Source: an uncultured Parafilimonas sp. (lineage in GTDB: Bacteria; Bacteroidota; Bacteroidia; Chitinophagales; Chitinophagaceae). From it: DNA of 64,000 nt. Below the pieces are notes generated by a model. It searched no databases. It saw nothing but the letters and a program-made list of their open reading frames with translations, and was not told where the DNA came from. Where the stretch lies: assembly GCA_903882935.1 (NCBI GenBank), contig CAIRZB010000070.1, positions 1-64,000 on the forward strand. Direction: 5' to 3'. Made by a program: the position numbers and the translations under genes. Shown here in pieces: positions 1 to 64,000 of this stretch (positions within the stretch are counted from its first letter, which is position 1; each line of letters opens with the position of its first letter).

Positions 1-85
1 GATATTCCAAGCAAGAATCGTCATCCGTAAACCGCTTATGAAAATTTATAGAATTCACGCCTTTGAATTTATCCAACATATCCAT
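1..85 (-). CDS. Partial transposase, probable IS1595 (ISXO2-like) family
   Basis: Reading leftwards from an ATG at 85, the frame is open to the window edge for 28 codons. It has the look of the extreme N-terminus of an IS1595-type transposase: a short lead, then FHKRF, then DDDSCLEY. This resembles the conserved start (F-K-x-F followed by an acid-rich stretch and C-x-x-Y) that precedes the zinc-binding region in that family. The rest lies outside the window. It is oriented the same way as the broken tag gene just upstream, and about 50 bases separate the two, enough for a terminal inverted repeat that I could not define. The identification rests on a short stretch only. Confidence 0.5.
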   Translation of the reverse strand, partial: MDMLDKFKGVNSINFHKRFTDDDSCLEY

Positions 86-135
86 GTCGCAAATATAAAT
101 CTTCTAATTTTAAAGTGCGACCTAAGTGCTAATTC

Positions 136-483
136 CTAACTGCCAAATTCCTTTTGCAGCACCAGTATTTTCTTGGCATTTTCTATGGCAGCATTAACTT
201 TAAGCCTGTTACGGATAATGCCAGCATTGTTCAGCAGCTCTGCAATCTTGGTTTCATTGTAGTTTGCCACCGTTTCAATATCAAATTGGTCGTATGCATC
301 AAAAAAGTTTTCTTTCTTTTTTAAAATAGTGTCCCAACTAAGGCCGGCCTGGTTTATTTCCAACACCAGCCGCGCAAACAGTTCATTGTCACTGTTAAGC
401 GGAAACCCATATTCGTTATCATGGTAATATTTGTGCACGTTGGTTTCGTCATATTTATCCACTACACCGCAATAGCCTTTTAA
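136..483 (-). pseudogene. tag: Remnant of DNA-3-methyladenine glycosylase I
   Basis: The readable part matches the N-terminal half of Tag, which removes 3-methyladenine from DNA. It includes the HDNEYG motif, the QAGLSWDTILKKKENF block and the NAGIIRNRLKV block. Intact Tag has about 190 residues; this frame stops after about 115, just beyond the IRNR block, so the C-terminal part with the second pair of zinc ligands is absent. The first zinc-ligand Cys (in KGYCGV) is encoded upstream of the only in-frame start codon (GTG at 462), and no ATG, GTG or TTG precedes it after the stop at 508-510. Both ends are therefore damaged. The probable IS1595 transposase starting 50 bases beyond the stop suggests an insertion cut the gene. 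Confidence 0.75.
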
Positions 484-494
484 GATAGCATCTA

Positions 495-518
495 TAACCC
501 TAAATCCCTAAAGGGACT
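495..518. repeat. Short inverted repeat (CCCTAAAGGG type)
   Basis: An imperfect palindrome with TCCC and GGGA arms around TAAA lies between the broken tag start and the amidohydrolase. The same kind of short CCCTAAAGGG element is common in Bacteroidota intergenic DNA. It coincides with the region where the tag reading frame loses its start. Confidence 0.35.
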
Positions 519-685
519 TTTTAAACTCCGTAAATAAATTGATTTCGTTACTATGTTTAGGCATGTCAAAAAAAAACAAATATGCCGTTGACCTACCAAA
601 ACTTTTAACGCAAGCTATCAATCATTTTATTAACTTCCAATTTCGTCGCGCAAATCATACATTAATAATTATTAAAGCAGCAAGC

Positions 686-2056
686 ATGATTAAACGTATT
701 GTTTCATTCTTCTTTTTCAGCAAACGTTATTGGGTTTCCTTACCCTCCTTTAGTCCGAAAGGAATCCTTTGGAGCGGATTGGGGTTTCTTATCTTCACTC
801 CCTTCTTCTCCAAGGCCCAATACTATACCACTGAAATAAACAAGAACGTGCAGGACGTGATGCCCAAAGTGGTTGAATGGCGCAGGCATTTTCACCAAAA
901 CCCGGAACTTTCCAACAGGGAATATAAAACCGGCGCACTGGTGGCAGAATATTTAAAATCCCTTGGGCTGGAAGTAAAGTACCCGGTTGCCAAAACAGGC
1001 GTGGTGGGCATTTTAAAAGGCGGCAAACCCGGCCCTGTCATCGCTTTGCGGGCTGATATGGATGCGTTGCCTGTAATAGAGCGGGTGGATGTGCCTTTCG
1101 CGTCAAAGGTGGTGGATACTTTTAACAACCAAACCGTGGGGGTGATGCATGCCTGCGGCCACGACAGCCATACCGCCATGCTGATGGGCGCCGCGACCGT
1201 GTTGAGCAAAATGAAAAACAATGTGCCGGGCACTGTTATATTTTTATTCCAGCCTGCGGAAGAAGGCCCCCCGGATAACGAGGAAGGTGGAGCGCCCCTT
1301 ATGATAAAGGAAGGTGCCTTGGACAACCCCAAACCGGAGGCCGTGTTCGGGCTGCACATTGAAAGTGCCATTGAAGCAGGCACCATTACGTATAAGCAAG
1401 GTTCGTTAATGGCATCAAGCGACTGGTTTAGCATAACCGTAAAAGGCAAGGGCAGCCATGGGTCGCAACCATGGAAGGGCGTTGACCCCATTGTTGTTTC
1501 CTCGCAAATTATACAGGGCCTGCAAACCATTGTGAGCCGTCAGGAAGACCTTACCATAGCCCCCGCAGTTATTACGGTGGGTACCATCAACGCCGGCGTG
1601 CGCAGCAACATTATTCCCGAGCAATGTATTATGCGTGGCACCATACGCACACTTGACAGTAAAATGCAGCAGGATATTTATGCCCGCATTAAACGCACAG
1701 CACATAGCATTGCCGAGAGTGCGGGTGCCACCGCCGATGTAGACATACAAAACAAAACACTGGTAACCTACAACGATTCTGCTCTTGTAACCAGGGCCTT
1801 GCCAGCTTTGCAGGCCGCCGCAGGTTTGGGCAACGTACGGGCCGACCAATGGGTTACCGGCGCAGAGGATTTCTCGTTTTACGGCACCAAAGCGCCATCC
1901 TTCTTTTTCTTTTTGGGTGGTATGCCTAAGGGTAGCGACCCTGCTAAGGCTCCTCCGCACCATACAGCCGACTTTTATATTGATGAAAGCGGTTTTGATG
2001 TAGGTGTTAAAGCATTTTGCCAGATAGTGTTGAATTATGGGGCGGCGAAGAAATAG
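686..2056 (+). CDS. M20 family amidohydrolase (N-acyl amino acid/hippurate hydrolase type), exported
   Basis: Metallopeptidase-fold hydrolase of the M20D amidohydrolase group, expected to cleave N-acyl or amide bonds of amino acids. Family motifs are plain: HACGHDSH (metal binding), PAEEG (catalytic Glu region) and TGAEDFSFY near the C-terminus. The frame is open upstream to 539, but the ATG at 686 is preferred because it gives a short positively charged segment, a hydrophobic stretch and a signal cleavage site (KA-Q) before the conserved domain at about residue 45. Mature length of about 415 residues fits the family. It stands alone, transcribed rightwards. Substrate cannot be told from sequence. 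Confidence 0.88.
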   Translation: MIKRIVSFFFFSKRYWVSLPSFSPKGILWSGLGFLIFTPFFSKAQYYTTEINKNVQDVMPKVVEWRRHFHQNPELSNREYKTGALVAEYLKSLGLEVKYPVAKTGVVGILKGGKPGPVIALRADMDALPVIERVDVPFASKVVDTFNNQTVGVMHACGHDSHTAMLMGAATVLSKMKNNVPGTVIFLFQPAEEGPPDNEEGGAPLMIKEGALDNPKPEAVFGLHIESAIEAGTITYKQGSLMASSDWFSITVKGKGSHGSQPWKGVDPIVVSSQIIQGLQTIVSRQEDLTIAPAVITVGTINAGVRSNIIPEQCIMRGTIRTLDSKMQQDIYARIKRTAHSIAESAGATADVDIQNKTLVTYNDSALVTRALPALQAAAGLGNVRADQWVTGAEDFSFYGTKAPSFFFFLGGMPKGSDPAKAPPHHTADFYIDESGFDVGVKAFCQIVLNYGAAKK

Positions 2057-2069
2057 GGGGGATGGTAAT

Positions 2070-2128
2070 TATCTACCCACCAAATGTTTTTTAAAAAAAC
2101 TAGCTTACTACAGTTTGGTGGGTGGATA
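2070..2128. repeat. Long inverted repeat, 15-bp arms
   Basis: Arms at 2070-2084 and 2114-2128 (the latter beginning TTTGGTGGG) pair over 15 bases with a single G-T wobble, around a 29-base A/T-rich centre. It lies 14 bases after the amidohydrolase stop, so it may end that transcript. The long loop and lack of a T-run make it unlike a standard intrinsic terminator. Confidence 0.5.
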
Positions 2129-2166
2129 GTGCCTGCGGATTTTAACGTTGCGAAATGTGGGTTTGC

Positions 2167-2310
2167 CTATTTTCGGCAAGTACAGCCAATTTGCAAACCT
2201 GCCTTGCTTGCTTTTAATCCCTCGGTGGCATAGCCGTCAAATTTCCACCATTTTTTGCCGCCAAAGAGTTCCTTTACCTTAAAGCCAACGCGTGGCCAGA
2301 GGCTGGGCAT
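2167..2310 (-). CDS. Small ORF of 47 codons, possible gene fragment
   Basis: Reads from ATG at 2310 to TAG at 2167 and encodes a compact, hydrophilic, Lys- and Trp-rich peptide containing PRVGFK, ELFGGKKWW and DGYATEG. Composition looks like real protein rather than chance, and the frame is closed upstream four codons before the ATG. I do not recognise the family. It could be the surviving C-terminal end of a decayed gene or a small protein. Confidence 0.25.
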   Translation of the reverse strand: MPSLWPRVGFKVKELFGGKKWWKFDGYATEGLKASKAGLQIGCTCRK

Positions 2311-2392
2311 ATTCAGCAACACTCAAAAATTTGCAGCAGCCTGCCTACTTTACAAGGTTTATTGAATTTTTATAACAGGAAATTGCATTGGG

Positions 2393-2842
2393 ATGAATTA
2401 TTTAATACGGGATTGTGAAAGAAACGACCTGCCTGCTTTGGTTGGTTTATGCGTGGAACATGCCATTTACGAACAAGCCGAATACAGCCCTGAAGGGAAA
2501 TTAGAACGGCTTGAACAAGCATTGTTCGCCAAACACCCACCGCTGTTTTGCCAAGTGGTAGAATGCGACGGCACAGTGGCTGGCTATGTATCGTATGTGT
2601 TTGAATATACCACCTGGGATGCAGGGTATATATTGTATATGGATTGCTTGTTTCTATTACCACAGTATCGCGGTAACGGTATCGGCCGCGTAATTATGGA
2701 CAAACTGTTAGTGATTGCGGCAGAACAATCATGCGTGGCTATTGAGTGGCAAACCCCTTCATTCAATGCGGATGGCATACGGTTTTACAAAAAAATAGGC
2801 GCAAAGGGCAACGAAAAAATACGCTTTGCCATTAAAATGTAA
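2393..2842 (+). CDS. GNAT family N-acetyltransferase (diamine acetyltransferase-like)
   Basis: A 149-residue single-domain GNAT protein, which transfers acetyl from acetyl-CoA to an amine. The core motif A is visible as LFLLPQYRGNGIGRVIMDKL (acetyl-CoA pyrophosphate loop R-G-x-G-x-G/R), followed by a C-terminal GIRFYKKIGA strand typical of spermidine/spermine and diamine acetyltransferases. The start ATG fits the usual N-terminus (IRDCERNDLPAL). It is a single gene with no operon partner. The exact amine acceptor is not determinable. Confidence 0.85.
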   Translation: MNYLIRDCERNDLPALVGLCVEHAIYEQAEYSPEGKLERLEQALFAKHPPLFCQVVECDGTVAGYVSYVFEYTTWDAGYILYMDCLFLLPQYRGNGIGRVIMDKLLVIAAEQSCVAIEWQTPSFNADGIRFYKKIGAKGNEKIRFAIKM

Positions 2843-2872
2843 ACACGAATAATATCCACTAAGGCTTTTCGT

Positions 2873-3622
2873 TTATGCAAACCACTCAAACATGGTTGTT
2901 AAAGGCATATTCTTTTTTACATCCCCTGTAATATCGCGCAACACCTTGCCTTCCTGCATTTGCACCAGCCTGTTGCCGTATTGGTGGGCATCCTTAAGGT
3001 TATGGGTTACAAATAGGGCGGTAAGATTATATTCCTTAACCAACGTATCGGCCAAGCTTAATACCGCTTGGGCTGAACGAGGGTCCAGCGCGGCCGTTGG
3101 TTCGTCCAGCAATAGTATTTCGGTATGGTCCATAACGCTCATCAGCAGGGTTAGCGCCTGGCGCTGGCCGCCGGAGAGACTGCCCATGGCTTGGTTTGTT
3201 TTGTTTTCCAACCCCATGCCCAGCATGGCAATTTTATCCTGCACTGTTTTTTTAAAGGCGGCATTGGTGCCGATGGATAGCTTTTTTGGCTGGGCACGCA
3301 AAGCCGCCAGCCTAAAGTTATCCAATATGGTTAAATCAGGCGCGGTGCCGTTAAACGGGTTTTGAAACACCCGCGCCATCCATTTGCTGCGCTGGTAGTC
3401 ATGGAGTTGGGTAACATTCACATTGTTAATAGTAATGGTGCCCTCACTGCAAAACTCACTGCCTGCAACCATATTCAACAGGGTGCTTTTGCCGCTGCCG
3501 TTGCTGCCTATCATCACCACAAATTCACCCTTGTTTATGTGCAGCGAAACTTCCCTCAAGGCAGTAACCTCGTTTACTTTGCCCTTGTTGAAAACTTTGG
3601 TTATATGTTTGATGTCAATCAT
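2873..3622 (-). CDS. ABC transporter ATP-binding protein (substrate importer of the TrpXYZ/BMP-like type)
   Basis: ATPase of a three-gene importer. Walker A is GSNGSGKST, the signature is LSGGQRQAL, Walker B is ILLLDEPTAALD and the switch His is in FVTHNL. The longer frame begins at 3661, but the ATG at 3622 is chosen because it starts the conserved strand (MIDIKHITKVF), giving 249 residues, the usual size. The permease gene ends 68 bases upstream and the binding-protein gene precedes that, all in one direction, so the three probably form one operon. It works in the cytoplasm on the inner membrane. Confidence 0.88.
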   Translation of the reverse strand: MIDIKHITKVFNKGKVNEVTALREVSLHINKGEFVVMIGSNGSGKSTLLNMVAGSEFCSEGTITINNVNVTQLHDYQRSKWMARVFQNPFNGTAPDLTILDNFRLAALRAQPKKLSIGTNAAFKKTVQDKIAMLGMGLENKTNQAMGSLSGGQRQALTLLMSVMDHTEILLLDEPTAALDPRSAQAVLSLADTLVKEYNLTALFVTHNLKDAHQYGNRLVQMQEGKVLRDITGDVKKNMPLTTMFEWFA

Positions 3623-3690
3623 TAAATAGAAGTTTGTTATTTCTCTCGTTTGCCAAGGCACATATTGTATAAAACGGGTAAACTCGTGAA

Positions 3691-4569
3691 CTATGGAACT
3701 CGCAAACTGGTTAACTTTCCCACCCTTGGCAAAGCCACAATCAACAACACAAACAATGCAGTAATTAATTTAAGCATGTTGGGGTTAACATGCAATTGCA
3801 GCGATGTGGCCAGCACAAACTGGAAAATAATGCTGCCGACTACCACCAGTATTATTTGTTTGCCAATGCCGGTTATATTAAACCAAATACGCAGGGCGTC
3901 TGCAATAAGTACAGAGCCCAACCCGGTTATTACAATGCCTATGCCCATGTTTATATCCGTAAAACCTTGGTATTGCGCTGCCAAAAAACCACTTAAGGCA
4001 GTAAAAGCATTTGCTATTGCCAGACCGGTAATCTTCATACGGTCTGTGTTAACGCCTATGGCCCTAGTCATGGTAGGGCTGTTGCCTGTGGCCCGCATGG
4101 CAATACCAAAATCTGTGCGTAACAGCCAGGTAAGCAGGAGCGCCAAAAGACTTATTAGAATCAGCCCGATGGCCACTTGGTTATAAGTTTCGTCGGTAAA
4201 TAGGGTGACACTGGTAAAAATAGTGCTTACGTTAATCAACGGCACATTGCTTCTGCCGAGGATGAGGAGGTTGATGGAATACAGACCCGTCATCACCAAA
4301 ATGCCTGAGAGAAGTGCGTCTATTTTTAGCTTGGTGTGTATTAGGCCAGTGCAAATGCCGGCTGCAGCCCCCGCAGAAATGCTCACTGGCAACACTGCAT
4401 AAATGGGCCAATGGCTGGTAATCAACACGGCCGTAACCGTGGCGCCAAGTGTATAGCTGCCGTCGGTGGTAATATCGGGCATGTTGAATATTTTCATGGT
4501 GATGAAAATACCCATGGCCATGCTGCCGAGGCATAGCCCAAACTGCAATGCATCAAGGTAAAACTGCAT
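3691..4569 (-). CDS. ABC transporter permease (LivH/BPD_transp_2 type)
   Basis: A 292-residue hydrophobic protein with about eight to nine membrane helices, containing the conserved N-terminal MPDITTDGSYTLGA segment and the ATGNSPTMTRAIGV segment of the permeases that pair with PF04392 binding proteins. Its ATG shares its first base with the last base of the binding-protein stop codon, which shows tight translational coupling. It forms the membrane channel of the importer. Known members of this group carry aromatic amino acids or unknown small solutes; the substrate here is open. Confidence 0.85.
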   Translation of the reverse strand: MQFYLDALQFGLCLGSMAMGIFITMKIFNMPDITTDGSYTLGATVTAVLITSHWPIYAVLPVSISAGAAAGICTGLIHTKLKIDALLSGILVMTGLYSINLLILGRSNVPLINVSTIFTSVTLFTDETYNQVAIGLILISLLALLLTWLLRTDFGIAMRATGNSPTMTRAIGVNTDRMKITGLAIANAFTALSGFLAAQYQGFTDINMGIGIVITGLGSVLIADALRIWFNITGIGKQIILVVVGSIIFQFVLATSLQLHVNPNMLKLITALFVLLIVALPRVGKLTSLRVP

Positions 4570-5543
4570 TATTGTATTGCTTGAAAGGTATCAGGAATTG
4601 TTAACCCGTATTTTTTTGCCGCCGCTGGGTTATACACCTTTTTACGCAGCTTAACCATTTCCCACTTAAGGTGCGTAGTATCTTTAGTCTGCAGGTATTT
4701 TGCCGCCTGTTCGCCGGCCTGGTAACCCCATTGGTAAATGTCGGCACCGTAAGCGGCCACCGCGCCACGCTGCACAAGGCCGGCTTCGCTGGTAAACACG
4801 GGCACATAGGCTTTGTCGCAATTTTTTACTATGGTTTCAAAAGAGGCGAAAATAGTGTTATCGGGGTTGGCAAAAAATGCGTCCAGGTTTTTAGATAGGA
4901 GGGAGGAGGTCACCAACTGCACTTCCGCGGAGGCATTCACGGGCAACGCCACGAGGTTGATGTTGTTGGCTTTGGCCAGCTGCTGGATGCGTTCCATGGC
5001 ATCTACCGACTGTGGTTCGCTTTGGTTATACACTATACCCACATTAAGTTTACCGGCCTTGGGCTTTACTATTTTTGGTATCAGTAAAAAGGAAGTGTCG
5101 ATATAATCAAGGTTCTCGCCTGTGCCGAACAGGTTTTTAGGCGGGTTGCCTTGGGCATCGTTCAGCTTCATTATTTCCGGGGTGGGGGCAACCATCATAC
5201 ATACGGGTATGGTCTTGGTGTTTTGCAAAGCGGTGATGGTGGGCAGCGAGGGGCAGGTGGCCAGTACATCCACCTTTTCGGCAATAAAATACTTTATTAT
5301 CTGCGTAAGGGTGGGTATATCGCCCTGTGCGTTGCGGTATACTACTTTCAGGGTGCCTTTTTTCTCGTCAAAGCCGTTTTTTTGCAGGGCATCCATAAAA
5401 CCAACCCTTGCCCGGCCGATGGTATTGTCTTCAAACGCATCGGCAAAGCCTACCACTGGCACGCTGTTTTTAGCCTTGTCTGGCGCTTGCTGGCAGGAAA
5501 GGGCTGTTACCAAAATTAATGCAATGAATGGTATTTTTTTCAT
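4569..5543 (-). CDS. ABC transporter substrate-binding lipoprotein (PF04392 family)
   Basis: First gene of the importer operon. The first 17 residues are a lipoprotein signal ending in ALSC, so the protein should be lipid-anchored in the envelope. The rest is a two-lobed periplasmic binding fold with the family features VVGFADAFEDNTIGRAR, VLATCPSLPT and VGIVYNQSEPQS. The family includes TrpX, a tryptophan-binding protein, but sequence alone does not fix the ligand. Length (324) is normal. Confidence 0.85.
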   Translation of the reverse strand: MKKIPFIALILVTALSCQQAPDKAKNSVPVVGFADAFEDNTIGRARVGFMDALQKNGFDEKKGTLKVVYRNAQGDIPTLTQIIKYFIAEKVDVLATCPSLPTITALQNTKTIPVCMMVAPTPEIMKLNDAQGNPPKNLFGTGENLDYIDTSFLLIPKIVKPKAGKLNVGIVYNQSEPQSVDAMERIQQLAKANNINLVALPVNASAEVQLVTSSLLSKNLDAFFANPDNTIFASFETIVKNCDKAYVPVFTSEAGLVQRGAVAAYGADIYQWGYQAGEQAAKYLQTKDTTHLKWEMVKLRKKVYNPAAAKKYGLTIPDTFQAIQ

Positions 5544-5582
5544 CGTTAAATATTAAAAAGTCGTCATTATAAATTGGATAGA

Positions 5583-5879
5583 TTAATTGCCTGGCATGAG
5601 AAAATAGCGGATAATTTGAATTGCAAACACGGCTACATTAAAAATTCTTAACCAAGCAGCTACCGGGATGTCTTTCTTAGTTATTCGCAAAAAAAGCAAG
5701 CACAACTGTAAGATACTATTTATTAACAGAGCGCCAAAGGTGCCTAATATCACAATCGTGCCCTCAACAGGCTGATTGTTGATAAAATTGCGTGTGTTTA
5801 ATATTACTAAACCAAACAAAAAACAAAGGTTACATATAAACGCCAGTTTTGACAGAAACGAGACCCATTTATTCTTCAT
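5583..5879 (-). CDS. Small membrane protein, unknown function
   Basis: Encodes 98 residues with three hydrophobic segments: about residues 10-28, 42-64 and 75-93. Polar loops lie between them, and the N-terminus is basic. It has no recognisable motif. It sits 39 bases upstream of the ABC importer genes in the same direction and may be the first gene of that transcript. Confidence 0.65.
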   Translation of the reverse strand: MKNKWVSFLSKLAFICNLCFLFGLVILNTRNFINNQPVEGTIVILGTFGALLINSILQLCLLFLRITKKDIPVAAWLRIFNVAVFAIQIIRYFLMPGN

Positions 5880-6033
5880 AGCAGTTAAAAAATTGTTGAT
5901 AAGCTGTTAGCTTCAAGCTTCTGGCAAAAAGTGCTGCCATTGCATCTTTCTAAAACCTAACAGGTATAATTCTGCGATTTCTATTTGCATGCTAAGTTAG
6001 CAGAATAACAAAAGCCGCCTGCAATAGTTTAAT

Positions 6034-6061
6034 AAAAAAGCCCCCCGAGGAATCGGGGGGC
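6034..6061 (-). terminator. Intrinsic terminator after bacilliredoxin gene
   Basis: A perfect 9-bp G/C-rich stem (GCCCCCCGA pairing with TCGGGGGGC) with a GGAA loop lies at 6040-6061. On the minus strand it is followed by six T residues (6039-6034). It is placed about 58 bases after the bacilliredoxin stop. Confidence 0.85.
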
Positions 6062-6118
6062 GGTATTTACTAACCCATCCATGTACAAAAGCTGCATGGA
6101 CTTAATTTTTAACCCCAA

Positions 6119-6532
6119 TTAACAATACTCGTTAAAGGCGGCAATAAGATTGTGGGCAATTACTTGTGCAGGGCGGCCTTCAATTTGGTGGCGCTCTATC
6201 ATGTGTACCAACTCGCCGTTCTTAAACAATGCTACTGCCGGCGATGATGGTGGGTAAGGCAACAAATGCTCGCGCATTTTTTTTACCGCGTCCACATCAA
6301 AGCCTGCAAATACCGTTGTAAGGCGCTCTGGTTTTTTTTCTGAATTATATACTGCCATTAAAACACCTGGCCTCGCGCTGCCCGCAGAACAACCACAAAC
6401 TGAATTGATCATCACCAATGTGGTTCCATCCTGCGCAAGCGTGCTGTCTACTTCTTCCGGCGTAAGCAGTTCGTCAAACCCGTGTTCGGTCAACTCTGCT
6501 TTCATCGGCATTACTATCTGTGCTGGATACAT
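6119..6532 (-). CDS. Bacilliredoxin, BrxA/BrxB (YphP/YqiW) family
   Basis: A 137-residue thioredoxin-fold protein of the DUF1094 family. In Bacillus these proteins remove bacillithiol from protein cysteines. The CGC active motif is present (NSVCGCSAG, Cys46 and Cys48), along with conserved YPPSSPAVALFK and ERHQIEGR segments. Bacteroidota homologues are common even where the thiol cofactor differs, so the cofactor is uncertain. Single gene with its own promoter and terminator. Confidence 0.9.
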   Translation of the reverse strand: MYPAQIVMPMKAELTEHGFDELLTPEEVDSTLAQDGTTLVMINSVCGCSAGSARPGVLMAVYNSEKKPERLTTVFAGFDVDAVKKMREHLLPYPPSSPAVALFKNGELVHMIERHQIEGRPAQVIAHNLIAAFNEYC

Positions 6533-6563
6533 TGTTTTTTCCCTCCGTTTCTTTTTATGAATA

Positions 6564-6593
6564 CAAAGCTAAATCAAAAATAGGAATGGCAAA
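6564..6593 (-). promoter_or_regulatory. Bacteroidota-type promoter for bacilliredoxin
   Basis: On the minus strand TTTG (6593-6590), 18 bases, then TAGCTTTG (6571-6564) matches the TTTG/TAnnTTTG consensus of the Bacteroidota primary sigma factor. This places the transcript start about 25 bases before the ATG at 6532. An overlapping second TAnnTTTG match is at 6582-6575. Confidence 0.55.
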
Positions 6594-6772
6594 AAAGTAA
6601 ATTAACGCCATTGTGACATGAATTGGAGGCGATTTTTGGTGTATCGTGCCTAAATGGCGGTTTAGTAAAAAAAATATGCCGACCTGTCTCACCCAAGCCG
6701 TTTTTTTTGCCATGGTATATTATTTGGACAACCATCCACATAATTATTTATAAAACCTAAAATTGATAGTGT

Positions 6773-7195
6773 ATGACACTCGTAAAACACAACTACCGCA
6801 ATTTCAACAACTTTGTTGATGAGTTATTTAACCAATTGCCCGCAAACGTGAGCAGGGATCTTGGTTTAAACGTACCGCCGGTTAACATTCACGAAACGGC
6901 CGACGCATTTCATGTAGAAGTATCTGCCCCAGGCCTAAACAGGGAAGACTTTAAGGTTAACCTTGAAAAAGGCTTGCTTACCATTAGCTACGAAAAGAAA
7001 GCCGACAGTGAGCAGAAAGATTACAAAACACACCGCAGGGAGTTTACCGTAAGCAGCTTTAAACGCAGTTTTAGTGTGGAAGACAAGATTAATGTGGACG
7101 GCATACAGGCCAAGTACGACAACGGCGTGCTTAAACTGTTGTTGCCCAAAAAGGAAGAAGTGAAGGTATCGCCTAAAGAAATTGCGATACAGTAA
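6773..7195 (+). CDS. Small heat shock protein, Hsp20/alpha-crystallin family
   Basis: A 140-residue ATP-independent chaperone that holds unfolding proteins. The alpha-crystallin domain spans roughly residues 38-128, with VPPVNIHETADAF at its start, the SAPGLNREDFKV strand, and the family-typical A-x-x-x-N-G-V-L-K-L motif (KYDNGVLKLLLPK). The C-terminal I-x-I anchor used in oligomer assembly appears as EIAIQ. No CIRCE-like operator was seen upstream. Confidence 0.93.
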   Translation: MTLVKHNYRNFNNFVDELFNQLPANVSRDLGLNVPPVNIHETADAFHVEVSAPGLNREDFKVNLEKGLLTISYEKKADSEQKDYKTHRREFTVSSFKRSFSVEDKINVDGIQAKYDNGVLKLLLPKKEEVKVSPKEIAIQ

Positions 7196-7258
7196 TAACG
7201 TAAGCATTTTTCATCGGCCCCGTTTTTTTGGGGGCCGCCAGTTGGTTTTGGTTTAGTA

Positions 7259-7287
7259 CCCCTGTGTTTTTTAACACGGGGGTTTTT
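7259..7287 (+). terminator. Intrinsic terminator after hsp20
   Basis: CCCC-T-GTGTT pairs with AACAC-G-GGGG around a TTTT loop (7259-7282), followed by five T residues. A shorter G/C hairpin at 7216-7236 precedes it. Confidence 0.75.
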
Positions 7288-7317
7288 GTTTTGTAGTGTG
7301 GGCATACCTGGCCATTG

Positions 7318-8349
7318 CTATAAAGATTCCCGCACGGTCAGGTAAAATGGTATGGCGATGTGCTCGGTGGAGCGGTTTAATATTAATTCAGCAGTTTTTG
7401 CCCCCATCAGTTGAAAGTCGGTTGAAATGGTTGTTATGCCTTTTAATATTATTTTTTTAAGCGGCGTCTCGTTATAGCTAATCACCCCTACCTGCCTGCC
7501 CACCTTTAAGCCCGTGGGCAATATTTTTTCAATCAGCAACACAAGGTCATTTTCCATCAGGCTAATGTACACCGTCCCTTCCTCAATGGGTTCTTGCTCC
7601 ATATTATTTACCACGGCATAATTAAAGGCATATTGGCTGCAAAACCGTTTAAAACCTTCAATAATTTCGTGTGCGTGGTACGTGTATTCGGGAAAAATAA
7701 TTTTTATCGTGTGGTATTTCCCCAGTTTGCCCAACGCCTGGTGCAGGGCATCATAAATGTCTTTTTCAAAATTTTCGTATACCGCCCCGTAGCTGCCCTC
7801 AATACCGGGTATCAGCTTATCCATAACAATCAGCTTGTTTTTGGGTATGGTGTTAATAATGTCACTGGCAGCTTCACCCCCCTCTAAAAAATGCGGTATA
7901 ATAACATAATGTGTGTAATCGTCTTTTCGGTTCAGCAATAGTTTTTTAAATAAGGCAAAGTCGTTGTTATATATATAAAAATCAATGGCGGCGTTTTCGC
8001 CGAGTGCCGCAACAAAGGCATCGTAAATAATTTTTTTGTGGGTGCTAAGTTTGTTAAACAGCAAAAAAACCTTCACGGGCTGCTTAAACTCAGTTTTTGT
8101 TACAAAATAACCTTTGCCTGGCACTGAGCCTATTACCCCCAGTTTTTTCAGGTGCCGGTAAGCGCGTTCGGCGGTGTCTCTGGAAATTTCCAATTCGTAA
8201 CTAAGGTCGTTTATGGATGGCAGCAGGTAGTCTTTTTCAATCTTCCCGCTCTCGATGGCCTTTAGTATGGAGTTGGTCAACTGCACATATTTGGGTGTGA
8301 TGGATTGCTCGTCAATGCTTACCAACTGGTATAAATTTTCAGATGCCAT
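7318..8349 (-). CDS. GntR-family regulator with LacI-like sensor domain, probable rhamnose regulator
   Basis: The N-terminal winged helix (about residues 15-85) carries the GntR signature LPSINDLSYELEISRDTAERAYRHL, and the rest resembles a periplasmic-binding/LacI sensor domain (VISYNETPLKKIILKGITTISTD near the end). It is divergent from the rhamnosidase gene and next to rhaT and the aldolase fusion. From that context I infer it controls rhamnose use and senses rhamnose or a pathway intermediate. A palindrome over its own promoter could be its operator. Length of 343 is normal for this regulator type in Bacteroidota. Confidence 0.85.
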   Translation of the reverse strand: MASENLYQLVSIDEQSITPKYVQLTNSILKAIESGKIEKDYLLPSINDLSYELEISRDTAERAYRHLKKLGVIGSVPGKGYFVTKTEFKQPVKVFLLFNKLSTHKKIIYDAFVAALGENAAIDFYIYNNDFALFKKLLLNRKDDYTHYVIIPHFLEGGEAASDIINTIPKNKLIVMDKLIPGIEGSYGAVYENFEKDIYDALHQALGKLGKYHTIKIIFPEYTYHAHEIIEGFKRFCSQYAFNYAVVNNMEQEPIEEGTVYISLMENDLVLLIEKILPTGLKVGRQVGVISYNETPLKKIILKGITTISTDFQLMGAKTAELILNRSTEHIAIPFYLTVRESL

Positions 8350-8398
8350 ACACGTGGTAGTTTGTAAATTTTTGTTTATGGTGGATTGGTTGCGTGGG

Positions 8399-8426
8399 CA
8401 AACGTAAATTATTTACAGTAATCAAT
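8399..8426 (-). promoter_or_regulatory. Candidate promoter of the GntR regulator
   Basis: TACGTTTG on the minus strand (8406-8399) matches TAnnTTTG exactly. A weak ATTG (8426-8423) stands 16 bases upstream. The predicted start of transcription is about 40 bases before the gene. Confidence 0.4.
8404..8416. promoter_or_regulatory. Palindrome in the regulator/rhamnosidase divergent gap, candidate operator
   Basis: GTAAAT and ATTTAC form a perfect dyad around a single T. It overlaps the candidate promoter of the GntR gene, so binding there would fit autorepression and control of the divergent rhamnosidase. Confidence 0.4.
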
Positions 8427-8566
8427 TGTATAATTTGCGCGATGCCTGGTATTACTAAGCGAGCTTTGGCCCATTGTCAGGATGGTGCATGACGGTTGCC
8501 CCGCACCTACTCTTTACTTTTAAACCCTTATTGCTTGTTAATTAAGTTGTTCTTTAAACACTTGTC

Positions 8567-11293
8567 ATGAAGAGATTAGCTATTGTTTTTTTGTTGGGTG
8601 TGTTTTTTAGCCTGGCATCTAATGCGCAGGTTAAAATACAAAACCTGTTAACCGAAAACCTTACAAACCCCATTGGGTTAGATGTTGCAGTACCCCGTTT
8701 TAGCTGGCAGCTGCTGGCCAATAAACGTGGCGTATTGCAAGCCGCTTACGAAATTCGTATGGGTGCCAATAGTGCATTGTTAACAAAAGGCAAGGGTATC
8801 ATTTGGGGCACTGGTAAAGTTAATTCAGACTCGTCGGTGCATGTCACCTATTCTGGGGTGCCGCTTCTATCCGGCAAAAGATACTTTTGGCAGGTGCGCG
8901 TGTGGGATAATGATGGCCAGCCGAGTGCTTGGAGCGAGACCGCTTTTTGGCAAACCGCTTTGCTGAGCACGGCAGACTGGAAAGCGAAATGGATAGAAGC
9001 CCCCGAACCCGACCCCGGCCAGCAACCCAGCCCATTGTTTCGCAAACAGTTTACCACAGGCAAAAAAGTGCAGTCTGCAACAGCCTATATTACGTCGCAT
9101 GGTTTGTATGAGGCGCAGATTAACGGCCAAAAAGTAGGCGATGCCTTTTTAACACCAGGCTGGACGAGCTACAACAAACGCCTGCAATACCAGACTTACG
9201 ATGTTACAGGCCTGCTAAAAAATGGGGCCAATGCCATTGGTGTTACACTGGGTAGCGGCTGGTACAGAGGCTTTATAGGTTTTTCGGGCCAAAACAATTT
9301 TTATGGTAAAAAGCTGTCGCTTTTGTTACAGATTGACATTACTTACACCGACGGCAGTGTTGACCAGATAGTAAGTGACGGCAGTTGGAAAACGTCCACC
9401 GGTGCCATAACGGCCTCTGAAATATATGACGGCGAAACCATTGACGCACGGTTAGAAAAGCCCGCTTTTGCTACCGATGGTTATGATGACAGCAAATGGG
9501 GCGCAGTAACCATAGATGAAAAGATTGGGTACGGCACCTTGGTTGCCACCTACAACGAGCCTGTTCGCAAACACGAAACATTCAAAGCCATCCACATTTT
9601 TAAAACCCCGCTCGGCGAGCAGGTGGTTGATTTTGGCCAAAACCTGGTTGGTTGGGTAGTTATAAAAGCCAAAGGCAGCAGCGGAGATAAAATTAAGGTT
9701 TGGCATGCCGAGGTGCTTGATAAGTTGGGCAATTTTTACACCACTAACCTTAGGGCAGCCAAGGCTGAGGATGAGTACATTTTAAAGGGTGGTGGCGAAG
9801 AGATTTTTCAACCCCATTTTACTTTTCATGGGTTTAGGTATATTAAAATTGAAGGGTACCCGGGTGAGTTGAACCCAGATGATTTTACGGCCGTGGCCCT
9901 ATATTCAGACATGAAACCCACCGGAAGTTTCTCCTCCAATGATGCATTAATTAACCAGTTGCAGCACAACATACAATGGGGCCAAAAGGGTAACTTTTTG
10001 GATGTGCCAACCGATTGCCCGCAGCGCGATGAACGCCTCGGCTGGACGGGCGATGCCCAGGTATTTAGCCGCACAGCCACGTTTAACATGAACGTAAACA
10101 ACTTTTTCGCCAAATGGCTGAAGGATGTTGCCGCGGACCAAAATGAAGCAGGCTCAGTGCCTTTTGTGGTGCCGAATGTGTTGGGCGCGGGTGCGGTGGG
10201 CAGCACTGGCTGGGCCGATGTAAGCACCATCATCCCCTGGAACATGTACTTGGCTTACGGTGACAAACGCATTTTAGAGACCCAATATGCCAGTATGAAG
10301 GCCTGGGTGGGGTACATGCAAAGTAAAACCAAGAACGACTTGTGGAACACCGGCTTCCATTTTGGCGACTGGCTGTTTTACCGACCAGAGGATGACAACG
10401 ACGGCAGGGCCGCCGTTACCAACAAGTATTTAATTGCGCAATGCTTTTATGCGCACTCAACACAATTGCTCATCAACGCCGCCAGCGTGCTTGGCAAAAC
10501 GGATGATGTAACCACCTACACCCAGTTATTGCAAAAAATAAAAACCGCGTTTTTAAACGAGTATGCCACACCCAACGGTGGCTTGGTGTCTGGCACGCAA
10601 ACTGCTTATGTGCTGGCATTGAATTTTGATATGTTCCCTGAAAACCTGCGCGCACAGGCCGCGGCAAGGCTGGCTGAAAATGTGGAGAGTTACGACAACC
10701 ATCTAACCACCGGCTTTTTAGGTACGCCATATTTATGCCACGTGTTAACAAGGTTTGGCTATACCAATATTGCGTATAAACTATTGCTGCAACAAACCTA
10801 CCCAAGTTGGCTGTACCCCGTAAAAATGGGTGCCACCACCATTTGGGAACGGTGGGATGGCATTAAGCCCGACAGTAGTTTTGAAACGCCAAGCATGAAT
10901 TCCTTCAACCACTACTCCTACGGTGCCATTGGCGACTGGATGTACAGGGCGGTTGTTGGCATTGACACATATGCCGACGGGGTTGGCTACAAACACATAA
11001 AAGTAATGCCACACATAGGGGAGGGGCTAACCAATGCGTCTGCCACCCTACAAACTTATTATGGTGAGCTAAGCAGCAGTTGGAAGGTAGAAAACGGTAC
11101 TACCACGTTAAACGTAGAAATACCTGCCAATACAACCGCAAATATTTATGTGCCGGCAAAAACGGCCGATGCAGTAACCGAGGGTGGCGTGGCGCTTCCA
11201 TTGGTGAAAGATGTACAAGTAACGGGTTTGGAAAACGGGTATGTTGTGGTAAAAGTGGGCTCAGGTAAATTTCATTTTGAAGTAAGGAATTAG
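8567..11293 (+). CDS. Alpha-L-rhamnosidase, glycoside hydrolase family 78
   Basis: A 908-residue secreted enzyme that releases terminal L-rhamnose from glycosides and polysaccharides. A 20-residue signal peptide ends at SNAQ. The GH78 layout follows: N-terminal beta-sandwich modules (about 20-430), an (alpha/alpha)6 catalytic domain (about 440-790) with TDCPQRDERLGWTGDAQVF and TTIWERWDGI, which carry family catalytic and substrate-binding residues, and a C-terminal beta-sandwich. It starts the rhamnose locus and is likely located in the periplasm or on the surface. Length fits the family. Confidence 0.93.
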   Translation: MKRLAIVFLLGVFFSLASNAQVKIQNLLTENLTNPIGLDVAVPRFSWQLLANKRGVLQAAYEIRMGANSALLTKGKGIIWGTGKVNSDSSVHVTYSGVPLLSGKRYFWQVRVWDNDGQPSAWSETAFWQTALLSTADWKAKWIEAPEPDPGQQPSPLFRKQFTTGKKVQSATAYITSHGLYEAQINGQKVGDAFLTPGWTSYNKRLQYQTYDVTGLLKNGANAIGVTLGSGWYRGFIGFSGQNNFYGKKLSLLLQIDITYTDGSVDQIVSDGSWKTSTGAITASEIYDGETIDARLEKPAFATDGYDDSKWGAVTIDEKIGYGTLVATYNEPVRKHETFKAIHIFKTPLGEQVVDFGQNLVGWVVIKAKGSSGDKIKVWHAEVLDKLGNFYTTNLRAAKAEDEYILKGGGEEIFQPHFTFHGFRYIKIEGYPGELNPDDFTAVALYSDMKPTGSFSSNDALINQLQHNIQWGQKGNFLDVPTDCPQRDERLGWTGDAQVFSRTATFNMNVNNFFAKWLKDVAADQNEAGSVPFVVPNVLGAGAVGSTGWADVSTIIPWNMYLAYGDKRILETQYASMKAWVGYMQSKTKNDLWNTGFHFGDWLFYRPEDDNDGRAAVTNKYLIAQCFYAHSTQLLINAASVLGKTDDVTTYTQLLQKIKTAFLNEYATPNGGLVSGTQTAYVLALNFDMFPENLRAQAAARLAENVESYDNHLTTGFLGTPYLCHVLTRFGYTNIAYKLLLQQTYPSWLYPVKMGATTIWERWDGIKPDSSFETPSMNSFNHYSYGAIGDWMYRAVVGIDTYADGVGYKHIKVMPHIGEGLTNASATLQTYYGELSSSWKVENGTTTLNVEIPANTTANIYVPAKTADAVTEGGVALPLVKDVQVTGLENGYVVVKVGSGKFHFEVRN

Positions 11294-11494
11294 TTAGGAA
11301 GTCGGAAAGTCTGGAGGTCAGCAAGTCTGGAGGTTCGATAGTCTGAAAGTCCGGACGGGTTGATGAATCCGAAAGTCTGTTAGTCGGAGAGCCCGGAAGA
11401 CGGCATATGTGTTGTCCACTTTCAACCTTTAATCAATCATTTTTTTCTTCCGGACTATCGGCCTTCCCGTCTTCCGGACTTTTAAAACTATACC
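11294..11494. repeat. Degenerate 8-bp tandem array with an inverted arm
   Basis: From about 11299 to 11403 the sequence is built of roughly thirteen 8-base units close to AAGTCYGG (for example AAGTCTGG, AAGTCCGG, TAGTCGGA). After a 40-base unique gap, four to five units recur in reverse orientation at 11447-11484. The two arms could fold on each other. It fills the gap between the rhamnosidase and rhaT, and no gene or promoter was seen in it. Confidence 0.75.
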
Positions 11495-12586
11495 ATGCAA
11501 ACAATATTCGGTGTAATATTTCATTTTATTGGCGGCTTTGCTTCCGGCAGTTTTTACATGCCCTTTAAAAAAGTAAAGGGCTGGCATTGGGAGAGCTATT
11601 GGATTGTAGGCGGTGTATTTTCATGGCTCATCGTTCCGCCTGTGGCCGCTTATCTTACCATCCCGGGTTTTGCTGATATCATACGGCAAACAGGTGGGGG
11701 CACGCTTGCCCTCACTTATATGTTTGGCGTGCTTTGGGGCATCGGCGGGTTAACCTATGGCTTAGGTGTACGCTACTTGGGGGTTTCGCTGGGCAGCAGC
11801 ATCATATTGGGTTTATGTATGGTTTTTGGTGCCATTATACCTTCCATCTATTACAATTTTTTTCCCCAAGCGGGCAAGGATTCATTTGCCATGCTCATCC
11901 ATTCCCAATGGGGGCTCACCGTGCTGGCAGGGCTTGCGTTGTGCGTTGTGGCCATCATAATTTGCGGCAAGGCCGGTATGATGAAGGAGAAACAATTGTC
12001 AGCAACTTCCACGGACCCACACGGCACTAACCAGGCGACTGAATACAAGTTTGCATTGGGTATGCTGGTATCTATTGTTTCCGGTGTATTAAGCGCTTGC
12101 TTTAATTTTGGGTTAGAAGCAGGCAAGCCAATGGCCGATATAGCCAATGAAGTTTGGAAGGCCGCCAACCCTGGCCAAGGCAACTTTTTATACCAAAACA
12201 ATGTAACGTATGTGGTGGTGCTTTGGGGTGGCCTTACCACCAATTTTATTTGGTGCATGGTGTTGAACGCACGCAACAAAACCTTTGGCGATTATACCAA
12301 CAAGCAAACCCCCTTGCTGGGTAACTATGTTTTTGCCGCGCTGGCAGGCACCACATGGTTTCTGCAATTCTTTTTCTATGGCATGGGCGAAAGCCGCATG
12401 GGCAACGGGCCCAGCTCGTGGATTTTGCACATGGCATTTATTATATTGGTGGCCAACGCATGGGGCCTGGTGTTGAAGGAATGGAAAGGCGTTGATAAAA
12501 AAACAAAAACTACCATTGTGGTCGGCATCATAACCGTTGTGGCCTCTGTGTTGGTGGTAGGCTTTGGCAATTCAATGAAACCGTAA
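11495..12586 (+). CDS. rhaT: L-rhamnose/proton symporter
   Basis: A 363-residue membrane protein of the RhaT family, which imports L-rhamnose with a proton. About ten hydrophobic helices are present. Conserved features include the N-terminal GGFASGSFYMPFKKVKGWHWESYW segment and a WGIGGLTYGLGVRYLG segment. It follows the rhamnosidase and precedes the aldolase fusion in the same direction, so it supplies the substrate. A large intracellular loop of about residues 160-190 separates the two halves. It is slightly longer than the E. coli protein (344). Confidence 0.92.
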   Translation: MQTIFGVIFHFIGGFASGSFYMPFKKVKGWHWESYWIVGGVFSWLIVPPVAAYLTIPGFADIIRQTGGGTLALTYMFGVLWGIGGLTYGLGVRYLGVSLGSSIILGLCMVFGAIIPSIYYNFFPQAGKDSFAMLIHSQWGLTVLAGLALCVVAIIICGKAGMMKEKQLSATSTDPHGTNQATEYKFALGMLVSIVSGVLSACFNFGLEAGKPMADIANEVWKAANPGQGNFLYQNNVTYVVVLWGGLTTNFIWCMVLNARNKTFGDYTNKQTPLLGNYVFAALAGTTWFLQFFFYGMGESRMGNGPSSWILHMAFIILVANAWGLVLKEWKGVDKKTKTTIVVGIITVVASVLVVGFGNSMKP

Positions 12587-12668
12587 TTCGATCTTCAAGC
12601 CCCACCGTTCTTACAGGGGTAAGGAGAGTTGACTAAATAAAATTATAACAAGCCAATTACTTTAGGCC

Positions 12669-12684
12669 TCTTTTCGCGAAAAGA
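12669..12684. promoter_or_regulatory. Perfect 16-bp palindrome upstream of the aldolase fusion gene
   Basis: TCTTTTCG followed directly by CGAAAAGA, flanked by GCCTC and GAGGC that can extend a stem. It sits 35 bases before the ATG. It may be a regulator site or a leader hairpin; nothing decides between them. Confidence 0.35.
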
Positions 12685-12718
12685 AAGAGGCGAGGGTTTG
12701 GCCATAAAAACCGAATGT

Positions 12719-14908
12719 ATGAAGAACGAACAGGCCAATCAATTTCAATACGCCCCTGTAGATGATGGGGGCGGTAACAAGGGCTTTCAGCACGTTAGTT
12801 ACCTTTGGGACGATGTGAAGGCTGCCGAGTTTGCCGGTGACGAAGTGGGTTTGCTCGTTTACCGCTCAAACCTGTTGGGGGCCGACTTAAGGCTTACCAA
12901 CTATGGTGGCGGCAACACATCTTGCAAGGCCATGGCGAAGGACCCTTTAACGGGTAACCCGCTGGAGGTAATGTGGGTAAAGGGCAGCGGTGGCGATTTA
13001 GGCACCATGAAGAGAAACGGATTGGCGGCTTTGTATGTGGATAGGCTGCGGAGCCTAACCAATGTATACAAGGGTATAGCCTTTGAAGATGAAATGGTAG
13101 AGTTGTTTAACCATTGCATTTACGACCTGGCATCTAAGGCACCATCGATTGATACCCCCTTACATGGCTTTTTGCCCTTTAAACATATTGACCATCTACA
13201 CCCCGACGCAGCCATAGCCATTGCCGCCGCTAAAGACGGCAAACAGATAACCCAAGAATTATTTGATGGTAAAATTGGTTGGGTGCCTTGGCAGCGCCCC
13301 GGTTTTGACTTAGGCCTACAGTTAAAACAGTGCCTTGACGAAAACCCCGGCATCCGTGGTATTATGTTGGGTTCCCACGGGTTGTTTACCTGGGGCGACA
13401 CCGCATACGAAAGTTACATCAACACCTTAGAAGTAATTGAAAAATGCGCCCAATACCTGGAGGACAGCTACGGCAAAAAAGGCCCTGTGTTTGGTGGCCA
13501 AAAAATGGAAGCCTTGCCAAAGGAAGCCAGGTTGCAAAAAGCGGCTACCCTGGCGCCGGTGCTGCGTGGGTTATGCTCAGAAAGTATGGCCAGCAATTCA
13601 TCTGCCGGCGCGGGCATGGTGGGCCATTTTACGGATGACGAAAGAGTGCTGCAGTTCATCAATTCAAACCATTTGGGCAAGCTGGCACCCATGGGCACCA
13701 GTTGCCCCGACCATTTTTTGCGCACCAAAATAAGCCCGCTGGTATTGGCCTTGGGGGCCAACGACGATTTGGGCAACGCAGAGTTGGTAAAACAAAAAAT
13801 TATTCCCCAATTTGTTGCCTACCGGCAAATGTACGCTGACTATTATACCACCTGCAAACACGCCAACAGCCCTGCCATGCGCGACCCTAACCCAGTAGTG
13901 ATACTATACCCGGGCGTAGGCATGTTTACTTTTGCGAAAGACAAACAAACAGCAAGGGTGGCCGCAGAGTTTTATATTAATGCCATCAATGTAATGAAGG
14001 GTGCGGAAGCAGTGAGCGAATACACGTCTTTGCCCCGGCAGGAAGCGTTTAACATAGAATATTGGTTGCTGGAAGAAGCCAAGCTGCAACGCATGCCCAA
14101 GCCCAAAGCACTCAGTGGGAGGGTGGCGTTAATTACCGGCAGTGCCGGTGGCATAGGCAAGGCGATTGCCAAAAAATTTGCCAACGAAGGGGCCTGTGTG
14201 GTGATTAACGACAATGATGCGCAGCGGTTGGAAGGCGCGAAAGAGGAATTTGCCAAGCAGTACGGCAAAGATGTGTTTACCGCGGCGTTGTTAGATGTGA
14301 CCGATAAGGCTACGATAGACGCCGCATTTGAGGCGGCCGCGTTGGCTTTCGGCGGTGTTGACGTGGTGGTTAATTGTGCAGGCATCTCCATTTCAAAGCC
14401 ATTAGAAGAACATACGGAGAGAGACTGGGATTTTCTCTACGATATATTGGTGAAAGGCCAGTTTTTGGTTACCCAGGCGGGTGTGGCGATCATGCGCAAA
14501 CAGGGTTTTGGCGGTGATGTGCTGAACATTGTTAGCAAGAACGCCTTGGTGAGCGGCCCAAACAACGCAGGTTACGGCAGTGCCAAAGCCGCGCAACTGC
14601 ACTTGAGTAGGCTAAACGCTGCCGAGCTGGGCAAGGACAATATACGCGTGAACGTGGTTAACCCCGATGCCGTAATCAGCGACAGTAAAATTTGGGCAGG
14701 TGCCTGGGCCGAGGGGCGTGCAAAAGCCTACGGCGTTACCGTGGCCGAACTGCCCGCCTACTACGCCAAACGCACGCTGTTAAACGAAATTATTTTGCCC
14801 GATGATATTGCCAATGCCTGCTTTGTTTTTATCGGCGGCCTGCTGCACAAATCAACCGGCAATGTGTTGAATGTGGACGGCGGTGTGGCGATGGCGTTTG
14901 TAAGGTAA
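12719..14908 (+). CDS. rhaEW: Bifunctional L-rhamnulose-1-phosphate aldolase / L-lactaldehyde dehydrogenase
   Basis: A 729-residue fusion. The N-terminal two-thirds (to about residue 440) is a class II aldolase domain with the metal-binding HLHPDAAIAIAAAKDG and SHGLFTWGDT motifs. It splits rhamnulose-1-phosphate into dihydroxyacetone phosphate and L-lactaldehyde. The C-terminal part (about 465-729) is a short-chain dehydrogenase with ITGSAGGIGKAIAKKF for NAD(P) binding and a YGSAKAA catalytic Tyr-Lys pair, expected to oxidise lactaldehyde to lactate. This fusion is known from non-enterobacterial rhamnose pathways. The ATG at 12719 is preferred over the upstream TTG at 12698. Confidence 0.9.
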   Translation: MKNEQANQFQYAPVDDGGGNKGFQHVSYLWDDVKAAEFAGDEVGLLVYRSNLLGADLRLTNYGGGNTSCKAMAKDPLTGNPLEVMWVKGSGGDLGTMKRNGLAALYVDRLRSLTNVYKGIAFEDEMVELFNHCIYDLASKAPSIDTPLHGFLPFKHIDHLHPDAAIAIAAAKDGKQITQELFDGKIGWVPWQRPGFDLGLQLKQCLDENPGIRGIMLGSHGLFTWGDTAYESYINTLEVIEKCAQYLEDSYGKKGPVFGGQKMEALPKEARLQKAATLAPVLRGLCSESMASNSSAGAGMVGHFTDDERVLQFINSNHLGKLAPMGTSCPDHFLRTKISPLVLALGANDDLGNAELVKQKIIPQFVAYRQMYADYYTTCKHANSPAMRDPNPVVILYPGVGMFTFAKDKQTARVAAEFYINAINVMKGAEAVSEYTSLPRQEAFNIEYWLLEEAKLQRMPKPKALSGRVALITGSAGGIGKAIAKKFANEGACVVINDNDAQRLEGAKEEFAKQYGKDVFTAALLDVTDKATIDAAFEAAALAFGGVDVVVNCAGISISKPLEEHTERDWDFLYDILVKGQFLVTQAGVAIMRKQGFGGDVLNIVSKNALVSGPNNAGYGSAKAAQLHLSRLNAAELGKDNIRVNVVNPDAVISDSKIWAGAWAEGRAKAYGVTVAELPAYYAKRTLLNEIILPDDIANACFVFIGGLLHKSTGNVLNVDGGVAMAFVR

Positions 14909-14945
14909 GCCCATGCCCCACATGCATCTTCGCTCTTTCTGTTCT

Positions 14946-15042
14946 GCGGAACTTCCAGTTCCGTAGTGCTTTTTTGTCGCCTTCGGCGACGTATATTGTT
15001 GCCAAAGGCAACAGAATAAAACCACGGAACTGGAAGTTCCGC
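14946..15042. repeat. Branched palindromic element, copy 1 (three-way junction)
   Basis: Outer arms at 14946-14964 and 15024-15042 pair perfectly over 19 bases. Inside are two further perfect hairpins: GTCGCC-TTC-GGCGAC at 14976-14990 and GTTGCC-AAA-GGCAAC at 14998-15012. The whole folds as a three-way junction with two short arms. Confidence 0.8.
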
Positions 15043-15280
15043 GGAGCGGGTGATGCAATAGACGAAACAAAAATTTGCGTTGACATTGCATAGCCGCAGG
15101 CCTCCGTCATACTTGCGTAGGCAGGCATCTCTCAAACCTATACCGGTTAGAACAAAAACCTGTAAAGGTTGCTTTATGAACGAGCCTGCTAGGCTATGAA
15201 ATCCCATTTCTTTTGCCATGCAGGTTTAATTTTAGGCGATACCTGCCTTCGCAGGTATTACGAGCCGGGTCATCGCTCTT

Positions 15281-15384
15281 CGGCACTTCCAGTTCCGTAG
15301 TGCTATTATGTCGCCTTCGGCGACGGGTATAGCGTTGCTAGAAGCGACAGCATAAAACCACGCAACTACACGTTCCGCCAAGCG
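15281..15384. repeat. Branched palindromic element, copy 2 (diverged)
   Basis: Shares the left arm (CACTTCCAGTTCCGTAGTGC) and the GTCGCC-TTC-GGCGAC hairpin (15310-15324) with copy 1. The second hairpin has changed to GTTGCT-AGA-AGCGAC (15334-15348), with paired changes that keep the stem. The right outer arm has decayed, so the long stem no longer pairs well. Confidence 0.7.
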
Positions 15385-15430
15385 GGAATAACTGTAGCTT
15401 TTGTCATAAACCTAAAAGTCTACATTGTCC

Positions 15431-16408
15431 TCACCCTTTCATCAATTGCTTCAACCTGCCTTGGTAGCATTGCCAATAATGCCGCTGGGTGGTTTCGTCA
15501 AGAAAGGAGGAGAAAGTTAGCAGTTGTACTTTTTCTGATGCTGATTGCATTTGTGCCATTACATTATTAAATACATTGTTATTTATCCCGGCATTTTCGG
15601 CCAATACCGCAAATTGATGCCCGGTTTTGCCCTGTGCCAAGCTTTTTGGCAGTAAACCATCGTCAAGTGCAAAATCATTGTCGTTAATATTTATGCGGCT
15701 ATTCAGCAGATCGTACGCCGGGCTCAACCGGTAATCGCCCAAAGGGGTCTCCAGCAACGAAAAATTCTTAAAATGTGCGTCCCCGTTGCAGAACAGAAAA
15801 TTAAATATCAACAGTTTCAAAAATTTTGGCGCCTCCAGTGTATAAGCCGGCACGTATTTTTTCATCAGCCTGAACATCTCCAAATAACTTCCCGCGTATT
15901 TAAAATGTTCGCCGTGGGTTTGCGGCGTCCTGCCGGCAAGCGAAGCAAAATCATCCTGCGCCAGCTTGCTCCCATCTTCCTTTACATCAAAGCGTTTGGT
16001 TATGTACGCCGGAGTGCCGTCATTAAAAAAAATCATTGCATTTTCAGCAGTTTCAATTCCATACACTTGGCGGGCTATCTGCATGGTTACATGCTCGTTG
16101 GCGGGCATTTGGCCGGGTTTTTTGCCAACCTTTGGGGCCGGTTTCAATATGTGGGTGCCGCGTTCCCCATCGTTAACCAGCCTTAGCTTATTCTTTTCCA
16201 ACAACAACGGAAATTTTTCCTGCACGCCTGAAATAGACATCCGCTGCATGCTTTCTTCAAACAGTTCCGAGTCGGATGCTGGCCAGCCATAAGGTAAAAC
16301 ATGGCTCACCTTTTTTCCGTCAAAAACCCGGTTTAGGCAAGTACGGCTGTAGGTATCATACCCTTGCGCCAATGTTCCCGGGCAATATTTAATGTTAGGC
16401 AAACTCAT
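15431..16408 (-). CDS. hipT: HipT-like Ser/Thr kinase toxin (HipA C-terminal domain)
   Basis: A 325-residue protein with the HipA kinase core only. The glycine-rich loop region reads MSISGVQEK (Ser58-Ile-Ser60). The catalytic segment reads NGDAHFKNFSL and the metal-binding segment LSPAYDLL, as in HipA. The N-terminal subdomain that is fused in HipA is encoded by the separate upstream gene, so this matches HipT of three-gene HipBST modules, whose E. coli member phosphorylates tryptophanyl-tRNA synthetase. Its ATG overlaps the upstream stop (ATGA at 16405-16408). The target in this organism is unknown. Confidence 0.85.
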   Translation of the reverse strand: MSLPNIKYCPGTLAQGYDTYSRTCLNRVFDGKKVSHVLPYGWPASDSELFEESMQRMSISGVQEKFPLLLEKNKLRLVNDGERGTHILKPAPKVGKKPGQMPANEHVTMQIARQVYGIETAENAMIFFNDGTPAYITKRFDVKEDGSKLAQDDFASLAGRTPQTHGEHFKYAGSYLEMFRLMKKYVPAYTLEAPKFLKLLIFNFLFCNGDAHFKNFSLLETPLGDYRLSPAYDLLNSRININDNDFALDDGLLPKSLAQGKTGHQFAVLAENAGINNNVFNNVMAQMQSASEKVQLLTFSSFLDETTQRHYWQCYQGRLKQLMKG

Positions 16409-16734
16409 GCATTGTCCGTTTTAAGTACGCGTACGGCACCGATGGTATCGGTTTTTGCCACTGCCATCAGTAGTCCAAACGCATCGTTTTGGTCAATCCG
16501 GTTAAGCTTACAAACCGTCTGCTTGTTATCCCCTTCGGGAAGCATATTGTAAAAAAAAGGAAAAAGATACCCTGCATGGTACGGCCTCTCCGTTTTAGGC
16601 AGGGTGAGGCTTACACCCGGCTTGCCTGCATTGAACACCCAAGATGGATGGTACTGAAATGTAAAAGAACCGTCATCATGCTGGGTTAATATCCCGGCCT
16701 CTTCGCCTTTAAACAATACTGCTGCCTTTCTCAT
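16405..16734 (-). CDS. hipS: HipS-like protein (free-standing HipA N-terminal domain)
   Basis: Encodes 109 residues matching the HipA N-terminal subdomain: VLFKGEEAGILTQHDDGSFTFQY, then SLTLPKTERPY and the FFYNMLPEG motif. In E. coli HipBST this small protein, rather than HipB, neutralises the kinase. It overlaps both neighbours by four bases (ATGA), so the three genes are translationally coupled. The split is not a recent frameshift, since each ORF has a proper start, stop and overlap. Confidence 0.85.
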   Translation of the reverse strand: MRKAAVLFKGEEAGILTQHDDGSFTFQYHPSWVFNAGKPGVSLTLPKTERPYHAGYLFPFFYNMLPEGDNKQTVCKLNRIDQNDAFGLLMAVAKTDTIGAVRVLKTDNA

Positions 16735-16949
16735 AAATCAACCGTTTTATTCTTTACTGTTAAAATTACCTCTAAACCCAGCGCGTCCCCCAACTTTTGC
16801 AGGGTAGCTAAGGTGGGGTTGCCTTTGCCGCTTTCAAACTGCTTTAGCGTTCTTAGCCCCACGCCTGATAGGCTGGCAAGCGTTTCCTGCGTAACTTGGA
16901 GCGACTCCCGCCTTTGTTTTATGCCTGTGATAATTTCTTTAAAGTGCAT
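16731..16949 (-). CDS. hipB: HipB-like HTH antitoxin/repressor (Xre family)
   Basis: A 72-residue single helix-turn-helix protein. The DNA-binding motif covers about residues 19-42 (VTQETLASLSGVGLRTLKQFESG), and the C-terminal tail (LGLEVILTVKN) resembles the HipB strand that mediates dimerisation. It is the first gene of the module and presumably represses it. A dyad 50-75 bases upstream is a candidate operator. Confidence 0.85.
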   Translation of the reverse strand: MHFKEIITGIKQRRESLQVTQETLASLSGVGLRTLKQFESGKGNPTLATLQKLGDALGLEVILTVKNKTVDL

Positions 16950-16999
16950 TATGGTGCGCTTTTTTGTGTAAAAATAGAAATTTTTCAGTAATTTAAAAG

Positions 17000-17025
17000 T
17001 AAAAGTGCAGTAAAATACACTTATA
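17000..17025. promoter_or_regulatory. Candidate HipB operator
   Basis: TAAAAGTG and CACTTATA are inverted repeats (7 of 8 positions) separated by 10 bases. They lie about 50 bases upstream of hipB. Spacing resembles that of dimeric HipB-type operators, though the bases differ from the E. coli site. Confidence 0.4.
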
Positions 17026-17117
17026 GGTGTGCGAAGAAGGTGTTTTAACGTGGCGTAGATAAAATTTAAGTAGCGAATTGATATCTACAATTTTTTTTAA
17101 AACAATGGGAAGTTTTG

Positions 17118-17126
17118 ATAATTTGC
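17118..17126 (+). promoter_or_regulatory. Element shared with the rhamnosidase upstream region
   Basis: ATAATTTGC occurs here, 50 bases before rhaM, and at 8430-8438 upstream of the rhamnosidase. Each looks like a TAnnTTTG promoter element shortened by one base. Shared use in two rhamnose promoters is an inference from two copies. Confidence 0.25.
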
Positions 17127-17175
17127 CGTTCGGGAGGGTATTCGTGCCGGGCCTTCCACACATCAATCAACATCT

Positions 17176-17490
17176 ATGCAACGTATTGCTTTCACCATGA
17201 AACTATTTCCCGGCTATGCCGCTGAATACAAACGCCGGCATGAGGCCCTATGGCCTGAATTGCAACTGCTGTTAAAGGATGCCGGCATTGAGGACTACTC
17301 TATTTTTTTGGATGAAACAACCAATATGTTGTTTGGGTACCTGCGCATGGCAGACAAAACCTTGCTGGATGAGTTACCCAACAACGCCATTATGAAAACC
17401 TGGTGGGCATATATGAAAGATATTATGGAGACAAACAGCGATAATTCCCCGGTTTCAATACCGCTGACGGAAGTTTTTTATTTGCCGTAA
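17176..17490 (+). CDS. rhaM: L-rhamnose mutarotase
   Basis: A 104-residue protein of the RhaM/YiiL family that interconverts alpha and beta anomers of L-rhamnose. Key features are FTMKLFPGYAAEYKRRHEALWPEL (the catalytic His is in RRH), the DYSIFLDETTNMLFGY strand and the paired Trp in TWWAYM. It belongs functionally with the rhamnose genes but is separated from them by the repeats and the hipBST module. A good candidate for an originally contiguous operon that was split. Confidence 0.93.
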   Translation: MQRIAFTMKLFPGYAAEYKRRHEALWPELQLLLKDAGIEDYSIFLDETTNMLFGYLRMADKTLLDELPNNAIMKTWWAYMKDIMETNSDNSPVSIPLTEVFYLP

Positions 17491-17614
17491 CACACCCATC
17501 GCAGCTTACGACGCTTTTGGCAAAGCGCAACACCTTTTAAACGATGCCGCCCCTATTATACCCTTTTTAAGGCGCTTTTATCGCAAATTAACATGCCGGG
17601 GTTTAGCGCCGTTT

Positions 17615-17622
17615 TACTTTTG
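17615..17622 (+). promoter_or_regulatory. Candidate -7 element for the LruC-type gene
   Basis: TACTTTTG matches TAnnTTTG exactly, 27 bases before the ATG at 17649. No matching TTTG upstream box was found at the expected spacing. Confidence 0.35.
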
Positions 17623-17648
17623 CTGTAAAGAAATTAAAATCCGTTAAT

Positions 17649-19832
17649 ATGAGAAATGCATGGCTTATAACGATGGCAGCCGCCTTTTTAATGGTAGCGG
17701 CCTGTAAAAAAAACACCGTTTCAACCGGGGGCGGCACCGGCAACAATGCTAATAGTATTGCACCCGCCGGCTTTAATTTTGCCACATCCAGGGCTGTTAC
17801 CATAAATGTTCAGTTAATGACCAATGTTAGCAAGCCGATACCCGGTGTGCTGGTAAAGTTTTACGACGCGGCAGACCTGGCAAATTATAACCTTGACAGT
17901 GATTCGGGCCGTAACCCTATTTTTTCTGGCATTACAGATGCCAGCGGCACAATACAAGGGCAATTGGTGTTGGATAAAAACACTGACACCTTGCTAATAG
18001 ACCCCAATTTTATTGGGCTTGCGCGCAATGCAAAGGCTTATTTTGTGTCTAACAGCCTTTCGGCTGTAATCGGCGGGCCAAACAATTTGTCTGGTAATAT
18101 TGCAACAAACCTTGCTGTTCCAGGTGGTTTGGCCTTGCACGGCCCTGTTCGTGGTGGCACCTGGGGGGCAACGGGTAGCCAGGGTGGTTGGGCGCAACCA
18201 ACTATCCAATATTTTGGCGGTAGCCCAAACATCAATTGGGGTAATACCGGGGTACCCACTTACCTCGACCCAACGTCAGATGAAATTTCGGCCAACCTGC
18301 TAAGCCGGCTAAATGCATCCATTCCAGAAAACAGCCATCTGCCCAACGTACACCCAGAGTACCTTACAGGCACTAACCCAACTGACTTGGCAATTAAAGC
18401 TGACGCGGACTTGTACATTGGTTTTTTATACGCAGGCACAAGCCAGCAAAATACGGTCGGCTACTATACCTACCCCACCAACAACCCGCCCACAAAGCCA
18501 GCTGACATTACGAATATCTATTTTGCGTTTCCCAATTCAGACAATCCCTCTTTTCACGGCAACCAAGTGGTACTTACACCGGGTAACAGGGTGCATATTG
18601 GCGTTGTTAAAGCGGGTACCTCCATCGGTTTCTTTTGTATACCCGGCGGCTGGGGCAGTGGTGCTATAACACCTAAAGGCCATACCATTGCGTTGGCAAA
18701 TAACAGCATTTATTATTCAAACCCATTGTTTAACCCCGAAAATGACCCCTCGCAGGCAACACCTACGCCAATAAGGCATTCTGTAATTTTAAACGACGCA
18801 GGATTTGCACAATTTGTGATAGGGTTTGAGGACGCATACAGCCCTAACCAGGTGGCCAATAACTCAGGCAACAACGATTATAATGATGCCGTTTTATATA
18901 TCACTGGCAACCCAATTTCTTCCATCGACCATACCGGTGTTCCGCCGATTGCCAACGTAACTGATGCAGATGGGGACGGCGTACCTGATTCGTATGATGC
19001 ATTTCCAAACGATGCCACCAGGGCTTATATCTCTTATTTTCCATCGCAAAACGGATATGGCTATGTGGCATTTGAGGACAATTGGCCGTTAAAAGGTGAT
19101 TATGATATGAACGATTTGGTGGTTAAATACCAATACAAGATAATCAGCAATGCAAAAAACAACGTAGTTGAGTTTTATGCCAGCTACACCCCAACAGCGG
19201 CAGGTGCGTCATTTAAAAATGGCTTTGGCGTACAGTTTCCTTTTGCGCCATCCCAAGTGGCAACTGTAACAGGCCAGTCGTTAAAAAATGGTTATATAAA
19301 ACTAAATGGCAATGGCACAGAGGCGGGTCAAACAAATGCCGTAATTATACCATTTGACAACTACAACAACTTAATTAACAACGCTGGTGGGGCTTATTTT
19401 ATAAACACGCAAGCCAACCTGCCAAAGGTTACTGGTACCTCAGCAAATATTTATGTGTCCTTTACCAGCCCCATTAGCCAGGCTAGTTTTGGCCAAGCCC
19501 CTTTTGATATGTTTGCAATAAGTAATATGCGCAGGGCATACGAAGTACATTTGCCAAATTTTGCACCCACCGACCTTGCCGATAAAAAGCAATTGGGTAC
19601 CAACGACGATGCATCAAAGCCCGTTAGCGGCATATACTATGTAAGTGGTGACAATTGGCCTTGGGCGATGAATTTTTTACAGCCTTTCACGTACCCAGTT
19701 GAGACGGTGAACGTTAAGGATGCTTACCTGCATTTTCTTGATTGGTCAAAATCGGGCGGTGTAGGCTATCTTGACTGGTATTCAAACGCGGGTGCCGGTT
19801 ATACCAACCCCGCAAACTTGTACAATAAATAA
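17649..19832 (+). CDS. LruC domain (DUF4842) outer lipoprotein
   Basis: A 727-residue protein with a lipoprotein signal (MVAACKK, Cys19), so lipid-anchored. A Ca-binding-looking segment around residue 438 reads DADGDGVPDSYDAFPND, preceded by a DUF4114-like stretch (GFEDAYSPNQ ... GNNDYNDAVLY). The C-terminal 250 residues form the LruC domain, recognised by FEDNWPLKGDYDMNDLVV. LruC was first named in Leptospira as an outer-membrane lipoprotein; its role in Bacteroidota is unknown. Single gene. The rest is Asn-, Gly- and Pro-rich with repeated NNP motifs, typical of secreted surface proteins. Confidence 0.8.
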   Translation: MRNAWLITMAAAFLMVAACKKNTVSTGGGTGNNANSIAPAGFNFATSRAVTINVQLMTNVSKPIPGVLVKFYDAADLANYNLDSDSGRNPIFSGITDASGTIQGQLVLDKNTDTLLIDPNFIGLARNAKAYFVSNSLSAVIGGPNNLSGNIATNLAVPGGLALHGPVRGGTWGATGSQGGWAQPTIQYFGGSPNINWGNTGVPTYLDPTSDEISANLLSRLNASIPENSHLPNVHPEYLTGTNPTDLAIKADADLYIGFLYAGTSQQNTVGYYTYPTNNPPTKPADITNIYFAFPNSDNPSFHGNQVVLTPGNRVHIGVVKAGTSIGFFCIPGGWGSGAITPKGHTIALANNSIYYSNPLFNPENDPSQATPTPIRHSVILNDAGFAQFVIGFEDAYSPNQVANNSGNNDYNDAVLYITGNPISSIDHTGVPPIANVTDADGDGVPDSYDAFPNDATRAYISYFPSQNGYGYVAFEDNWPLKGDYDMNDLVVKYQYKIISNAKNNVVEFYASYTPTAAGASFKNGFGVQFPFAPSQVATVTGQSLKNGYIKLNGNGTEAGQTNAVIIPFDNYNNLINNAGGAYFINTQANLPKVTGTSANIYVSFTSPISQASFGQAPFDMFAISNMRRAYEVHLPNFAPTDLADKKQLGTNDDASKPVSGIYYVSGDNWPWAMNFLQPFTYPVETVNVKDAYLHFLDWSKSGGVGYLDWYSNAGAGYTNPANLYNK

Positions 19833-19893
19833 TAGGGGCTTGCCTGCTTACCCAAAACAGATTAGCGCTAGGTAAAGTAAGTGTTGTTGATTA

Positions 19894-19931
19894 TACAAAG
19901 TGCTGCCTTAATTGTAGGGCAGCACTTTGTA
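19894..19931 (+). terminator. Strong hairpin after the LruC-type gene
   Basis: A perfect 14-bp stem (TACAAAGTGCTGCC with GGCAGCACTTTGTA) around a 10-base loop, 60 bases after the stop. There is no T-run, so it may act as a 3' end stabiliser as much as a terminator. Confidence 0.5.
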
Positions 19932-20018
19932 CATTGAGGGCTACCCTTGCAATGCCAACTTTTTTGCATGGGGATTTTTTTGCATTTTCGCAACCTAGTG
20001 CTGTTCATTTAGCACCGT

Positions 20019-20050
20019 AAAAAAGCCTGCATGTAATATTACACACAGGC
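20019..20050 (-). terminator. Intrinsic terminator for the three-fold repeat protein
   Basis: On the minus strand GCCTG ... CAGGC encloses a near-perfect TGTAAT/ATTACA stem (20050-20025), followed by a T-run (20024-20019). It stands 27 bases after the stop of the gene at 20077-20463. Confidence 0.7.
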
Positions 20051-20076
20051 CTGTTGATGCGTTTAACCATATAGCA

Positions 20077-20463
20077 TTAGGCATTTCTTTTAGCCCATAA
20101 TTCGCCTTCACCTTGGTAACCGTTCTGCAACCACATTTTGTTAAAAGCATGGCTAAGTGTTTTCCCGGTTTCTGCGCCCAGGCAATCAAACGAAACATTT
20201 CCGGCACCATGGTCTTTCATAATCCATTCTTCCCCTTCTCCTTGTATGCCGGTTTGCAACCAAAGCTTATCGAAGGCATGGCTAAGGTATTTGCCCGCTT
20301 CGCCACCTGTACAAGCCAATGCCACCCGGCCGTTGGCAAGTTGCTGCAGAATAAAAACTTCACCTTCGCCCTGAACCCCATGTTGAAGCCATACCTTGTC
20401 AAGCGCATGGCTTAGGTATTCGCCTTTTTCTTTTCCGAGTGCTTCTAAAGTAATACGTGACAT
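20077..20463 (-). CDS. Small protein of three near-identical 43-residue repeats (beta-trefoil-like)
   Basis: The 128 residues consist almost wholly of three copies of one unit, at about 14-36, 57-79 and 100-121. Each reads roughly G-x-Y/T-L-S-H-A-x-[DN]-K-x-W-L-Q-x-G-x-Q-G-E-G-E. The three units repeat at exactly 43 residues, and each is followed by a variable hydrophobic strand. Three 40-residue units with this pattern suggest a beta-trefoil of the fascin/lectin kind. No signal peptide is present, so it should be cytoplasmic unless exported otherwise. Own terminator, no operon partner. Function unknown; ligand binding is an inference from the fold guess. Confidence 0.7.
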   Translation of the reverse strand: MSRITLEALGKEKGEYLSHALDKVWLQHGVQGEGEVFILQQLANGRVALACTGGEAGKYLSHAFDKLWLQTGIQGEGEEWIMKDHGAGNVSFDCLGAETGKTLSHAFNKMWLQNGYQGEGELWAKRNA

Positions 20464-20771
20464 AGTTTTACAATTTTGGTAATTTAATTTCCTACTCTGT
20501 TTAATAAGGCTTTTCGGATGCCGCCCCTGTAAGCAAAAAAATAGTAGCTACTAAATGAATTTTTTGTTTTTGATTACAATACAAATTTTGCCTTTTGCCT
20601 TAATGAATAACAGCGTTAATCCACCGGATTTGCAAAACAGGTATAAGCACTTGGCAGTACATTAAAAAAATGGCCAATGGCAAGGGTAACCATCATCTGG
20701 CAAACTGTTAACATAGCTGTCCCTTTTTTAATTTTAAAGTGTTTTATTTGCTTAAAATAATTGCACACCAT
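20464..20771. other. Intergenic gap, divergent promoters expected
   Basis: A/T-rich 308 bases between the divergent repeat-protein gene and the esterase gene. It must hold both promoters, but I found no exact TAnnTTTG match on either strand and no repeat or structured RNA. Confidence 0.4.
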
Positions 20772-22286
20772 ATGAAGAAATTGTTTGCACTTGCAACATT
20801 GCTGATTGTTTGCGCAACCATAGGCGCCCAGGAAAATGTAATACGTCTTTACCCCGGCGCAGCCCCCGGCTCAGAAGCTTGGAACTGGCAGGAAGTGGTG
20901 AGCGACACCAATATGTTTAACACAAAAATTGTGTACAATGTGGTTAACCCCACCCTAACCGTGGTTGCACCAGAGGCTGGTACGGCAAACGGCACGGGTA
21001 TAGTTATTTGCCCCGGCGGCGGTTTCCATACCTTGTCAATAAACAGCGAAGGTTTTGATGTGGCCAAGTGGCTTGCCCGCAGGGGTGTTACCTGCTTTGT
21101 ATTGAAGTACCGTTTGGTGCATAGCCTTACCAACGACCCGGTAAAGGAATTGATGGCGGCTATGGGCAGTGATGTTAAAAAATTTAATGCGGATATTGCA
21201 CCAACCATAGGCATGGCAATGGCAGACGCAAGGGCCGCCATTGCTTATGTTAGGCAACATGCGGCCCAATATAGCCTAGTACCTAACAAGATTGGTATTA
21301 TTGGTTTTTCTGCCGGCGGTACACTGGCTGGCGGGGCTGCGTTTGGCTATTCGCCCGACAATAAACCTGATTTTGCGGCCCCTATTTACAGCTATATGCC
21401 GCCCGAATTGGTTTCTGGCGTTGCAAAAGATGCGCCGCCCATGTTTTTAACCGCTGCAACCGATGACCAACTGCTGTTAGTACCCGGCAGCCTTATGTTG
21501 TACGAAAAATGGCTGGCTGCAGGTAAGCAGGTTGAACTGCATCTTTTTGGCAAAGGCGGCCATGGGTTTGGCATGCGAAAACAAAACCTGCCAACTGATA
21601 GCTGGATTGACCGCTTTGGCGACTGGCTGCAACTGCAGGGCTTTGTGGCTCCATTAAAGACCGCGCCGCAAGACTGGCCTAATTTAAACAGGTTTGCCAC
21701 TGACAACGAGAAGATTAAAGACATGCCAGCTGTGGGCAAACGGGTTGTTTTTATGGGCAACTCCATTACCGAAGGCTGGTTGGCACTAGACCCGGCATTT
21801 TTTGAAGGGCGGCCTTATATAAACCGGGGCATAAGTGGGCAAACCACGCCGCAGATGTTGCTCCGTTTTCGCCCGGATGTAATTAACCTTAAGCCCGCCG
21901 TGGTGGTTATATTGGCCGGTACAAACGACATTGCAGGCAACACCGGCCCAGCCACCTTGGAAACAATAATGGGCAATATAGCCTCCATGGCCGAGCTTGC
22001 GAAGGCCAATAAAATAAAAGTGGTGCTTTCCTCAGTGTTGCCGGCCTTTGATTACCCTTGGAAGCCGGGCATGCATCCTGTTGAGAAAATTGCCAAACTC
22101 AATGAAATGATCAAAGAATATGCAGCCAAAAACAACTGTGTTTATTTGGATTATTATGCTGCCATGGCTGATGAACGCAAGGGCTTGCCAGTGGCCATTT
22201 CGCCTGACGGGGTACACCCTAACTTGGCTGGTTACAAGATAATGGAGCCATTGGCAGAGAAAGCAATTAAGGAGGCGCTGAAATAG
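20772..22286 (+). CDS. Two-domain secreted esterase: alpha/beta hydrolase plus SGNH hydrolase
   Basis: A 504-residue protein. The signal peptide ends at TIGAQ. Residues about 30-285 form an alpha/beta hydrolase of the acetyl-xylan-esterase-like type, with oxyanion PGGGFHTLS, nucleophile GFSAGG and catalytic His in GKGGHGFG. Residues about 315-504 form an SGNH/GDSL esterase with MGNSITEGW (block I Ser), GISGQTT (block II Gly), AGTNDIA (block III Asn) and DGVHPN (block V Asp/His). Both sets of catalytic residues look intact. It probably removes acetyl or other acyl groups from plant polysaccharides in the periplasm. The ATG at 20772 is chosen because it starts the signal peptide. Confidence 0.88.
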   Translation: MKKLFALATLLIVCATIGAQENVIRLYPGAAPGSEAWNWQEVVSDTNMFNTKIVYNVVNPTLTVVAPEAGTANGTGIVICPGGGFHTLSINSEGFDVAKWLARRGVTCFVLKYRLVHSLTNDPVKELMAAMGSDVKKFNADIAPTIGMAMADARAAIAYVRQHAAQYSLVPNKIGIIGFSAGGTLAGGAAFGYSPDNKPDFAAPIYSYMPPELVSGVAKDAPPMFLTAATDDQLLLVPGSLMLYEKWLAAGKQVELHLFGKGGHGFGMRKQNLPTDSWIDRFGDWLQLQGFVAPLKTAPQDWPNLNRFATDNEKIKDMPAVGKRVVFMGNSITEGWLALDPAFFEGRPYINRGISGQTTPQMLLRFRPDVINLKPAVVVILAGTNDIAGNTGPATLETIMGNIASMAELAKANKIKVVLSSVLPAFDYPWKPGMHPVEKIAKLNEMIKEYAAKNNCVYLDYYAAMADERKGLPVAISPDGVHPNLAGYKIMEPLAEKAIKEALK

Positions 22287-22687
22287 AAAATGCGAAGTCG
22301 CATTGCTGTAGCCTGGAGCAACGTTACCGTTAACAACCGTTTTTAATGGCGGTTAGCTTGGGCCAAAAACGTTTTCTGCAAGGCTTGTGCGCCCAATTTG
22401 TCTATTTCTTGCTGGGTGTTATTTACACGCAGCCAACATTTGCACCGTGTAAGCCCTGTGAATGTTGTGGCTGTGTTTGTTTTGCCTAGGCCGCCACTCG
22501 AAAACGATAGGTTTTGCTAGCCCTGCCGTTAATTGGTTCGTATTTTTGTAAATTTGGCACAACGCCAGCCGCGTTGTTTTCGGGCTTTTATCCAAAATAT
22601 TTGCCGTTGTTACCGTATTTGGGATACCGTTTGGTGGTTTTTACTTAATTTACGTGCTACACTTATCCAGACTAAAAAAATATTGTT
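22287..22687. other. Intergenic gap with one promoter-like element
   Basis: About 400 bases. A minus-strand open stretch of roughly 55 codons ends at about 22345 but has no start codon and no recognisable motif, so it is at most a gene remnant. The only regulatory signal seen is the TAnnTTTG match at 22541. Confidence 0.4.
22541..22548 (+). promoter_or_regulatory. Candidate promoter of the moxR operon
   Basis: TATTTTTG matches TAnnTTTG. A TTTG lies 24 bases upstream, a little farther than usual. It would give a leader of about 130 bases before the TTG start of moxR. Confidence 0.35.
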
Positions 22688-23689
22688 TTGAACACATCGG
22701 CAGAAAACGTGCAGCAATTACTTAGCAAACTACCACAGTTAAAAAAAGAGATACAAAAAATTATAATCGGGCAGGATACCGTTTTAGACGAGATTTTGGT
22801 GGCTCTACTGGCTGGCGGCCACTGTTTGTTGGAGGGCGTGCCGGGGCTTGCTAAAACCCTAATGGTTAAAACGCTCAGTCAGGCGTTACATTTGTCATTC
22901 AGGCGCATACAGTTTACGCCCGATTTAATGCCCACTGACATTGTAGGCACGGAGATTTTGGAAGAAGACCATGTTACCGGCAAACGCTTTTTTAAGTTTA
23001 ACAAAGGCCCGTTGTTTGCCAATATTGTGCTGGCTGATGAAATAAACCGCACCCCCCCAAAAACACAGAGTGCTCTTTTGGAAGCCATGCAGGAGTTTGA
23101 GGTTACCTATGGTGGCCAAACTTACCCGCTCGATAGGCCGTTTTTTATACTCGCCACCCAAAACCCCATTGAGCAAGCCGGTACTTATCCCTTGCCAGAA
23201 GCGCAGTTGGACAGATTTTTATTGTATATAAAAATTGGCTACCCAACCGATAGGGAGGAAATTGAAGTATTAAACAGCACCACAGGCAGCAAAAAGGTAA
23301 CCATTGAACCCATATTGGGCGCACCGGAGATTACCCAATTGCAAAAATATGTGCGCGATGTTACCATTAACGAGGACTTGGTGGAGTACGTTAGCAAGTT
23401 GATACGGGCTACCCGGCCAGACACCACCACAGTGGACTATGTTAAGGAGTGGGTACGCTGGGGGGCAGGCCCTCGTGCCGGGCAAAGCCTTATTTTAACC
23501 GCTAAAGCAAGGGCTTTGTTTAAGGGGCGGTATGCCGTTGTGATGGACGATTTACATGCCATGGCCTACCCTGTGCTGCGCCACCGTGTGCTGATGAACT
23601 TTAAAGCCGATGCTGAAAATATTACCGCCGACCATGTTACGGCCGAATTGGTTAAACAGATACAGCGGCCTAAAACTGTTATTCACTAA
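22688..23689 (+). CDS. moxR: MoxR family AAA+ ATPase
   Basis: A 333-residue AAA+ chaperone-like ATPase that works with DUF58 and von Willebrand-type partners in envelope or metal-insertion processes. Walker A is GVPGLAKT, Walker B is VLADEINR, sensor 1 lies in ILATQNPIEQAGTYPLPEAQLDRF and the C-terminal lid follows. The start is TTG; no ATG stands at the expected N-terminus. Its usual partner, the DUF58 gene, is 3 kb downstream rather than adjacent, because a GH127 gene and an ORF6N gene lie between. Confidence 0.92.
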   Translation: MNTSAENVQQLLSKLPQLKKEIQKIIIGQDTVLDEILVALLAGGHCLLEGVPGLAKTLMVKTLSQALHLSFRRIQFTPDLMPTDIVGTEILEEDHVTGKRFFKFNKGPLFANIVLADEINRTPPKTQSALLEAMQEFEVTYGGQTYPLDRPFFILATQNPIEQAGTYPLPEAQLDRFLLYIKIGYPTDREEIEVLNSTTGSKKVTIEPILGAPEITQLQKYVRDVTINEDLVEYVSKLIRATRPDTTTVDYVKEWVRWGAGPRAGQSLILTAKARALFKGRYAVVMDDLHAMAYPVLRHRVLMNFKADAENITADHVTAELVKQIQRPKTVIH

Positions 23690-23699
23690 TACTTGCTAT

Positions 23700-25562
23700 A
23701 TGAAAAAGGTTACTGCATTTTTTGTATGTATTGCCATGGTATGCGAAGCCAACGCATCCACCGATTCAACAGTTTATTGGAAACCCATTGTGGCCAATAA
23801 AATTGCGGATAAGTATGTTTCTGCTGAGTTGGAAACGTTCACGGGGTTGTTGAACGACCATATTTACATCAACCTAAACAAACGCTTATTGCAGATTGAC
23901 TCTGCCATATTACTGTCTGGCTTTTTGCACAGGCCTGGCTCGCAGGTGTGGATAGGGGAGCATGTTGGCAAGTTTTTGTTTTCCGCCACCAAAACCTATG
24001 TTTACACCCACGATGAACGGATAAAAGCCCTTTTGGATGCTATGGTGCGCCGTTATATACCCACCCAATTGCCCGATGGCTACATTGGTACTTACCTGCC
24101 AAAGGATTATTGGACCGAGTGGGATGTTTGGGCGCATAAATACGCCATTATCGGGTTGCTTAATTATTATTCCATCACAGGTTATGCACCGGCCCTTGAA
24201 ACCGCGAAAAAAGCCGCCAACCTAATTTGCAGAACGTTCGGCACCGCCCCCGGCCAGCTTGACTTAAACAAAGCAGGCGACCATGTGGGCTTGGCACCTG
24301 GCAGTATTCTGGAGCCGATGGTTGACCTGTACCGTTATACAGGCGACACGCGCTATTTGGCTTTTTCAAAATATATTTTAGCGAATTGGGAAACAACCAC
24401 CGGCCCTAAAATTTTAGCCAACCTGCGTAAATATGGCAACGTTACTACCGTGGGCGATGCCAAAGCCTACGAGATGCTCAGTTGCTTTGTTGGTATTTTA
24501 AAATATTACAAATTAACGGGCGATACTACGTATTTCGGTTTGTTAAAGGCGGCTTGGCAGGATATTGTGGACAAGCGTTTGTACATTACTGGCACGGCCA
24601 GTGTGGGTGAGGTGTTTACGCCCGACCACCAACTGCCTGCCGACAACAGCGTGCACATGGGTGAAGGCTGTGTTACGGTAACCTGGATACAGTTTAACGA
24701 GCAATTGCTTAAAATTACCGGCGAGCTTAAATACGCCGAGGAAATGGAGAAGGCTGTGTACAACCACCTTTTTGCCGCCGAAAATCCGGAAACGGGCTGT
24801 GTTAGTTACTATACTGCTTTGCAGGGTGCCAAGCCCTACCGATGCGACCAGGGGTTCTCCTGCTGCCTTTCCAGCATACCCAGGGGCATATCCATGATAC
24901 CCAGCCTTATTTGGGGTAAGATAAACAACCAGTTTACGGTGTTGATGTATGAACCAGGTAGCGTAAAGGAAAATATTGTGGCTGACGACGGCTCGAAATT
25001 ATTATTGCAACTGAAAGCAGAAACAAGCTTTCCAAAGGATGGGGCGGTAACGTACACGGTTACCCCTTCTAAGGCAAAAAGATTTTCGCTAAATTTTCGC
25101 ATACCATCATGGGCCGTTAATTACCGGGTTAGTATAAACGGTGGCGTGCAAGACTATACCCCTGCTGATGAATTAAACATCAACCGGGTTTGGCAGGCCA
25201 ACGATAAGGTAGAAGTGATGTTTGATTTGCCCTTGCAGATAGTACCCGGCGGTCTGTCTTACCCCGGTTCCATTGCGTTTAAAAGAGGGCCGCAGGTATT
25301 GGCCGTTGATTCGGTGTTGAATGTGGGGCACGAGAAAGCATTGCCAATAAGTTATACGATCGGTACACAATATCCGGTAACCGATGTGGCAGGCCAGTTG
25401 CCCAATTACTGGGTAGGTAAACAAGCGTATTCGGTTACATTTGGCGAAGGGGCAACAAAACAGGATTTGATATTGGTGCCTTTTGCCGATGCTGGCCAAT
25501 CTGCATCGCCATTGCAGGTATGGGTGCCATTTAAGTTGGCAACTACGGCAAAAAGGGAATAA
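23700..25562 (+). CDS. GH127-family glycoside hydrolase (beta-L-arabinofuranosidase type, DUF1680)
   Basis: A 620-residue exported enzyme; a signal peptide covers about residues 1-19. The (alpha/alpha)6 barrel carries the family's zinc-binding set: Glu and Cys in HMGEGCVTV (about residue 322) and the paired Cys in FSCCLSSIPRG (about 386). In characterised GH127 enzymes one of these Cys residues is the nucleophile. Related family members act on other sugars, so arabinose specificity is not certain. It starts 10 bases after moxR, implying co-transcription. The frame is open upstream into moxR, but the ATG at 23700 begins the signal peptide. Confidence 0.88.
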   Translation: MKKVTAFFVCIAMVCEANASTDSTVYWKPIVANKIADKYVSAELETFTGLLNDHIYINLNKRLLQIDSAILLSGFLHRPGSQVWIGEHVGKFLFSATKTYVYTHDERIKALLDAMVRRYIPTQLPDGYIGTYLPKDYWTEWDVWAHKYAIIGLLNYYSITGYAPALETAKKAANLICRTFGTAPGQLDLNKAGDHVGLAPGSILEPMVDLYRYTGDTRYLAFSKYILANWETTTGPKILANLRKYGNVTTVGDAKAYEMLSCFVGILKYYKLTGDTTYFGLLKAAWQDIVDKRLYITGTASVGEVFTPDHQLPADNSVHMGEGCVTVTWIQFNEQLLKITGELKYAEEMEKAVYNHLFAAENPETGCVSYYTALQGAKPYRCDQGFSCCLSSIPRGISMIPSLIWGKINNQFTVLMYEPGSVKENIVADDGSKLLLQLKAETSFPKDGAVTYTVTPSKAKRFSLNFRIPSWAVNYRVSINGGVQDYTPADELNINRVWQANDKVEVMFDLPLQIVPGGLSYPGSIAFKRGPQVLAVDSVLNVGHEKALPISYTIGTQYPVTDVAGQLPNYWVGKQAYSVTFGEGATKQDLILVPFADAGQSASPLQVWVPFKLATTAKRE

Positions 25563-25664
25563 CGATTTTTGATACTGGCTGTGGTTTTTCATAGGGGCAT
25601 CGTTGCGTCGCAAGCACTTTGGCTGAAGAATATGAATTTGGCTTTGCAAAAGAATGTTGGACTT

Positions 25665-25691
25665 TTTGAGGTTGAAAATTGCAACCTCAAA
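25665..25691. repeat. ORF6N-associated palindrome P1
   Basis: TTTGAGGTTG and CAACCTCAAA form 10-bp arms around a centre containing AAATT. Read in the frame of the ORF6N motif it would give L-R-L-K-I-A-T-S-K, a version of the motif inside the gene downstream. Confidence 0.75.
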
Positions 25692-25722
25692 GGATAAAGC
25701 AGGAGATTGTGAACGGTGGTAC

Positions 25723-25755
25723 TTCTTTGAGATTTCAAATTGAAACCTCAAAGAA
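25723..25755. repeat. ORF6N-associated palindrome P2
   Basis: Fourteen-base arms (TTCTTTGAGATTTC and GAAACCTCAAAGAA) with one mismatch surround the spacer AAATT. In the ORF6N frame it would read S-L-R-F-Q-I-E-T-S-K-K-G, another common ORF6N variant. ATTATAAAA follows at 25759, as it does after P6. Confidence 0.8.
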
Positions 25756-25859
25756 AGGATTATAAAAGTTTTCTATTACCTAAACTGGAGAGTTTGTAGG
25801 TGCGTTTTCATATTTTTTGATTACATACCCAAATAAAGAAAGATTTTTAACTTAAAAAT

Positions 25860-26414
25860 ATGCATATAATACAAAGCATACAAAATAGAATTTATGAAAT
25901 AAGAGGTGAGCGGGTAATGCTGGACAGGGATTTAGCGGCGTTGTACGAGGTAGAGACGAAAGTGTTAAACCAGTCAGTTAAACGAAATATTATAAGATTC
26001 CCACCTGATTTTATGTTTCAGCTTACGAAAGAGGAGTTTGAACAATTCAGGGTTCAAATAGAAGCTTTAGAGCATAGCCATTCTTTGAGGTCACAAATTG
26101 TGACCTCAAACAGGGGCGGTATACGATACCTCCCTTACGTTTTTACCGAACAAGGGATAGCCATGCTAAGCGGAGTTTTAATGAGTGAGAAGGCTATCAA
26201 CATGAATATTGCCATCATGCGGGCTTTTGTGGAAATAAGGCGTATCATATTCAGGCAGAACGATTTAAAAGAACAGTTGCAGGAAATAAAACAACGGTTA
26301 ACCGAACACGACACCCAACTAAACAGTATTTATGATGCCTTGGAAAATTTGCTGGACGAAAATGCCGCACAACAAACATGGCAGAGCAGGGAAAGGATAG
26401 GGTTTAAGAAGTAA
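25860..26414 (+). CDS. ORF6N domain DNA-binding protein
   Basis: A 184-residue protein of the KilA-N/ORF6N group, first known from phages and common as single genes in Bacteroidota. The domain (about 1-115) has the typical IYEIRGERVMLDRDLAALY, KVLNQSVKRN, RFPPDFMFQLTKEEF and LPYVFTEQGIAMLSGVL blocks. A short C-terminal coiled coil (about 130-170) follows. The variable loop before the LPYVFTE block (S-L-R-S-Q-I-V-T-S-N) is encoded by a perfect palindrome. It sits between GH127 and the DUF58 gene in the same direction but with gaps of about 300 and 270 bases filled by related palindromes, so it looks like an inserted unit. Confidence 0.9.
   Translation: MHIIQSIQNRIYEIRGERVMLDRDLAALYEVETKVLNQSVKRNIIRFPPDFMFQLTKEEFEQFRVQIEALEHSHSLRSQIVTSNRGGIRYLPYVFTEQGIAMLSGVLMSEKAINMNIAIMRAFVEIRRIIFRQNDLKEQLQEIKQRLTEHDTQLNSIYDALENLLDENAAQQTWQSRERIGFKK
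26084..26110. repeat. ORF6N-associated palindrome P3, inside the coding sequence
   Basis: Perfect 11-bp arms (TTTGAGGTCAC and GTGACCTCAAA) around AAATT, within codons for the loop S-L-R-S-Q-I-V-T-S-N. A weaker palindrome precedes it in the gene at 26037-26058 (TTTGAAC and GTTCAAA). Confidence 0.85.
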
Positions 26415-26455
26415 TGCAGTCACAAATGGTCATCGCATCCGAATATATTACCGTT

Positions 26456-26478
26456 CAAGGTAACAAATGGTGACCTTG
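26456..26478. repeat. ORF6N-associated palindrome P4
   Basis: Nine-base arms CAAGGTAAC and GTGACCTTG with one mismatch surround AAATG, 42 bases after the ORF6N stop. The motif reading is interrupted by a stop. Confidence 0.6.
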
Positions 26479-26540
26479 GAGAAATCAGCTAACGATACCG
26501 GGTTTTATATGCCAACTTGCCAGAAGAAAAACTAAACGTT

Positions 26541-26562
26541 CAAGGTTTAAATTTGAAACCTT
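26541..26562. repeat. ORF6N-associated palindrome P5
   Basis: AAGGTTT and AAACCTT arms enclose AAATTTG. Compared with P2 the centre has lost one base, which would shift the frame of the ORF6N motif. Confidence 0.6.
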
Positions 26563-26569
26563 AAAAAAC

Positions 26570-26596
26570 TTTGAGATCACAAATTGTGACCTCAAA
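26570..26596. repeat. ORF6N-associated palindrome P6
   Basis: TTTGAGATCAC and GTGACCTCAAA (one mismatch, at the same place as in P2) surround AAATT. It is nearly the same as the in-gene copy and would read T-L-R-S-Q-I-V-T-S-N. Confidence 0.8.
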
Positions 26597-26638
26597 CAAT
26601 TTTATTATAAAAAGCCCTGAATGGGGCGGCATACAACA

Positions 26639-26658
26639 GCGATGGGTGAAGCCCATCG
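26639..26658. repeat. GATGGG/CCCATC hairpin just before the DUF58 gene
   Basis: CGATGGG and CCCATCG arms around TGAAG, preceded by a CCCTGAATGGGGCGGC segment. This looks like a generic Bacteroidota extragenic repeat. It ends about 24 bases before the DUF58 ATG. Confidence 0.5.
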
Positions 26659-26681
26659 GGACATGAGAAAAAAATTAGACA

Positions 26682-27566
26682 ATGAGCCGTTTACTTGACG
26701 CCAAAATATTAATGACCATCAAAAACCTGCAATTGGCGGCCAAAACCACGATTGATGGGTTTATGGCAGGTATTAATAAAAGCAAGGTAAAAGGCCCAGG
26801 GCTTGAATTTAGCCAGTACCGCAGCTACCAGCCGGGCGACGACCTGCGCTGGCTTGACTGGAAAATGTATGCTCGCAGTGATAGGTATTACATACGTGAG
26901 TCTGAAATAGAAACCAGCCTTTCCGTGCGGTTTTTAATAGATGCCAGTGCTTCTATGAATCATTCCGACGGTGGCATTACAAAAATTGAGTATGCGCGCT
27001 ATTTAGCTGCCTCGCTCGGGTACTTGGCCAGCCTGCAGAACGACTCAGTGGGGCTGTACGTGTTGCAGGGCGGAGACGTGTTTTCTCTGCCTTCCAAAAA
27101 AGACCATCAGCACTTGTCGCGTTTTTATTGCCAGTTAGAAAACATCAACCCACAAGGTAGGTTTACAAGGCCTGTGGAATATAGAGAGATTTTTGCAGGT
27201 GCGAGCAAAAAAGAGTTGCTTATTTTTATAACCGACCTTTACCAAGAGGATAATGAAATGTATGTTTTGTTGGATGCTTTGGCCACGTTAAAACACGAGA
27301 TAATCGTGTTCCACCTAATGGCGCAAAACGAACTGAAATTAGATTATAAAGGCTATACAGCAGTGGAGGACATGGAAACTGGGCAGGTGGTGAGCATTGG
27401 CGATGCCAGCGCCCGGGAAGTTTACAGCAAAAGCATGGCCACCCATTTGTTGGCGATACGGGCTGCCATGTTGAACAGGAATATTTTTTACCGGCTCATG
27501 AATTTGGGCGAACCTGTAGACCATGCATTGAAAGACTTTCTTAACCAACGAAATAAAATAAAATAG
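26682..27566 (+). CDS. DUF58 domain protein, MoxR partner
   Basis: A 294-residue cytoplasmic protein of the DUF58 family, with the conserved N-terminal KGPGLEFSQYRSYQPGDDLRWLDWKMYARSDRYYIRE block and a von Willebrand A-like core (FLIDASASM metal-binding-like loop). DUF58 proteins are the normal partner of MoxR ATPases. The following BatA-like gene begins 6 bases after its stop, so from here on the operon is tightly packed. Confidence 0.9.
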   Translation: MSRLLDAKILMTIKNLQLAAKTTIDGFMAGINKSKVKGPGLEFSQYRSYQPGDDLRWLDWKMYARSDRYYIRESEIETSLSVRFLIDASASMNHSDGGITKIEYARYLAASLGYLASLQNDSVGLYVLQGGDVFSLPSKKDHQHLSRFYCQLENINPQGRFTRPVEYREIFAGASKKELLIFITDLYQEDNEMYVLLDALATLKHEIIVFHLMAQNELKLDYKGYTAVEDMETGQVVSIGDASAREVYSKSMATHLLAIRAAMLNRNIFYRLMNLGEPVDHALKDFLNQRNKIK

Positions 27567-27571
27567 CAGCA

Positions 27572-29074
27572 TTGTTTAGTCTTTTACAACCCATATGGAT
27601 GTTTGCGGCGGCGGGTATTACCATACCCATTGCCTTGCATTTGTGGAATGTGCGGCAGGGCAAGGTTTTAAAAGTGGGCAGTGTTGCATTGCTTACCAAC
27701 CAAGCTGTAAAAAACAGCAGCAACATTAAACTTAACGAGTTGCTTTTATTGCTGTTACGCTGCCTGTTGATAACACTGGCCGCTGTTATATTGGCCAAGC
27801 CCCAATGGACCCCTGCAAACACCGCTACCAAAAACGGATGGGTGCTGTTACCTAAAGCGTCATTTAATAAAACATATATCCATTTTAAACCGATGGTGGA
27901 TTCGTTATTGCAGGCTGGTTACAGCCTGCATTATTTTAACGCACCTTTTGAAGAAAAAAGGATGGAAGATGCCATTAAAGAACAGGCGTTGGCAAACGAT
28001 TCAGACAAGGTAGTTGACTATTGGAAAACAATCAGCCAATTAAACAAGGTTGTTGACACCATATTACCGCTGTACATATTTACCGATAATAAAATTGCCA
28101 ATTTTTTGGGTAACAGGCCGGGCGTATCGTTAAAGATGATATGGCAAACCTATGCCAACGATGATTATTTGCAACAACAATTGGCTAGGTCATATAAAAC
28201 CTACGATGGCGGTATACGCATTGTAACGGCCACCAATAAACCAACAGGCACTTCTATAGCATACAATACGTTGGCCGACGCTGGGTTAGGGGCAGCTGGG
28301 TATACGCTGCAAGCCAATGGCAATGTGAACCTACAGGGCAAAACTGGTTCTCCTGTCACGTTGGATACTGCACCATTAAACATCACTGTTTATACAGGCA
28401 ATTACCCGGCTGATGCCGGTTATATAAAGGCCGCTATTGAAGCGATACGCCAGTTTAGTAAAAGGAATATTAACCTGCGTTTGGCGGAAAAAGAGGAAGA
28501 TATTGCCAAAGGGCAGGACTGGTTGTTTTGGTTATCCGACAGGCCAATACCGGCCAATGCCACCGCCCGAAACGTTTTGCAATATGCGGAGGGTAAGCAA
28601 ACGGCTGGGAGCAGTTGGATACAAACTTTCGGCGATTATTCGACAAACGGCAACAAGCTGGTTTTATTCAGATTTACCGCCCCACAACCCAATGGCTTAA
28701 TGGGTCAAAATATTCTTTGGAAGGATGGTTATGGCAACCCGGTATTAACCCTTGACAGTGGTAAAACGAATGTGTACCATTTTTACTCCCATTTTAACCC
28801 GTCTTACAACGGGCTGGTTTGGGGTAGCAATTTTGCACAATTGCTATTTACCTTATTGGTGCCTAAACAAGAAGCCTTATTTGCCAATGATGCCCGAATG
28901 ATTGATGCCTTGCAATTGCAGCCATATCCAGTTTCGGCAAATGGGGGTACTACGCAAACAACCAAACAGCCTGTTGATCTTGCGACTGCCGTCTGGCTCG
29001 CCATGGCTGTTGTTTTTTTACTGGAGCGTATGGTGGCCCACAGCCATAAAAGGGAGGGGTTGCTTGCAGCGTAA
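27572..29074 (+). CDS. BatA-domain membrane protein
   Basis: A 500-residue protein whose first 80 residues have the BatA/TIGR02226 N-terminus: two membrane helices (about 5-22 and 55-75) separated by ALHLWNVRQGKVLKVGSVALL. A large periplasmic domain follows, and a C-terminal helix (about 470-487). It lacks an obvious intact von Willebrand metal site. The start is TTG, 6 bases after the DUF58 stop, and fits the family's N-terminus. It probably forms a membrane complex with the two following gene products under MoxR/DUF58 control; that role is inferred from gene order. Confidence 0.82.
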   Translation: MFSLLQPIWMFAAAGITIPIALHLWNVRQGKVLKVGSVALLTNQAVKNSSNIKLNELLLLLLRCLLITLAAVILAKPQWTPANTATKNGWVLLPKASFNKTYIHFKPMVDSLLQAGYSLHYFNAPFEEKRMEDAIKEQALANDSDKVVDYWKTISQLNKVVDTILPLYIFTDNKIANFLGNRPGVSLKMIWQTYANDDYLQQQLARSYKTYDGGIRIVTATNKPTGTSIAYNTLADAGLGAAGYTLQANGNVNLQGKTGSPVTLDTAPLNITVYTGNYPADAGYIKAAIEAIRQFSKRNINLRLAEKEEDIAKGQDWLFWLSDRPIPANATARNVLQYAEGKQTAGSSWIQTFGDYSTNGNKLVLFRFTAPQPNGLMGQNILWKDGYGNPVLTLDSGKTNVYHFYSHFNPSYNGLVWGSNFAQLLFTLLVPKQEALFANDARMIDALQLQPYPVSANGGTTQTTKQPVDLATAVWLAMAVVFLLERMVAHSHKREGLLAA

Positions 29075-31205
29075 CCAGGGTTTACATATCATCCATTCAT
29101 TTCGTAAAAAATGGTTAATAAGCACCATTTTTTCAACATCGTTGTTTGCTTTGGCGATAGCTGGCCTACTTGCTGTTGTGCTGTATAAATTTTTTGGTTG
29201 GCCCTTTGTTTTAGCAATACCGTTGTTTATAGCGGCATGCGTTGTTATGTTGGCTATTAAAAAGCCTTGGCAAATAACAGCCCTTGACGTAGTAAAATTT
29301 CTCAACAGCAAATACCCGGCCTTGCAAGAAAGTTGCGGGCTGCTGCTGCGGGATGCTTCAACACTAAACCTGCTGGAAAGCTTGCAGGTAGCCAAAACTG
29401 AGCATGCATTGATGCATATTACAATGCCTATTTCATTCGCGCAGCAGTTGCGCGCTGCATTGTTCACCGTGTTGTTTGCGGTGGTGCTAAGCGTTGCATT
29501 GTATGCCATTCCATTGCATTTTGGCAACATAAAACCCAGTACGGGCAAGCCATATAGCCCAAACAAGCCGCCAGAAAAAATATTACCCGGTATCAGTTCA
29601 ACCCAACTGGAGGCAGTGCCGCCTGCCTATACAAAACTGGCACCTTACACGCAGCAGCAGATGAATATACAGGTGCCAGAAGGCAGTGCCGTCAAATGGC
29701 TTTTGCAAACCAATACAGCGGCCCGAACATTGAAACTTGTGTTTAATGATTCATCAGCCATTTTTTTACAGCCAACCAATAAACAACATACTGCTTGGAG
29801 TGCCCGAAAGCTTGTAGCGAAAAGCGGTTTTTACCAGCAGGTGCTGGATGGGGCGGTGTCGGAATTTTACAAAATGGAGGCCGTTAAAGACCAGCCGCCA
29901 GTTATTGTAATACAATCGCCCAAGCCCAACACCACCATTGAGTTTTGGGAACCACAACGTGTGATGGTAGCGGCATCGTTGGACGATGATTACGGTTTGA
30001 AGGACGCTTTTATCAGTGCCACTACCGCCAGCGGCGGGGGAGAGGCTGTTAAGTTTAAGGAGCAGAAAATAACCTTCCCCAACTCTTTTGCGGGGCAGCT
30101 TAAACAATACCATGTACAACGGACGATTGACCTAAGTGCTTTAGGCATGCAGCCCGGCGATGAGTTGTATGTGTTTGTGCAGGCAGAGGACAACAACGGG
30201 CATATAACAAAGTCGGACATGATGGTTGTTTCCCTGGCCGATACTACAAAATTGTCCGAGGCCGAAGGGCTTGTAAATGGCGTGAAATTGAAACCAGAAT
30301 ATTTTCGCAGCGAGCGGCAGATTATTCTTGATGCAGAGCAGCTACTGAAGGATAAGGATACTATCTCCGCCACTGATTTCAACAACCGGAGCAACAACCT
30401 TGGCATAGACCAAAAACTGCTGCGCCTGCGGTATGGCAAGTTTTTGGGCGAGGAGCAAGAGGAAACGGAGGGGGGCGTTGACAGAGGGAAGGATAATATT
30501 CTGGCCGACCCCATCAATTTTGGCAATGCTGCGGTGGTGCTTGACGCTTTTACAGATAAGCACGACAATGCGGAGGACGCCGGTTTTTTTGACGCAGGCA
30601 CTAAAACGCTGCTGAAAAACACCCTTACCGAAATGTGGAACGCCGAGGCCCTCCTGCGTACCTTTAAGCCAAAGGAAGCTTTGCCGTATGCTTACAAAGC
30701 ATTGAAGTTATTGAAAAGCCTACAGGAACAGTCTCGTGTGTATGTTGCCAAAACCACGTTTAAAACCACGCCTTTGAAGCCCGAGAAACGCCTAAGTGGT
30801 GAATTAGACAAGATAATACAGCCAGTAAGGCAATCGGCAATTGCCAATAACCCAAAGGCCGCTGCGGATATAGCTTTAGCATTAGGGGTTTTGGAGCAAT
30901 TAAAGGCAAGCACGGGTTTACAAACCACCGGCGGTAAATATTTGCAGGCATCGTTACAAATACTCGCCAACAAGGCTGCAACTGAGCCGGGGGCTTATTT
31001 GCAGGGCCTGCAGGCCGTTAAAGCCATATTGGCTGCAATGCAAAATAACCAGCCTGTTGCAGTAGCTGATATAAGCACCGCAGAGGCTGCCCTGCAAAAA
31101 ATAACATCTACACCTGCCGTGTTGCCGTTTGGGCAAGCAGCACCTGCTTATAATGCGTTGCAGCAGCAATATTTGATTAACCTGCACAAAAACAGCGAAC
31201 AATAA
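29064..31205 (+). CDS. Large membrane-anchored protein of the MoxR/BatA operon (DUF4175-like)
   Basis: About 713 residues. Two N-terminal membrane helices are followed by a helix near residue 140 and a long periplasmic region with beta-rich (about 190-400) and helical (about 410-700) parts. The frame is open far upstream, but the TTG at 29064 is chosen: AGGGAGGGG lies just before it, and it overlaps the BatA-like gene by 11 bases, as expected in this operon. Layout recalls DUF4175 proteins; I could not confirm the family. No catalytic motif was seen. Confidence 0.7.
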   Translation: MQRNQGLHIIHSFRKKWLISTIFSTSLFALAIAGLLAVVLYKFFGWPFVLAIPLFIAACVVMLAIKKPWQITALDVVKFLNSKYPALQESCGLLLRDASTLNLLESLQVAKTEHALMHITMPISFAQQLRAALFTVLFAVVLSVALYAIPLHFGNIKPSTGKPYSPNKPPEKILPGISSTQLEAVPPAYTKLAPYTQQQMNIQVPEGSAVKWLLQTNTAARTLKLVFNDSSAIFLQPTNKQHTAWSARKLVAKSGFYQQVLDGAVSEFYKMEAVKDQPPVIVIQSPKPNTTIEFWEPQRVMVAASLDDDYGLKDAFISATTASGGGEAVKFKEQKITFPNSFAGQLKQYHVQRTIDLSALGMQPGDELYVFVQAEDNNGHITKSDMMVVSLADTTKLSEAEGLVNGVKLKPEYFRSERQIILDAEQLLKDKDTISATDFNNRSNNLGIDQKLLRLRYGKFLGEEQEETEGGVDRGKDNILADPINFGNAAVVLDAFTDKHDNAEDAGFFDAGTKTLLKNTLTEMWNAEALLRTFKPKEALPYAYKALKLLKSLQEQSRVYVAKTTFKTTPLKPEKRLSGELDKIIQPVRQSAIANNPKAAADIALALGVLEQLKASTGLQTTGGKYLQASLQILANKAATEPGAYLQGLQAVKAILAAMQNNQPVAVADISTAEAALQKITSTPAVLPFGQAAPAYNALQQQYLINLHKNSEQ

Positions 31206-32956
31206 TGGGGGCATGGAATTACAGTATAGTGGCCATAAGCACGTTGATGCTGGTATTTGCAGGCTGGCAGGAACTAAGCCGGGTAAATAGAAAATATCTT
31301 CCCCTAAGGCTGGCGGCAGCGTGTTTTGCCATAGCAAACCTAGCCTGCCTGGTATTGCCCATAAACCTTTATAAGCAAGTTGAGGCGCCTAAGGGCGAGG
31401 CTATTATAGAAACCAACGGAACCGTGGCCGACAGTGTAAGCCTTTTTTTGCAACAAGGGCATAATGCCACGCCTGTTTACATTTGGGATGAATATAGTTT
31501 GCTGGAGCGGCCAAACTTTACCACGCTACATGTTTTTGGCTATGGGCTTTCGGCATACCAATTACAACAATTAAAAGGAAAGCACGTGGTATTTCACCCT
31601 GCTTTAATCAACACTGGTATAACCTATGCGAGTTGGCAAAGGGTGCTGCATACGGGCGAAAAACTACAACTGCAAGGCAGTTTTGTGAATAGGACCCCCC
31701 AAAAAATAATATTGTTGTTAAGCGGCTTCAACACTGTGCTTGATTCCACTATCATACCCCCCAAAACACAAACTATTTTCTCATTGGCCACTATACCTAA
31801 AAATGCAGGCAAGGCCGTGTACACGTTAACAGTGCTTGGTGGCAATAAAACCATTGAGGAAGAATTAGTGCCCGTTGATATACATCCGCCTGACAGCCTT
31901 GCGGTGCTGGTTTTGGCTGGGTCGCCCGATTTTGAGAGTAGGTTTTTGAAGAACTGGCTTTCGCAGAACGCATACTCGGTAGCCCAGCGCACGGCAATAA
32001 GTAAGGGCAAGTATGGCAAATGGTTTTTTAATATGGATTCGATGAATTTGGATAAAATAACGGCACCCTTGCTGGACAGGTTTGGCGCGTTGGTAACCGA
32101 TGCGTCGGCGTTGGCGGCATTAAGCCCGGGGGAACAGGCCATTATACGTGCCAAATTGGACGCTGGCATGGGCTTGATTGTTAAAGCCGACACATTGCTC
32201 GCCAAGGCATTTTACGCGCAAACGTTCCCCTTGTTTACACAACACGAGAAGAAGCAACAGTTTTCTGTTAAGTTCGGCGGCGAAAGCAACTTGCGTTTTT
32301 TACATGGCGAACAGCCAGCTTTCATAAAAACCACTCCAGGCATACAGGCCTTGGCGACCGATTCAGCGGGGCAAATATTGGCCGCTACCGGCCTGTACGG
32401 GCAAGGTAGGGTAGTGCTAACCACCATTAACAATGCTTATGAATGGTTGTTAGCAGGTAATGCCGATGCATACCACAACTACTGGAGTATGTTGATTAGC
32501 AATGTTGCCAAAAGGCAAACGGTTGCGGCAAACATAACCGTTAGCCAGCTGTTGCCGCGTATTAACCAACAGCTTTTGGTAAATTTTGAGACAGGTAGCT
32601 CAATGCCAATAGCCAATGTGAGCGGAAGCAATGTTTACCTGCGGCAGAACCTGAATTTGCCCTTTTTATGGCAAGGCAGTTATTGGCCGGTTAAAACAGG
32701 CTGGCAAACTATTGCGGTCGAAAATTATGCAGCTGATTTTTACGTTTACGATAAAGCAGACTGGCAATATGTTGACGCAGCAGAAAACCTAACAGCAACA
32801 CATACGTTTATTGCGCAGCAGGAAAAGACAGAAAAACTTGTTAGCAATGCCATAGCTAAACAAAGTACACCAGTACCCAAAATATATTTTTTAGCGCTGT
32901 TTGTATTGTCATGCATTGTGTTGTGGGCAGAGCGTAAGTTTACTGTTGCACGCTAG
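31205..32956 (+). CDS. Membrane protein with periplasmic amidotransferase-like domain, MoxR/BatA operon
   Basis: A 583-residue protein with two N-terminal helices (about 4-20 and 32-52), a large periplasmic region and a C-terminal helix (about 560-577). It resembles the last gene of Bacteroidota BatA operons, whose periplasmic part has a class I glutamine-amidotransferase-like fold (VLVLAGSPDFESRFLKNWL), here without an evident catalytic Cys. Its ATG shares one base with the upstream stop. Role unknown; context implies an envelope complex. Confidence 0.7.
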   Translation: MGAWNYSIVAISTLMLVFAGWQELSRVNRKYLPLRLAAACFAIANLACLVLPINLYKQVEAPKGEAIIETNGTVADSVSLFLQQGHNATPVYIWDEYSLLERPNFTTLHVFGYGLSAYQLQQLKGKHVVFHPALINTGITYASWQRVLHTGEKLQLQGSFVNRTPQKIILLLSGFNTVLDSTIIPPKTQTIFSLATIPKNAGKAVYTLTVLGGNKTIEEELVPVDIHPPDSLAVLVLAGSPDFESRFLKNWLSQNAYSVAQRTAISKGKYGKWFFNMDSMNLDKITAPLLDRFGALVTDASALAALSPGEQAIIRAKLDAGMGLIVKADTLLAKAFYAQTFPLFTQHEKKQQFSVKFGGESNLRFLHGEQPAFIKTTPGIQALATDSAGQILAATGLYGQGRVVLTTINNAYEWLLAGNADAYHNYWSMLISNVAKRQTVAANITVSQLLPRINQQLLVNFETGSSMPIANVSGSNVYLRQNLNLPFLWQGSYWPVKTGWQTIAVENYAADFYVYDKADWQYVDAAENLTATHTFIAQQEKTEKLVSNAIAKQSTPVPKIYFLALFVLSCIVLWAERKFTVAR

Positions 32957-32984
32957 CACCTAATAATTGCGCTGATAACCCTCC

Positions 32985-33854
32985 CTAATCCAAAATATCA
33001 GCGAGTTTCAGTAACTCATTCTTTTTGTAAAGCAGTTTTGGCTTATCAAAGCATTTGGATAACTCCTCAATCAGCAATTGTATAACCTTTGTATGGCTGA
33101 GCGGTTTAAAATGAGAAACACTAGGGGGTATTGCCATGCGTTTAAAATAGTTTTCAATGTCCCTGTGGGTAAACGGGTGGCCTGTGGTGGCATCCACATA
33201 AAAACTTATTTTGCTTTGCGGGCTTGCCGATGAGCTGGCAGGGTCATATTCGGGGTGGAAAAATGCCAATACAAATTGCTTGGGTATATTAATAGCCCGC
33301 ACGGGGATGTCAAGCAATTGCCCAAGTATCAGGTACAAAATACCATTGGTGATTGTATTGCCTTTTTTTACTTGCAGCACTTTGTGTATAAAAAAATCGT
33401 CTGGGTTGTTGTAGCTTACCTCGTTGCCCTTTAAGTTGTAATAGTTGTATACAATGCTTGATATTACATTAGCCTGTTCCAAAGGTGTTAAAAAACTGTT
33501 GAGTTCAAGCCAAACATTACGGCGTATTTTTTCAATTTCCTGTAAAACGGGCCCCGTCTGCAGCTCGGGGTATTGAAATTTAGACACAAGTAACGAACCA
33601 AACAAAAGGTCATGGTATGGGTTGTCGCGCCACTCAGTCAAATCCCGCACAAGGTCGGTATAATGTAGCCTATGTATCAGCATCTCAATGCGGCCCTGTA
33701 TATCCTCGCTGATGGTGTTTTCCCATAAAAATTCCAGATTGGGTATAATGTTTCGGCCGTACTCCACAATGCGGTTGCTCACCGTGCTAAAGACTTCCTC
33801 ATCGGGGTCGTCAATCAAGGTAAACAAAGCTGATATTTCACGGTTTGGCTGCAT
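32985..33854 (-). CDS. SirB1-like transglutaminase-fold protein (UPF0162)
   Basis: About 289 residues matching the Transglut_core2/SirB1 family. Features are LNSFLTPLEQANVISSIVYNYYNLKGN, then PDDFFIHKVLQVKKGNTITNGILYLILG and VRAINIPKQFVLAF. The Cys-His-Asp triad of true transglutaminases is not preserved here: the usual Cys position reads Thr-Asn-Gly. Two starts are possible (33872 or 33854); the second gives a cleaner N-terminus. The biochemical role of the family is not established. Confidence 0.8.
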   Translation of the reverse strand: MQPNREISALFTLIDDPDEEVFSTVSNRIVEYGRNIIPNLEFLWENTISEDIQGRIEMLIHRLHYTDLVRDLTEWRDNPYHDLLFGSLLVSKFQYPELQTGPVLQEIEKIRRNVWLELNSFLTPLEQANVISSIVYNYYNLKGNEVSYNNPDDFFIHKVLQVKKGNTITNGILYLILGQLLDIPVRAINIPKQFVLAFFHPEYDPASSSASPQSKISFYVDATTGHPFTHRDIENYFKRMAIPPSVSHFKPLSHTKVIQLLIEELSKCFDKPKLLYKKNELLKLADILD

Positions 33855-34091
33855 ATTAGATATTGGATACAAACTAATGCAATATTTTTAGAAAATAGAA
33901 GGCAAGTTATACAGCAGGTGTGGAAAGTGCGATGCAAAGAAAATATCCATAGCACGTTACAAAACATTATGTAACAACGGAACAACGCCATGTTTTTAAT
34001 GGGGCAGGGGCCATTAAAAACATGGTGTTGAAAGCAAACGGTTAAAACCAAAACATGTATAAATATGTAAAACCTACCGCCGGCTGCAAGG

Positions 34092-36431
34092 CTATGCCTT
34101 CTTCTTTGCACCTTTCTTTTTAGGTGGGTTGGCTTTTAACTCTTCCATTATCTGTTTCACTTCGTCAATGGTTAAATCGGCGGCCTTATCCTGTTGCTCT
34201 TTGGTTAGCTTAAAATTACGCAAGCCTTGCTTTATATATGGGCCATAAGGGCCTTTTAACACCTGTATTTTTTCCTTTTCAAAAACTTTTATGGTACGCT
34301 CATCCTTTGCCACGCGTTTTTCCTCAATCATGGGTGCTATCTCTTCCAGCATAACGCTGTAGGGGTCCATCCCCTTGTTAAGCGAGTAGAATTTCTTGTT
34401 GTGGGATGCGTAAGGCCCAAAACGGCCAATGTTTACTGAAACATCCTCCCCCTCAAACTTACCCAAATTGCGGGGCAGCTTAAATAATTCCATCGCTTCC
34501 GCATAGCTTATTGTTTCAATGCTTTGGTTGGCCTTTAGTTTTGCAAAGCGTGGCTTTTCTTCCTCGTTGGCTTCGCCTATCTGCACCATTGGGCCAAACC
34601 GCCCCATGCGGGCTATCACGCGTTTGCCAGTTTCGGGCTCAATGCCCAACTCTCGCTCGCCCTTTATGCGTTCAGCGTTTTCAAGCGTGTTTTCAATGTC
34701 TTTTTTAAAGGGTTTGTAAAACCCGTCAACCATTTTGGTCCAAATTTTTGTACCGGCGGCAATTTCATCAAACTCATGTTCAATGCTGGCAGTAAAGCCA
34801 TAGTCCATCACATCGGCAAAATGCTGGCTTAAAAAGTCAGTTACCACCAGCCCAAGATCAGTGGGGAATAGTTTTGACTTTTCCGCCCCAGTATTCTCCT
34901 GCTCGGTGGTTTTGGTAATCTTGTCCAACTTAAGCACCAGCACCCTGTAGTCTCTTTTTACACCTTCCTTATCACGTTTTTCAACATATCCTCTTTTTAA
35001 AATAGTTGAAATGGTGGGGGCGTAGGTTGACGGCCTGCCGATGCCCAACTCCTCCAGCTTCTTCACCAACGATGCCTCCGTGTAACGCGGCGCGGGCCTG
35101 GTAAAACGCTCCACAGCTTTCATCTCTTTAAAATCCAGCACCTGGCCAACGCGTATTGGCGGCAGTGAACCTTCTTCATTACCTTCTTCTACATCTTCAT
35201 CATCCTTGTCCTCCATGTAAATCTTCAAAAAGCCGTCAAACTTCAACACCTCGCCCTGGGCAGCCAGTTCGGCTTTGTTGGTGGATATATCAATTTTTGC
35301 AGTGGTTTTTTCCAATTCAGCATCGGCCATCAAACTTGCCATAGTGCGTTTCCAAATAAGCTCGTACAGGCGGTTAGTATCTGCGTCCTTAACGGTTGCG
35401 TTTTCCATGTAGGTGGGGCGTATGGCTTCGTGCGCCTCCTGGGCCGATTCGTTTTTGTTCTTGTACTTTCTTATCTGTACATATTTATCACCAAATTGTT
35501 TGCTAATCTGTGCCCTAGTGTCGGCAATGGCAGTGTCGCTCAAATTAACGCTGTCGGTACGCATGTAGGTAATAAACCCGCTTTCGTACAGCTTTTGTGC
35601 CAACAGCATGGTTTTGCTAACGCCGTAACCAAGCTTGCGGCTGGCTTCCTGCTGCAGGGTGGAGGTGGTAAACGGTGCCGCCGGCGATTTACGCGCCGGC
35701 TTTACTTGTATGTCCCTCACCTTATAAGACGCGCCGGCGCAGCTTTGTAAAAATTTTTCGGCATCTTGGTTGGTATCTTGCCTGCTACCCTCTGCAGTAA
35801 AGGTTACATTTTTGTTATTGATGTCTTTGGCGGCAAAAAGTGCTTCAATTTTAAAGCTGCTGGTGGTGCCAAAGGCGTTTATTTCACGCTCACGCTCCGC
35901 AATAAGCCTAACAGCCACACTTTGTACACGGCCGGCACTAAGGCTGTTGCGCATGCTCATTTTACGCCACAACACAGGGCTTAGTTCAAAACCCACAATC
36001 CTGTCCAGTATGCGGCGCGCCTGCTGTGCGTTTACCAAGTTAAGGTCAACAAAACGGGGGTGGTCAACGGCGGCGCGTATGGCTGGCTTAGTAATTTCGT
36101 GAAAAACTATGCGTTTGGTTGTTTTGGGGTCCAGGTTAAGCACCTCGCATAAATGCCAGCTAATGGCTTCCCCTTCTCGGTCCTCATCCGTTGCCAGCCA
36201 AACCTGTTCGGCTTTTTTGGCAAGTTTTTTCAACTCGGCAACCACTTTCTGTTTGTCTTCCGGCACAATATAACGGGGGGCATAATTCTTATTAACGTCA
36301 ATGCCCATGTCGTCCTTCTCCAGGTCGCGTATATGCCCGTAACAGCTTTTAACCTCAAAATCGCTGCCAAGTATATTTTCGATAGTCTTTGCTTTGGCAG
36401 GAGACTCAACTATTAATAAATTTTTAGCCAT
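34092..36431 (-). CDS. topA: DNA topoisomerase I
   Basis: A 779-residue type IA topoisomerase that relaxes negative supercoils. The Toprim domain starts at the N-terminus (VESPAKAKTIENILG, with acidic DEDREGEAISWH). The active Tyr lies in GFITYMRTDSVNL. The C-terminal repeats (GRFGPMVQIGEA, IGRFGPYASHNKK, GPYGPYIKQGLRN) are the zinc-free TopoI C-terminal repeats usual in Bacteroidota. The tail is Lys-rich, consistent with DNA contact. Essential housekeeping gene, transcribed alone. Confidence 0.96.
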   Translation of the reverse strand: MAKNLLIVESPAKAKTIENILGSDFEVKSCYGHIRDLEKDDMGIDVNKNYAPRYIVPEDKQKVVAELKKLAKKAEQVWLATDEDREGEAISWHLCEVLNLDPKTTKRIVFHEITKPAIRAAVDHPRFVDLNLVNAQQARRILDRIVGFELSPVLWRKMSMRNSLSAGRVQSVAVRLIAEREREINAFGTTSSFKIEALFAAKDINNKNVTFTAEGSRQDTNQDAEKFLQSCAGASYKVRDIQVKPARKSPAAPFTTSTLQQEASRKLGYGVSKTMLLAQKLYESGFITYMRTDSVNLSDTAIADTRAQISKQFGDKYVQIRKYKNKNESAQEAHEAIRPTYMENATVKDADTNRLYELIWKRTMASLMADAELEKTTAKIDISTNKAELAAQGEVLKFDGFLKIYMEDKDDEDVEEGNEEGSLPPIRVGQVLDFKEMKAVERFTRPAPRYTEASLVKKLEELGIGRPSTYAPTISTILKRGYVEKRDKEGVKRDYRVLVLKLDKITKTTEQENTGAEKSKLFPTDLGLVVTDFLSQHFADVMDYGFTASIEHEFDEIAAGTKIWTKMVDGFYKPFKKDIENTLENAERIKGERELGIEPETGKRVIARMGRFGPMVQIGEANEEEKPRFAKLKANQSIETISYAEAMELFKLPRNLGKFEGEDVSVNIGRFGPYASHNKKFYSLNKGMDPYSVMLEEIAPMIEEKRVAKDERTIKVFEKEKIQVLKGPYGPYIKQGLRNFKLTKEQQDKAADLTIDEVKQIMEELKANPPKKKGAKKKA

Positions 36432-36953
36432 GCTTTTAATATAGTGTGTTTAACCGGTTTTTCAACTTGATGTAGGCCCATGCCCTTAAAAATAAAGGGG
36501 CAGCAGCTGAAAATATTACTGCCGGAAAAGCTTTTTCTTGTTGAAAAGCACCTAAAAAACAACGGTTGAACAGATGCAATATTAACGCAATCAATCAATA
36601 ATCAAAAAATATCGGTGAATTCTTATTTGGGTGGGGGCAGAAGGTGGCGTTTACGCAATTGAAAAATCGCTGAACATTACAATAGCATCTTCTTACGTCG
36701 GTGCTATCAACCGGCGTTTGTTAAAATGCTTGGAGCCGTTGATGGGTAGTGACAACAAGAACGGTTGAACTACATTAAATGTCCATTGATCTGTTTTTTG
36801 CGATAGATTAATGGACTCTTATATCCCAGACAGGCAATCCGTTGGTAATTATTGCCGTGTTTTACTACTTTGAGAACGCAAAAAGTAAAAATGGATGCCC
36901 ATACACATACTAAACCTGCTAGGTTTTAGACAATATTTATATGGCGGCGGGGG
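36432..36953. other. Long intergenic gap between topA and the SGNH hydrolase gene
   Basis: About 520 bases. On the plus strand an open stretch of some 45 codons without a start ends at 36768; I do not recognise it and treat it as a possible gene remnant. ACGGTTGAAC occurs at about 36560 and 36760. A small inverted repeat, AAACCT-GCT-AGGTTT at 36912-36926, lies just after the SGNH stop and may end that transcript. Nothing else was identified. Confidence 0.4.
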
Positions 36954-37628
36954 TTACTTAACCTCCTTAAGCACATTCCACATTTGCTCGGCCACAAGCT
37001 GGTTACCTTTGTCGTTCAAATGCACGCCATCGGCTGTTAAAATGCCTTTTTCTAGGTTTTTTGGGTTATTGGCAACGTTGTAGTCTAACAGAAACTTACG
37101 TAAGTCAACAAGGGGTACGTTTTCATCAGCGGCAATTTTGCGGATGATGTTACAATATTTGTTCAAATCTCCGTCTTGCTCATTGCTGAAATCGGTTTTT
37201 TCGCCGATGGATGCCGGGGTACATATTACCACTTTGGCATTGTTCAGTTGCAGTTTATGGATGAGCGCGTGGTAAAATTTCTCAAATTTCTCGGCATCCG
37301 TGCCTGTGACATAGGTTCTTTTATGCCAAACATCGTTCACGCCCACAAACACCACCACAATATCTGGCTGCTTGGCAATAACATCGCTGTCCATACGCAG
37401 GTAAAGGTCGTATATTTTGTTGCCGCCAATGCCCGCACCCTGTAGCTCGTAGCCGTTAATGTTCTGCTGGGCCAGCATATTTTGCAGTACGGTGATGTAC
37501 CCTTTGGGTTGCACGCCTGCCTGGGTAATGGAATCCCCAAAAAATATCACCTTTTTCTTTTTGTCGCGTACGAATGATGCCATAACAAGCATAAGTATAA
37601 ATGCGCCTAATAAAATTATTTTGTTCAT
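36954..37628 (-). CDS. Exported SGNH/GDSL esterase
   Basis: A 224-residue SGNH hydrolase with a signal or anchor helix (about 4-18). Block I is FFGDSITQAG (Ser), block II GAGIGGNK, block III VGVNDVWHK (Asn) and block V DGVHLND (Asp and His), so the catalytic set is complete. The frame extends upstream to 37730, but the ATG at 37628 begins the hydrophobic leader. Probable role: deacylation of carbohydrates or lipids in the envelope; substrate unknown. Confidence 0.85.
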   Translation of the reverse strand: MNKIILLGAFILMLVMASFVRDKKKKVIFFGDSITQAGVQPKGYITVLQNMLAQQNINGYELQGAGIGGNKIYDLYLRMDSDVIAKQPDIVVVFVGVNDVWHKRTYVTGTDAEKFEKFYHALIHKLQLNNAKVVICTPASIGEKTDFSNEQDGDLNKYCNIIRKIAADENVPLVDLRKFLLDYNVANNPKNLEKGILTADGVHLNDKGNQLVAEQMWNVLKEVK

Positions 37629-37781
37629 GCCGATGCCTCCAAATGGGGTTATAAAATTGCGCCCTAATCGGGTGGTTAAAAATAAGCTTATAATTGTTTC
37701 GCGGCGGGGTAGGGGGTAACTTTTTTGCAATTAGCTATCGTGTAGAGCAAACCCAGCCATCGTTAACTGGCTAACGGTGCC

Positions 37782-38648
37782 CTATAATGCGGCTTTTTGC
37801 CGGTACTCCTTCGGTGACAGCCCCGTGCTTTTTTTAAATATTTTATTGAAGTTTGACAGTGTTTTGTACCCGCAGCTAAAGGCTATTTCCGAAATGTTCA
37901 GGTTGCTTTCCAACAGGTATTTACAGGCTTTTGATATGCGTACTTCGTTTAAATATTCTATAAAATGTTTGTTGGTGCGTTGTTTAAAAAGCCTGCAAAA
38001 CGCAGGCGGCGTAAGGTTTGCCACTTTCGCAATGTGTTCCAACGAAATATCCTTGAAAAAGTTGTTGCTGATGTAGGTGTATACTTCGCTTAACCTATCG
38101 GGTTTGCTTTGTAAAATAACACCTGTGTACAGTTCGTTGGCGAGGTATTCAATGTCTTTTGAGGTGCTGAGGATGTGCAGTATTTCCATCAGGCCTATAA
38201 TGCGGTCAAAGCCCTGCATGTCAACCAGAACTTCCATTTTTTCGGCAATTTTCTGCATTGTTTTGCCGGTAACTTTAATGCCCCTGCCCGCGCGCACGAA
38301 AAAGTCGTTTATTTTCCCGCTTTCTTTTAGTTGGTAAAAACCTTTGGCAAATACATCTTTATTAAAATACACCACTATGCTTTTGGAGCGCAGGTAGGTA
38401 AAACCCTTGTAAAAAATTTCGTCGTTTAGCCAAACATGCGGCAGGTTGGCACCCAAAAAAACCATGTCGCCAGCGGTGTAATTGTCAAGCTTGTCGCCCA
38501 CAATGCGGGTTCCGTAGCCTTCTTTTATATATACCAGTTCCAGTTCGGGATGGTAATGGAAAGGCGATTTTGAGTATTCCTCATCCCTTTTTACCACGGC
38601 AATATGGGCCTGCAGTTCGTTGGTTATTTCAACATGTAACGCTTTCAT
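37782..38648 (-). CDS. AraC family transcriptional regulator
   Basis: A 288-residue regulator with an N-terminal cupin (about 5-150; FHYHPELELVYIKEGYGTRIVGD) and two C-terminal helix-turn-helix motifs (about 185-285; ISLEHIAKVANLTPPAFCRLFKQRTN and ISEIAFSCGYKTLSNFNKIFKKSTGLSPKEYR). The ATG at 38648 gives the usual N-terminus; the frame is open to 38816. Cupin-AraC regulators generally sense sugars. The target genes are not evident. Confidence 0.88.
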   Translation of the reverse strand: MKALHVEITNELQAHIAVVKRDEEYSKSPFHYHPELELVYIKEGYGTRIVGDKLDNYTAGDMVFLGANLPHVWLNDEIFYKGFTYLRSKSIVVYFNKDVFAKGFYQLKESGKINDFFVRAGRGIKVTGKTMQKIAEKMEVLVDMQGFDRIIGLMEILHILSTSKDIEYLANELYTGVILQSKPDRLSEVYTYISNNFFKDISLEHIAKVANLTPPAFCRLFKQRTNKHFIEYLNEVRISKACKYLLESNLNISEIAFSCGYKTLSNFNKIFKKSTGLSPKEYRQKAAL

Positions 38649-38948
38649 GGCTGTTTGTAAGGTTAATAAAGTATAAGTTCCTTTGGCAATTTGAGGGTAA
38701 ATATAGCGCAAGTGGATGCCTGCAACAAGCCGAAAGATGTTTTTTAAATGGTAAAATTTAGTTAATGCTATTGGTGGCAGGGTGGCATTTATCAAAATAA
38801 TTATGTTCCCATCCATTATTAACCGTAATGGGTAAAAAATTACCGGTGTATTGGTAAAAAACAGTTGTATGCCTTACATTCGTACCATCGGCATGTGCAA
38901 TAAATTTGACACGATGCTTGCTTAAACTGATAAACTTGCCTTTGTACG
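38649..38948. other. Divergent promoter region of the AraC and desaturase-like genes
   Basis: 300 bases with no gene seen. The only matched element is TAAATTTG at 38901-38908, a TAnnTTTG box 41 bases before the desaturase-like ATG. No TTTG box was found at proper spacing. Confidence 0.4.
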
Positions 38949-39950
38949 ATGAATAGCTTACTCGAAAACCTAAAACAAGAACTGGTAGATTTTTTTGGCA
39001 TCGGTGCCTGGCTGGATATGTTCAGCAAGGGCGATTATACCCGCCTGCACACGGTGGATGGCATTTTAGGTGCTATTGGCCCACTTATACCCCTGCTGAT
39101 GGTGATTGAGTTTGCCAATGCCCTTATAAGCCGCCGCTTTGCCAATAAGCATTACAAAAACAATATGCTTATTTATATTTTTAACCGTTTGGTGGGCAGG
39201 TTTATTTCAATTGGGTTGGTGGCGTTTTGCATAGGTTATTTTAGCCCATATGCCATATTAAAAACAGGCAATGCGTGGTATTGGTTTATCTACTCTTATG
39301 TAGTTTGGGAACTTTCGCATTTTGTGTACCATTACTATGGCCATAAGGTGCGTTTGTTTTGGTGCCTGCATTCAACCCACCATGCCCCTGAACACATGAA
39401 CCTAACGGTGGGCTTCGCGCATTTTTTTCTGGAGGCACCCTATGCCGATTTTATTCGTACCACCATTTGCATGTTGCTGGGCGTAAAGCCCCCGGTGTTG
39501 TTTTTGGTGATGTTTATAGACGGTACCTGGGGCACCTTTATACATGCCGGCGAAAACCTGTTGAAGGATGGCCGGCTGGGCCCACTGCGCCATATAATAC
39601 TTACACCAAGCCACCACAGGGTGCACCATGCCCGCAACCCCACTTACATGGATACTAATTTTTGCAACCTGTTAAATATTTGGGACCGAATTTTTAAAAC
39701 CCACCAATACGAGGAATTAGCACTGCCGCCTGAATACGGCATTACCCGACCCATAAAAAACGGCAACTTTTGGGATGTGTACTTTGGTGAGTTTGTTTGC
39801 CTGTTCCGCGATGTTAGCCAAGCACCGGGCATAAAAAATAAACTGCTCTATATTATTATGCCGCCCGGCTGGAGCCACGACGGCAACCACAAGACCGCCC
39901 GCGTTGTAAAGCGCGAGTATTTGGCAGGGCAAAAGAAAGCCGTAAAGTAG
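38949..39950 (+). CDS. Sterol desaturase/fatty acid hydroxylase superfamily protein
   Basis: A 333-residue membrane di-iron oxygenase. Histidine boxes are visible: HFVYHYYGH, HSTHHAPEH and SHHRVHHARN. About four hydrophobic segments place the active site on the cytoplasmic side. Family members hydroxylate or desaturate lipids, including fatty acids, sterols and carotenoids. The lipid substrate here is unknown. Single gene converging on the DUF1338 gene; a weak hairpin at 39983-40007 may serve both ends. Confidence 0.87.
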   Translation: MNSLLENLKQELVDFFGIGAWLDMFSKGDYTRLHTVDGILGAIGPLIPLLMVIEFANALISRRFANKHYKNNMLIYIFNRLVGRFISIGLVAFCIGYFSPYAILKTGNAWYWFIYSYVVWELSHFVYHYYGHKVRLFWCLHSTHHAPEHMNLTVGFAHFFLEAPYADFIRTTICMLLGVKPPVLFLVMFIDGTWGTFIHAGENLLKDGRLGPLRHIILTPSHHRVHHARNPTYMDTNFCNLLNIWDRIFKTHQYEELALPPEYGITRPIKNGNFWDVYFGEFVCLFRDVSQAPGIKNKLLYIIMPPGWSHDGNHKTARVVKREYLAGQKKAVK

Positions 39951-40017
39951 TAGCCCGCAATGATAGGGCCTTAACCCTTTTGCCTATGGCTAGCTTACGG
40001 CTATAGGTTGCATAGAA

Positions 40018-40917
40018 TCAGCGTTTTACGGTTTGCGAGGCGTATGTGCTTTCGAATATCTTGTCGGCATTTGCGGCTTCAAAGCCCTCGCGCCGGTGTT
40101 GGCGTTTAATTTCTCCGGCACCCAGGCTTGCATAGGCTGGCAATACCTTTCTTTCGGCAAATTCCACGTACGATCCTGGTATCTTATAGTTTATGCCAGC
40201 TGCAAATACTGCGCTTATCATTTCTGCCACGGTGGAACTTTGCAGCAAATACCCATCGCCACTGGTTTTAATTTTTCCGCCTGCATCGTTTAGCGTAAAC
40301 CCACGTTGCTCCAAAAATTGGTTAAATTCGGCAATGGTATTATAACCGGTGGGTAGGTTATGCACGCTTACCGTAAAATGGTTAAGATAATACCGGTTAT
40401 AAATTACCCAAGCAGCGTATTCGCTTTCCGCATTTAAGGCCAAGTAATCCTCTAAAGTGGGTAGGCGCCAAAGGCCGCTGTGCAAAAATTGGTCAATAGC
40501 AGTCGGGTCATTAAGGTCAATGCTGTCAACCGGGTCGGCGGTAACCTCATTGGTATATCTGTGTATGATGGCTTGCGTGGCGGGGGATAGGTCTTTTACA
40601 CGTAGCTCGCTCACAAATATCCTCGGGTGCTTTTCAGTGGGTGGGGCGTACCAGTAAGCATCCAACTTTTTGGCGGGGAAAAAATAGGGTTCCATTTTCC
40701 GGTACCCCAAATGCAAAAATATTTTCTCAAATGACTGTATGCCCAAGTGCGGTACCCCCAAGGTGCGGAAAGCAATATGGTCGTTCTCTATCTCTGCCGC
40801 GGAATGGATCAGGCCTGCGACAACCATTTCGTCAATTACCTTTTGCACATCGGGCACGCGTTGGGTGTAGCGGCGCATAAGCCCACCAAGCACATTATCT
40901 AAGTTGGTATTAGTCAT
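40018..40917 (-). CDS. DUF1338 enzyme, probable 2-oxoadipate dioxygenase/decarboxylase
   Basis: A 299-residue member of the DUF1338 family, whose Pseudomonas member HglS converts 2-oxoadipate to D-2-hydroxyglutarate with iron and oxygen. The iron ligands and the substrate Arg appear conserved: His47 and Arg51 in DHIAFRT, His180 in LNHFTVSVH and Glu252 in SYVEFAER. It is shorter than HglS, as are many Bacteroidota members. Neighbouring saccharopine dehydrogenase and a D-2-hydroxyacid dehydrogenase support a role in lysine breakdown. Confidence 0.82.
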   Translation of the reverse strand: MTNTNLDNVLGGLMRRYTQRVPDVQKVIDEMVVAGLIHSAAEIENDHIAFRTLGVPHLGIQSFEKIFLHLGYRKMEPYFFPAKKLDAYWYAPPTEKHPRIFVSELRVKDLSPATQAIIHRYTNEVTADPVDSIDLNDPTAIDQFLHSGLWRLPTLEDYLALNAESEYAAWVIYNRYYLNHFTVSVHNLPTGYNTIAEFNQFLEQRGFTLNDAGGKIKTSGDGYLLQSSTVAEMISAVFAAGINYKIPGSYVEFAERKVLPAYASLGAGEIKRQHRREGFEAANADKIFESTYASQTVKR

Positions 40918-40934
40918 TATAGTACTTTTATAAG

Positions 40935-40958
40935 CCGGTAAAATAATCGTTTTACCGG
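40935..40958. other. Hairpin upstream of the DUF1338 gene
   Basis: CCGGTAAAA and TTTTACCGG form a perfect 9-bp stem around TAATCG, 18 bases before the ATG. It could end the upstream minus-strand transcript or affect translation of the DUF1338 gene. Confidence 0.35.
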
Positions 40959-41063
40959 TTGTAATGTAATTGGTTTGTCTTTAAATATCCTTTTAAGTAT
41001 CGGCTACACGTGCTTGGCCAGCCAATTAAGGCTAATCGCGTGTAGATAGGGTGTAGTATTTGT

Positions 41064-42308
41064 TTAGGCAACTTTATACATGCGGGTGGCCGAGTTTATA
41101 TAATCAAGTGGGTCAAACGCTTTGTCAAATATTTCCTTTAGCCCAAGCAGCTTGTTTTGCAGGTCTGTCATTTTCGCACCAATTTCGGGGTCTGCTTTGT
41201 ATTTGTTAAACAGGCTGCTGTATTTAAAAATATTTTCGTTAATGCGGAAAGTAATTTGCCCGAAACGCATTTTAAGCGACTGCACCTGGTTCATTTGGTT
41301 GTACACGGCCTCTTTCCAGTCCTTTGGTGCAATTGCTTTTTGTGCCTCTACATAATCGCTTGCTTTTTGCCTTATGGTGGTTAAATACTGGTATCTTTTT
41401 TCAGCGTCACTTTCCTTTGAGAAATTTTCGTCATACACCGCAGGGTCAATTTTTAGCATTGCCAAATTAATATTTAGGTTACGTAGGTAAAGGCTTTGCA
41501 GGTTCATCAGTTCATCGGTAATAAGTTCCCATTCGTGTTCAACCGCGCCCTTGTCATAACCATACTGGCTCACTTTCATGGTAAGGGCAATCATTTTTTC
41601 GCTTTGCTCCCGCAGTGCCTTTTCTTTTTTGCTCAACGAGTTTAAGTAGGTTGACATGCCCGCAAACAGCACAGATGATATGGGGCCCACCACAGGTAAA
41701 AAACTAGTGGTGTTACCTGAGAACAACAGCAGGTTATTGCTGATGGTAATCATCGATTCGTTTGATTTGTTGTCTTTTACATACTGGCTAAATTTTTCAA
41801 ACCAATCCTTGTAGCCGGGGTAGTTCAGCGGGTTGCCTGCCTCGTTTAAGGTACTAAAGAACTCCCTGGATGCATTGAAAAGCAGCAGTGGCTTTATCTC
41901 CCTGTCCATAGAGATTAGGTTTACTACGGCACTTTGGTAGTTGGCTTTGTAAATATCCAGTTCGTTTTGTTCTACGGCTTTTTCCCGGGCCTCAAGCACC
42001 TGTACGCGCTCCAGCAGTTTTTCCGCTTTTTCTTTAACGCTGGTGGTGGTTTTTAAAGCACTGTCCAAGTCATCTACCCTATTGTTTATACGGTGTATGG
42101 TTGAGTCGAACGTGGTGTTTTTTTTGTCTAGGCCAGCCTGGATATCGTCCAAAAGCTTTTCCCTTAGTTTTTTCTCAGACGAAAGAGAGTCTGCCGTTTG
42201 GCCTGGGGCGGAGGCTTTTTTTACCGCCGCGGATGAGTCTTCAGATTGGGCTGTTGCTACAATTGACGATAATAACCAAGCTGCAATGCACAATATTTTC
42301 TTTGTCAT
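41064..42308 (-). CDS. Exported coiled-coil protein, unknown function
   Basis: A 414-residue protein with a signal peptide (about 1-20, ending VATAQ) and long helical regions predicted to form coiled coils (about 45-120 and 225-400). A short hydrophobic stretch near 205-225 (FLPVVGPISSVLFAG) could insert in a membrane. The second half resembles helical bundles of contractile or pore-type proteins, but I do not recognise a family. It lies between the DUF1338 and saccharopine dehydrogenase genes, all leftward; no link to lysine metabolism is visible. Confidence 0.7.
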   Translation of the reverse strand: MTKKILCIAAWLLSSIVATAQSEDSSAAVKKASAPGQTADSLSSEKKLREKLLDDIQAGLDKKNTTFDSTIHRINNRVDDLDSALKTTTSVKEKAEKLLERVQVLEAREKAVEQNELDIYKANYQSAVVNLISMDREIKPLLLFNASREFFSTLNEAGNPLNYPGYKDWFEKFSQYVKDNKSNESMITISNNLLLFSGNTTSFLPVVGPISSVLFAGMSTYLNSLSKKEKALREQSEKMIALTMKVSQYGYDKGAVEHEWELITDELMNLQSLYLRNLNINLAMLKIDPAVYDENFSKESDAEKRYQYLTTIRQKASDYVEAQKAIAPKDWKEAVYNQMNQVQSLKMRFGQITFRINENIFKYSSLFNKYKADPEIGAKMTDLQNKLLGLKEIFDKAFDPLDYINSATRMYKVA

Positions 42309-42490
42309 GGCTGTTTTTTACCCTTTTTCTGGGGCATAAATATAAAATACTTACGGCTTTGTAAAAACAGTTTTGTTTGGTCCCGCATTGTTTTTTTAAA
42401 AAAATAACAATTATACCAATAGGGAATAACCGTGGTAATGAGGCCTTTTGGGCAAAAAAAACGCCTATTTCTATGCCAGTAAAGGCATGC

Positions 42491-42922
42491 CTAATAGGCT
42501 AGTTCCGCGGCTTGGGAAACGCGCTTTTTTTCAAAATATATTATGCCAGCGGGTTGGTCGGTTGCCAGCCTAATTTGGTTGCAAACAATTGTAAAACGGC
42601 TCTCAATTTCGGCCCAATCGCTAGTTGATGAAGCGCAAAGCAGCCTTAGCGCGCCCAAAGCAGCAAATTCGGTAGTTTGGCAATTTACAAAAGACATATA
42701 GCCAGTTAACTCCCTAAGCCTCAAATTAATAATGCATGCATAGTGATAAACGCTGGTTACCACCAGTGCACGCGTATTGCCAATATCGCCGGGGCCATAT
42801 ATTTTTTTGTTGAAATTTTTTTGAATACAAAGTACATTTCTTTGTATCGATGCTAAATCCCGGGTGCTGGCTCCGGCCATGCCAGGCAAGGTAATATCAG
42901 CCGTTAATGTTAAACGTTGCAT
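42491..42922 (-). CDS. Hypothetical helical protein
   Basis: 143 residues, mostly helical, with a Ser/Thr-Gly-rich start and several Cys residues in the second half. No signal peptide, membrane segment or known motif. The ATG and codon use are plausible and no competing gene is seen on the other strand. Unrecognised. Confidence 0.5.
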   Translation of the reverse strand: MQRLTLTADITLPGMAGASTRDLASIQRNVLCIQKNFNKKIYGPGDIGNTRALVVTSVYHYACIINLRLRELTGYMSFVNCQTTEFAALGALRLLCASSTSDWAEIESRFTIVCNQIRLATDQPAGIIYFEKKRVSQAAELAY

Positions 42923-43158
42923 AGTGGGGTACAGATTGGTATAAAGATAGCAACAAAAACTTTAGGTGGCCCTTTGTAGGGGAACGGAATATTAAAAAAA
43001 TAGTAAATTTATTAGCTGGGAAAATATTATAGCCTTGGCTTTAGGTATATGGCGGATGCGCAATAACTTGGCCGAGGGTTTAAAAAGCTGCCATGAAAAA
43101 TGGCATTTACACCCCATTTAGCGTTTACAGGTTTTTTATAGGCAAATTAACATTGAGC

Positions 43159-44667
43159 CTATTCCTCCTCAAACCGTATGCCATGCCTCCTCAGCTCTGT
43201 TAATACGGGCTCGTAAATGCTGGGTACGATGGGTATATGCAGGCCGGTTTCTGTTATCTGGCCTTCCAGAATTAAGCGGGCCGCAATGCCCAAAGGCAGG
43301 CCAACGGTTTTGGCCATGGCTGTGTGTACATTGTCTTCCCCTTTTACAACCAACGAACTTTTAACGGTTTTTTTTAGGCCGTTAAGCAAGTAGTCAATTT
43401 CGTGCATCATTACCACCATGTCTTTGTCATGCGGCTGTAGGGCAAGCTTTTTTTCCAAAATACATTGCAGTACGTCAGCTGGGCTGCAAAAACCCTTATT
43501 GATCGGTGTTTCATCGTCCAGCCCCAAAAAAAACAGTTGTTTCATGCTCAGGTTAGCTTCATGCATGGTGCTGGCCACGGTTTCGGCGGCCTTGTCTTTC
43601 ACGTCTTCCACATCTACCACATCAAGGTTGCCTTGTTCGTTCACCATCATAAACTGGTCCCCCATATCATCGTCATCCTCCTCGGAGGCTGCTTCTTCTG
43701 CATCCATCAGTTCCATCAGTTTTGCCATCATTTCCTTGGCATAATTCAAACGGCTGCCCAGCAGGTCGTTCAACCAGGTAGTAAACCCATTTTTCTCAAA
43801 ATGCAGCCTGAAAAATTCGGCAAACGTCATACCGTCGGTTTCATATACTTTTTCCTCGTCGGTAAGGCGCAGGTCAACAATATTCTTCCAGCCAAAGCAA
43901 AATTCTGGGTGGCGCAAGGTGGTACGTATAAATGTGTCGGTGCCGGGTATGCCGTAAATTTCCGCATAGCCCGAGGAGTCGCGGTTGGGGTAGTAGGCCA
44001 GGGGTTCCAGGCCGGTTACAAACACAGGCGGGTTGTGGGCAAACAATTGTTGGTAGGGTATGTGTACGGTATGGCCGTTTTGTGTATAGGTGGCGCCCGC
44101 TTTGCCTGCCAGAACCACATTGCGCGGGTTCCAGCTAATTTTATAATGCCAAGGGTTGTCGTCGCTTTCCGGGGCCACGAGGCCGCCGCAATGCGACAGG
44201 AAGGATGTAACTGTTCCGCCCTTTTGCTGTATGCCATGCAGCAGTTGCATGGCACTCATATGGTCAATGCCCGGGTCAAGGCCCATTTCGCACAAAAACA
44301 AAATGCCTTTGTCCTTAATGGCTGGGCCCAGCGCTTGTATGTTAGCATCGGTGTACGATGCGGTTAGCAGATGCTTGCCAAAATGCAGGCAGTCCTTTGC
44401 TACTAGAAAGTGCAGGGTTGGGGGCATTAAAGATATTACCAGCACCGCCTGCTGTATCAATGCCTGCCTGTCGGCATCGTTTTCAATATCCACTTGTACC
44501 GCTTTTGTATGGGTGTGGGTGCCTACTTTTTGTTGCACGGCCTGCAGGTTATTATCGGCAATGGTTACCGGCCAGTTGTTTTCGGCAGAAAGGTTTTTTA
44601 AATATTCAATTAAGCCTGTGGCAGACTTACCCGCGCCGAACAATACAATGTGTTTGGAGAAATCCAT
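43159..44667 (-). CDS. Saccharopine dehydrogenase family protein
   Basis: A 502-residue Rossmann-fold enzyme with NAD(P)-binding VLFGAGKSATGLIEYL at the N-terminus and the family segments CEMGLDPGIDHMSAM and YAEIYGIPGTDTFIRTTLRHPEF. The glutamate-forming enzyme splits saccharopine into aminoadipate semialdehyde and glutamate. Between about residues 321 and 360 it carries a highly acidic, Asp/Glu-rich insertion absent from ordinary members. The divergent flavin dehydrogenase and the nearby DUF1338 gene suggest lysine catabolism rather than biosynthesis. Confidence 0.87.
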   Translation of the reverse strand: MDFSKHIVLFGAGKSATGLIEYLKNLSAENNWPVTIADNNLQAVQQKVGTHTHTKAVQVDIENDADRQALIQQAVLVISLMPPTLHFLVAKDCLHFGKHLLTASYTDANIQALGPAIKDKGILFLCEMGLDPGIDHMSAMQLLHGIQQKGGTVTSFLSHCGGLVAPESDDNPWHYKISWNPRNVVLAGKAGATYTQNGHTVHIPYQQLFAHNPPVFVTGLEPLAYYPNRDSSGYAEIYGIPGTDTFIRTTLRHPEFCFGWKNIVDLRLTDEEKVYETDGMTFAEFFRLHFEKNGFTTWLNDLLGSRLNYAKEMMAKLMELMDAEEAASEEDDDDMGDQFMMVNEQGNLDVVDVEDVKDKAAETVASTMHEANLSMKQLFFLGLDDETPINKGFCSPADVLQCILEKKLALQPHDKDMVVMMHEIDYLLNGLKKTVKSSLVVKGEDNVHTAMAKTVGLPLGIAARLILEGQITETGLHIPIVPSIYEPVLTELRRHGIRFEEE

Positions 44668-44984
44668 AACGTAAATTAGTTGAGTAGCTATCGAAAAAGC
44701 TAAGGTAGGGCAGATTAGGGTAACTACAGGTTGGGTGAAGGGTTATATTTTGGCGACGGATATCTGTAATTGGTGAAGGGTTATGGTGCTGGCCAAAACG
44801 CCAAATGTTAAAAAGGAAGCGAGCTAAATTTTAAACCATCGTAAGTAAAAGGCCCTGTAATCAAATCCCTGTAATCAAATATTAAGTCGCAATTAAATGG
44901 GTTAGCCAAGTTGCTGTTTGGTGTTCTTAAAAAGCCGTTGTTAATTTACACTGTTTATGTGGCCGTTTTTAAAATGAATGCGTG
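44668..44984. promoter_or_regulatory. Divergent control region with two sets of direct repeats
   Basis: The 317-base gap between the divergent saccharopine dehydrogenase and flavin dehydrogenase genes contains GGTGAAGGGTTAT twice (44734-44746 and 44772-44784) and a perfect tandem pair of CCCTGTAATCAAAT (44853-44880). Direct repeats in a shared promoter region could be regulator sites. No exact TAnnTTTG box was found. Confidence 0.5.
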
Positions 44985-47804
44985 ATGCTTGATGAACTGC
45001 ACAAAATAATACCCCCCAGCCGGGTGCGCTCCAGGTATATTGATTTGGTTTCGTATGCTTCGGATGCAGGCTTTTATACCTTACTGCCCAAGGCGGTTGT
45101 ACTGCCGGTGGGCGAGGGGGAAGTGGCAGCGTTATTCCAATTTTCGCGGCTGCATAACATACCGTTGGTTTTTAGAACGGGCGGCACCAGCCTTTCTGGG
45201 CAGGCCATTACCGATGGCATATTGGTTGACCTTAGCCAACATTGGCATAAAATAGCGGTTGAAGATGCAGGCGGCGCAGTGCGCGTGCAGCCCGGCATAA
45301 CGGGGGCCATGGTGAACGCTTTTTTAAAGAAGTACCATAAAAAAATAGGCCCCGACCCGTCCAGCATAAGCGCGGCCATGATGGGAGGCATACTATCTAA
45401 CAATGCCAGCGGCATGTGTTGCGGTGTAAAGCTAAATTCCTACCATACTGTTAAATACATCAAATTCATACTGCCAAGCGGCAATGCCTTTAGCACGGAG
45501 GTTAAAAGCGACTATGCCCGTTTTGAACGCGAATGTGCAGGTTTGTTTGGCGAGCTGGCAAACATAAAAAAAGAAATTGCCAGCAACGGATTGCTCTACA
45601 ATAAAATACGGCAGAAATATTTAACCAAGAATACCGTAGGGTACTCGCTTAATGCGTTTATCGACCATACCCACCCGCTGGACATATTTGCCCACCTGTT
45701 AATAGGGGGGGAGGGAACCCTTGCCTTTATAGCGGAGGCGGTTATGGAAACAGTACCCGACTACCCCTGCAAAGCAACCGCGCTGCTGTATTTTACCGAT
45801 ATTTATGCTGCTTGCCAGGCAATAGTACCGCTTTCTGAAGCAGGTGCGGTAATGGTGGAGCTGATGGACAGGGCCTCACTGCATGCCGTTGAAAACCAGC
45901 AAGGCATGCCGGCCATCGTTAAAACCTTACCCGCAGGTGCGGCTGCTTTATTAATTGAGTTTCAGGAAAATAACTGGCAATCACTGGAGGGGCGTGTTAA
46001 CCATTTTTTGCAACTGGCAGGCGGCCTGTCTTTAATAACCGCACCCGTGTTTACCAGTGATGCCAAGGAGATGGACTTTTTGTGGAAGGTACGCAAAGGC
46101 TTGTTTCCGGCGGTTGGCGCGGTGCGGGCAAGCGGCACCACTGTTATTTTGGAGGATGTCGCGTTTCCTGTTGATAGGCTTGGCGATGCCATTATTGGTT
46201 TACAACAATTGTTTAAACAGTTTGGCTACGCCAACGCAATCATTTTTGGCCACGCAAAGGATGGTAACATACATTTTGTGGTAACGCAATCATTTGGCAA
46301 CCAAGCAGAAATAGCGCGCTACGACCAATTTATGCAAGCTGTGGTTGAGTTTGTGGTGGATAAATTCAGCGGCACCTTGAAGGCAGAACATGGCACCGGC
46401 CGTAACATGGCACCGTTTGTTGAAACTGAATGGGGCAGCGAGGCATACGGTATTATGCAGCGGATAAAACAAGCGGCTGACCCGTTGCACTTGTTAAACC
46501 CCGGTGTGATAATTAATGAGGATAAAAACATACACATAAAGAACTTGAAAGCTTTGCCGCCAGTAGAAGAGGAGGTGGATAAGTGCATTGAATGCGGGTA
46601 TTGCGAGCATAAATGCCCCAGCCGGGATTTAACGGCCACACCCAGGCGAAGAATCGTAATAAGAAGGGCATTGAAGCAGTTGGAACTATCTGGCGACAAT
46701 GCGGGGTATAAGCTGCTGCTAAGCCAGTCGAACTACGATGTGCTGGATACCTGCGCCGTAGACGGCTTGTGTGCAACTGCCTGCCCTGTGGATATTAACA
46801 CAGGTGACCTGGTCAAGAGCTTGCGGACAGAAAACCATTCGCCAATTGCCAATAAAACCGCACTGCTGGTGGCAAAAAATTTTAAGGCTGTTGTTTGGTT
46901 TGCCAGGTTTGCGTTGCAAACGGGTGCTGGCATAAATAAACTGTTTGGCAAAAATACCATGTTTGCCATAACCAAAGGGCTTCGTAACCTGACTACCGCC
47001 GTGCCATTGTGGAGTGCGCAAATTACTGCACCACCAAAATTATCGGTATTGCATGCAAAAGGGCGGCAGGGCAATGGAAAGCAAACCGTGGTTTATTTTC
47101 CCAGTTGCATATCAAGAATGCTGGGCACATACCCGGGCAAACAGCAAAACATTATGGAGGCTTTTGTAAGTGTATGCGATAAAGCTAAGATTAATGTTAT
47201 TGTGTCGGGCCACCAACAGCCCGGTTGCTGCGGCCAAATATTTTCCTCCAAAGGGTTTAAGGATGCAAACCATTACACAGCTAATGCCATTGTTGAACAG
47301 CTTTGGGAAAATAGCTGCGAAGGGCTGTACCCAATCGTGACAGATGTTAGCTCCTGTGCCTATACTTTGCATAATTTAAGGCCGGCATTAAGTGAAGAAA
47401 ACAAACAAAGGTTTAGCCAATTGACCATTTTGGACAGCATTGACTTTTTGCACGATACCATAATGCCCATAGCCAAAGTATTGGATAAAAAAAGCAATAT
47501 AGTTTTGCACCCTGTATGCAGTTTGGAGAAAATGAAAAGCGGTGCTAAGTTTATTGCACTGGCCAAACATTTTGCACAAGAAGTTACTGTGCCAAAATAT
47601 GCGGGATGCTGCGGCATGGCAGGCGACCGAGGGTTTTTGCTGCCACAGTTAACCACTGCTGCAACGTTGCCAGAGGCCATGGAAGTGCAGCAGCAAAAAT
47701 TTAGCGAATATTATTCTTCTACCAAAACCTGCGAAATGGCCATGTCGCAGGCGGTAGGGGCCAATTACGAATCCATTTTGTACTTGGTGGATGAAGCCAT
47801 TTGA
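44985..47804 (+). CDS. FAD-linked oxidase with Fe-S domain, probable D-2-hydroxyglutarate dehydrogenase (YdiJ type)
   Basis: A 939-residue two-part enzyme. The N-terminal half (to about 500) is a PCMH-type FAD-binding domain plus FAD-oxidase C domain (FRTGGTSLSGQA, GRNMAPFVETEWG). The C-terminal half has two 4Fe-4S motifs (CIECGYCEHKCP and CAVDGLCATACPVD) and two cysteine-rich CCG domains (CCGQIFSS, CCGMAGDRG) as in glycolate and lactate oxidases. This architecture is that of YdiJ, a D-2-hydroxyglutarate dehydrogenase. The DUF1338 product would be its substrate. D-lactate oxidation is the main alternative. ATG at 44985 is preferred over the adjoining GTG. Confidence 0.83.
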   Translation: MLDELHKIIPPSRVRSRYIDLVSYASDAGFYTLLPKAVVLPVGEGEVAALFQFSRLHNIPLVFRTGGTSLSGQAITDGILVDLSQHWHKIAVEDAGGAVRVQPGITGAMVNAFLKKYHKKIGPDPSSISAAMMGGILSNNASGMCCGVKLNSYHTVKYIKFILPSGNAFSTEVKSDYARFERECAGLFGELANIKKEIASNGLLYNKIRQKYLTKNTVGYSLNAFIDHTHPLDIFAHLLIGGEGTLAFIAEAVMETVPDYPCKATALLYFTDIYAACQAIVPLSEAGAVMVELMDRASLHAVENQQGMPAIVKTLPAGAAALLIEFQENNWQSLEGRVNHFLQLAGGLSLITAPVFTSDAKEMDFLWKVRKGLFPAVGAVRASGTTVILEDVAFPVDRLGDAIIGLQQLFKQFGYANAIIFGHAKDGNIHFVVTQSFGNQAEIARYDQFMQAVVEFVVDKFSGTLKAEHGTGRNMAPFVETEWGSEAYGIMQRIKQAADPLHLLNPGVIINEDKNIHIKNLKALPPVEEEVDKCIECGYCEHKCPSRDLTATPRRRIVIRRALKQLELSGDNAGYKLLLSQSNYDVLDTCAVDGLCATACPVDINTGDLVKSLRTENHSPIANKTALLVAKNFKAVVWFARFALQTGAGINKLFGKNTMFAITKGLRNLTTAVPLWSAQITAPPKLSVLHAKGRQGNGKQTVVYFPSCISRMLGTYPGKQQNIMEAFVSVCDKAKINVIVSGHQQPGCCGQIFSSKGFKDANHYTANAIVEQLWENSCEGLYPIVTDVSSCAYTLHNLRPALSEENKQRFSQLTILDSIDFLHDTIMPIAKVLDKKSNIVLHPVCSLEKMKSGAKFIALAKHFAQEVTVPKYAGCCGMAGDRGFLLPQLTTAATLPEAMEVQQQKFSEYYSSTKTCEMAMSQAVGANYESILYLVDEAI

Positions 47805-47820
47805 CATAATCAATAACGAT

Positions 47821-48123
47821 ATGATACGCCATTCGGTACTCCTACAATTGAAACCTAGTCTTGGTGCTGATGCTGTTGCAGAATTTTTTCTTGAAGCAAA
47901 CAAGCTTGCAGCCATACCAGGGGTGCAACGTTTTGAATGTTTACAACAAGTAAGCCCTAAAAACAAATTTGAATACGGCATAAGCATGCAATTTGATAAC
48001 AAAGGGCAATATGACGTATACACCAATCATCCCGAACATGTTGCGTTTGTGCAGCAACATTGGATAAACTGTGTGGAGGCGTTTTTGGAGATTGACTATG
48101 TACCATTAGGGATTGAACATTGA
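47821..48123 (+). CDS. Dabb (stress-responsive A/B barrel) domain protein
   Basis: About 100 residues matching the Dabb fold (PF07876): IRHSVLLQLKPSLGAD at the start, then FEYGISMQFDNKGQYDVYTNHPEHVAFV. Such small dimeric barrels act in diverse roles, from cyclases to stress proteins. It begins 16 bases after the flavin dehydrogenase stop and is probably co-transcribed. An ATG at 47791 overlapping the upstream gene is possible but gives an atypical N-terminus. Confidence 0.8.
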   Translation: MIRHSVLLQLKPSLGADAVAEFFLEANKLAAIPGVQRFECLQQVSPKNKFEYGISMQFDNKGQYDVYTNHPEHVAFVQQHWINCVEAFLEIDYVPLGIEH

Positions 48124-48177
48124 ATCTTTAATGACTATCCGCAATTTGGTTTAGGCGTAAAAAAATTCCCGTTTACT

Positions 48178-48234
48178 GGATTTGTGGAGACACAAATTCG
48201 GGCGAACGCCCCCGGTTGTGTCCCCACAACCGTA
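48178..48234. repeat. Compound hairpin region after the Dabb gene
   Basis: Contains GGGCG-AA-CGCCC and CGGTTGTG-TCCC-CACAACCG stems in close succession. It resembles an extragenic repeat built around the phrase GTGTCCCCACAA. It may end the plus-strand transcript. Confidence 0.45.
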
Positions 48235-48351
48235 TTATGGGCTTGGCTATACAGCCTTGGTTCTTTTTAAAAAAATCAACTACACAATCTTGCGGATAGT
48301 CATTGAGTTTTTTAACATGCTGCACTGACTGAATACATCAAAAAGCGTTGT

Positions 48352-48993
48352 TTAAAAAAGAGTTAGTTCTGCCACCTCCACTTTTTGGCTGTCAAGGGTA
48401 GTAGCAATGTGGCATACAAATCCGCTCATTAAGGGTACGTTTGTTAGGTAGTAGGCTGTTTTGTTACAAATACATGGGTTATTTAATACATCAAACGATG
48501 CAAGATTGGCATATAAGCCCACCCCTGCCGCTTTTACTACAGCCTCTTTCCTTGTCCATAGGGTAAAAAATGTTTCTGTTTGGTTTGGGCTGTGGGCAAT
48601 GTATTCCCACTCGGTTAACGTAAAATATTCCTGATAGTTTACGAGGTCAATGTCCGTAATTTTTTCTACGTCTATGCCTACCGGGGCAACCTTACTGGCG
48701 GCTGAGGCCGCAATAATGCCCGAACGGCTATTGCTAAAGTATAAAGCCTTGTTAAAGTGTGGTTGGCCTGTTTTACTTAAAGTTATTTCCTCCAGTCCAA
48801 CCAAACGGGTCGTTTCAAAATATTCCATAAGCTTTCGCAGCAGTAGTTTACTACTTAATTGTAAAACCTGCTCAAAAGGGTTTGTATAAGCAGCTATTGT
48901 AGCCCTAATTGGCTGTGGCAGCAAATGCAGTCTTGCTTGCACTGTAGCAGGCGCAGGCGCATGGTGGATAGCTGTGAAATATATTTTTAGCAT
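48352..48993 (-). CDS. 4'-phosphopantetheinyl transferase superfamily protein
   Basis: A 213-residue Sfp-type enzyme that attaches phosphopantetheine to carrier proteins. Motifs are GIDVEKITDID (metal binding) and FFTLWTRKEAVVKAAG (W-x-x-K-E-A). The ATG at 48993 gives a normal N-terminus; the open frame extends to 49071. It is divergent from the poly(amino acid) synthetase gene 121 bases away, whose carrier domain is its likely substrate. Confidence 0.9.
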   Translation of the reverse strand: MLKIYFTAIHHAPAPATVQARLHLLPQPIRATIAAYTNPFEQVLQLSSKLLLRKLMEYFETTRLVGLEEITLSKTGQPHFNKALYFSNSRSGIIAASAASKVAPVGIDVEKITDIDLVNYQEYFTLTEWEYIAHSPNQTETFFTLWTRKEAVVKAAGVGLYANLASFDVLNNPCICNKTAYYLTNVPLMSGFVCHIATTLDSQKVEVAELTLF

Positions 48994-49035
48994 TTTGGCA
49001 GCACAAAAGCGGCGTTGATTAGCGTTACTTTGCCA

Positions 49036-49043
49036 CAAATATA
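49036..49043 (-). promoter_or_regulatory. Candidate -7 element for the transferase gene
   Basis: TATATTTG on the minus strand matches TAnnTTTG, 43 bases before the ATG at 48993. No clear upstream box. Confidence 0.35.
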
Positions 49044-49114
49044 GAATAGGATATTTTAGCTTGAACGGCATTGTAGAGTAACCAAAGAATAGGAAGGTTT
49101 TAAACCCACATTAG

Positions 49115-52100
49115 ATGCACGAGATTGCCGTAACGGCTGACAGTATTTTGAACGGACCAGCCCGGCCCGATTTGTTGAGGGAGGAGACGCTGGCCGACCT
49201 TTTTTCCCAATCTGCAAAAACATACCCCAATAACATAGCACTCATTTTTGGTGGCATGCAATTAAGCTATAAGCAATTGGATGTTTGGAGCAATGCCATT
49301 GCGGCCGATTTGCAAATAAAAGGCATAGGGAGGGGAAGTTATGTGGCCGTATGGTGGCGGCGTGGGCTGGAGTTACATGCTGCCATATTGGGTATAATAA
49401 AGGCCGGTGCCACTTATGTGCCAATTGACCGCGAAATGCCTGCGGAGCGGGTAGAAACAGTGCTTGCCGAGGTAAAAGCAACGGCCTGTTTTAGCAGGTT
49501 TGCACTAAATACCAGTGCGCTGTTATTACAGGTGCTGCCTTTGCCCCAAAATGATGAAACCCTGCCCCTTTCGTACCCTGCTTTACCGGATGATAACGCT
49601 TACGTGTTATACACCTCAGGCAGTACCGGTAAGCCCAAGGGCATCCCCATTACACACCGGCAAATCTGCCATTTGGTAAGGGCTGAGCAGAATTATTTTA
49701 ATGTACAGCCGGGGGACCGGGTTTACCAAGGCTTTTCTGTGTCGTTTGATATGTGGTGCGAAGAAACCTGGGTGGGGTATTTTGCCGGGGCTAGTTTGTG
49801 GGTGGCCGATGTTACCACTGCCAAGGCCATTGACGAGCTGGCGGAGGTGTTTAAGAAAAATGCCATCACGGTGTTCCATGCCGTGCCAAGCCTGCTGGCG
49901 GTTATGGACGACGACATACCCAGCCTGCGGTTGGTGAATGCGGGCGGCGAGGCCTGTACCCCGCAGGTGGTAAGCAAATGGGCCACAAAGGGCAGGCTGT
50001 TTTTTAACAGCTATGGCCCTACTGAAACAACCGTAAGCGCAACCATTAGCCAGCTTTTGCCGGGTGATGGCATTACCATTGGCAAACCCTTGCCAAACTA
50101 TGGTGTAGCAGTGGTTGACAGCCAATTAAGGGTTTTGCCAAGGGGGGAGAAGGGTGAATTGGTGATAGCCGGGCCGGGCGTGTCAGCCGGGTATGTAGGT
50201 TTGCCGGAGCTGAATAGGAAGAAGTTTTTGAAAAAGCCAGCAACACTTGCCGGTTTGCCGGGAGATAGGATATACCTTACCGGCGATGGTGCCACCATAG
50301 AAATGGATGGCAGCATAATATTCCTTGGCCGGTTAGACGACCAAGTAAAACTGCGTGGTTACCGGATAGAGTTGGGCGATATTGAAAGCCATTTGAATGC
50401 ACAGCCTTTTGTTTCCGCCGCGTCAGTGGCTGTAAAAAAAGACGGGATTGGTAATGAACACCTGGTAGCATACGTGGTATTGCGGCCGGGCGTGGCGTTA
50501 GATGAGCAGGCCTTGCGAGCTGAGCTTTCAAAAACACTGCCGCCGTACATGGTGCCCCAGGTTATTGTGCAATTGGATGATATGCCAAGAATGCCAAGCG
50601 GAAAAATAAACCGTGGGGCTTTGCCGGTACCTGCTGCGTTGCAGGCAGTGAAAGATGATGGGGCTGGGCAAACAATTGATATGAACGCGCCATTGGGCGA
50701 CAGGATGCTGGCGGTATTACGAAAGACCTTTCCAGGTAAGGAAATAAGCCTTTCGCAGGATTTTTTTACTGATTTAGGCGGCCACTCGCTTATAGCGGCC
50801 GGGTTTGTTTCCCGTTTCAGGCGCGAGGCGGGCGTGCCAAATGCATCGTTGAAAGACATTTACATACACCGGCCGTTAAGCGTTTTGGCTGGGGTTTGGC
50901 AACAATTGCCGCCTATGCCCGCCGCACCCAAAAATGTGTTTAACAAAATACCCCGCTTGCGTTATTATGCCTGCTGGCTGGCGCAATCGGCAGCGTTGTT
51001 TTTTATTTATGGTCTTTTTACCATAGAGGTGTTTACACCTTACGTGGGTTATTATTATACCAGTGAGGAAACCGGCAGCAAATGGCTGGGCATATTGGCA
51101 GCCGTGGTGTTTTATTGCCTGCTGCCACCCATATTTACCTTGATAGTGGTTGTGTTAAAATGGTTGGTAATTGGCCGGATGAAAGAGGGCGATTATCCCT
51201 TATGGGGCTTTTATTACTTCCGCTGGTGGCTTGTAAAAACGCTACAGCGGTTAATACCTTCGCAATTTATTAGCGGCACACCCTTGTACCCTGCGTTTTT
51301 AAGGTTGTATGGTGCCAAAGTTGCACCAGATGCCCAGCTAAGCAATATTGTTATTGGCGCGGAAGACTTGGTTACCATTGGCCGGGATGCAAGCCTTAGT
51401 TCGCAAGTGGTTATTGACAATGCTTTTGTGGAAAACGGGCTGCTGAAGCTTAGGCATGTTTCATTAGGCAACCATAGTTACATTGGCAGTAGTGCGGTAA
51501 TAGCCGGCGGCACAACTATTGAAGATTATGGCGAGTTACAGGACCTTAGCTATTTGCCAACAGGTGCCAATATACAGGAGGCCGAAGTATGGACCGGCAG
51601 CCCCGCCGTATTAAAAGAAAAAAAAGCGGTGGGTGATTTACCCAAGCCTCTCTTTACTTCCAGCGCAAAACGAACTGCTTACCAAGCGGTGTTTTTTATC
51701 TTGTTGTTTGCATTCCCGTTGTTTGTGTTATTGCCATTGCTGCCGGTAATAGTGGCACTGCATAACATGGATAATGCCTCTGGGGATTACGATTTTAGTT
51801 ACATATGGGCAGTACCACTGCTGTCGGTGCTTTACATGGTATTGTTTACCGTTGAAACAGTACTTTTTACCCGGCTGCTAAACATAAAAATAAAGCCGGG
51901 TAAATACCCGGTGCACTCAGGCACATATATTAAAAAGTGGTTGGCAGACCAGTTAATGGCCTTGAACCTGGTAGTAATGCACCCTATTTACGCCACCGTT
52001 TATGTGGCAGGCTTTTTTAGGCTGTTAGGTGCCAAAGTGGGGCGAAACACCGAAATATCAACCGCAAGCAGTGTAACACATCCTTTGTTGGAAATTGGCG

Positions 52101-53071
52101 ACGATGCGTTTGTTGCCGATGCTGTTACCCTGGGAGAGGCCGATGTAAGGGCCCAGCAGTTGGTATTGGACAAAACGGTGATTAAAAGCAACAGTTTTGT
52201 AGGCAACAGCGCGTTAATTCCCCAGGGGTATATGTTGCCCCCGGATATGCTGGTCGGCGTTTTGTCAACACCGCCTACATTGCAACAGCTTGCCGAGTCG
52301 GATGTAAAGGATTGGTTCGGGTCCCCGGCCCTTGCCCTGCCCCGCAGGCAACAAAGCCAGCAGTTTGGCGCAGCGTTAACGTCACGCCCACCGCTGGTGC
52401 GCAAAATTGCCAGGGGCGTGGTGGAGTTTATACGCATTATTCTGCCCGAGACAGTGATACTATGTGCAAGTATATTTTTTATTGCTTATGGGCACGACCT
52501 TATTGTGGGCGAGCCATTATGGAAAATAGCCCTGCAAATACCGGTTTATTATTTAAGTATAGTGGGTATACCAGCCGTGTTGGTTACGGCGGCTTTAAAG
52601 TGGCTGTTTGTAGGCCGTTACAAAACTGCGCAAATGCCTATGTGGACCATGCGGGTATGGCTTACCGAAGCAGTAACAAGCACATACGAAGCTCTTTGCG
52701 TGCCATTTTTGCTCGATTTTTTAAGGGGTACACCTTGGTTGCCAATTATGTTACGATTGTTTGGCACCCGAACCGGCAAACGTGTTTGGATGAATACGAC
52801 CGACATTACCGAATTTGACATGGTTAGCATTGGCACCGACACGGCTTTGAATGAAGACTGCGGCCCCCAAACACACTTATTTGAAGACCGCGTTATGAAG
52901 ATTGGCCCCGTAACAATTGGTGAACGCACCAGTATAGGTGCACGTAGCATTGTACTCTACGACACAAATATTGGTAACGATGTAAATATTGATGCCTTGT
53001 CGTTAGTAATGAAGGGGGAAACCTTAGCACCGGGTACAAGCTGGGCAGGCAGCCCCATTAAGCCTTTGTAA
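49115..53071 (+). CDS. Pls-type poly(amino acid) synthetase: A domain, carrier domain, six helices and three tandem C-terminal domains
   Basis: At 1318 residues it matches the size and layout of epsilon-poly-L-lysine synthetase. The adenylation domain (about 25-510) has YTSGSTGKPKG, SFDMWCEETW, NSYGPTETT, YLTGDGA and MPRMPSGKINRG. The carrier domain has the phosphopantetheine Ser in GGHSL (about residue 558). Six membrane helices follow in three pairs (about 630-680, 850-910, 1110-1165). Each pair is followed by a soluble left-handed beta-helix-like domain with hexapeptide repeats. There is no condensation or thioesterase domain, which is the hallmark of this group. It should make a short isopeptide-linked homopolymer at the membrane. 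Confidence 0.88.
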   Translation: MHEIAVTADSILNGPARPDLLREETLADLFSQSAKTYPNNIALIFGGMQLSYKQLDVWSNAIAADLQIKGIGRGSYVAVWWRRGLELHAAILGIIKAGATYVPIDREMPAERVETVLAEVKATACFSRFALNTSALLLQVLPLPQNDETLPLSYPALPDDNAYVLYTSGSTGKPKGIPITHRQICHLVRAEQNYFNVQPGDRVYQGFSVSFDMWCEETWVGYFAGASLWVADVTTAKAIDELAEVFKKNAITVFHAVPSLLAVMDDDIPSLRLVNAGGEACTPQVVSKWATKGRLFFNSYGPTETTVSATISQLLPGDGITIGKPLPNYGVAVVDSQLRVLPRGEKGELVIAGPGVSAGYVGLPELNRKKFLKKPATLAGLPGDRIYLTGDGATIEMDGSIIFLGRLDDQVKLRGYRIELGDIESHLNAQPFVSAASVAVKKDGIGNEHLVAYVVLRPGVALDEQALRAELSKTLPPYMVPQVIVQLDDMPRMPSGKINRGALPVPAALQAVKDDGAGQTIDMNAPLGDRMLAVLRKTFPGKEISLSQDFFTDLGGHSLIAAGFVSRFRREAGVPNASLKDIYIHRPLSVLAGVWQQLPPMPAAPKNVFNKIPRLRYYACWLAQSAALFFIYGLFTIEVFTPYVGYYYTSEETGSKWLGILAAVVFYCLLPPIFTLIVVVLKWLVIGRMKEGDYPLWGFYYFRWWLVKTLQRLIPSQFISGTPLYPAFLRLYGAKVAPDAQLSNIVIGAEDLVTIGRDASLSSQVVIDNAFVENGLLKLRHVSLGNHSYIGSSAVIAGGTTIEDYGELQDLSYLPTGANIQEAEVWTGSPAVLKEKKAVGDLPKPLFTSSAKRTAYQAVFFILLFAFPLFVLLPLLPVIVALHNMDNASGDYDFSYIWAVPLLSVLYMVLFTVETVLFTRLLNIKIKPGKYPVHSGTYIKKWLADQLMALNLVVMHPIYATVYVAGFFRLLGAKVGRNTEISTASSVTHPLLEIGDDAFVADAVTLGEADVRAQQLVLDKTVIKSNSFVGNSALIPQGYMLPPDMLVGVLSTPPTLQQLAESDVKDWFGSPALALPRRQQSQQFGAALTSRPPLVRKIARGVVEFIRIILPETVILCASIFFIAYGHDLIVGEPLWKIALQIPVYYLSIVGIPAVLVTAALKWLFVGRYKTAQMPMWTMRVWLTEAVTSTYEALCVPFLLDFLRGTPWLPIMLRLFGTRTGKRVWMNTTDITEFDMVSIGTDTALNEDCGPQTHLFEDRVMKIGPVTIGERTSIGARSIVLYDTNIGNDVNIDALSLVMKGETLAPGTSWAGSPIKPL

Positions 53072-53139
53072 CAGCATAAAATAATGATAAATCAACAAGT
53101 GCCTTGCAACTTCTGCTTAGGGTACATAGCGGCCACCAT

Positions 53140-53153
53140 ACACCGGCCGGTGT
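53140..53153. repeat. Perfect 14-bp palindrome between converging genes
   Basis: ACACCGG followed by CCGGTGT, immediately before the stop of the beta-helix gene. It has no loop, so it is more a dyad than a terminator. Confidence 0.4.
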
Positions 53154-53156
53154 TAT

Positions 53157-54296
53157 TTAAGCAGGCAGGTTGAACCTTTTTTTGTCACGCCATTTTGGGT
53201 AGCCGTACTCAAAACCTAGGTAGGTTAGCAGTAATAGAACTACAATGCATACCCAAGCGTATGCAGAACCAATTGCCTGGCGGTATTGGCCAAGATGGCT
53301 ATTGGCAACGGGCTTAATATTTATAACCGCGGCATTAGCTGTTGGCGGGCAGCTATCGATGATTATTACCGGCAGCAGCGATTCGTTAATGGCCGTATCA
53401 ACAATATTCGTATCCCAGCCGCCAACGGTGCCACAGTTGCCCGCATTCCAATAATTATCCGGCTTGTCTTCATTATTGGTCCAGTTGGTGCTGTTTTCGG
53501 TTATGGTGTCTTCAGAACAGGGCCTAGTAAGGTACTGTTTCCATATATAAACGCCTGTGCCGGTAAACGCTTGTTTTTTTGAGTATATTTTATTGTGGAT
53601 GATTTTTATATGGGTTCCGCTTGCAACGCCAATGCCGTACTGGCCTGGGTTTACCAGTATGTTGTCTTTTATCAATACGTAGGCCCCTCCGCTATCTCCG
53701 GCCATAATGCCTCCCCCGGTTTTACTAGGCCCGCCACCCCTTATCCAATTGCCTGTTATCTGTACGGGGTCGGTTGGGGTTCCGTAAGTCTCGAACATGC
53801 TTATGGCATCTTCGGCGTAGCTTTTTCCCACGTTGTTTTCACAAATATTATCATTCACCCTGTTACCCGTACCAGTTACCTTATCAAACTGAACCATTTG
53901 CCCCCTTGGCAACGGCCCAAGTACATTTTCTACTTCAATGTGGTTTACATTTATACCGTGGCATTCGATGGCATACACACCCGAAGCAACATTCTTTATA
54001 CGGCAGTCTGTTATCGTAACATTGGTACAATTGTATAACTCAATGGCACAGTCGGATGAGGGGCCTAATTTGCATTTTTCTATTTTTATGTTGTTGCAAT
54101 TGGTTAGGTGGATGCAAATGCCATTATTGCCGGCAATTTCAAGGCCGCTTATTGTGGTGCCATTGACTTTGTTAAGTATTATCGGCTTTGACACCGTATA
54201 CGGACCGCAATAGCTTGCACCCGGTTGCGCAGCGCAAAAGCATTGCAATGGCCCAAAAAAAACGAGGAAAAATTGAAATAATAGACTTTTATACAC
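53157..54296 (-). CDS. Right-handed beta-helix repeat protein, surface-exposed
   Basis: About 379 residues if translated from GTG at 54296, which puts a hydrophobic leader (LLFQFFLVFFGPLQCFCAAQ) at the N-terminus; the open frame extends to 54491 with other possible starts. The body (about 45-290) consists of parallel beta-helix rungs with repeated N-N-I/C-x-I-x-x-C and ITD/ISG patterns. A C-terminal helix (about 340-360) is followed by a basic tail, so it is probably membrane-anchored. Such folds bind or cleave polysaccharides; no catalytic triad is evident. The start is uncertain. Confidence 0.65.
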   Translation of the reverse strand: MYKSLLFQFFLVFFGPLQCFCAAQPGASYCGPYTVSKPIILNKVNGTTISGLEIAGNNGICIHLTNCNNIKIEKCKLGPSSDCAIELYNCTNVTITDCRIKNVASGVYAIECHGINVNHIEVENVLGPLPRGQMVQFDKVTGTGNRVNDNICENNVGKSYAEDAISMFETYGTPTDPVQITGNWIRGGGPSKTGGGIMAGDSGGAYVLIKDNILVNPGQYGIGVASGTHIKIIHNKIYSKKQAFTGTGVYIWKQYLTRPCSEDTITENSTNWTNNEDKPDNYWNAGNCGTVGGWDTNIVDTAINESLLPVIIIDSCPPTANAAVINIKPVANSHLGQYRQAIGSAYAWVCIVVLLLLTYLGFEYGYPKWRDKKRFNLPA

Positions 54297-54649
54297 CGCC
54301 CGGTTTTTTGTTCTATCAAAAAACTGTAATTTAAGGCAAGCGGAGGCATTGGCAATCTTAAATGAATGGTATTTTTCAGTCAGGGGGCAGGTCGAATCAA
54401 TAGTTGCCATTAATAGTGTTACAGCAAGCGTGGTTCCGCACCTAATTTGTTGGTCAATTATCCATGTTGCTGGTTTTACATAGTTTGGCAACAGCCAATC
54501 AATGTATTTGTTGGTTTTGCAAACACACGTTTATCTTTGCCAAAAGAAAATATTGGGGCAAACATTAATTTCAGGCTGGCAATAGTAAAATTATGGTGGC
54601 TTTAAGCTAAATGCGGGTAATACTAACTTAAATATCCAATAATACTTTG
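54297..54649. other. Gap with the divergent promoters of the beta-helix and flippase genes
   Basis: If the beta-helix gene starts at 54296, this gap of about 350 bases includes an open minus-strand extension of uncertain coding status (up to 54491) and the flippase promoter at 54507-54539. No repeats were seen. Confidence 0.4.
54507..54539 (+). promoter_or_regulatory. Bacteroidota-type promoter for the flippase gene
   Basis: TTTG (54507-54510), 21 bases, then TATCTTTG (54532-54539) match the TTTG/TAnnTTTG consensus and spacing. The predicted transcript has a leader of about 105 bases. Confidence 0.6.
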
Positions 54650-56020
54650 ATGGCGTCATTTATTATAAAAAAGTTTACTGCACTTTTCGGTAGGGGGCAT
54701 GAAAGAACAATAAAGATTAAAAAAAACATTGTTATTTCAGTGTTGTTGCGGGGTGGTAGTACGGTAATTGGGTTTTTGCTATTGCCAGTAACCATACACT
54801 ACATTAGCCCCTTGCAATTCGGTATTTGGCTTACGGTGAGTTCGATTGTGTCGTGGATGAACAATTTTGATATTGGCTTGAGTAGCGGCCTTAGAAATAA
54901 ACTAGCAAATGCCTTGGCCTTGGGGGAACACGAAAGTGCTTTGAAGTATGTAAGCACCACTTATGCGGCACTTATTGTTATTTCGCTGATTACATTTTTA
55001 CTTTTTTTTATTGTTGGCTCCTATTTTGACTGGAACAGTATTTTAAATGTGCCAGCTAATGTGTTAACTGATACCTGGACAATTTTGGTAATAGTGCTGA
55101 GTTGTTTTTGTGTGCAGTTTGTTTTGCAAACTGTAAATACGATATTAACAGCCAGCCACCAAGTGTATAAAGTTTGGGGAATATCGTTGTTGGGGCAGTT
55201 TTTGAGCCTGGCAGTTATATATGTTTTGTCTAAATACACCGTGGGCAACCTGCAAACATTAGTGGGTGTTTTGGCAGGAATGCCGGTTTTGGTGCTGTTG
55301 ATGGCCAGTTTGATTTTGTTTAGAACCGACCTTAAAACCCTGGTGCCTAAATTAAAATATGTGGATGTAAAGAGCGCTAGGAGCTTGTTGGGTGTTGGCG
55401 GCATGTTCTTTTTTCTACAAATGGGTTCCATAATTGTATACCAAACTGATAATATAATTATATCGGGCATTAAAGACTTAGGCCCTTTGGCGGTTACAAA
55501 ATTTAATGTTGCGTATAAATTGTTTACCTCGCTCTCCATTTTGGCAGCCATCATAATGATGCCCTATTGGAGTGCATTTACTGATGCTTACGCCAAAAAT
55601 GATTTTGATTGGATTAAGAATGGTTTAAGGAGAATGCGGCAAATATGGCTTCTTCTGTCTGGTGTCTCTGTAGCCTTTTTTGTCTTTTCGCCATTTATTT
55701 ACAAGTATTGGCTTGGGCCAGGCAGTATTGACATTAACCCGTCCGTCAGCCTGTCGATGGCGATATATGTAATTGTTTATATTTTCCAACTCATGTACAC
55801 GTTTTTACAAAACGGATTGGGAAAAATACGGTTGCAGCTAGTATCACTTATTGTATGTGCATGTATTAATGTTCCGCTTTCTCTATATTGGGGTAGGCGG
55901 TATGGGCTTGCCGGTATTGTAAATGCCAATACTGCGGTAACTATAATTATGAATGTGCTGCTTTACATACAATCAGTTAAAATATTAAACCGCACGGCAA
56001 AGGGTATTTGGGGCAAATAA
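54650..56020 (+). CDS. Wzx-like polysaccharide/oligosaccharide flippase
   Basis: A 456-residue membrane protein with about 12-14 helices, of the MATE/Wzx (MOP) superfamily that flips lipid-linked oligosaccharides. The N-terminal pattern (SVLLRGGSTVIGFLLLPVTIHYISPLQFGIWLTVSSI) is typical, with a further signature NFDIGLSSGLRNKLA. There are no glycosyltransferases nearby, so the cargo is unclear. ATG at 54650 is preferred over the TTG immediately before. Confidence 0.85.
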   Translation: MASFIIKKFTALFGRGHERTIKIKKNIVISVLLRGGSTVIGFLLLPVTIHYISPLQFGIWLTVSSIVSWMNNFDIGLSSGLRNKLANALALGEHESALKYVSTTYAALIVISLITFLLFFIVGSYFDWNSILNVPANVLTDTWTILVIVLSCFCVQFVLQTVNTILTASHQVYKVWGISLLGQFLSLAVIYVLSKYTVGNLQTLVGVLAGMPVLVLLMASLILFRTDLKTLVPKLKYVDVKSARSLLGVGGMFFFLQMGSIIVYQTDNIIISGIKDLGPLAVTKFNVAYKLFTSLSILAAIIMMPYWSAFTDAYAKNDFDWIKNGLRRMRQIWLLLSGVSVAFFVFSPFIYKYWLGPGSIDINPSVSLSMAIYVIVYIFQLMYTFLQNGLGKIRLQLVSLIVCACINVPLSLYWGRRYGLAGIVNANTAVTIIMNVLLYIQSVKILNRTAKGIWGK

Positions 56021-56144
56021 ATCTATTTGCTTATTTTATAGTCTTCCCGCCTTTTTTACTTTAATTAACAACGGGGTGCGCAGGTACCGCGCTTTAGAGG
56101 CATCTAAACACTACAAGCAGTTATTAATTGTAAAAATTATCACC

Positions 56145-56585
56145 ATGAAAAAAATTATTTGCCTCGTAATTATCGGTGCCATATTTGGCCATGCTTTAAA
56201 AGCACAGCCGCCTGCCGGCCAGCCCAACCCACAACAAAGGCCCACAGTAAAACAGCGTATTGACCGCTTGAACGACACATTGGCTAAAGCGTTGCATATT
56301 AATGCAGCCCAACAAAAAAACATAGACGAGGCTTACACACATTTTTTTGAGCAGGCCGACAAGCTAATGGGCAACAACCCGCCGCCAAGACCTGATGTGC
56401 AAGATGAAAAAGGGAAGAAATTGCGTGAGCAAGTGTTAGTGCTGCAACAAGAACGAGATGGGTCGGTTGCCAAGGTGCTGGCCCCAGCCGCATTTAAAAA
56501 GTATTTGGATATAGAGAAAAGCATGCGGCCTGGCCATCCCGACGGCGATCATGGGCCACATGGCGCACCTCCGAAAAAGCCATAA
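56145..56585 (+). CDS. Small periplasmic helical protein (Spy/CpxP-like)
   Basis: A 146-residue exported protein. A signal peptide ends near ALKAQ. The mature part has Pro/Gln-rich ends and a helical core (about 40-125) resembling periplasmic stress chaperones, including the position of the L-x-x-x-Q motif (LHINAAQQKNID). The C-terminus is rich in His and Pro (GHPDGDHGPHG), which might bind metal. The ATG at 56145 begins the signal peptide; the open frame starts at 56076. Confidence 0.65.
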   Translation: MKKIICLVIIGAIFGHALKAQPPAGQPNPQQRPTVKQRIDRLNDTLAKALHINAAQQKNIDEAYTHFFEQADKLMGNNPPPRPDVQDEKGKKLREQVLVLQQERDGSVAKVLAPAAFKKYLDIEKSMRPGHPDGDHGPHGAPPKKP

Positions 56586-56622
56586 TTTAACAGGGTTGGG
56601 CATAACCGTTAGCTAAAAAATG

Positions 56623-56651
56623 AAACACACAGGCAATACACCTGTGTGTTT
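56623..56651. terminator. Bidirectional terminator
   Basis: An 11-bp perfect stem (AAACACACAGG with CCTGTGTGTTT) around CAATACA. It lies between the converging Spy-like gene (stop 56585) and DUF3570 gene (stop 56686) and can serve both. Confidence 0.75.
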
Positions 56652-56685
56652 GTTATGTTTCGCGTAAAAAATGCCCGGCATTTAA

Positions 56686-57912
56686 TTACTTGAATTTTAA
56701 ATCAACCGACAGCACATCTGATAACAGGTCGGTGGTTTGTGTATAATGCCCGTATCGTATTTCCAACGCGCTAAGTTTAGATTTGAATAGCCCATTAGGC
56801 GGCGCAATACGCAGGTTTACGCCAAAATAATTGCTGCTAAAAGCCGAATAGGCATAATTACTTGTATAATATTCATCGGTTAGTTTATGCTGCATATACG
56901 GGGCAAAATATTTACCCTGGGTTTGCGTGTAGTACCTAAAAAATGGTGCCACTGAAAAAAACGGCGTTATTTTAACAGGTACTTCCAGGCTGGCTGTATG
57001 GGCACTTATACCCCAATCATCCATGTAGTAGCGGTAGTAACCCCGCAAAATAATGTTGTCGCCAATAAAGTAATTAAGCCGGGCCCCCACTGGTAATTTA
57101 AAGCGTTCACTCGGCAAAGCCTCAACCCGATCCAAGGTGTTGGAGAAATAAACCCTGTGAAAAGGCAGGCCAAGGTAGCCCCCCTGCCCCACAAGGTCAA
57201 CGCTGAGGCTGGCCTGCAGGCGTTTGTTAATAACCTGGGCATAGGTAAGGGAGTTGCTAAACGTGTACCGCCCACTCTTTGGCAGTCCGCTGCCTCCATC
57301 TGACGAAGACCCGCTAGCCCCTGTGTTAACCACTGTGGTGGGCAAATAGTCTGCTGCCAATTCGGTGGGGTATATCATGGTAACCCTGTCTAAAAAAATA
57401 TTTACCTTATCGCTCAATTCCCCATTTTTTTTATTCTTTTTCGCATATTCGGCGTTCAGTCCAAAAGAATGGTAATTGTATTCTGATGAGTAATAAAGCC
57501 CTGCGCCTACAGTGGTTCCTTTTTTCAAGTCTTCCATCGTCCAATTAAGGGATGGGTATATACGTGTTCCCCCCTTTTTAGACGCACCGGTTTCTGAAAC
57601 CCAGGCGGATGATGCGGAGGAATGATAGTCAATCCCCAAACCGGCTGTTACCGTATGCTTTCGTGAAAAACCGTCCCAGCCTGTAAATTTCAAGTCAAAG
57701 CCATTGGAAAAATCCAGTACTTTTTCGTTACCAATGCCGCCCGTTACCGCACTATGGTTGCCGTTTTGCGTGTAATAGCTGGATGTTAAGTTAACCTCTT
57801 CTAACGAAAGCGGTTTGTATTGGTACGTGGTTGCTTCTGCCGGTGCCGTTTGAGAAAAAGCTTGTAAAAGAGATACGTAAAGTGCGATTGTTGACAAAAA
57901 GAGTTTCTTCAT
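56686..57912 (-). CDS. DUF3570 outer-membrane-type protein, copy 1
   Basis: A 408-residue beta-rich protein with a signal peptide (about 1-20, ending QAFSQ). DUF3570 proteins have the pattern of outer-membrane barrels: alternating strands, many aromatic residues at strand ends and a C-terminal strand ending in phenylalanine (LDLKFK). It is about 60 percent similar by eye to the next gene throughout, so this is a tandem duplicate. Its role is unknown; the neighbours (DUF4266, ApbE, thioredoxin) suggest envelope redox chemistry. Confidence 0.82.
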   Translation of the reverse strand: MKKLFLSTIALYVSLLQAFSQTAPAEATTYQYKPLSLEEVNLTSSYYTQNGNHSAVTGGIGNEKVLDFSNGFDLKFTGWDGFSRKHTVTAGLGIDYHSSASSAWVSETGASKKGGTRIYPSLNWTMEDLKKGTTVGAGLYYSSEYNYHSFGLNAEYAKKNKKNGELSDKVNIFLDRVTMIYPTELAADYLPTTVVNTGASGSSSDGGSGLPKSGRYTFSNSLTYAQVINKRLQASLSVDLVGQGGYLGLPFHRVYFSNTLDRVEALPSERFKLPVGARLNYFIGDNIILRGYYRYYMDDWGISAHTASLEVPVKITPFFSVAPFFRYYTQTQGKYFAPYMQHKLTDEYYTSNYAYSAFSSNYFGVNLRIAPPNGLFKSKLSALEIRYGHYTQTTDLLSDVLSVDLKFK

Positions 57913-58153
57913 TCAGTGTGGTTATTAATCTGTTCGTTGCCGTTAGCATCTTTTGATGTAACAAACTATTGCAAAGCGTTGACTACCAAATAGCCGTATG
58001 CTGTGATAACGCTGCAAAATGCCCGAGGGATTACCACGCAGCCAACAAAATAGGCTGTTTAACTTTTTATTGTGCCATTTAAAAGCAACGGTTGGTTGAA
58101 GTTGTTTTTTTAGCCATCATCGCGGCCTTAGCCTTATTGCGTATTGGGTTTAC

Positions 58154-58182
58154 AAAAAAAGCCGCCCTACTAACTGGGCGGC
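58154..58182 (-). terminator. Intrinsic terminator of the redox cluster
   Basis: GCCGCCC and GGGCGGC pair around TACTAACT (58161-58182). On the minus strand seven T residues follow (58160-58154). It stands 23 bases after the stop of the second DUF3570 gene and separates it from the first. Confidence 0.85.
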
Positions 58183-58205
58183 TTAGTTATCCAAAAATGT
58201 TTTCG

Positions 58206-59444
58206 TTATTTAAACTTCAAATCCAAAGAAATAACATCCGACAACAAATCGGTTGTTTGTGTATAATGCCCGTAACGTATTTCCATTGAATTAAGCTTAG
58301 ATTTAAAAATGCCGTTTGGCGGTGCTATGCGGATGTTTACACCAAAAAAACTGCTGGCAAATGCCGAATAAGCGTAATTGCTGGTGTAATACTGGTCGGT
58401 TGTTTTATGTGCTTCGTAAGGTGCAAAATAATTGGCCGCTGTTTGGGTGTAGTACCTGTAAAATGGTGCCACTGAAAAGAACGGTGTTATTTTATAAGGT
58501 ATCTCCAAACTAGCTGTGTGGGCTTGAAGTCCCCAACTGTCAGTATAATAGCGGTAATAAGCACGCAAAATTACTTTGTCGCCCAAAAAGTAATTCAACC
58601 GGGCGCCAATGGGCAGTTTATACCTGGTGACAGGCAGGTTTTCAACACTGTCTTTGCCGTTGTTAAAATACACCCTGTGAAACGGTAAGCCAAGGTACCC
58701 GTTTTGCGCTACCAAGTCAACGTTAATGCTGCCTTGTAGGCGTTTGTTGATAACTTGGGAAAAACTGAAGCTGCCGCTGTAAGTGTTTCTGGGGCTGGTG
58801 GGTATATTATAATCCTCAGAACCGCCAGTGGTGGTGCTACGGCTGGCCGAGGTGTACACAACTGTGCCGGGTGTTGATTTGGGGATAAGCTCGGACGGGT
58901 AAATCAACGTTACCTTGTCAAAATAGGCATTCACTTTTGCGCTAAACTCTCCATTGGTATGTGTTTTTTTTGACACTTGAAGGTCCACGCCGATTGACTC
59001 GTAGTTGTACTCGGAGGAGTAGTATAGGCCAGCGCCAAAGCTTGTGCCTTTTTCCTCGTTTTCTTTAAGCCAATTAAGCGATGGGTAAATACGTGTGCCG
59101 CCAGTTTTTGAAGCACCGGTTTTTGACACATACGCGGCAGAGGCCGATGTGTGGTGGTCGAAGCCAAGGCCCGCTGTTATTGTATGCTTTATCCTGCCAT
59201 TTTCCCAACCTACAAATTTCAGGTCAAGGCCATTGGCAATGTCTGTTACCGTTTCGGTTCCAATACCTCCGGTTACGGCACTATGGTTGCCGGTTTGGCT
59301 GTAGTAGCTTGACACAAGGCCTATTTCGTCCAGCGTTAATGGCTTTGCCGTGTAGGTGTTCGCCGCGGAGTCTGCCGTGGTTTGTGCAAATGCATGCGCG
59401 AGCATTACATACATTGCTATGGTTGATAAGAATAGTTTTTTCAT
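58206..59444 (-). CDS. DUF3570 outer-membrane-type protein, copy 2
   Basis: A 412-residue protein with a signal peptide ending in HAFAQ and the same predicted barrel pattern as the neighbour at 56686-57912. The conserved pieces TPFFSVAPFFRYYTQT-type, SNYAYSAF and IRYGHYTQTTDLLSDV appear in both. This copy is directly downstream of the DUF4266 gene (40 bases) and is probably the original member of the operon; the other follows after the terminator at 58154-58182. Confidence 0.82.
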   Translation of the reverse strand: MKKLFLSTIAMYVMLAHAFAQTTADSAANTYTAKPLTLDEIGLVSSYYSQTGNHSAVTGGIGTETVTDIANGLDLKFVGWENGRIKHTITAGLGFDHHTSASAAYVSKTGASKTGGTRIYPSLNWLKENEEKGTSFGAGLYYSSEYNYESIGVDLQVSKKTHTNGEFSAKVNAYFDKVTLIYPSELIPKSTPGTVVYTSASRSTTTGGSEDYNIPTSPRNTYSGSFSFSQVINKRLQGSINVDLVAQNGYLGLPFHRVYFNNGKDSVENLPVTRYKLPIGARLNYFLGDKVILRAYYRYYTDSWGLQAHTASLEIPYKITPFFSVAPFYRYYTQTAANYFAPYEAHKTTDQYYTSNYAYSAFASSFFGVNIRIAPPNGIFKSKLNSMEIRYGHYTQTTDLLSDVISLDLKFK

Positions 59445-59483
59445 GCTGTTGGGTGATTGTTAAATGAAGGGGTGGATGTTGTA

Positions 59484-59708
59484 TTAGTTACAGCCGCAGC
59501 CCCCGCCTGTTTTACCGCCGTTTGCGCCGGAAGCTCCTTCCCTGTACGATTCAAAATTTAGTTCGTTTTTTTCCACCTTTCTGGAGGATAGGCTCATTTC
59601 GGAGTCGTTCAAACGGCTTTTTTGGTATTCCTTCACATTGGCGCATGATGCGAAAAGCAAGCAGACAGAAGCTGCAATTAGGGCTTTTTTGAATAATGGT
59701 TTGTGCAT
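59484..59708 (-). CDS. DUF4266 small lipoprotein
   Basis: A 74-residue lipoprotein (lipobox ending at Cys22, LLFASC) with the family ending: SYREGAS, then GANGG and a GGGCGCN tail with two adjacent-type Cys (Cys71, Cys73). It lies between ApbE and DUF3570. The REGAS segment resembles the G-A-[ST] sequence that ApbE modifies with FMN, so Ser60 is a possible flavin site; this is inference. The ATG at 59708 starts the signal peptide. Confidence 0.82.
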   Translation of the reverse strand: MHKPLFKKALIAASVCLLFASCANVKEYQKSRLNDSEMSLSSRKVEKNELNFESYREGASGANGGKTGGGCGCN

Positions 59709-59818
59709 GTTGTGTTTATTTTCGTTTATTTTTTTATTTTTTTGTGTTGCAAACAATTCGGCTGCTTAAATTTTGTCGGTTATGGTTAAACAGCCCAAGT
59801 TTACTGGGGGTTAAAATA

Positions 59819-60772
59819 TTAGTGAGTAATCCTTATTTTTTTTGATGTGTAAATTCTGTCGTTGTCGTCTATCAATACTGCTTCAATATTATTCATCTGG
59901 TTTATCATATAAAGGCCCGCTTCAATGCCCATAATGGTTACCGGTGTTGCCATGGCGTCGGCTATTTCGGCATGGGGGGCAATAATGGTTACACTTTTAA
60001 TACCCGTGACTGGCAAACCTGTTTTTGGGTTTATGGTGTGGGAATATTTTTTGCCATCCACCATTATGTATTTCTCATAATTGCCCGAGGTGGCCACTGC
60101 CAAATCTGTAACATTCATATACGAGAACGCGGTGTTAGCAGCATTTGGGTTTACAATGCCAATGGTCCAAGGTTTGCCGCCGGGTTGGTAACCCCAGGCA
60201 TTTAAATCGCCTGACGCGTTTACCACCCCGCTGGTGCAACCCATATTTTTCATCACCAGCTTTGCCCGGTCTGCTGCGTACCCCTTGCCTATGCCCCCAA
60301 AGCCAATGCGCATGCCTTTTTGCCTTAAAAAAACCGTACATTGCTCTCTATCCAGCACAATATTTCTGTAATTAATCAGCCGCACCATTTTAAGGGCTGT
60401 CTTCTTGTCGGGCAGGCTCTGTGCCTGTGTGTCAAAATTCCACAGTTGTTTATCAACCGAGCCGTACGATAAATCAAAGGCTCCTTGCGTTACCGCCGAT
60501 ATGCGTTGGGCCCTTTCCACCAAGTGGAATGTTTCGCGGCTTACATGCACCGGCGCAACACCGGCATTTTTATTTATCAGGTTGGTCTCGCTGTCATCAC
60601 GGTAGGTGGTAAGCAGTTGTTCAATCCGCTTAATTTCGTCAATACCTGCCTTAATAAAATTATGGGCCAAGCCTTCATCGTCTGTAACAGCGCTCAATTC
60701 AAATTGGTTGCCCATCAGTTTAGCTTGCTGCTTAAATACATGCCTTGTGTCTGCATTAATTAGGGATGACAT
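59819..60772 (-). CDS. apbE: FAD:protein FMN transferase
   Basis: A 317-residue ApbE-family enzyme that moves FMN from FAD onto Ser/Thr of target proteins in the envelope. Motifs: RIGFGGIGKGYAADRA, NASGDLNAWG, the signature SHTINPKTGLPV, and IADAMATPVTIMG. Unusually there is no signal peptide or lipobox: the ATG directly follows an in-frame TGA, so no longer N-terminus is possible. The gene overlaps the thioredoxin gene end by 17 bases. Its likely target in the cluster is the DUF4266 lipoprotein or a DUF3570 partner. Confidence 0.9.
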   Translation of the reverse strand: MSSLINADTRHVFKQQAKLMGNQFELSAVTDDEGLAHNFIKAGIDEIKRIEQLLTTYRDDSETNLINKNAGVAPVHVSRETFHLVERAQRISAVTQGAFDLSYGSVDKQLWNFDTQAQSLPDKKTALKMVRLINYRNIVLDREQCTVFLRQKGMRIGFGGIGKGYAADRAKLVMKNMGCTSGVVNASGDLNAWGYQPGGKPWTIGIVNPNAANTAFSYMNVTDLAVATSGNYEKYIMVDGKKYSHTINPKTGLPVTGIKSVTIIAPHAEIADAMATPVTIMGIEAGLYMINQMNNIEAVLIDDNDRIYTSKKIRITH

Positions 60773-61202
60773 TCATGGCGGCTTTTACATCAGATATAAA
60801 ACCATCCACCGATCCTTTGGGGAATCCATCCCACTCCTGCAGCACTTTGCCGTTGGCATCCAGCAGCACTGTTAACGGAAAAGCACCCCTGCTGTTGTAC
60901 TTATCCGCCAGTGCATCATTAATGGCCTGTTGTTTGGCCGGCAACTGGTTTTTGCCCATACGGGGAAAATCGGCGTTCACCATCACTAGTGCCGTGTCGG
61001 CAAACTGGGTAAACACGGGGCTGGCAAATATTTCCTTATGCAGCCTAATACAAGGGCCGCACCAGTCTGAGCCGGAGAAGTTAAGCAAAATGCACCGGTG
61101 TTTTTGCTGGGCAATTTGTTGTGCTTCCTGTAAATTGTAATGCCAGTTTGAAAAAGAAAACAGGATGGCTAGAAAGGGTAAAATAATCAGTCGCTTCATC
61201 AT
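60756..61202 (-). CDS. Periplasmic thioredoxin-family protein
   Basis: About 148 residues with an N-terminal signal or anchor helix (about 4-17) and a thioredoxin fold bearing the SDWCGPC active site (about residues 46-52) and a FPLTV cis-Pro segment. Two adjacent Met codons (61202 and 61199) are equivalent starts. It is the first gene of the thioredoxin-ApbE-DUF4266-DUF3570 run and may keep the partner cysteines (for example the GCGC tail of DUF4266) reduced. Confidence 0.85.
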   Translation of the reverse strand: MMKRLIILPFLAILFSFSNWHYNLQEAQQIAQQKHRCILLNFSGSDWCGPCIRLHKEIFASPVFTQFADTALVMVNADFPRMGKNQLPAKQQAINDALADKYNSRGAFPLTVLLDANGKVLQEWDGFPKGSVDGFISDVKAAMNVIPN

Positions 61203-61517
61203 AAATGGGTAGTTTGCTAAAAACAAAAACGCTGTACTTTTATAAATGGTATTCATGTGCTACGTTTTTGCATATTAGTAACAACGTGGCATGTTTGGCT
61301 AAGGTTTGCTAAGCTAGCAAACAAATTTTGGCACTCTACGTCTTATTGAAGGGCGGATTTGGAAATAACTATTATTTAATGGCAGTAAATGCAAAGCTAC
61401 TGCCCATAAAGGTGCTAATTTGCACCAGAAAAAATAAATATCAATTTCTTTTTGGTAATTCAGTGTTTTTTACGACCTTCGCCGTCCGAAAAAATCGGGT
61501 CTTAAAAAATTAGTGTC
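61203..61517. other. Divergent promoter region of the redox cluster and the ribosomal protein genes
   Basis: 315 A/T-rich bases. Promoters for both directions must lie here, but no exact TAnnTTTG element, repeat or known leader structure was recognised. Confidence 0.4.
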
Positions 61518-61754
61518 ATGGCTAGAGTATGTCAGGTAACAGGTAAAAAGCCAATAACAGGTCACAGTGTTTCTCACTCAAACATCAAAACCAACCGCCG
61601 TTTTTTACCCAATTTGCAAACCAAGCGTTTCTTTTTTGCTGAAGAAGACCGTTGGGTAACATTAAAAGTGTCTACAGATGCTTACAGAACCATCAATAAA
61701 AATGGTCTTGCGTCAGTTATTAAAGAACTAAGGGCTAAAGGAACAAAAATTTAA
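61518..61754 (+). CDS. rpmB: 50S ribosomal protein L28
   Basis: 78 residues; typical bL28 start [28 protein letters not shown], with downstream [10 protein letters not shown]. Component of the large ribosomal subunit. First of the rpmB-rpmG-DUF4295 run, which is conserved in Bacteroidota upstream of ftsY. Confidence 0.97.
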
Positions 61755-61779
61755 CAACAAATATTAAATTGCTTATATA

Positions 61780-61962
61780 ATGGCCAAGAAAGGAAGCAGG
61801 GTGCAGGTTATACTGGAATGCACTGAGCATAAAACAAGTGGCAAACCAGGTACCAGCCGCTACATTACCAAGAAAAATAAGAAGAATACTCCTGAGCGTT
61901 TAGAGCTTAAGAAGTATAACCCCATTTTGAAAAAAGTTACTGTACATAAAGAAATTAAATAG
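61780..61962 (+). CDS. rpmG: 50S ribosomal protein L33
   Basis: 60 residues; typical bL33 with [35 protein letters not shown] and the C-terminal Lys-rich end. It lacks the paired CxxC zinc motifs, so it is the zinc-free form. It starts 25 bases after rpmB. Confidence 0.96.
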
Positions 61963-61964
61963 TC

Positions 61965-62138
61965 ATGGCAAAAGTTGCTTCAAAAAACGCGAAGGTAAAA
62001 GACTTAAAGGCATCAGCCGAGGCAAAAAACTGGACAAAGGTTATTAAAGCTGTGCGCAGCCCAAAAACTGGCGCATATACTTTTAAAGAAGCCATTGTAC
62101 ATAAGGACAAAGTGAAAGACTTTTTGACTGAGAAATAA
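61965..62138 (+). CDS. DUF4295 small basic protein, probable ribosomal protein bL38
   Basis: 57 residues, very Lys-rich, starting AKVASKNAKVKDLKA and containing VRSPKTGAYTFKEAIV. The ATG is 2 bases after the rpmG stop. DUF4295 is a Bacteroidota-specific family fixed in this position; from memory a structure of a Flavobacterium ribosome shows such a protein, named bL38, on the large subunit. I am sure of the family, less of that name. Confidence 0.85.
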   Translation: MAKVASKNAKVKDLKASAEAKNWTKVIKAVRSPKTGAYTFKEAIVHKDKVKDFLTEK

Positions 62139-62164
62139 CCGCCGCGAAACAGATAAATATATTT

Positions 62165-62201
62165 AAAAGCTGTCTCTTTGTAATAAATGAGGCAGCTTTT
62201 T
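62165..62201 (+). terminator. Terminator after the ribosomal protein genes
   Basis: AAAAGCTGTCTC and GAGGCAGCTTTT (one G-T pair) form a 12-bp stem with a 12-base loop, followed by TTTGTATTTTT. Confidence 0.75.
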
Positions 62202-62361
62202 GTATTTTTACCCTTGGTGAACGCTGTAATTGGCAGGTTGGCAGACCAAATATATATGGTGTAGGGTTTGATGGCATGGTATAGTTGTTGTGGCTGGCTG
62301 CCGCAGAGATAGGCTATGAAACTTTGGCGAATTACCTTTAACGATTAAAAAGACACCCATC

Positions 62362-63324
62362 ATGAGTTTTTTAGGAAAGCTGTTTGGCAAGAAAGAAAAA
62401 GAAAGCCTGGACGAAGGATTGCAAAAAACCAAAGAAGGTTTTTTTGCCAAAATAACCAAAGCTATTGCCGGTAAAAGCACCGTTGATGAAGAGGTGCTTG
62501 ACAACCTGGAAGATGCCTTGGTTAGCAGCGATGTGGGCATTGACACAACCATTGCCATTATTAAAAAAATCGAAGAGCGCGTTGCACGCGATAAATACGT
62601 TAACACCAGCGAATTAAACAAAATATTACAGCAGGAAATAGTGGGCATGCTTGCCGATGCTGGTGATGACAGCTATAAGAATTTTAACACGCCCACAGGC
62701 AAAAAGCCTTACATAATACTGGTGGTTGGGGTTAACGGTGTTGGCAAAACCACCACCATTGGCAAACTGGCCAATAACTATAAAAAAGCAGGTAAAACTG
62801 TTTTGCTGGGTGCGGGCGACACGTTTAGGGCGGCTGCCGTTGACCAGTTGACCATTTGGAGCGAGCGGGTAGGGGTACCCATAGTAAAGCAAGCCATGGG
62901 CAGCGACCCCGCAGCCGTGGTTTTTGATGCAGTGCAAAGCGGTGTGGCCAAAGACATAGACGTGATTATTATTGACACCGCTGGCCGGCTGCACAACAAG
63001 ATACATTTAATGGATGAGTTGAGCAAGATTAAGCGCGTGATTAAAAAAGTTATACCGGATGCCCCGCACGAGGTGCTGCTGATATTAGACGGGTCAACCG
63101 GGCAAAATGCGCTTGAGCAGGCCAGGCAGTTTACTGCCGCCACAGATGTTACTGCCATGGTGGTTACCAAGCTTGACGGCACGGCCAAGGGCGGCGTAGT
63201 ATTGGCTATTGCCAACCAATTTAATATACCCGTTAAGTATATTGGCGTTGGCGAGAAAATTGATGACTTGATAGTTTTTGACAAGCACGAATTTGTGGAT
63301 TCTTTGTTTAATTTAAAAAGTTAG
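62362..63324 (+). CDS. ftsY: Signal recognition particle receptor FtsY
   Basis: A 320-residue SRP-receptor GTPase that docks ribosome-SRP complexes at the membrane. The N domain (about 20-95) is followed by the G domain: P-loop GVNGVGKTTTIGKLA, insertion-box motif DTFRAAAVDQL, G3 DTAGRLH, G4 TKLDGTAKGG. It is the short form, lacking the long acidic A domain of E. coli, as usual in this phylum. The N-terminus is Lys-rich, fitting membrane contact. Confidence 0.96.
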   Translation: MSFLGKLFGKKEKESLDEGLQKTKEGFFAKITKAIAGKSTVDEEVLDNLEDALVSSDVGIDTTIAIIKKIEERVARDKYVNTSELNKILQQEIVGMLADAGDDSYKNFNTPTGKKPYIILVVGVNGVGKTTTIGKLANNYKKAGKTVLLGAGDTFRAAAVDQLTIWSERVGVPIVKQAMGSDPAAVVFDAVQSGVAKDIDVIIIDTAGRLHNKIHLMDELSKIKRVIKKVIPDAPHEVLLILDGSTGQNALEQARQFTAATDVTAMVVTKLDGTAKGGVVLAIANQFNIPVKYIGVGEKIDDLIVFDKHEFVDSLFNLKS

Positions 63325-63360
63325 TAACTCGTAGCGGCATTTTTAGGCTATCGCCAAAGG

Positions 63361-64000
63361 GTGTGTGCGAATCGGTTTTATGGTCACCCAAAAAAGCTCG
63401 GTAACAAATATTGCTTGCGGGCAAAGGCTTGCGTAAATGCGCGTGCAAAAAATGTATCGTACACCTATCTGCTGCGCTTTACGGTTAGCCCCCAGCTGCA
63501 GGTAACCGGTTACAGCCTAAGCGATGCCAAGGGGCCAAATGAAACCAAAACAAAGATTACAGCTACCTACGACAGCACAAACAATACCCTAACCTACGAG
63601 GAAATGGCCGTTTTACGATCAAAGGTCGACCTGCAAAAGCAGGATTTGAATTTTGTGCACGCCACGTTAAAACTTAAGCACAACAAACTGATTGAAACAT
63701 TGGCAGGTAAGTTTACGGCCATGCAGCCCGGCAATGCACAGCCCACGGCCACCGGTGAAATTAAACTGAGTAATACCGACAAGGCAAAACGCATGTTGAA
63801 AAAAATTGACGACTTTTACGCAAAGCCTGGCGACAGCCCGGCCGCGCAGACCGGTGCCGACACGGCGGTGGATGGTTTTATAAAGGTGTTTAACAATACC
63901 GCCAGGGAACTGCCTTTTACCGGTAATAACGTAAAATTGACTGTTTGGGACAATGGCCAGGTTGACGGCGACCGGATTTCAATACTGCTTAACAGGCATT
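63361..64000 (+). CDS. Partial or 5'-decayed gene of unknown function
   Basis: A plus-strand frame is open from just after ftsY to the window edge (over 210 codons). From about 63460 on it reads as real protein, beta-rich in the middle (VSPQLQVTGYSLSDAKG, TATYDSTNNTLTYEEM, ATGEIKLSNTD) and ending LTVWDNGQVDGDRISILLN, a pattern common at the end of secreted Bacteroidota proteins. The first possible starts are GTG at 63361 or TTG at 63415; there is no ATG until 63604 and no signal peptide. The N-terminal part therefore appears lost or frameshifted. Confidence 0.5.
   Translation, partial: MCANRFYGHPKKLGNKYCLRAKACVNARAKNVSYTYLLRFTVSPQLQVTGYSLSDAKGPNETKTKITATYDSTNNTLTYEEMAVLRSKVDLQKQDLNFVHATLKLKHNKLIETLAGKFTAMQPGNAQPTATGEIKLSNTDKAKRMLKKIDDFYAKPGDSPAAQTGADTAVDGFIKVFNNTARELPFTGNNVKLTVWDNGQVDGDRISILLNRH

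Follow-up and report, generated by a model that had tools for sequence, protein, structure and literature searches.

The closest described relative of the enzyme considered here is PosA of Acinetobacter baumannii, the product of which is delta-poly-L-ornithine (PMC10522769). Structural and mutational data identified Asp217 and Glu221 as essential in the PosA pocket, with Thr304 and Ser313 assisting, and Met218 as the residue that limits chain length, its replacement in the M218A mutant raising lysine use about 10-fold (PMC10522769). The residue at this place, pocket position 2, is smaller the longer the substrate: it is alanine in Pls, the epsilon-poly-L-lysine synthetase of Streptomyces albulus (7wew), and phenylalanine in the actinomycete poly-diaminobutyrate and poly-diaminopropionate synthetases (PMC10522769). 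All these enzymes have in common with the one described below both family and architecture.

The window (the whole stretch of DNA analysed, 64,000 nucleotides) contains a gene of this family as a single unbroken open reading frame with an ATG start, extending exactly from 49115 to 53071. We read its product, with a probability of roughly 0.8, as a single-module, membrane-bound Pls/PosA-family homo-poly(amino acid) synthetase that would yield short delta-poly-L-ornithine. Its parts are as follows.

49115..53071, plus strand: Pls/PosA-family homo-poly(amino acid) synthetase, predicted delta-poly-L-ornithine synthetase (1318 aa; TIGR02353 match and A-T-terminal domain order).
49172..50644, plus strand: adenylation (A) domain, residues ~20-510 (AMP-binding match; PosA structure 8g95 as best single-domain PDB match; pocket residues).
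50702..50899, plus strand: thiolation (carrier, T) domain, residues ~530-595 (PP-binding match; LGGHS motif).
50981..53059, plus strand: terminal polymerisation domain (NRPS_term_dom), built of three left-handed beta-helix units (C1, C2 and C3) and three pairs of transmembrane helices (profile, hydropathy, repeat comparison, model).
52865..52891, plus strand: motif PQTHLFEDR in unit C3, containing Q1252, H1254 and D1258; it is near-invariant and a candidate site of acyl transfer (catalytic role proposed).

The protein scores 625.3 bits against TIGR02353, the curated NCBIfam model "Pls/PosA family non-ribosomal peptide synthetase" (family cut-off 423.1 bits), and the match covers residues 623-1315, corresponding to model positions 2-695 of 695. 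It has the family layout, in which a single A domain (Pfam AMP-binding, 247 bits; AMP-binding_C, 43 bits) is followed by a T domain with an LGGxS serine. The PP-binding score of the T domain is 22.1 bits, barely above the 20.8 cut-off; its LGGHS motif carries the phosphopantetheine serine, S558, which is near-invariant among the aligned family members. Besides AMP-binding, its C-terminal part and the phosphopantetheine attachment site, Pfam recognises hexapeptide repeats, as does phmmer. An ordinary NRPS module was rejected because neither a condensation nor a thioesterase domain was found and because the match to the terminal family is full length. In the host genome, estimated to be 99% complete, the gene is the only one of Pls/PosA type and the only one for an NRPS-like AMP-binding protein. 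The gene product is a complete, membrane-located member of the Pls/PosA family, an already known group of enzymes that link a single amino acid into short chains with positive charge, and it was this part of the earlier note's label, an enzyme of "epsilon-poly-lysine type", that stood; the likely product did not, since pocket and tree point to ornithine (see below).

For comparison with PosA, the A. baumannii gene was taken from a plasmid collection; its product is identical to the solved chain 8g95 over 412 residues. The two proteins agree in domain order (A-T-terminal), in their six helices and in the three tandem units, with identities of 42%, 35% and 35% in the A, T and terminal domains, respectively. 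The pocket of the window protein reads DMEHNGSVSK (D212, M213, E216, H255, N275, G277, S299, V307, S308 and K497) and is identical to that of PosA (DMEHNGTVSK) at 9 of 10 positions, differing by serine for threonine at position 7. The aspartate and glutamate of positions 1 and 3 are thus present (D212, E216), and the full set of counterparts to the PosA substrate residues is D212, M213, E216, S299 and S308. Position 2 is occupied by Met213 and not by the alanine of Pls. The same pattern, DMEHNG(S/T)V(S/T)K, fits 85 of the 86 full-length Bacteroidota proteins aligned. A search of the PDB gave the A domain of PosA (8g95) as the best single-domain match, with 338.8 bits, compared with 278.8 bits for that of Pls (7wew). 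Because the pocket is PosA-like, the rule for position 2 applies and the best structure match is the PosA A domain, the substrate is most likely ornithine rather than lysine; the earlier note's caution that a lysine product should not be assumed was well placed. The pocket code predicts substrates imperfectly, which counts against the ornithine call: one homologue with an unusual pocket made modest use of arginine and used none of the known diamino substrates (PMC10522769).

An enzyme of the same class might instead use another substrate (D-ornithine, 2,4-diaminobutyrate, arginine, or a beta- or hydroxylated diamino acid) or make a short oligomer or conjugate in place of a polymer. The threonine-to-serine change at position 7 and the threonine/serine variation at position 9 across Bacteroidota could be taken in this sense, family members with other pockets exist (alignment; PMC10522769), and the sequence does not reveal the length of the product. 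Nevertheless, every residue that touches the substrate in PosA is kept or conservatively replaced, and we regard such alternatives as unlikely. Diaminobutyrate (Dab) in particular would sit poorly with the locus. Two members with a DFECLS pocket (loci L123 and L129) lie beside Dab-forming transaminase genes, accompanied in L123 by an aspartate kinase gene, which fits the pocket-based reading of their substrate; no Dab-forming gene adjoins the window synthetase.

The phylogeny that the earlier note had called for was run with 45 family members, as a quick tree search with midpoint rooting and with SH-aLRT support in place of bootstrap; it did not include any full-length characterised Streptomyces Pls. 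The Bacteroidota proteins with a DMEHNG pocket, the window protein among them, form one clade (100% SH-aLRT); its nearest sampled group consists of PosA together with proteins of Azospirillum and Rhizobium (SH-aLRT 99%). The actinobacterial lysine- and Dab-type enzymes branch outside this grouping; in the alignment, relatives of these two types have pockets reading DAESIGT and DFE, respectively. Since the tree was quick, midpoint-rooted and without bootstrap, and since several end branches are long, the deep branching order must be considered provisional. The Azospirillum and Rhizobium enzymes have a different pocket, DLEDIG; therefore, the wider PosA clade is not uniform.

These results bear on the possibility that the preferred building block is L-lysine and the product epsilon-poly-L-lysine. 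Family membership is common to the window protein and Pls, whose A domain matches it strongly, and PosA itself uses lysine with low efficiency (PMC10522769). The methionine that occupies the chain-length position in place of the alanine of Pls (PMC10522769), and the position of the protein outside the actinobacterial DAESIG group speak against lysine, which we hold to be quite improbable. The closeness to the Streptomyces lysine enzyme proposed in the earlier note consequently gives way to a place beside PosA, to which pocket, tree and best structure match all assign the protein.

Hydropathy analysis of the terminal domain revealed six hydrophobic segments in three pairs (~619-640/655-690, 853-886/893-922 and 1102-1132/1138-1167), and profile comparison showed units C1, C2 and C3 to be repeats of one another (C1/C3, E=2.2e-21; C1/C2, E=2.2e-14; C2/C3, E=3.2e-8). 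The terminal domain was also modelled with AlphaFold2 (residues 601-1318; mean pLDDT 84, pTM 0.87), and the model contains six long helices together with three units of beta-helix fold. As these three lines of evidence agree, the helices and tandem domains had been described correctly at the outset, as had the length and the A-T order. In a fold search, the terminal-domain model matched mostly single beta-helix units; the modelled first unit aligns with maltose/galactoside acetyltransferases over ~145 residues with an rmsd of 2.7-3.4 A and a Z of ~8, a modest value on that scale. As modelled, the domain would resemble a trimer of hexapeptide acyltransferases joined in a single chain. A hexapeptide-acyltransferase-like arrangement has been published for the PosA terminal domain from two predictors (PMC10522769), and our search for a solved structure of a Pls/PosA terminal domain found none.

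Loss of C-terminal residues, named beforehand as grounds for abandoning the assignment, was looked for and not seen. From residue 505 onward, all 39 positions that are near-invariant in the alignment of 45 diverse members are kept, among them the carrier serine S558 and three residues of unit C3, Q1252, H1254 and D1258. The QxHxxxD motif formed by the last three is restricted to C3 and is absent from C1 and C2. In hexapeptide acyltransferases the usual base is a histidine in a beta-helix loop, and for this reason the His/Asp pair of C3 is proposed, by analogy, as a candidate catalytic site for acyl transfer. That the protein might be an inactive relic, or its terminal domain be used for something else, is suggested at most by patchy occurrence (in 6 of 395 evenly drawn Bacteroidota genomes) and is very hard to reconcile with an open frame, intact A, T and terminal-domain motifs, and full-length homologues that carry the same motifs at 51-65% identity across families.

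A carrier domain must be armed by a phosphopantetheinyl transferase, and one is encoded next to the synthetase, in the opposite orientation.

48352..48993, minus strand: 4'-phosphopantetheinyl transferase, divergent (ACPS Pfam, 59.9 bits; listed open reading frame 48352..49071).
48994..49114: intergenic stretch separating the two divergent gene starts, where both promoters presumably lie.

The transferase probably starts at an internal ATG at 48993 and not at the start of the listed frame. The gap to the synthetase is 43 bp with the listed frame and ~121 bp with the internal ATG; most other loci have spacings of 117-160 bp. A transferase gene adjoins the synthetase gene in 21 of 78 Bacteroidota loci, and the two are also neighbours in Sphingomonas and Rhizobium; posA, in contrast, has no annotated transferase gene next to it. 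Because the host genome encodes a second transferase (~200 aa) at another place, we do not claim an exclusive pairing.

Comparison of the window's neighbouring genes with the clusters found beside the synthetase in other loci disclosed no recurrent operon partner apart from the transferase, and no gene for ornithine supply, export or immunity was recognised beside the synthetase. A beta-helix protein, a MATE-like flippase, a saccharopine dehydrogenase and an FAD-linked oxidase were considered as partners and rejected, as they do not recur elsewhere; for the same reason the saccharopine dehydrogenase is not evidence for lysine. The gene for this dehydrogenase-like protein (43159-44667, minus strand) lies near that for the FAD/4Fe-4S oxidase (44982-47804, plus strand), which resembles D-2-hydroxyglutarate dehydrogenase; the two possibly serve lysine catabolism. 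Farther along the window, two adjacent genes for DUF3570 proteins of similar length (56686-57912 and 58206-59444, both on the minus strand) apparently reflect a tandem duplication.

In the mechanism we envisage, S558 would first receive its phosphopantetheine arm, plausibly from the transferase encoded next door, and the A domain would most likely activate L-ornithine as the adenylate and load it onto the armed serine. The terminal membrane domain would then link the loaded residue, by an isopeptide bond to the side-chain amine, with a second ornithine or with the chain already formed. Repeated cycles would give short delta-poly-L-ornithine, presumably released outward, where it might have an antimicrobial or biofilm-related role.

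The synthetase is a sound but ordinary member of its family, and the same gene is present in many other Bacteroidota. Its distribution there is patchy: apart from the evenly drawn genomes mentioned above, it was found in 8 of 61 relatives (own genome counted). A scan of species genomes yielded 153 encoding stretches; the 80 of these that were listed are all from Bacteroidota according to their titles, the main genera being Chitinophaga, Mucilaginibacter and Pedobacter. The Bacteroidota source assumed in the earlier note agrees with the occurrence of full-length homologues (51-64% identity) in genomes of the window's own family, and with the nearest named homologues, which are from Chitinophagaceae and Sphingobacteriaceae. 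Its description as a new producer type, on the other hand, does not hold at the level of annotation, where at least 80 Bacteroidota loci carry the gene and an antiSMASH NAPAA (non-alpha poly-amino acid) cluster has been given for Hymenobacter psoromatis (PMC11925752). The literature was searched for synthetases of poly-lysine or poly-ornithine from Bacteroidota or Chitinophaga without turning up any dedicated paper, and no purified product or enzyme from Bacteroidota was found in the literature searched.

A broader prediction, to which we give somewhat better than even odds, is that the proteins form a branch of poly-ornithine synthetases spanning the Bacteroidota, in many cases with a transferase encoded alongside, through which Chitinophagaceae and Sphingobacteriaceae routinely make delta-poly-L-ornithine, or a close variant, with antifungal or biofilm-modulating activity. 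As far as the literature searched tells, no cationic homo-poly(amino acid) would have been demonstrated in this phylum before. If the predicted product is correct, many culturable Bacteroidota (Chitinophaga, Mucilaginibacter, Pedobacter) would make poly-ornithine as a matter of course, and the trait would not be peculiar to Acinetobacter; the ecological role of the polymer, antifungal or biofilm-related, would become testable in harmless laboratory strains. The Bacteroidota homologues also form a diverse set in which the polymerisation mechanism of the terminal domain can be studied.

Several other loci deserve mention. One Pls/PosA-family protein encoded in a Bacteroidota genome (G445; L135:3707-7585) has a pocket of the lysine type, DAESIGTVIK, and stands in the tree on a long branch of its own, away from the ornithine-type clade; its neighbours are an AraC/GyrI-like regulator, a methyltransferase and YaaA. 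As a possible source of poly-lysine in Bacteroidota, it is a stronger candidate than the window gene. At 14 loci a GNAT acetyltransferase gene lies directly downstream of the synthetase gene on the same strand (e.g., L032:13940-14473 and L043:13931-14458; the examples read are from Chitinophaga), and GNAT genes also occur near the synthetase in Sphingomonas (L114) and Phyllobacterium (L125); acetylation possibly serves self-protection or product tailoring. Two actinobacterial synthetases of the lysine type (DAESIG; L124 and L126) are followed by genes for M1 metallopeptidases, for which a polymer-degrading or immunity function is possible. Finally, in a 48,274-base sequence of Pedobacter panaciterrae (NZ_LGEL01000037.1; L105 and L106), the two ends are mirror images, 99.97% identical over 15,268 bases, with a copy of the synthetase gene in each, reflecting either an inverted duplication or an assembly artefact.
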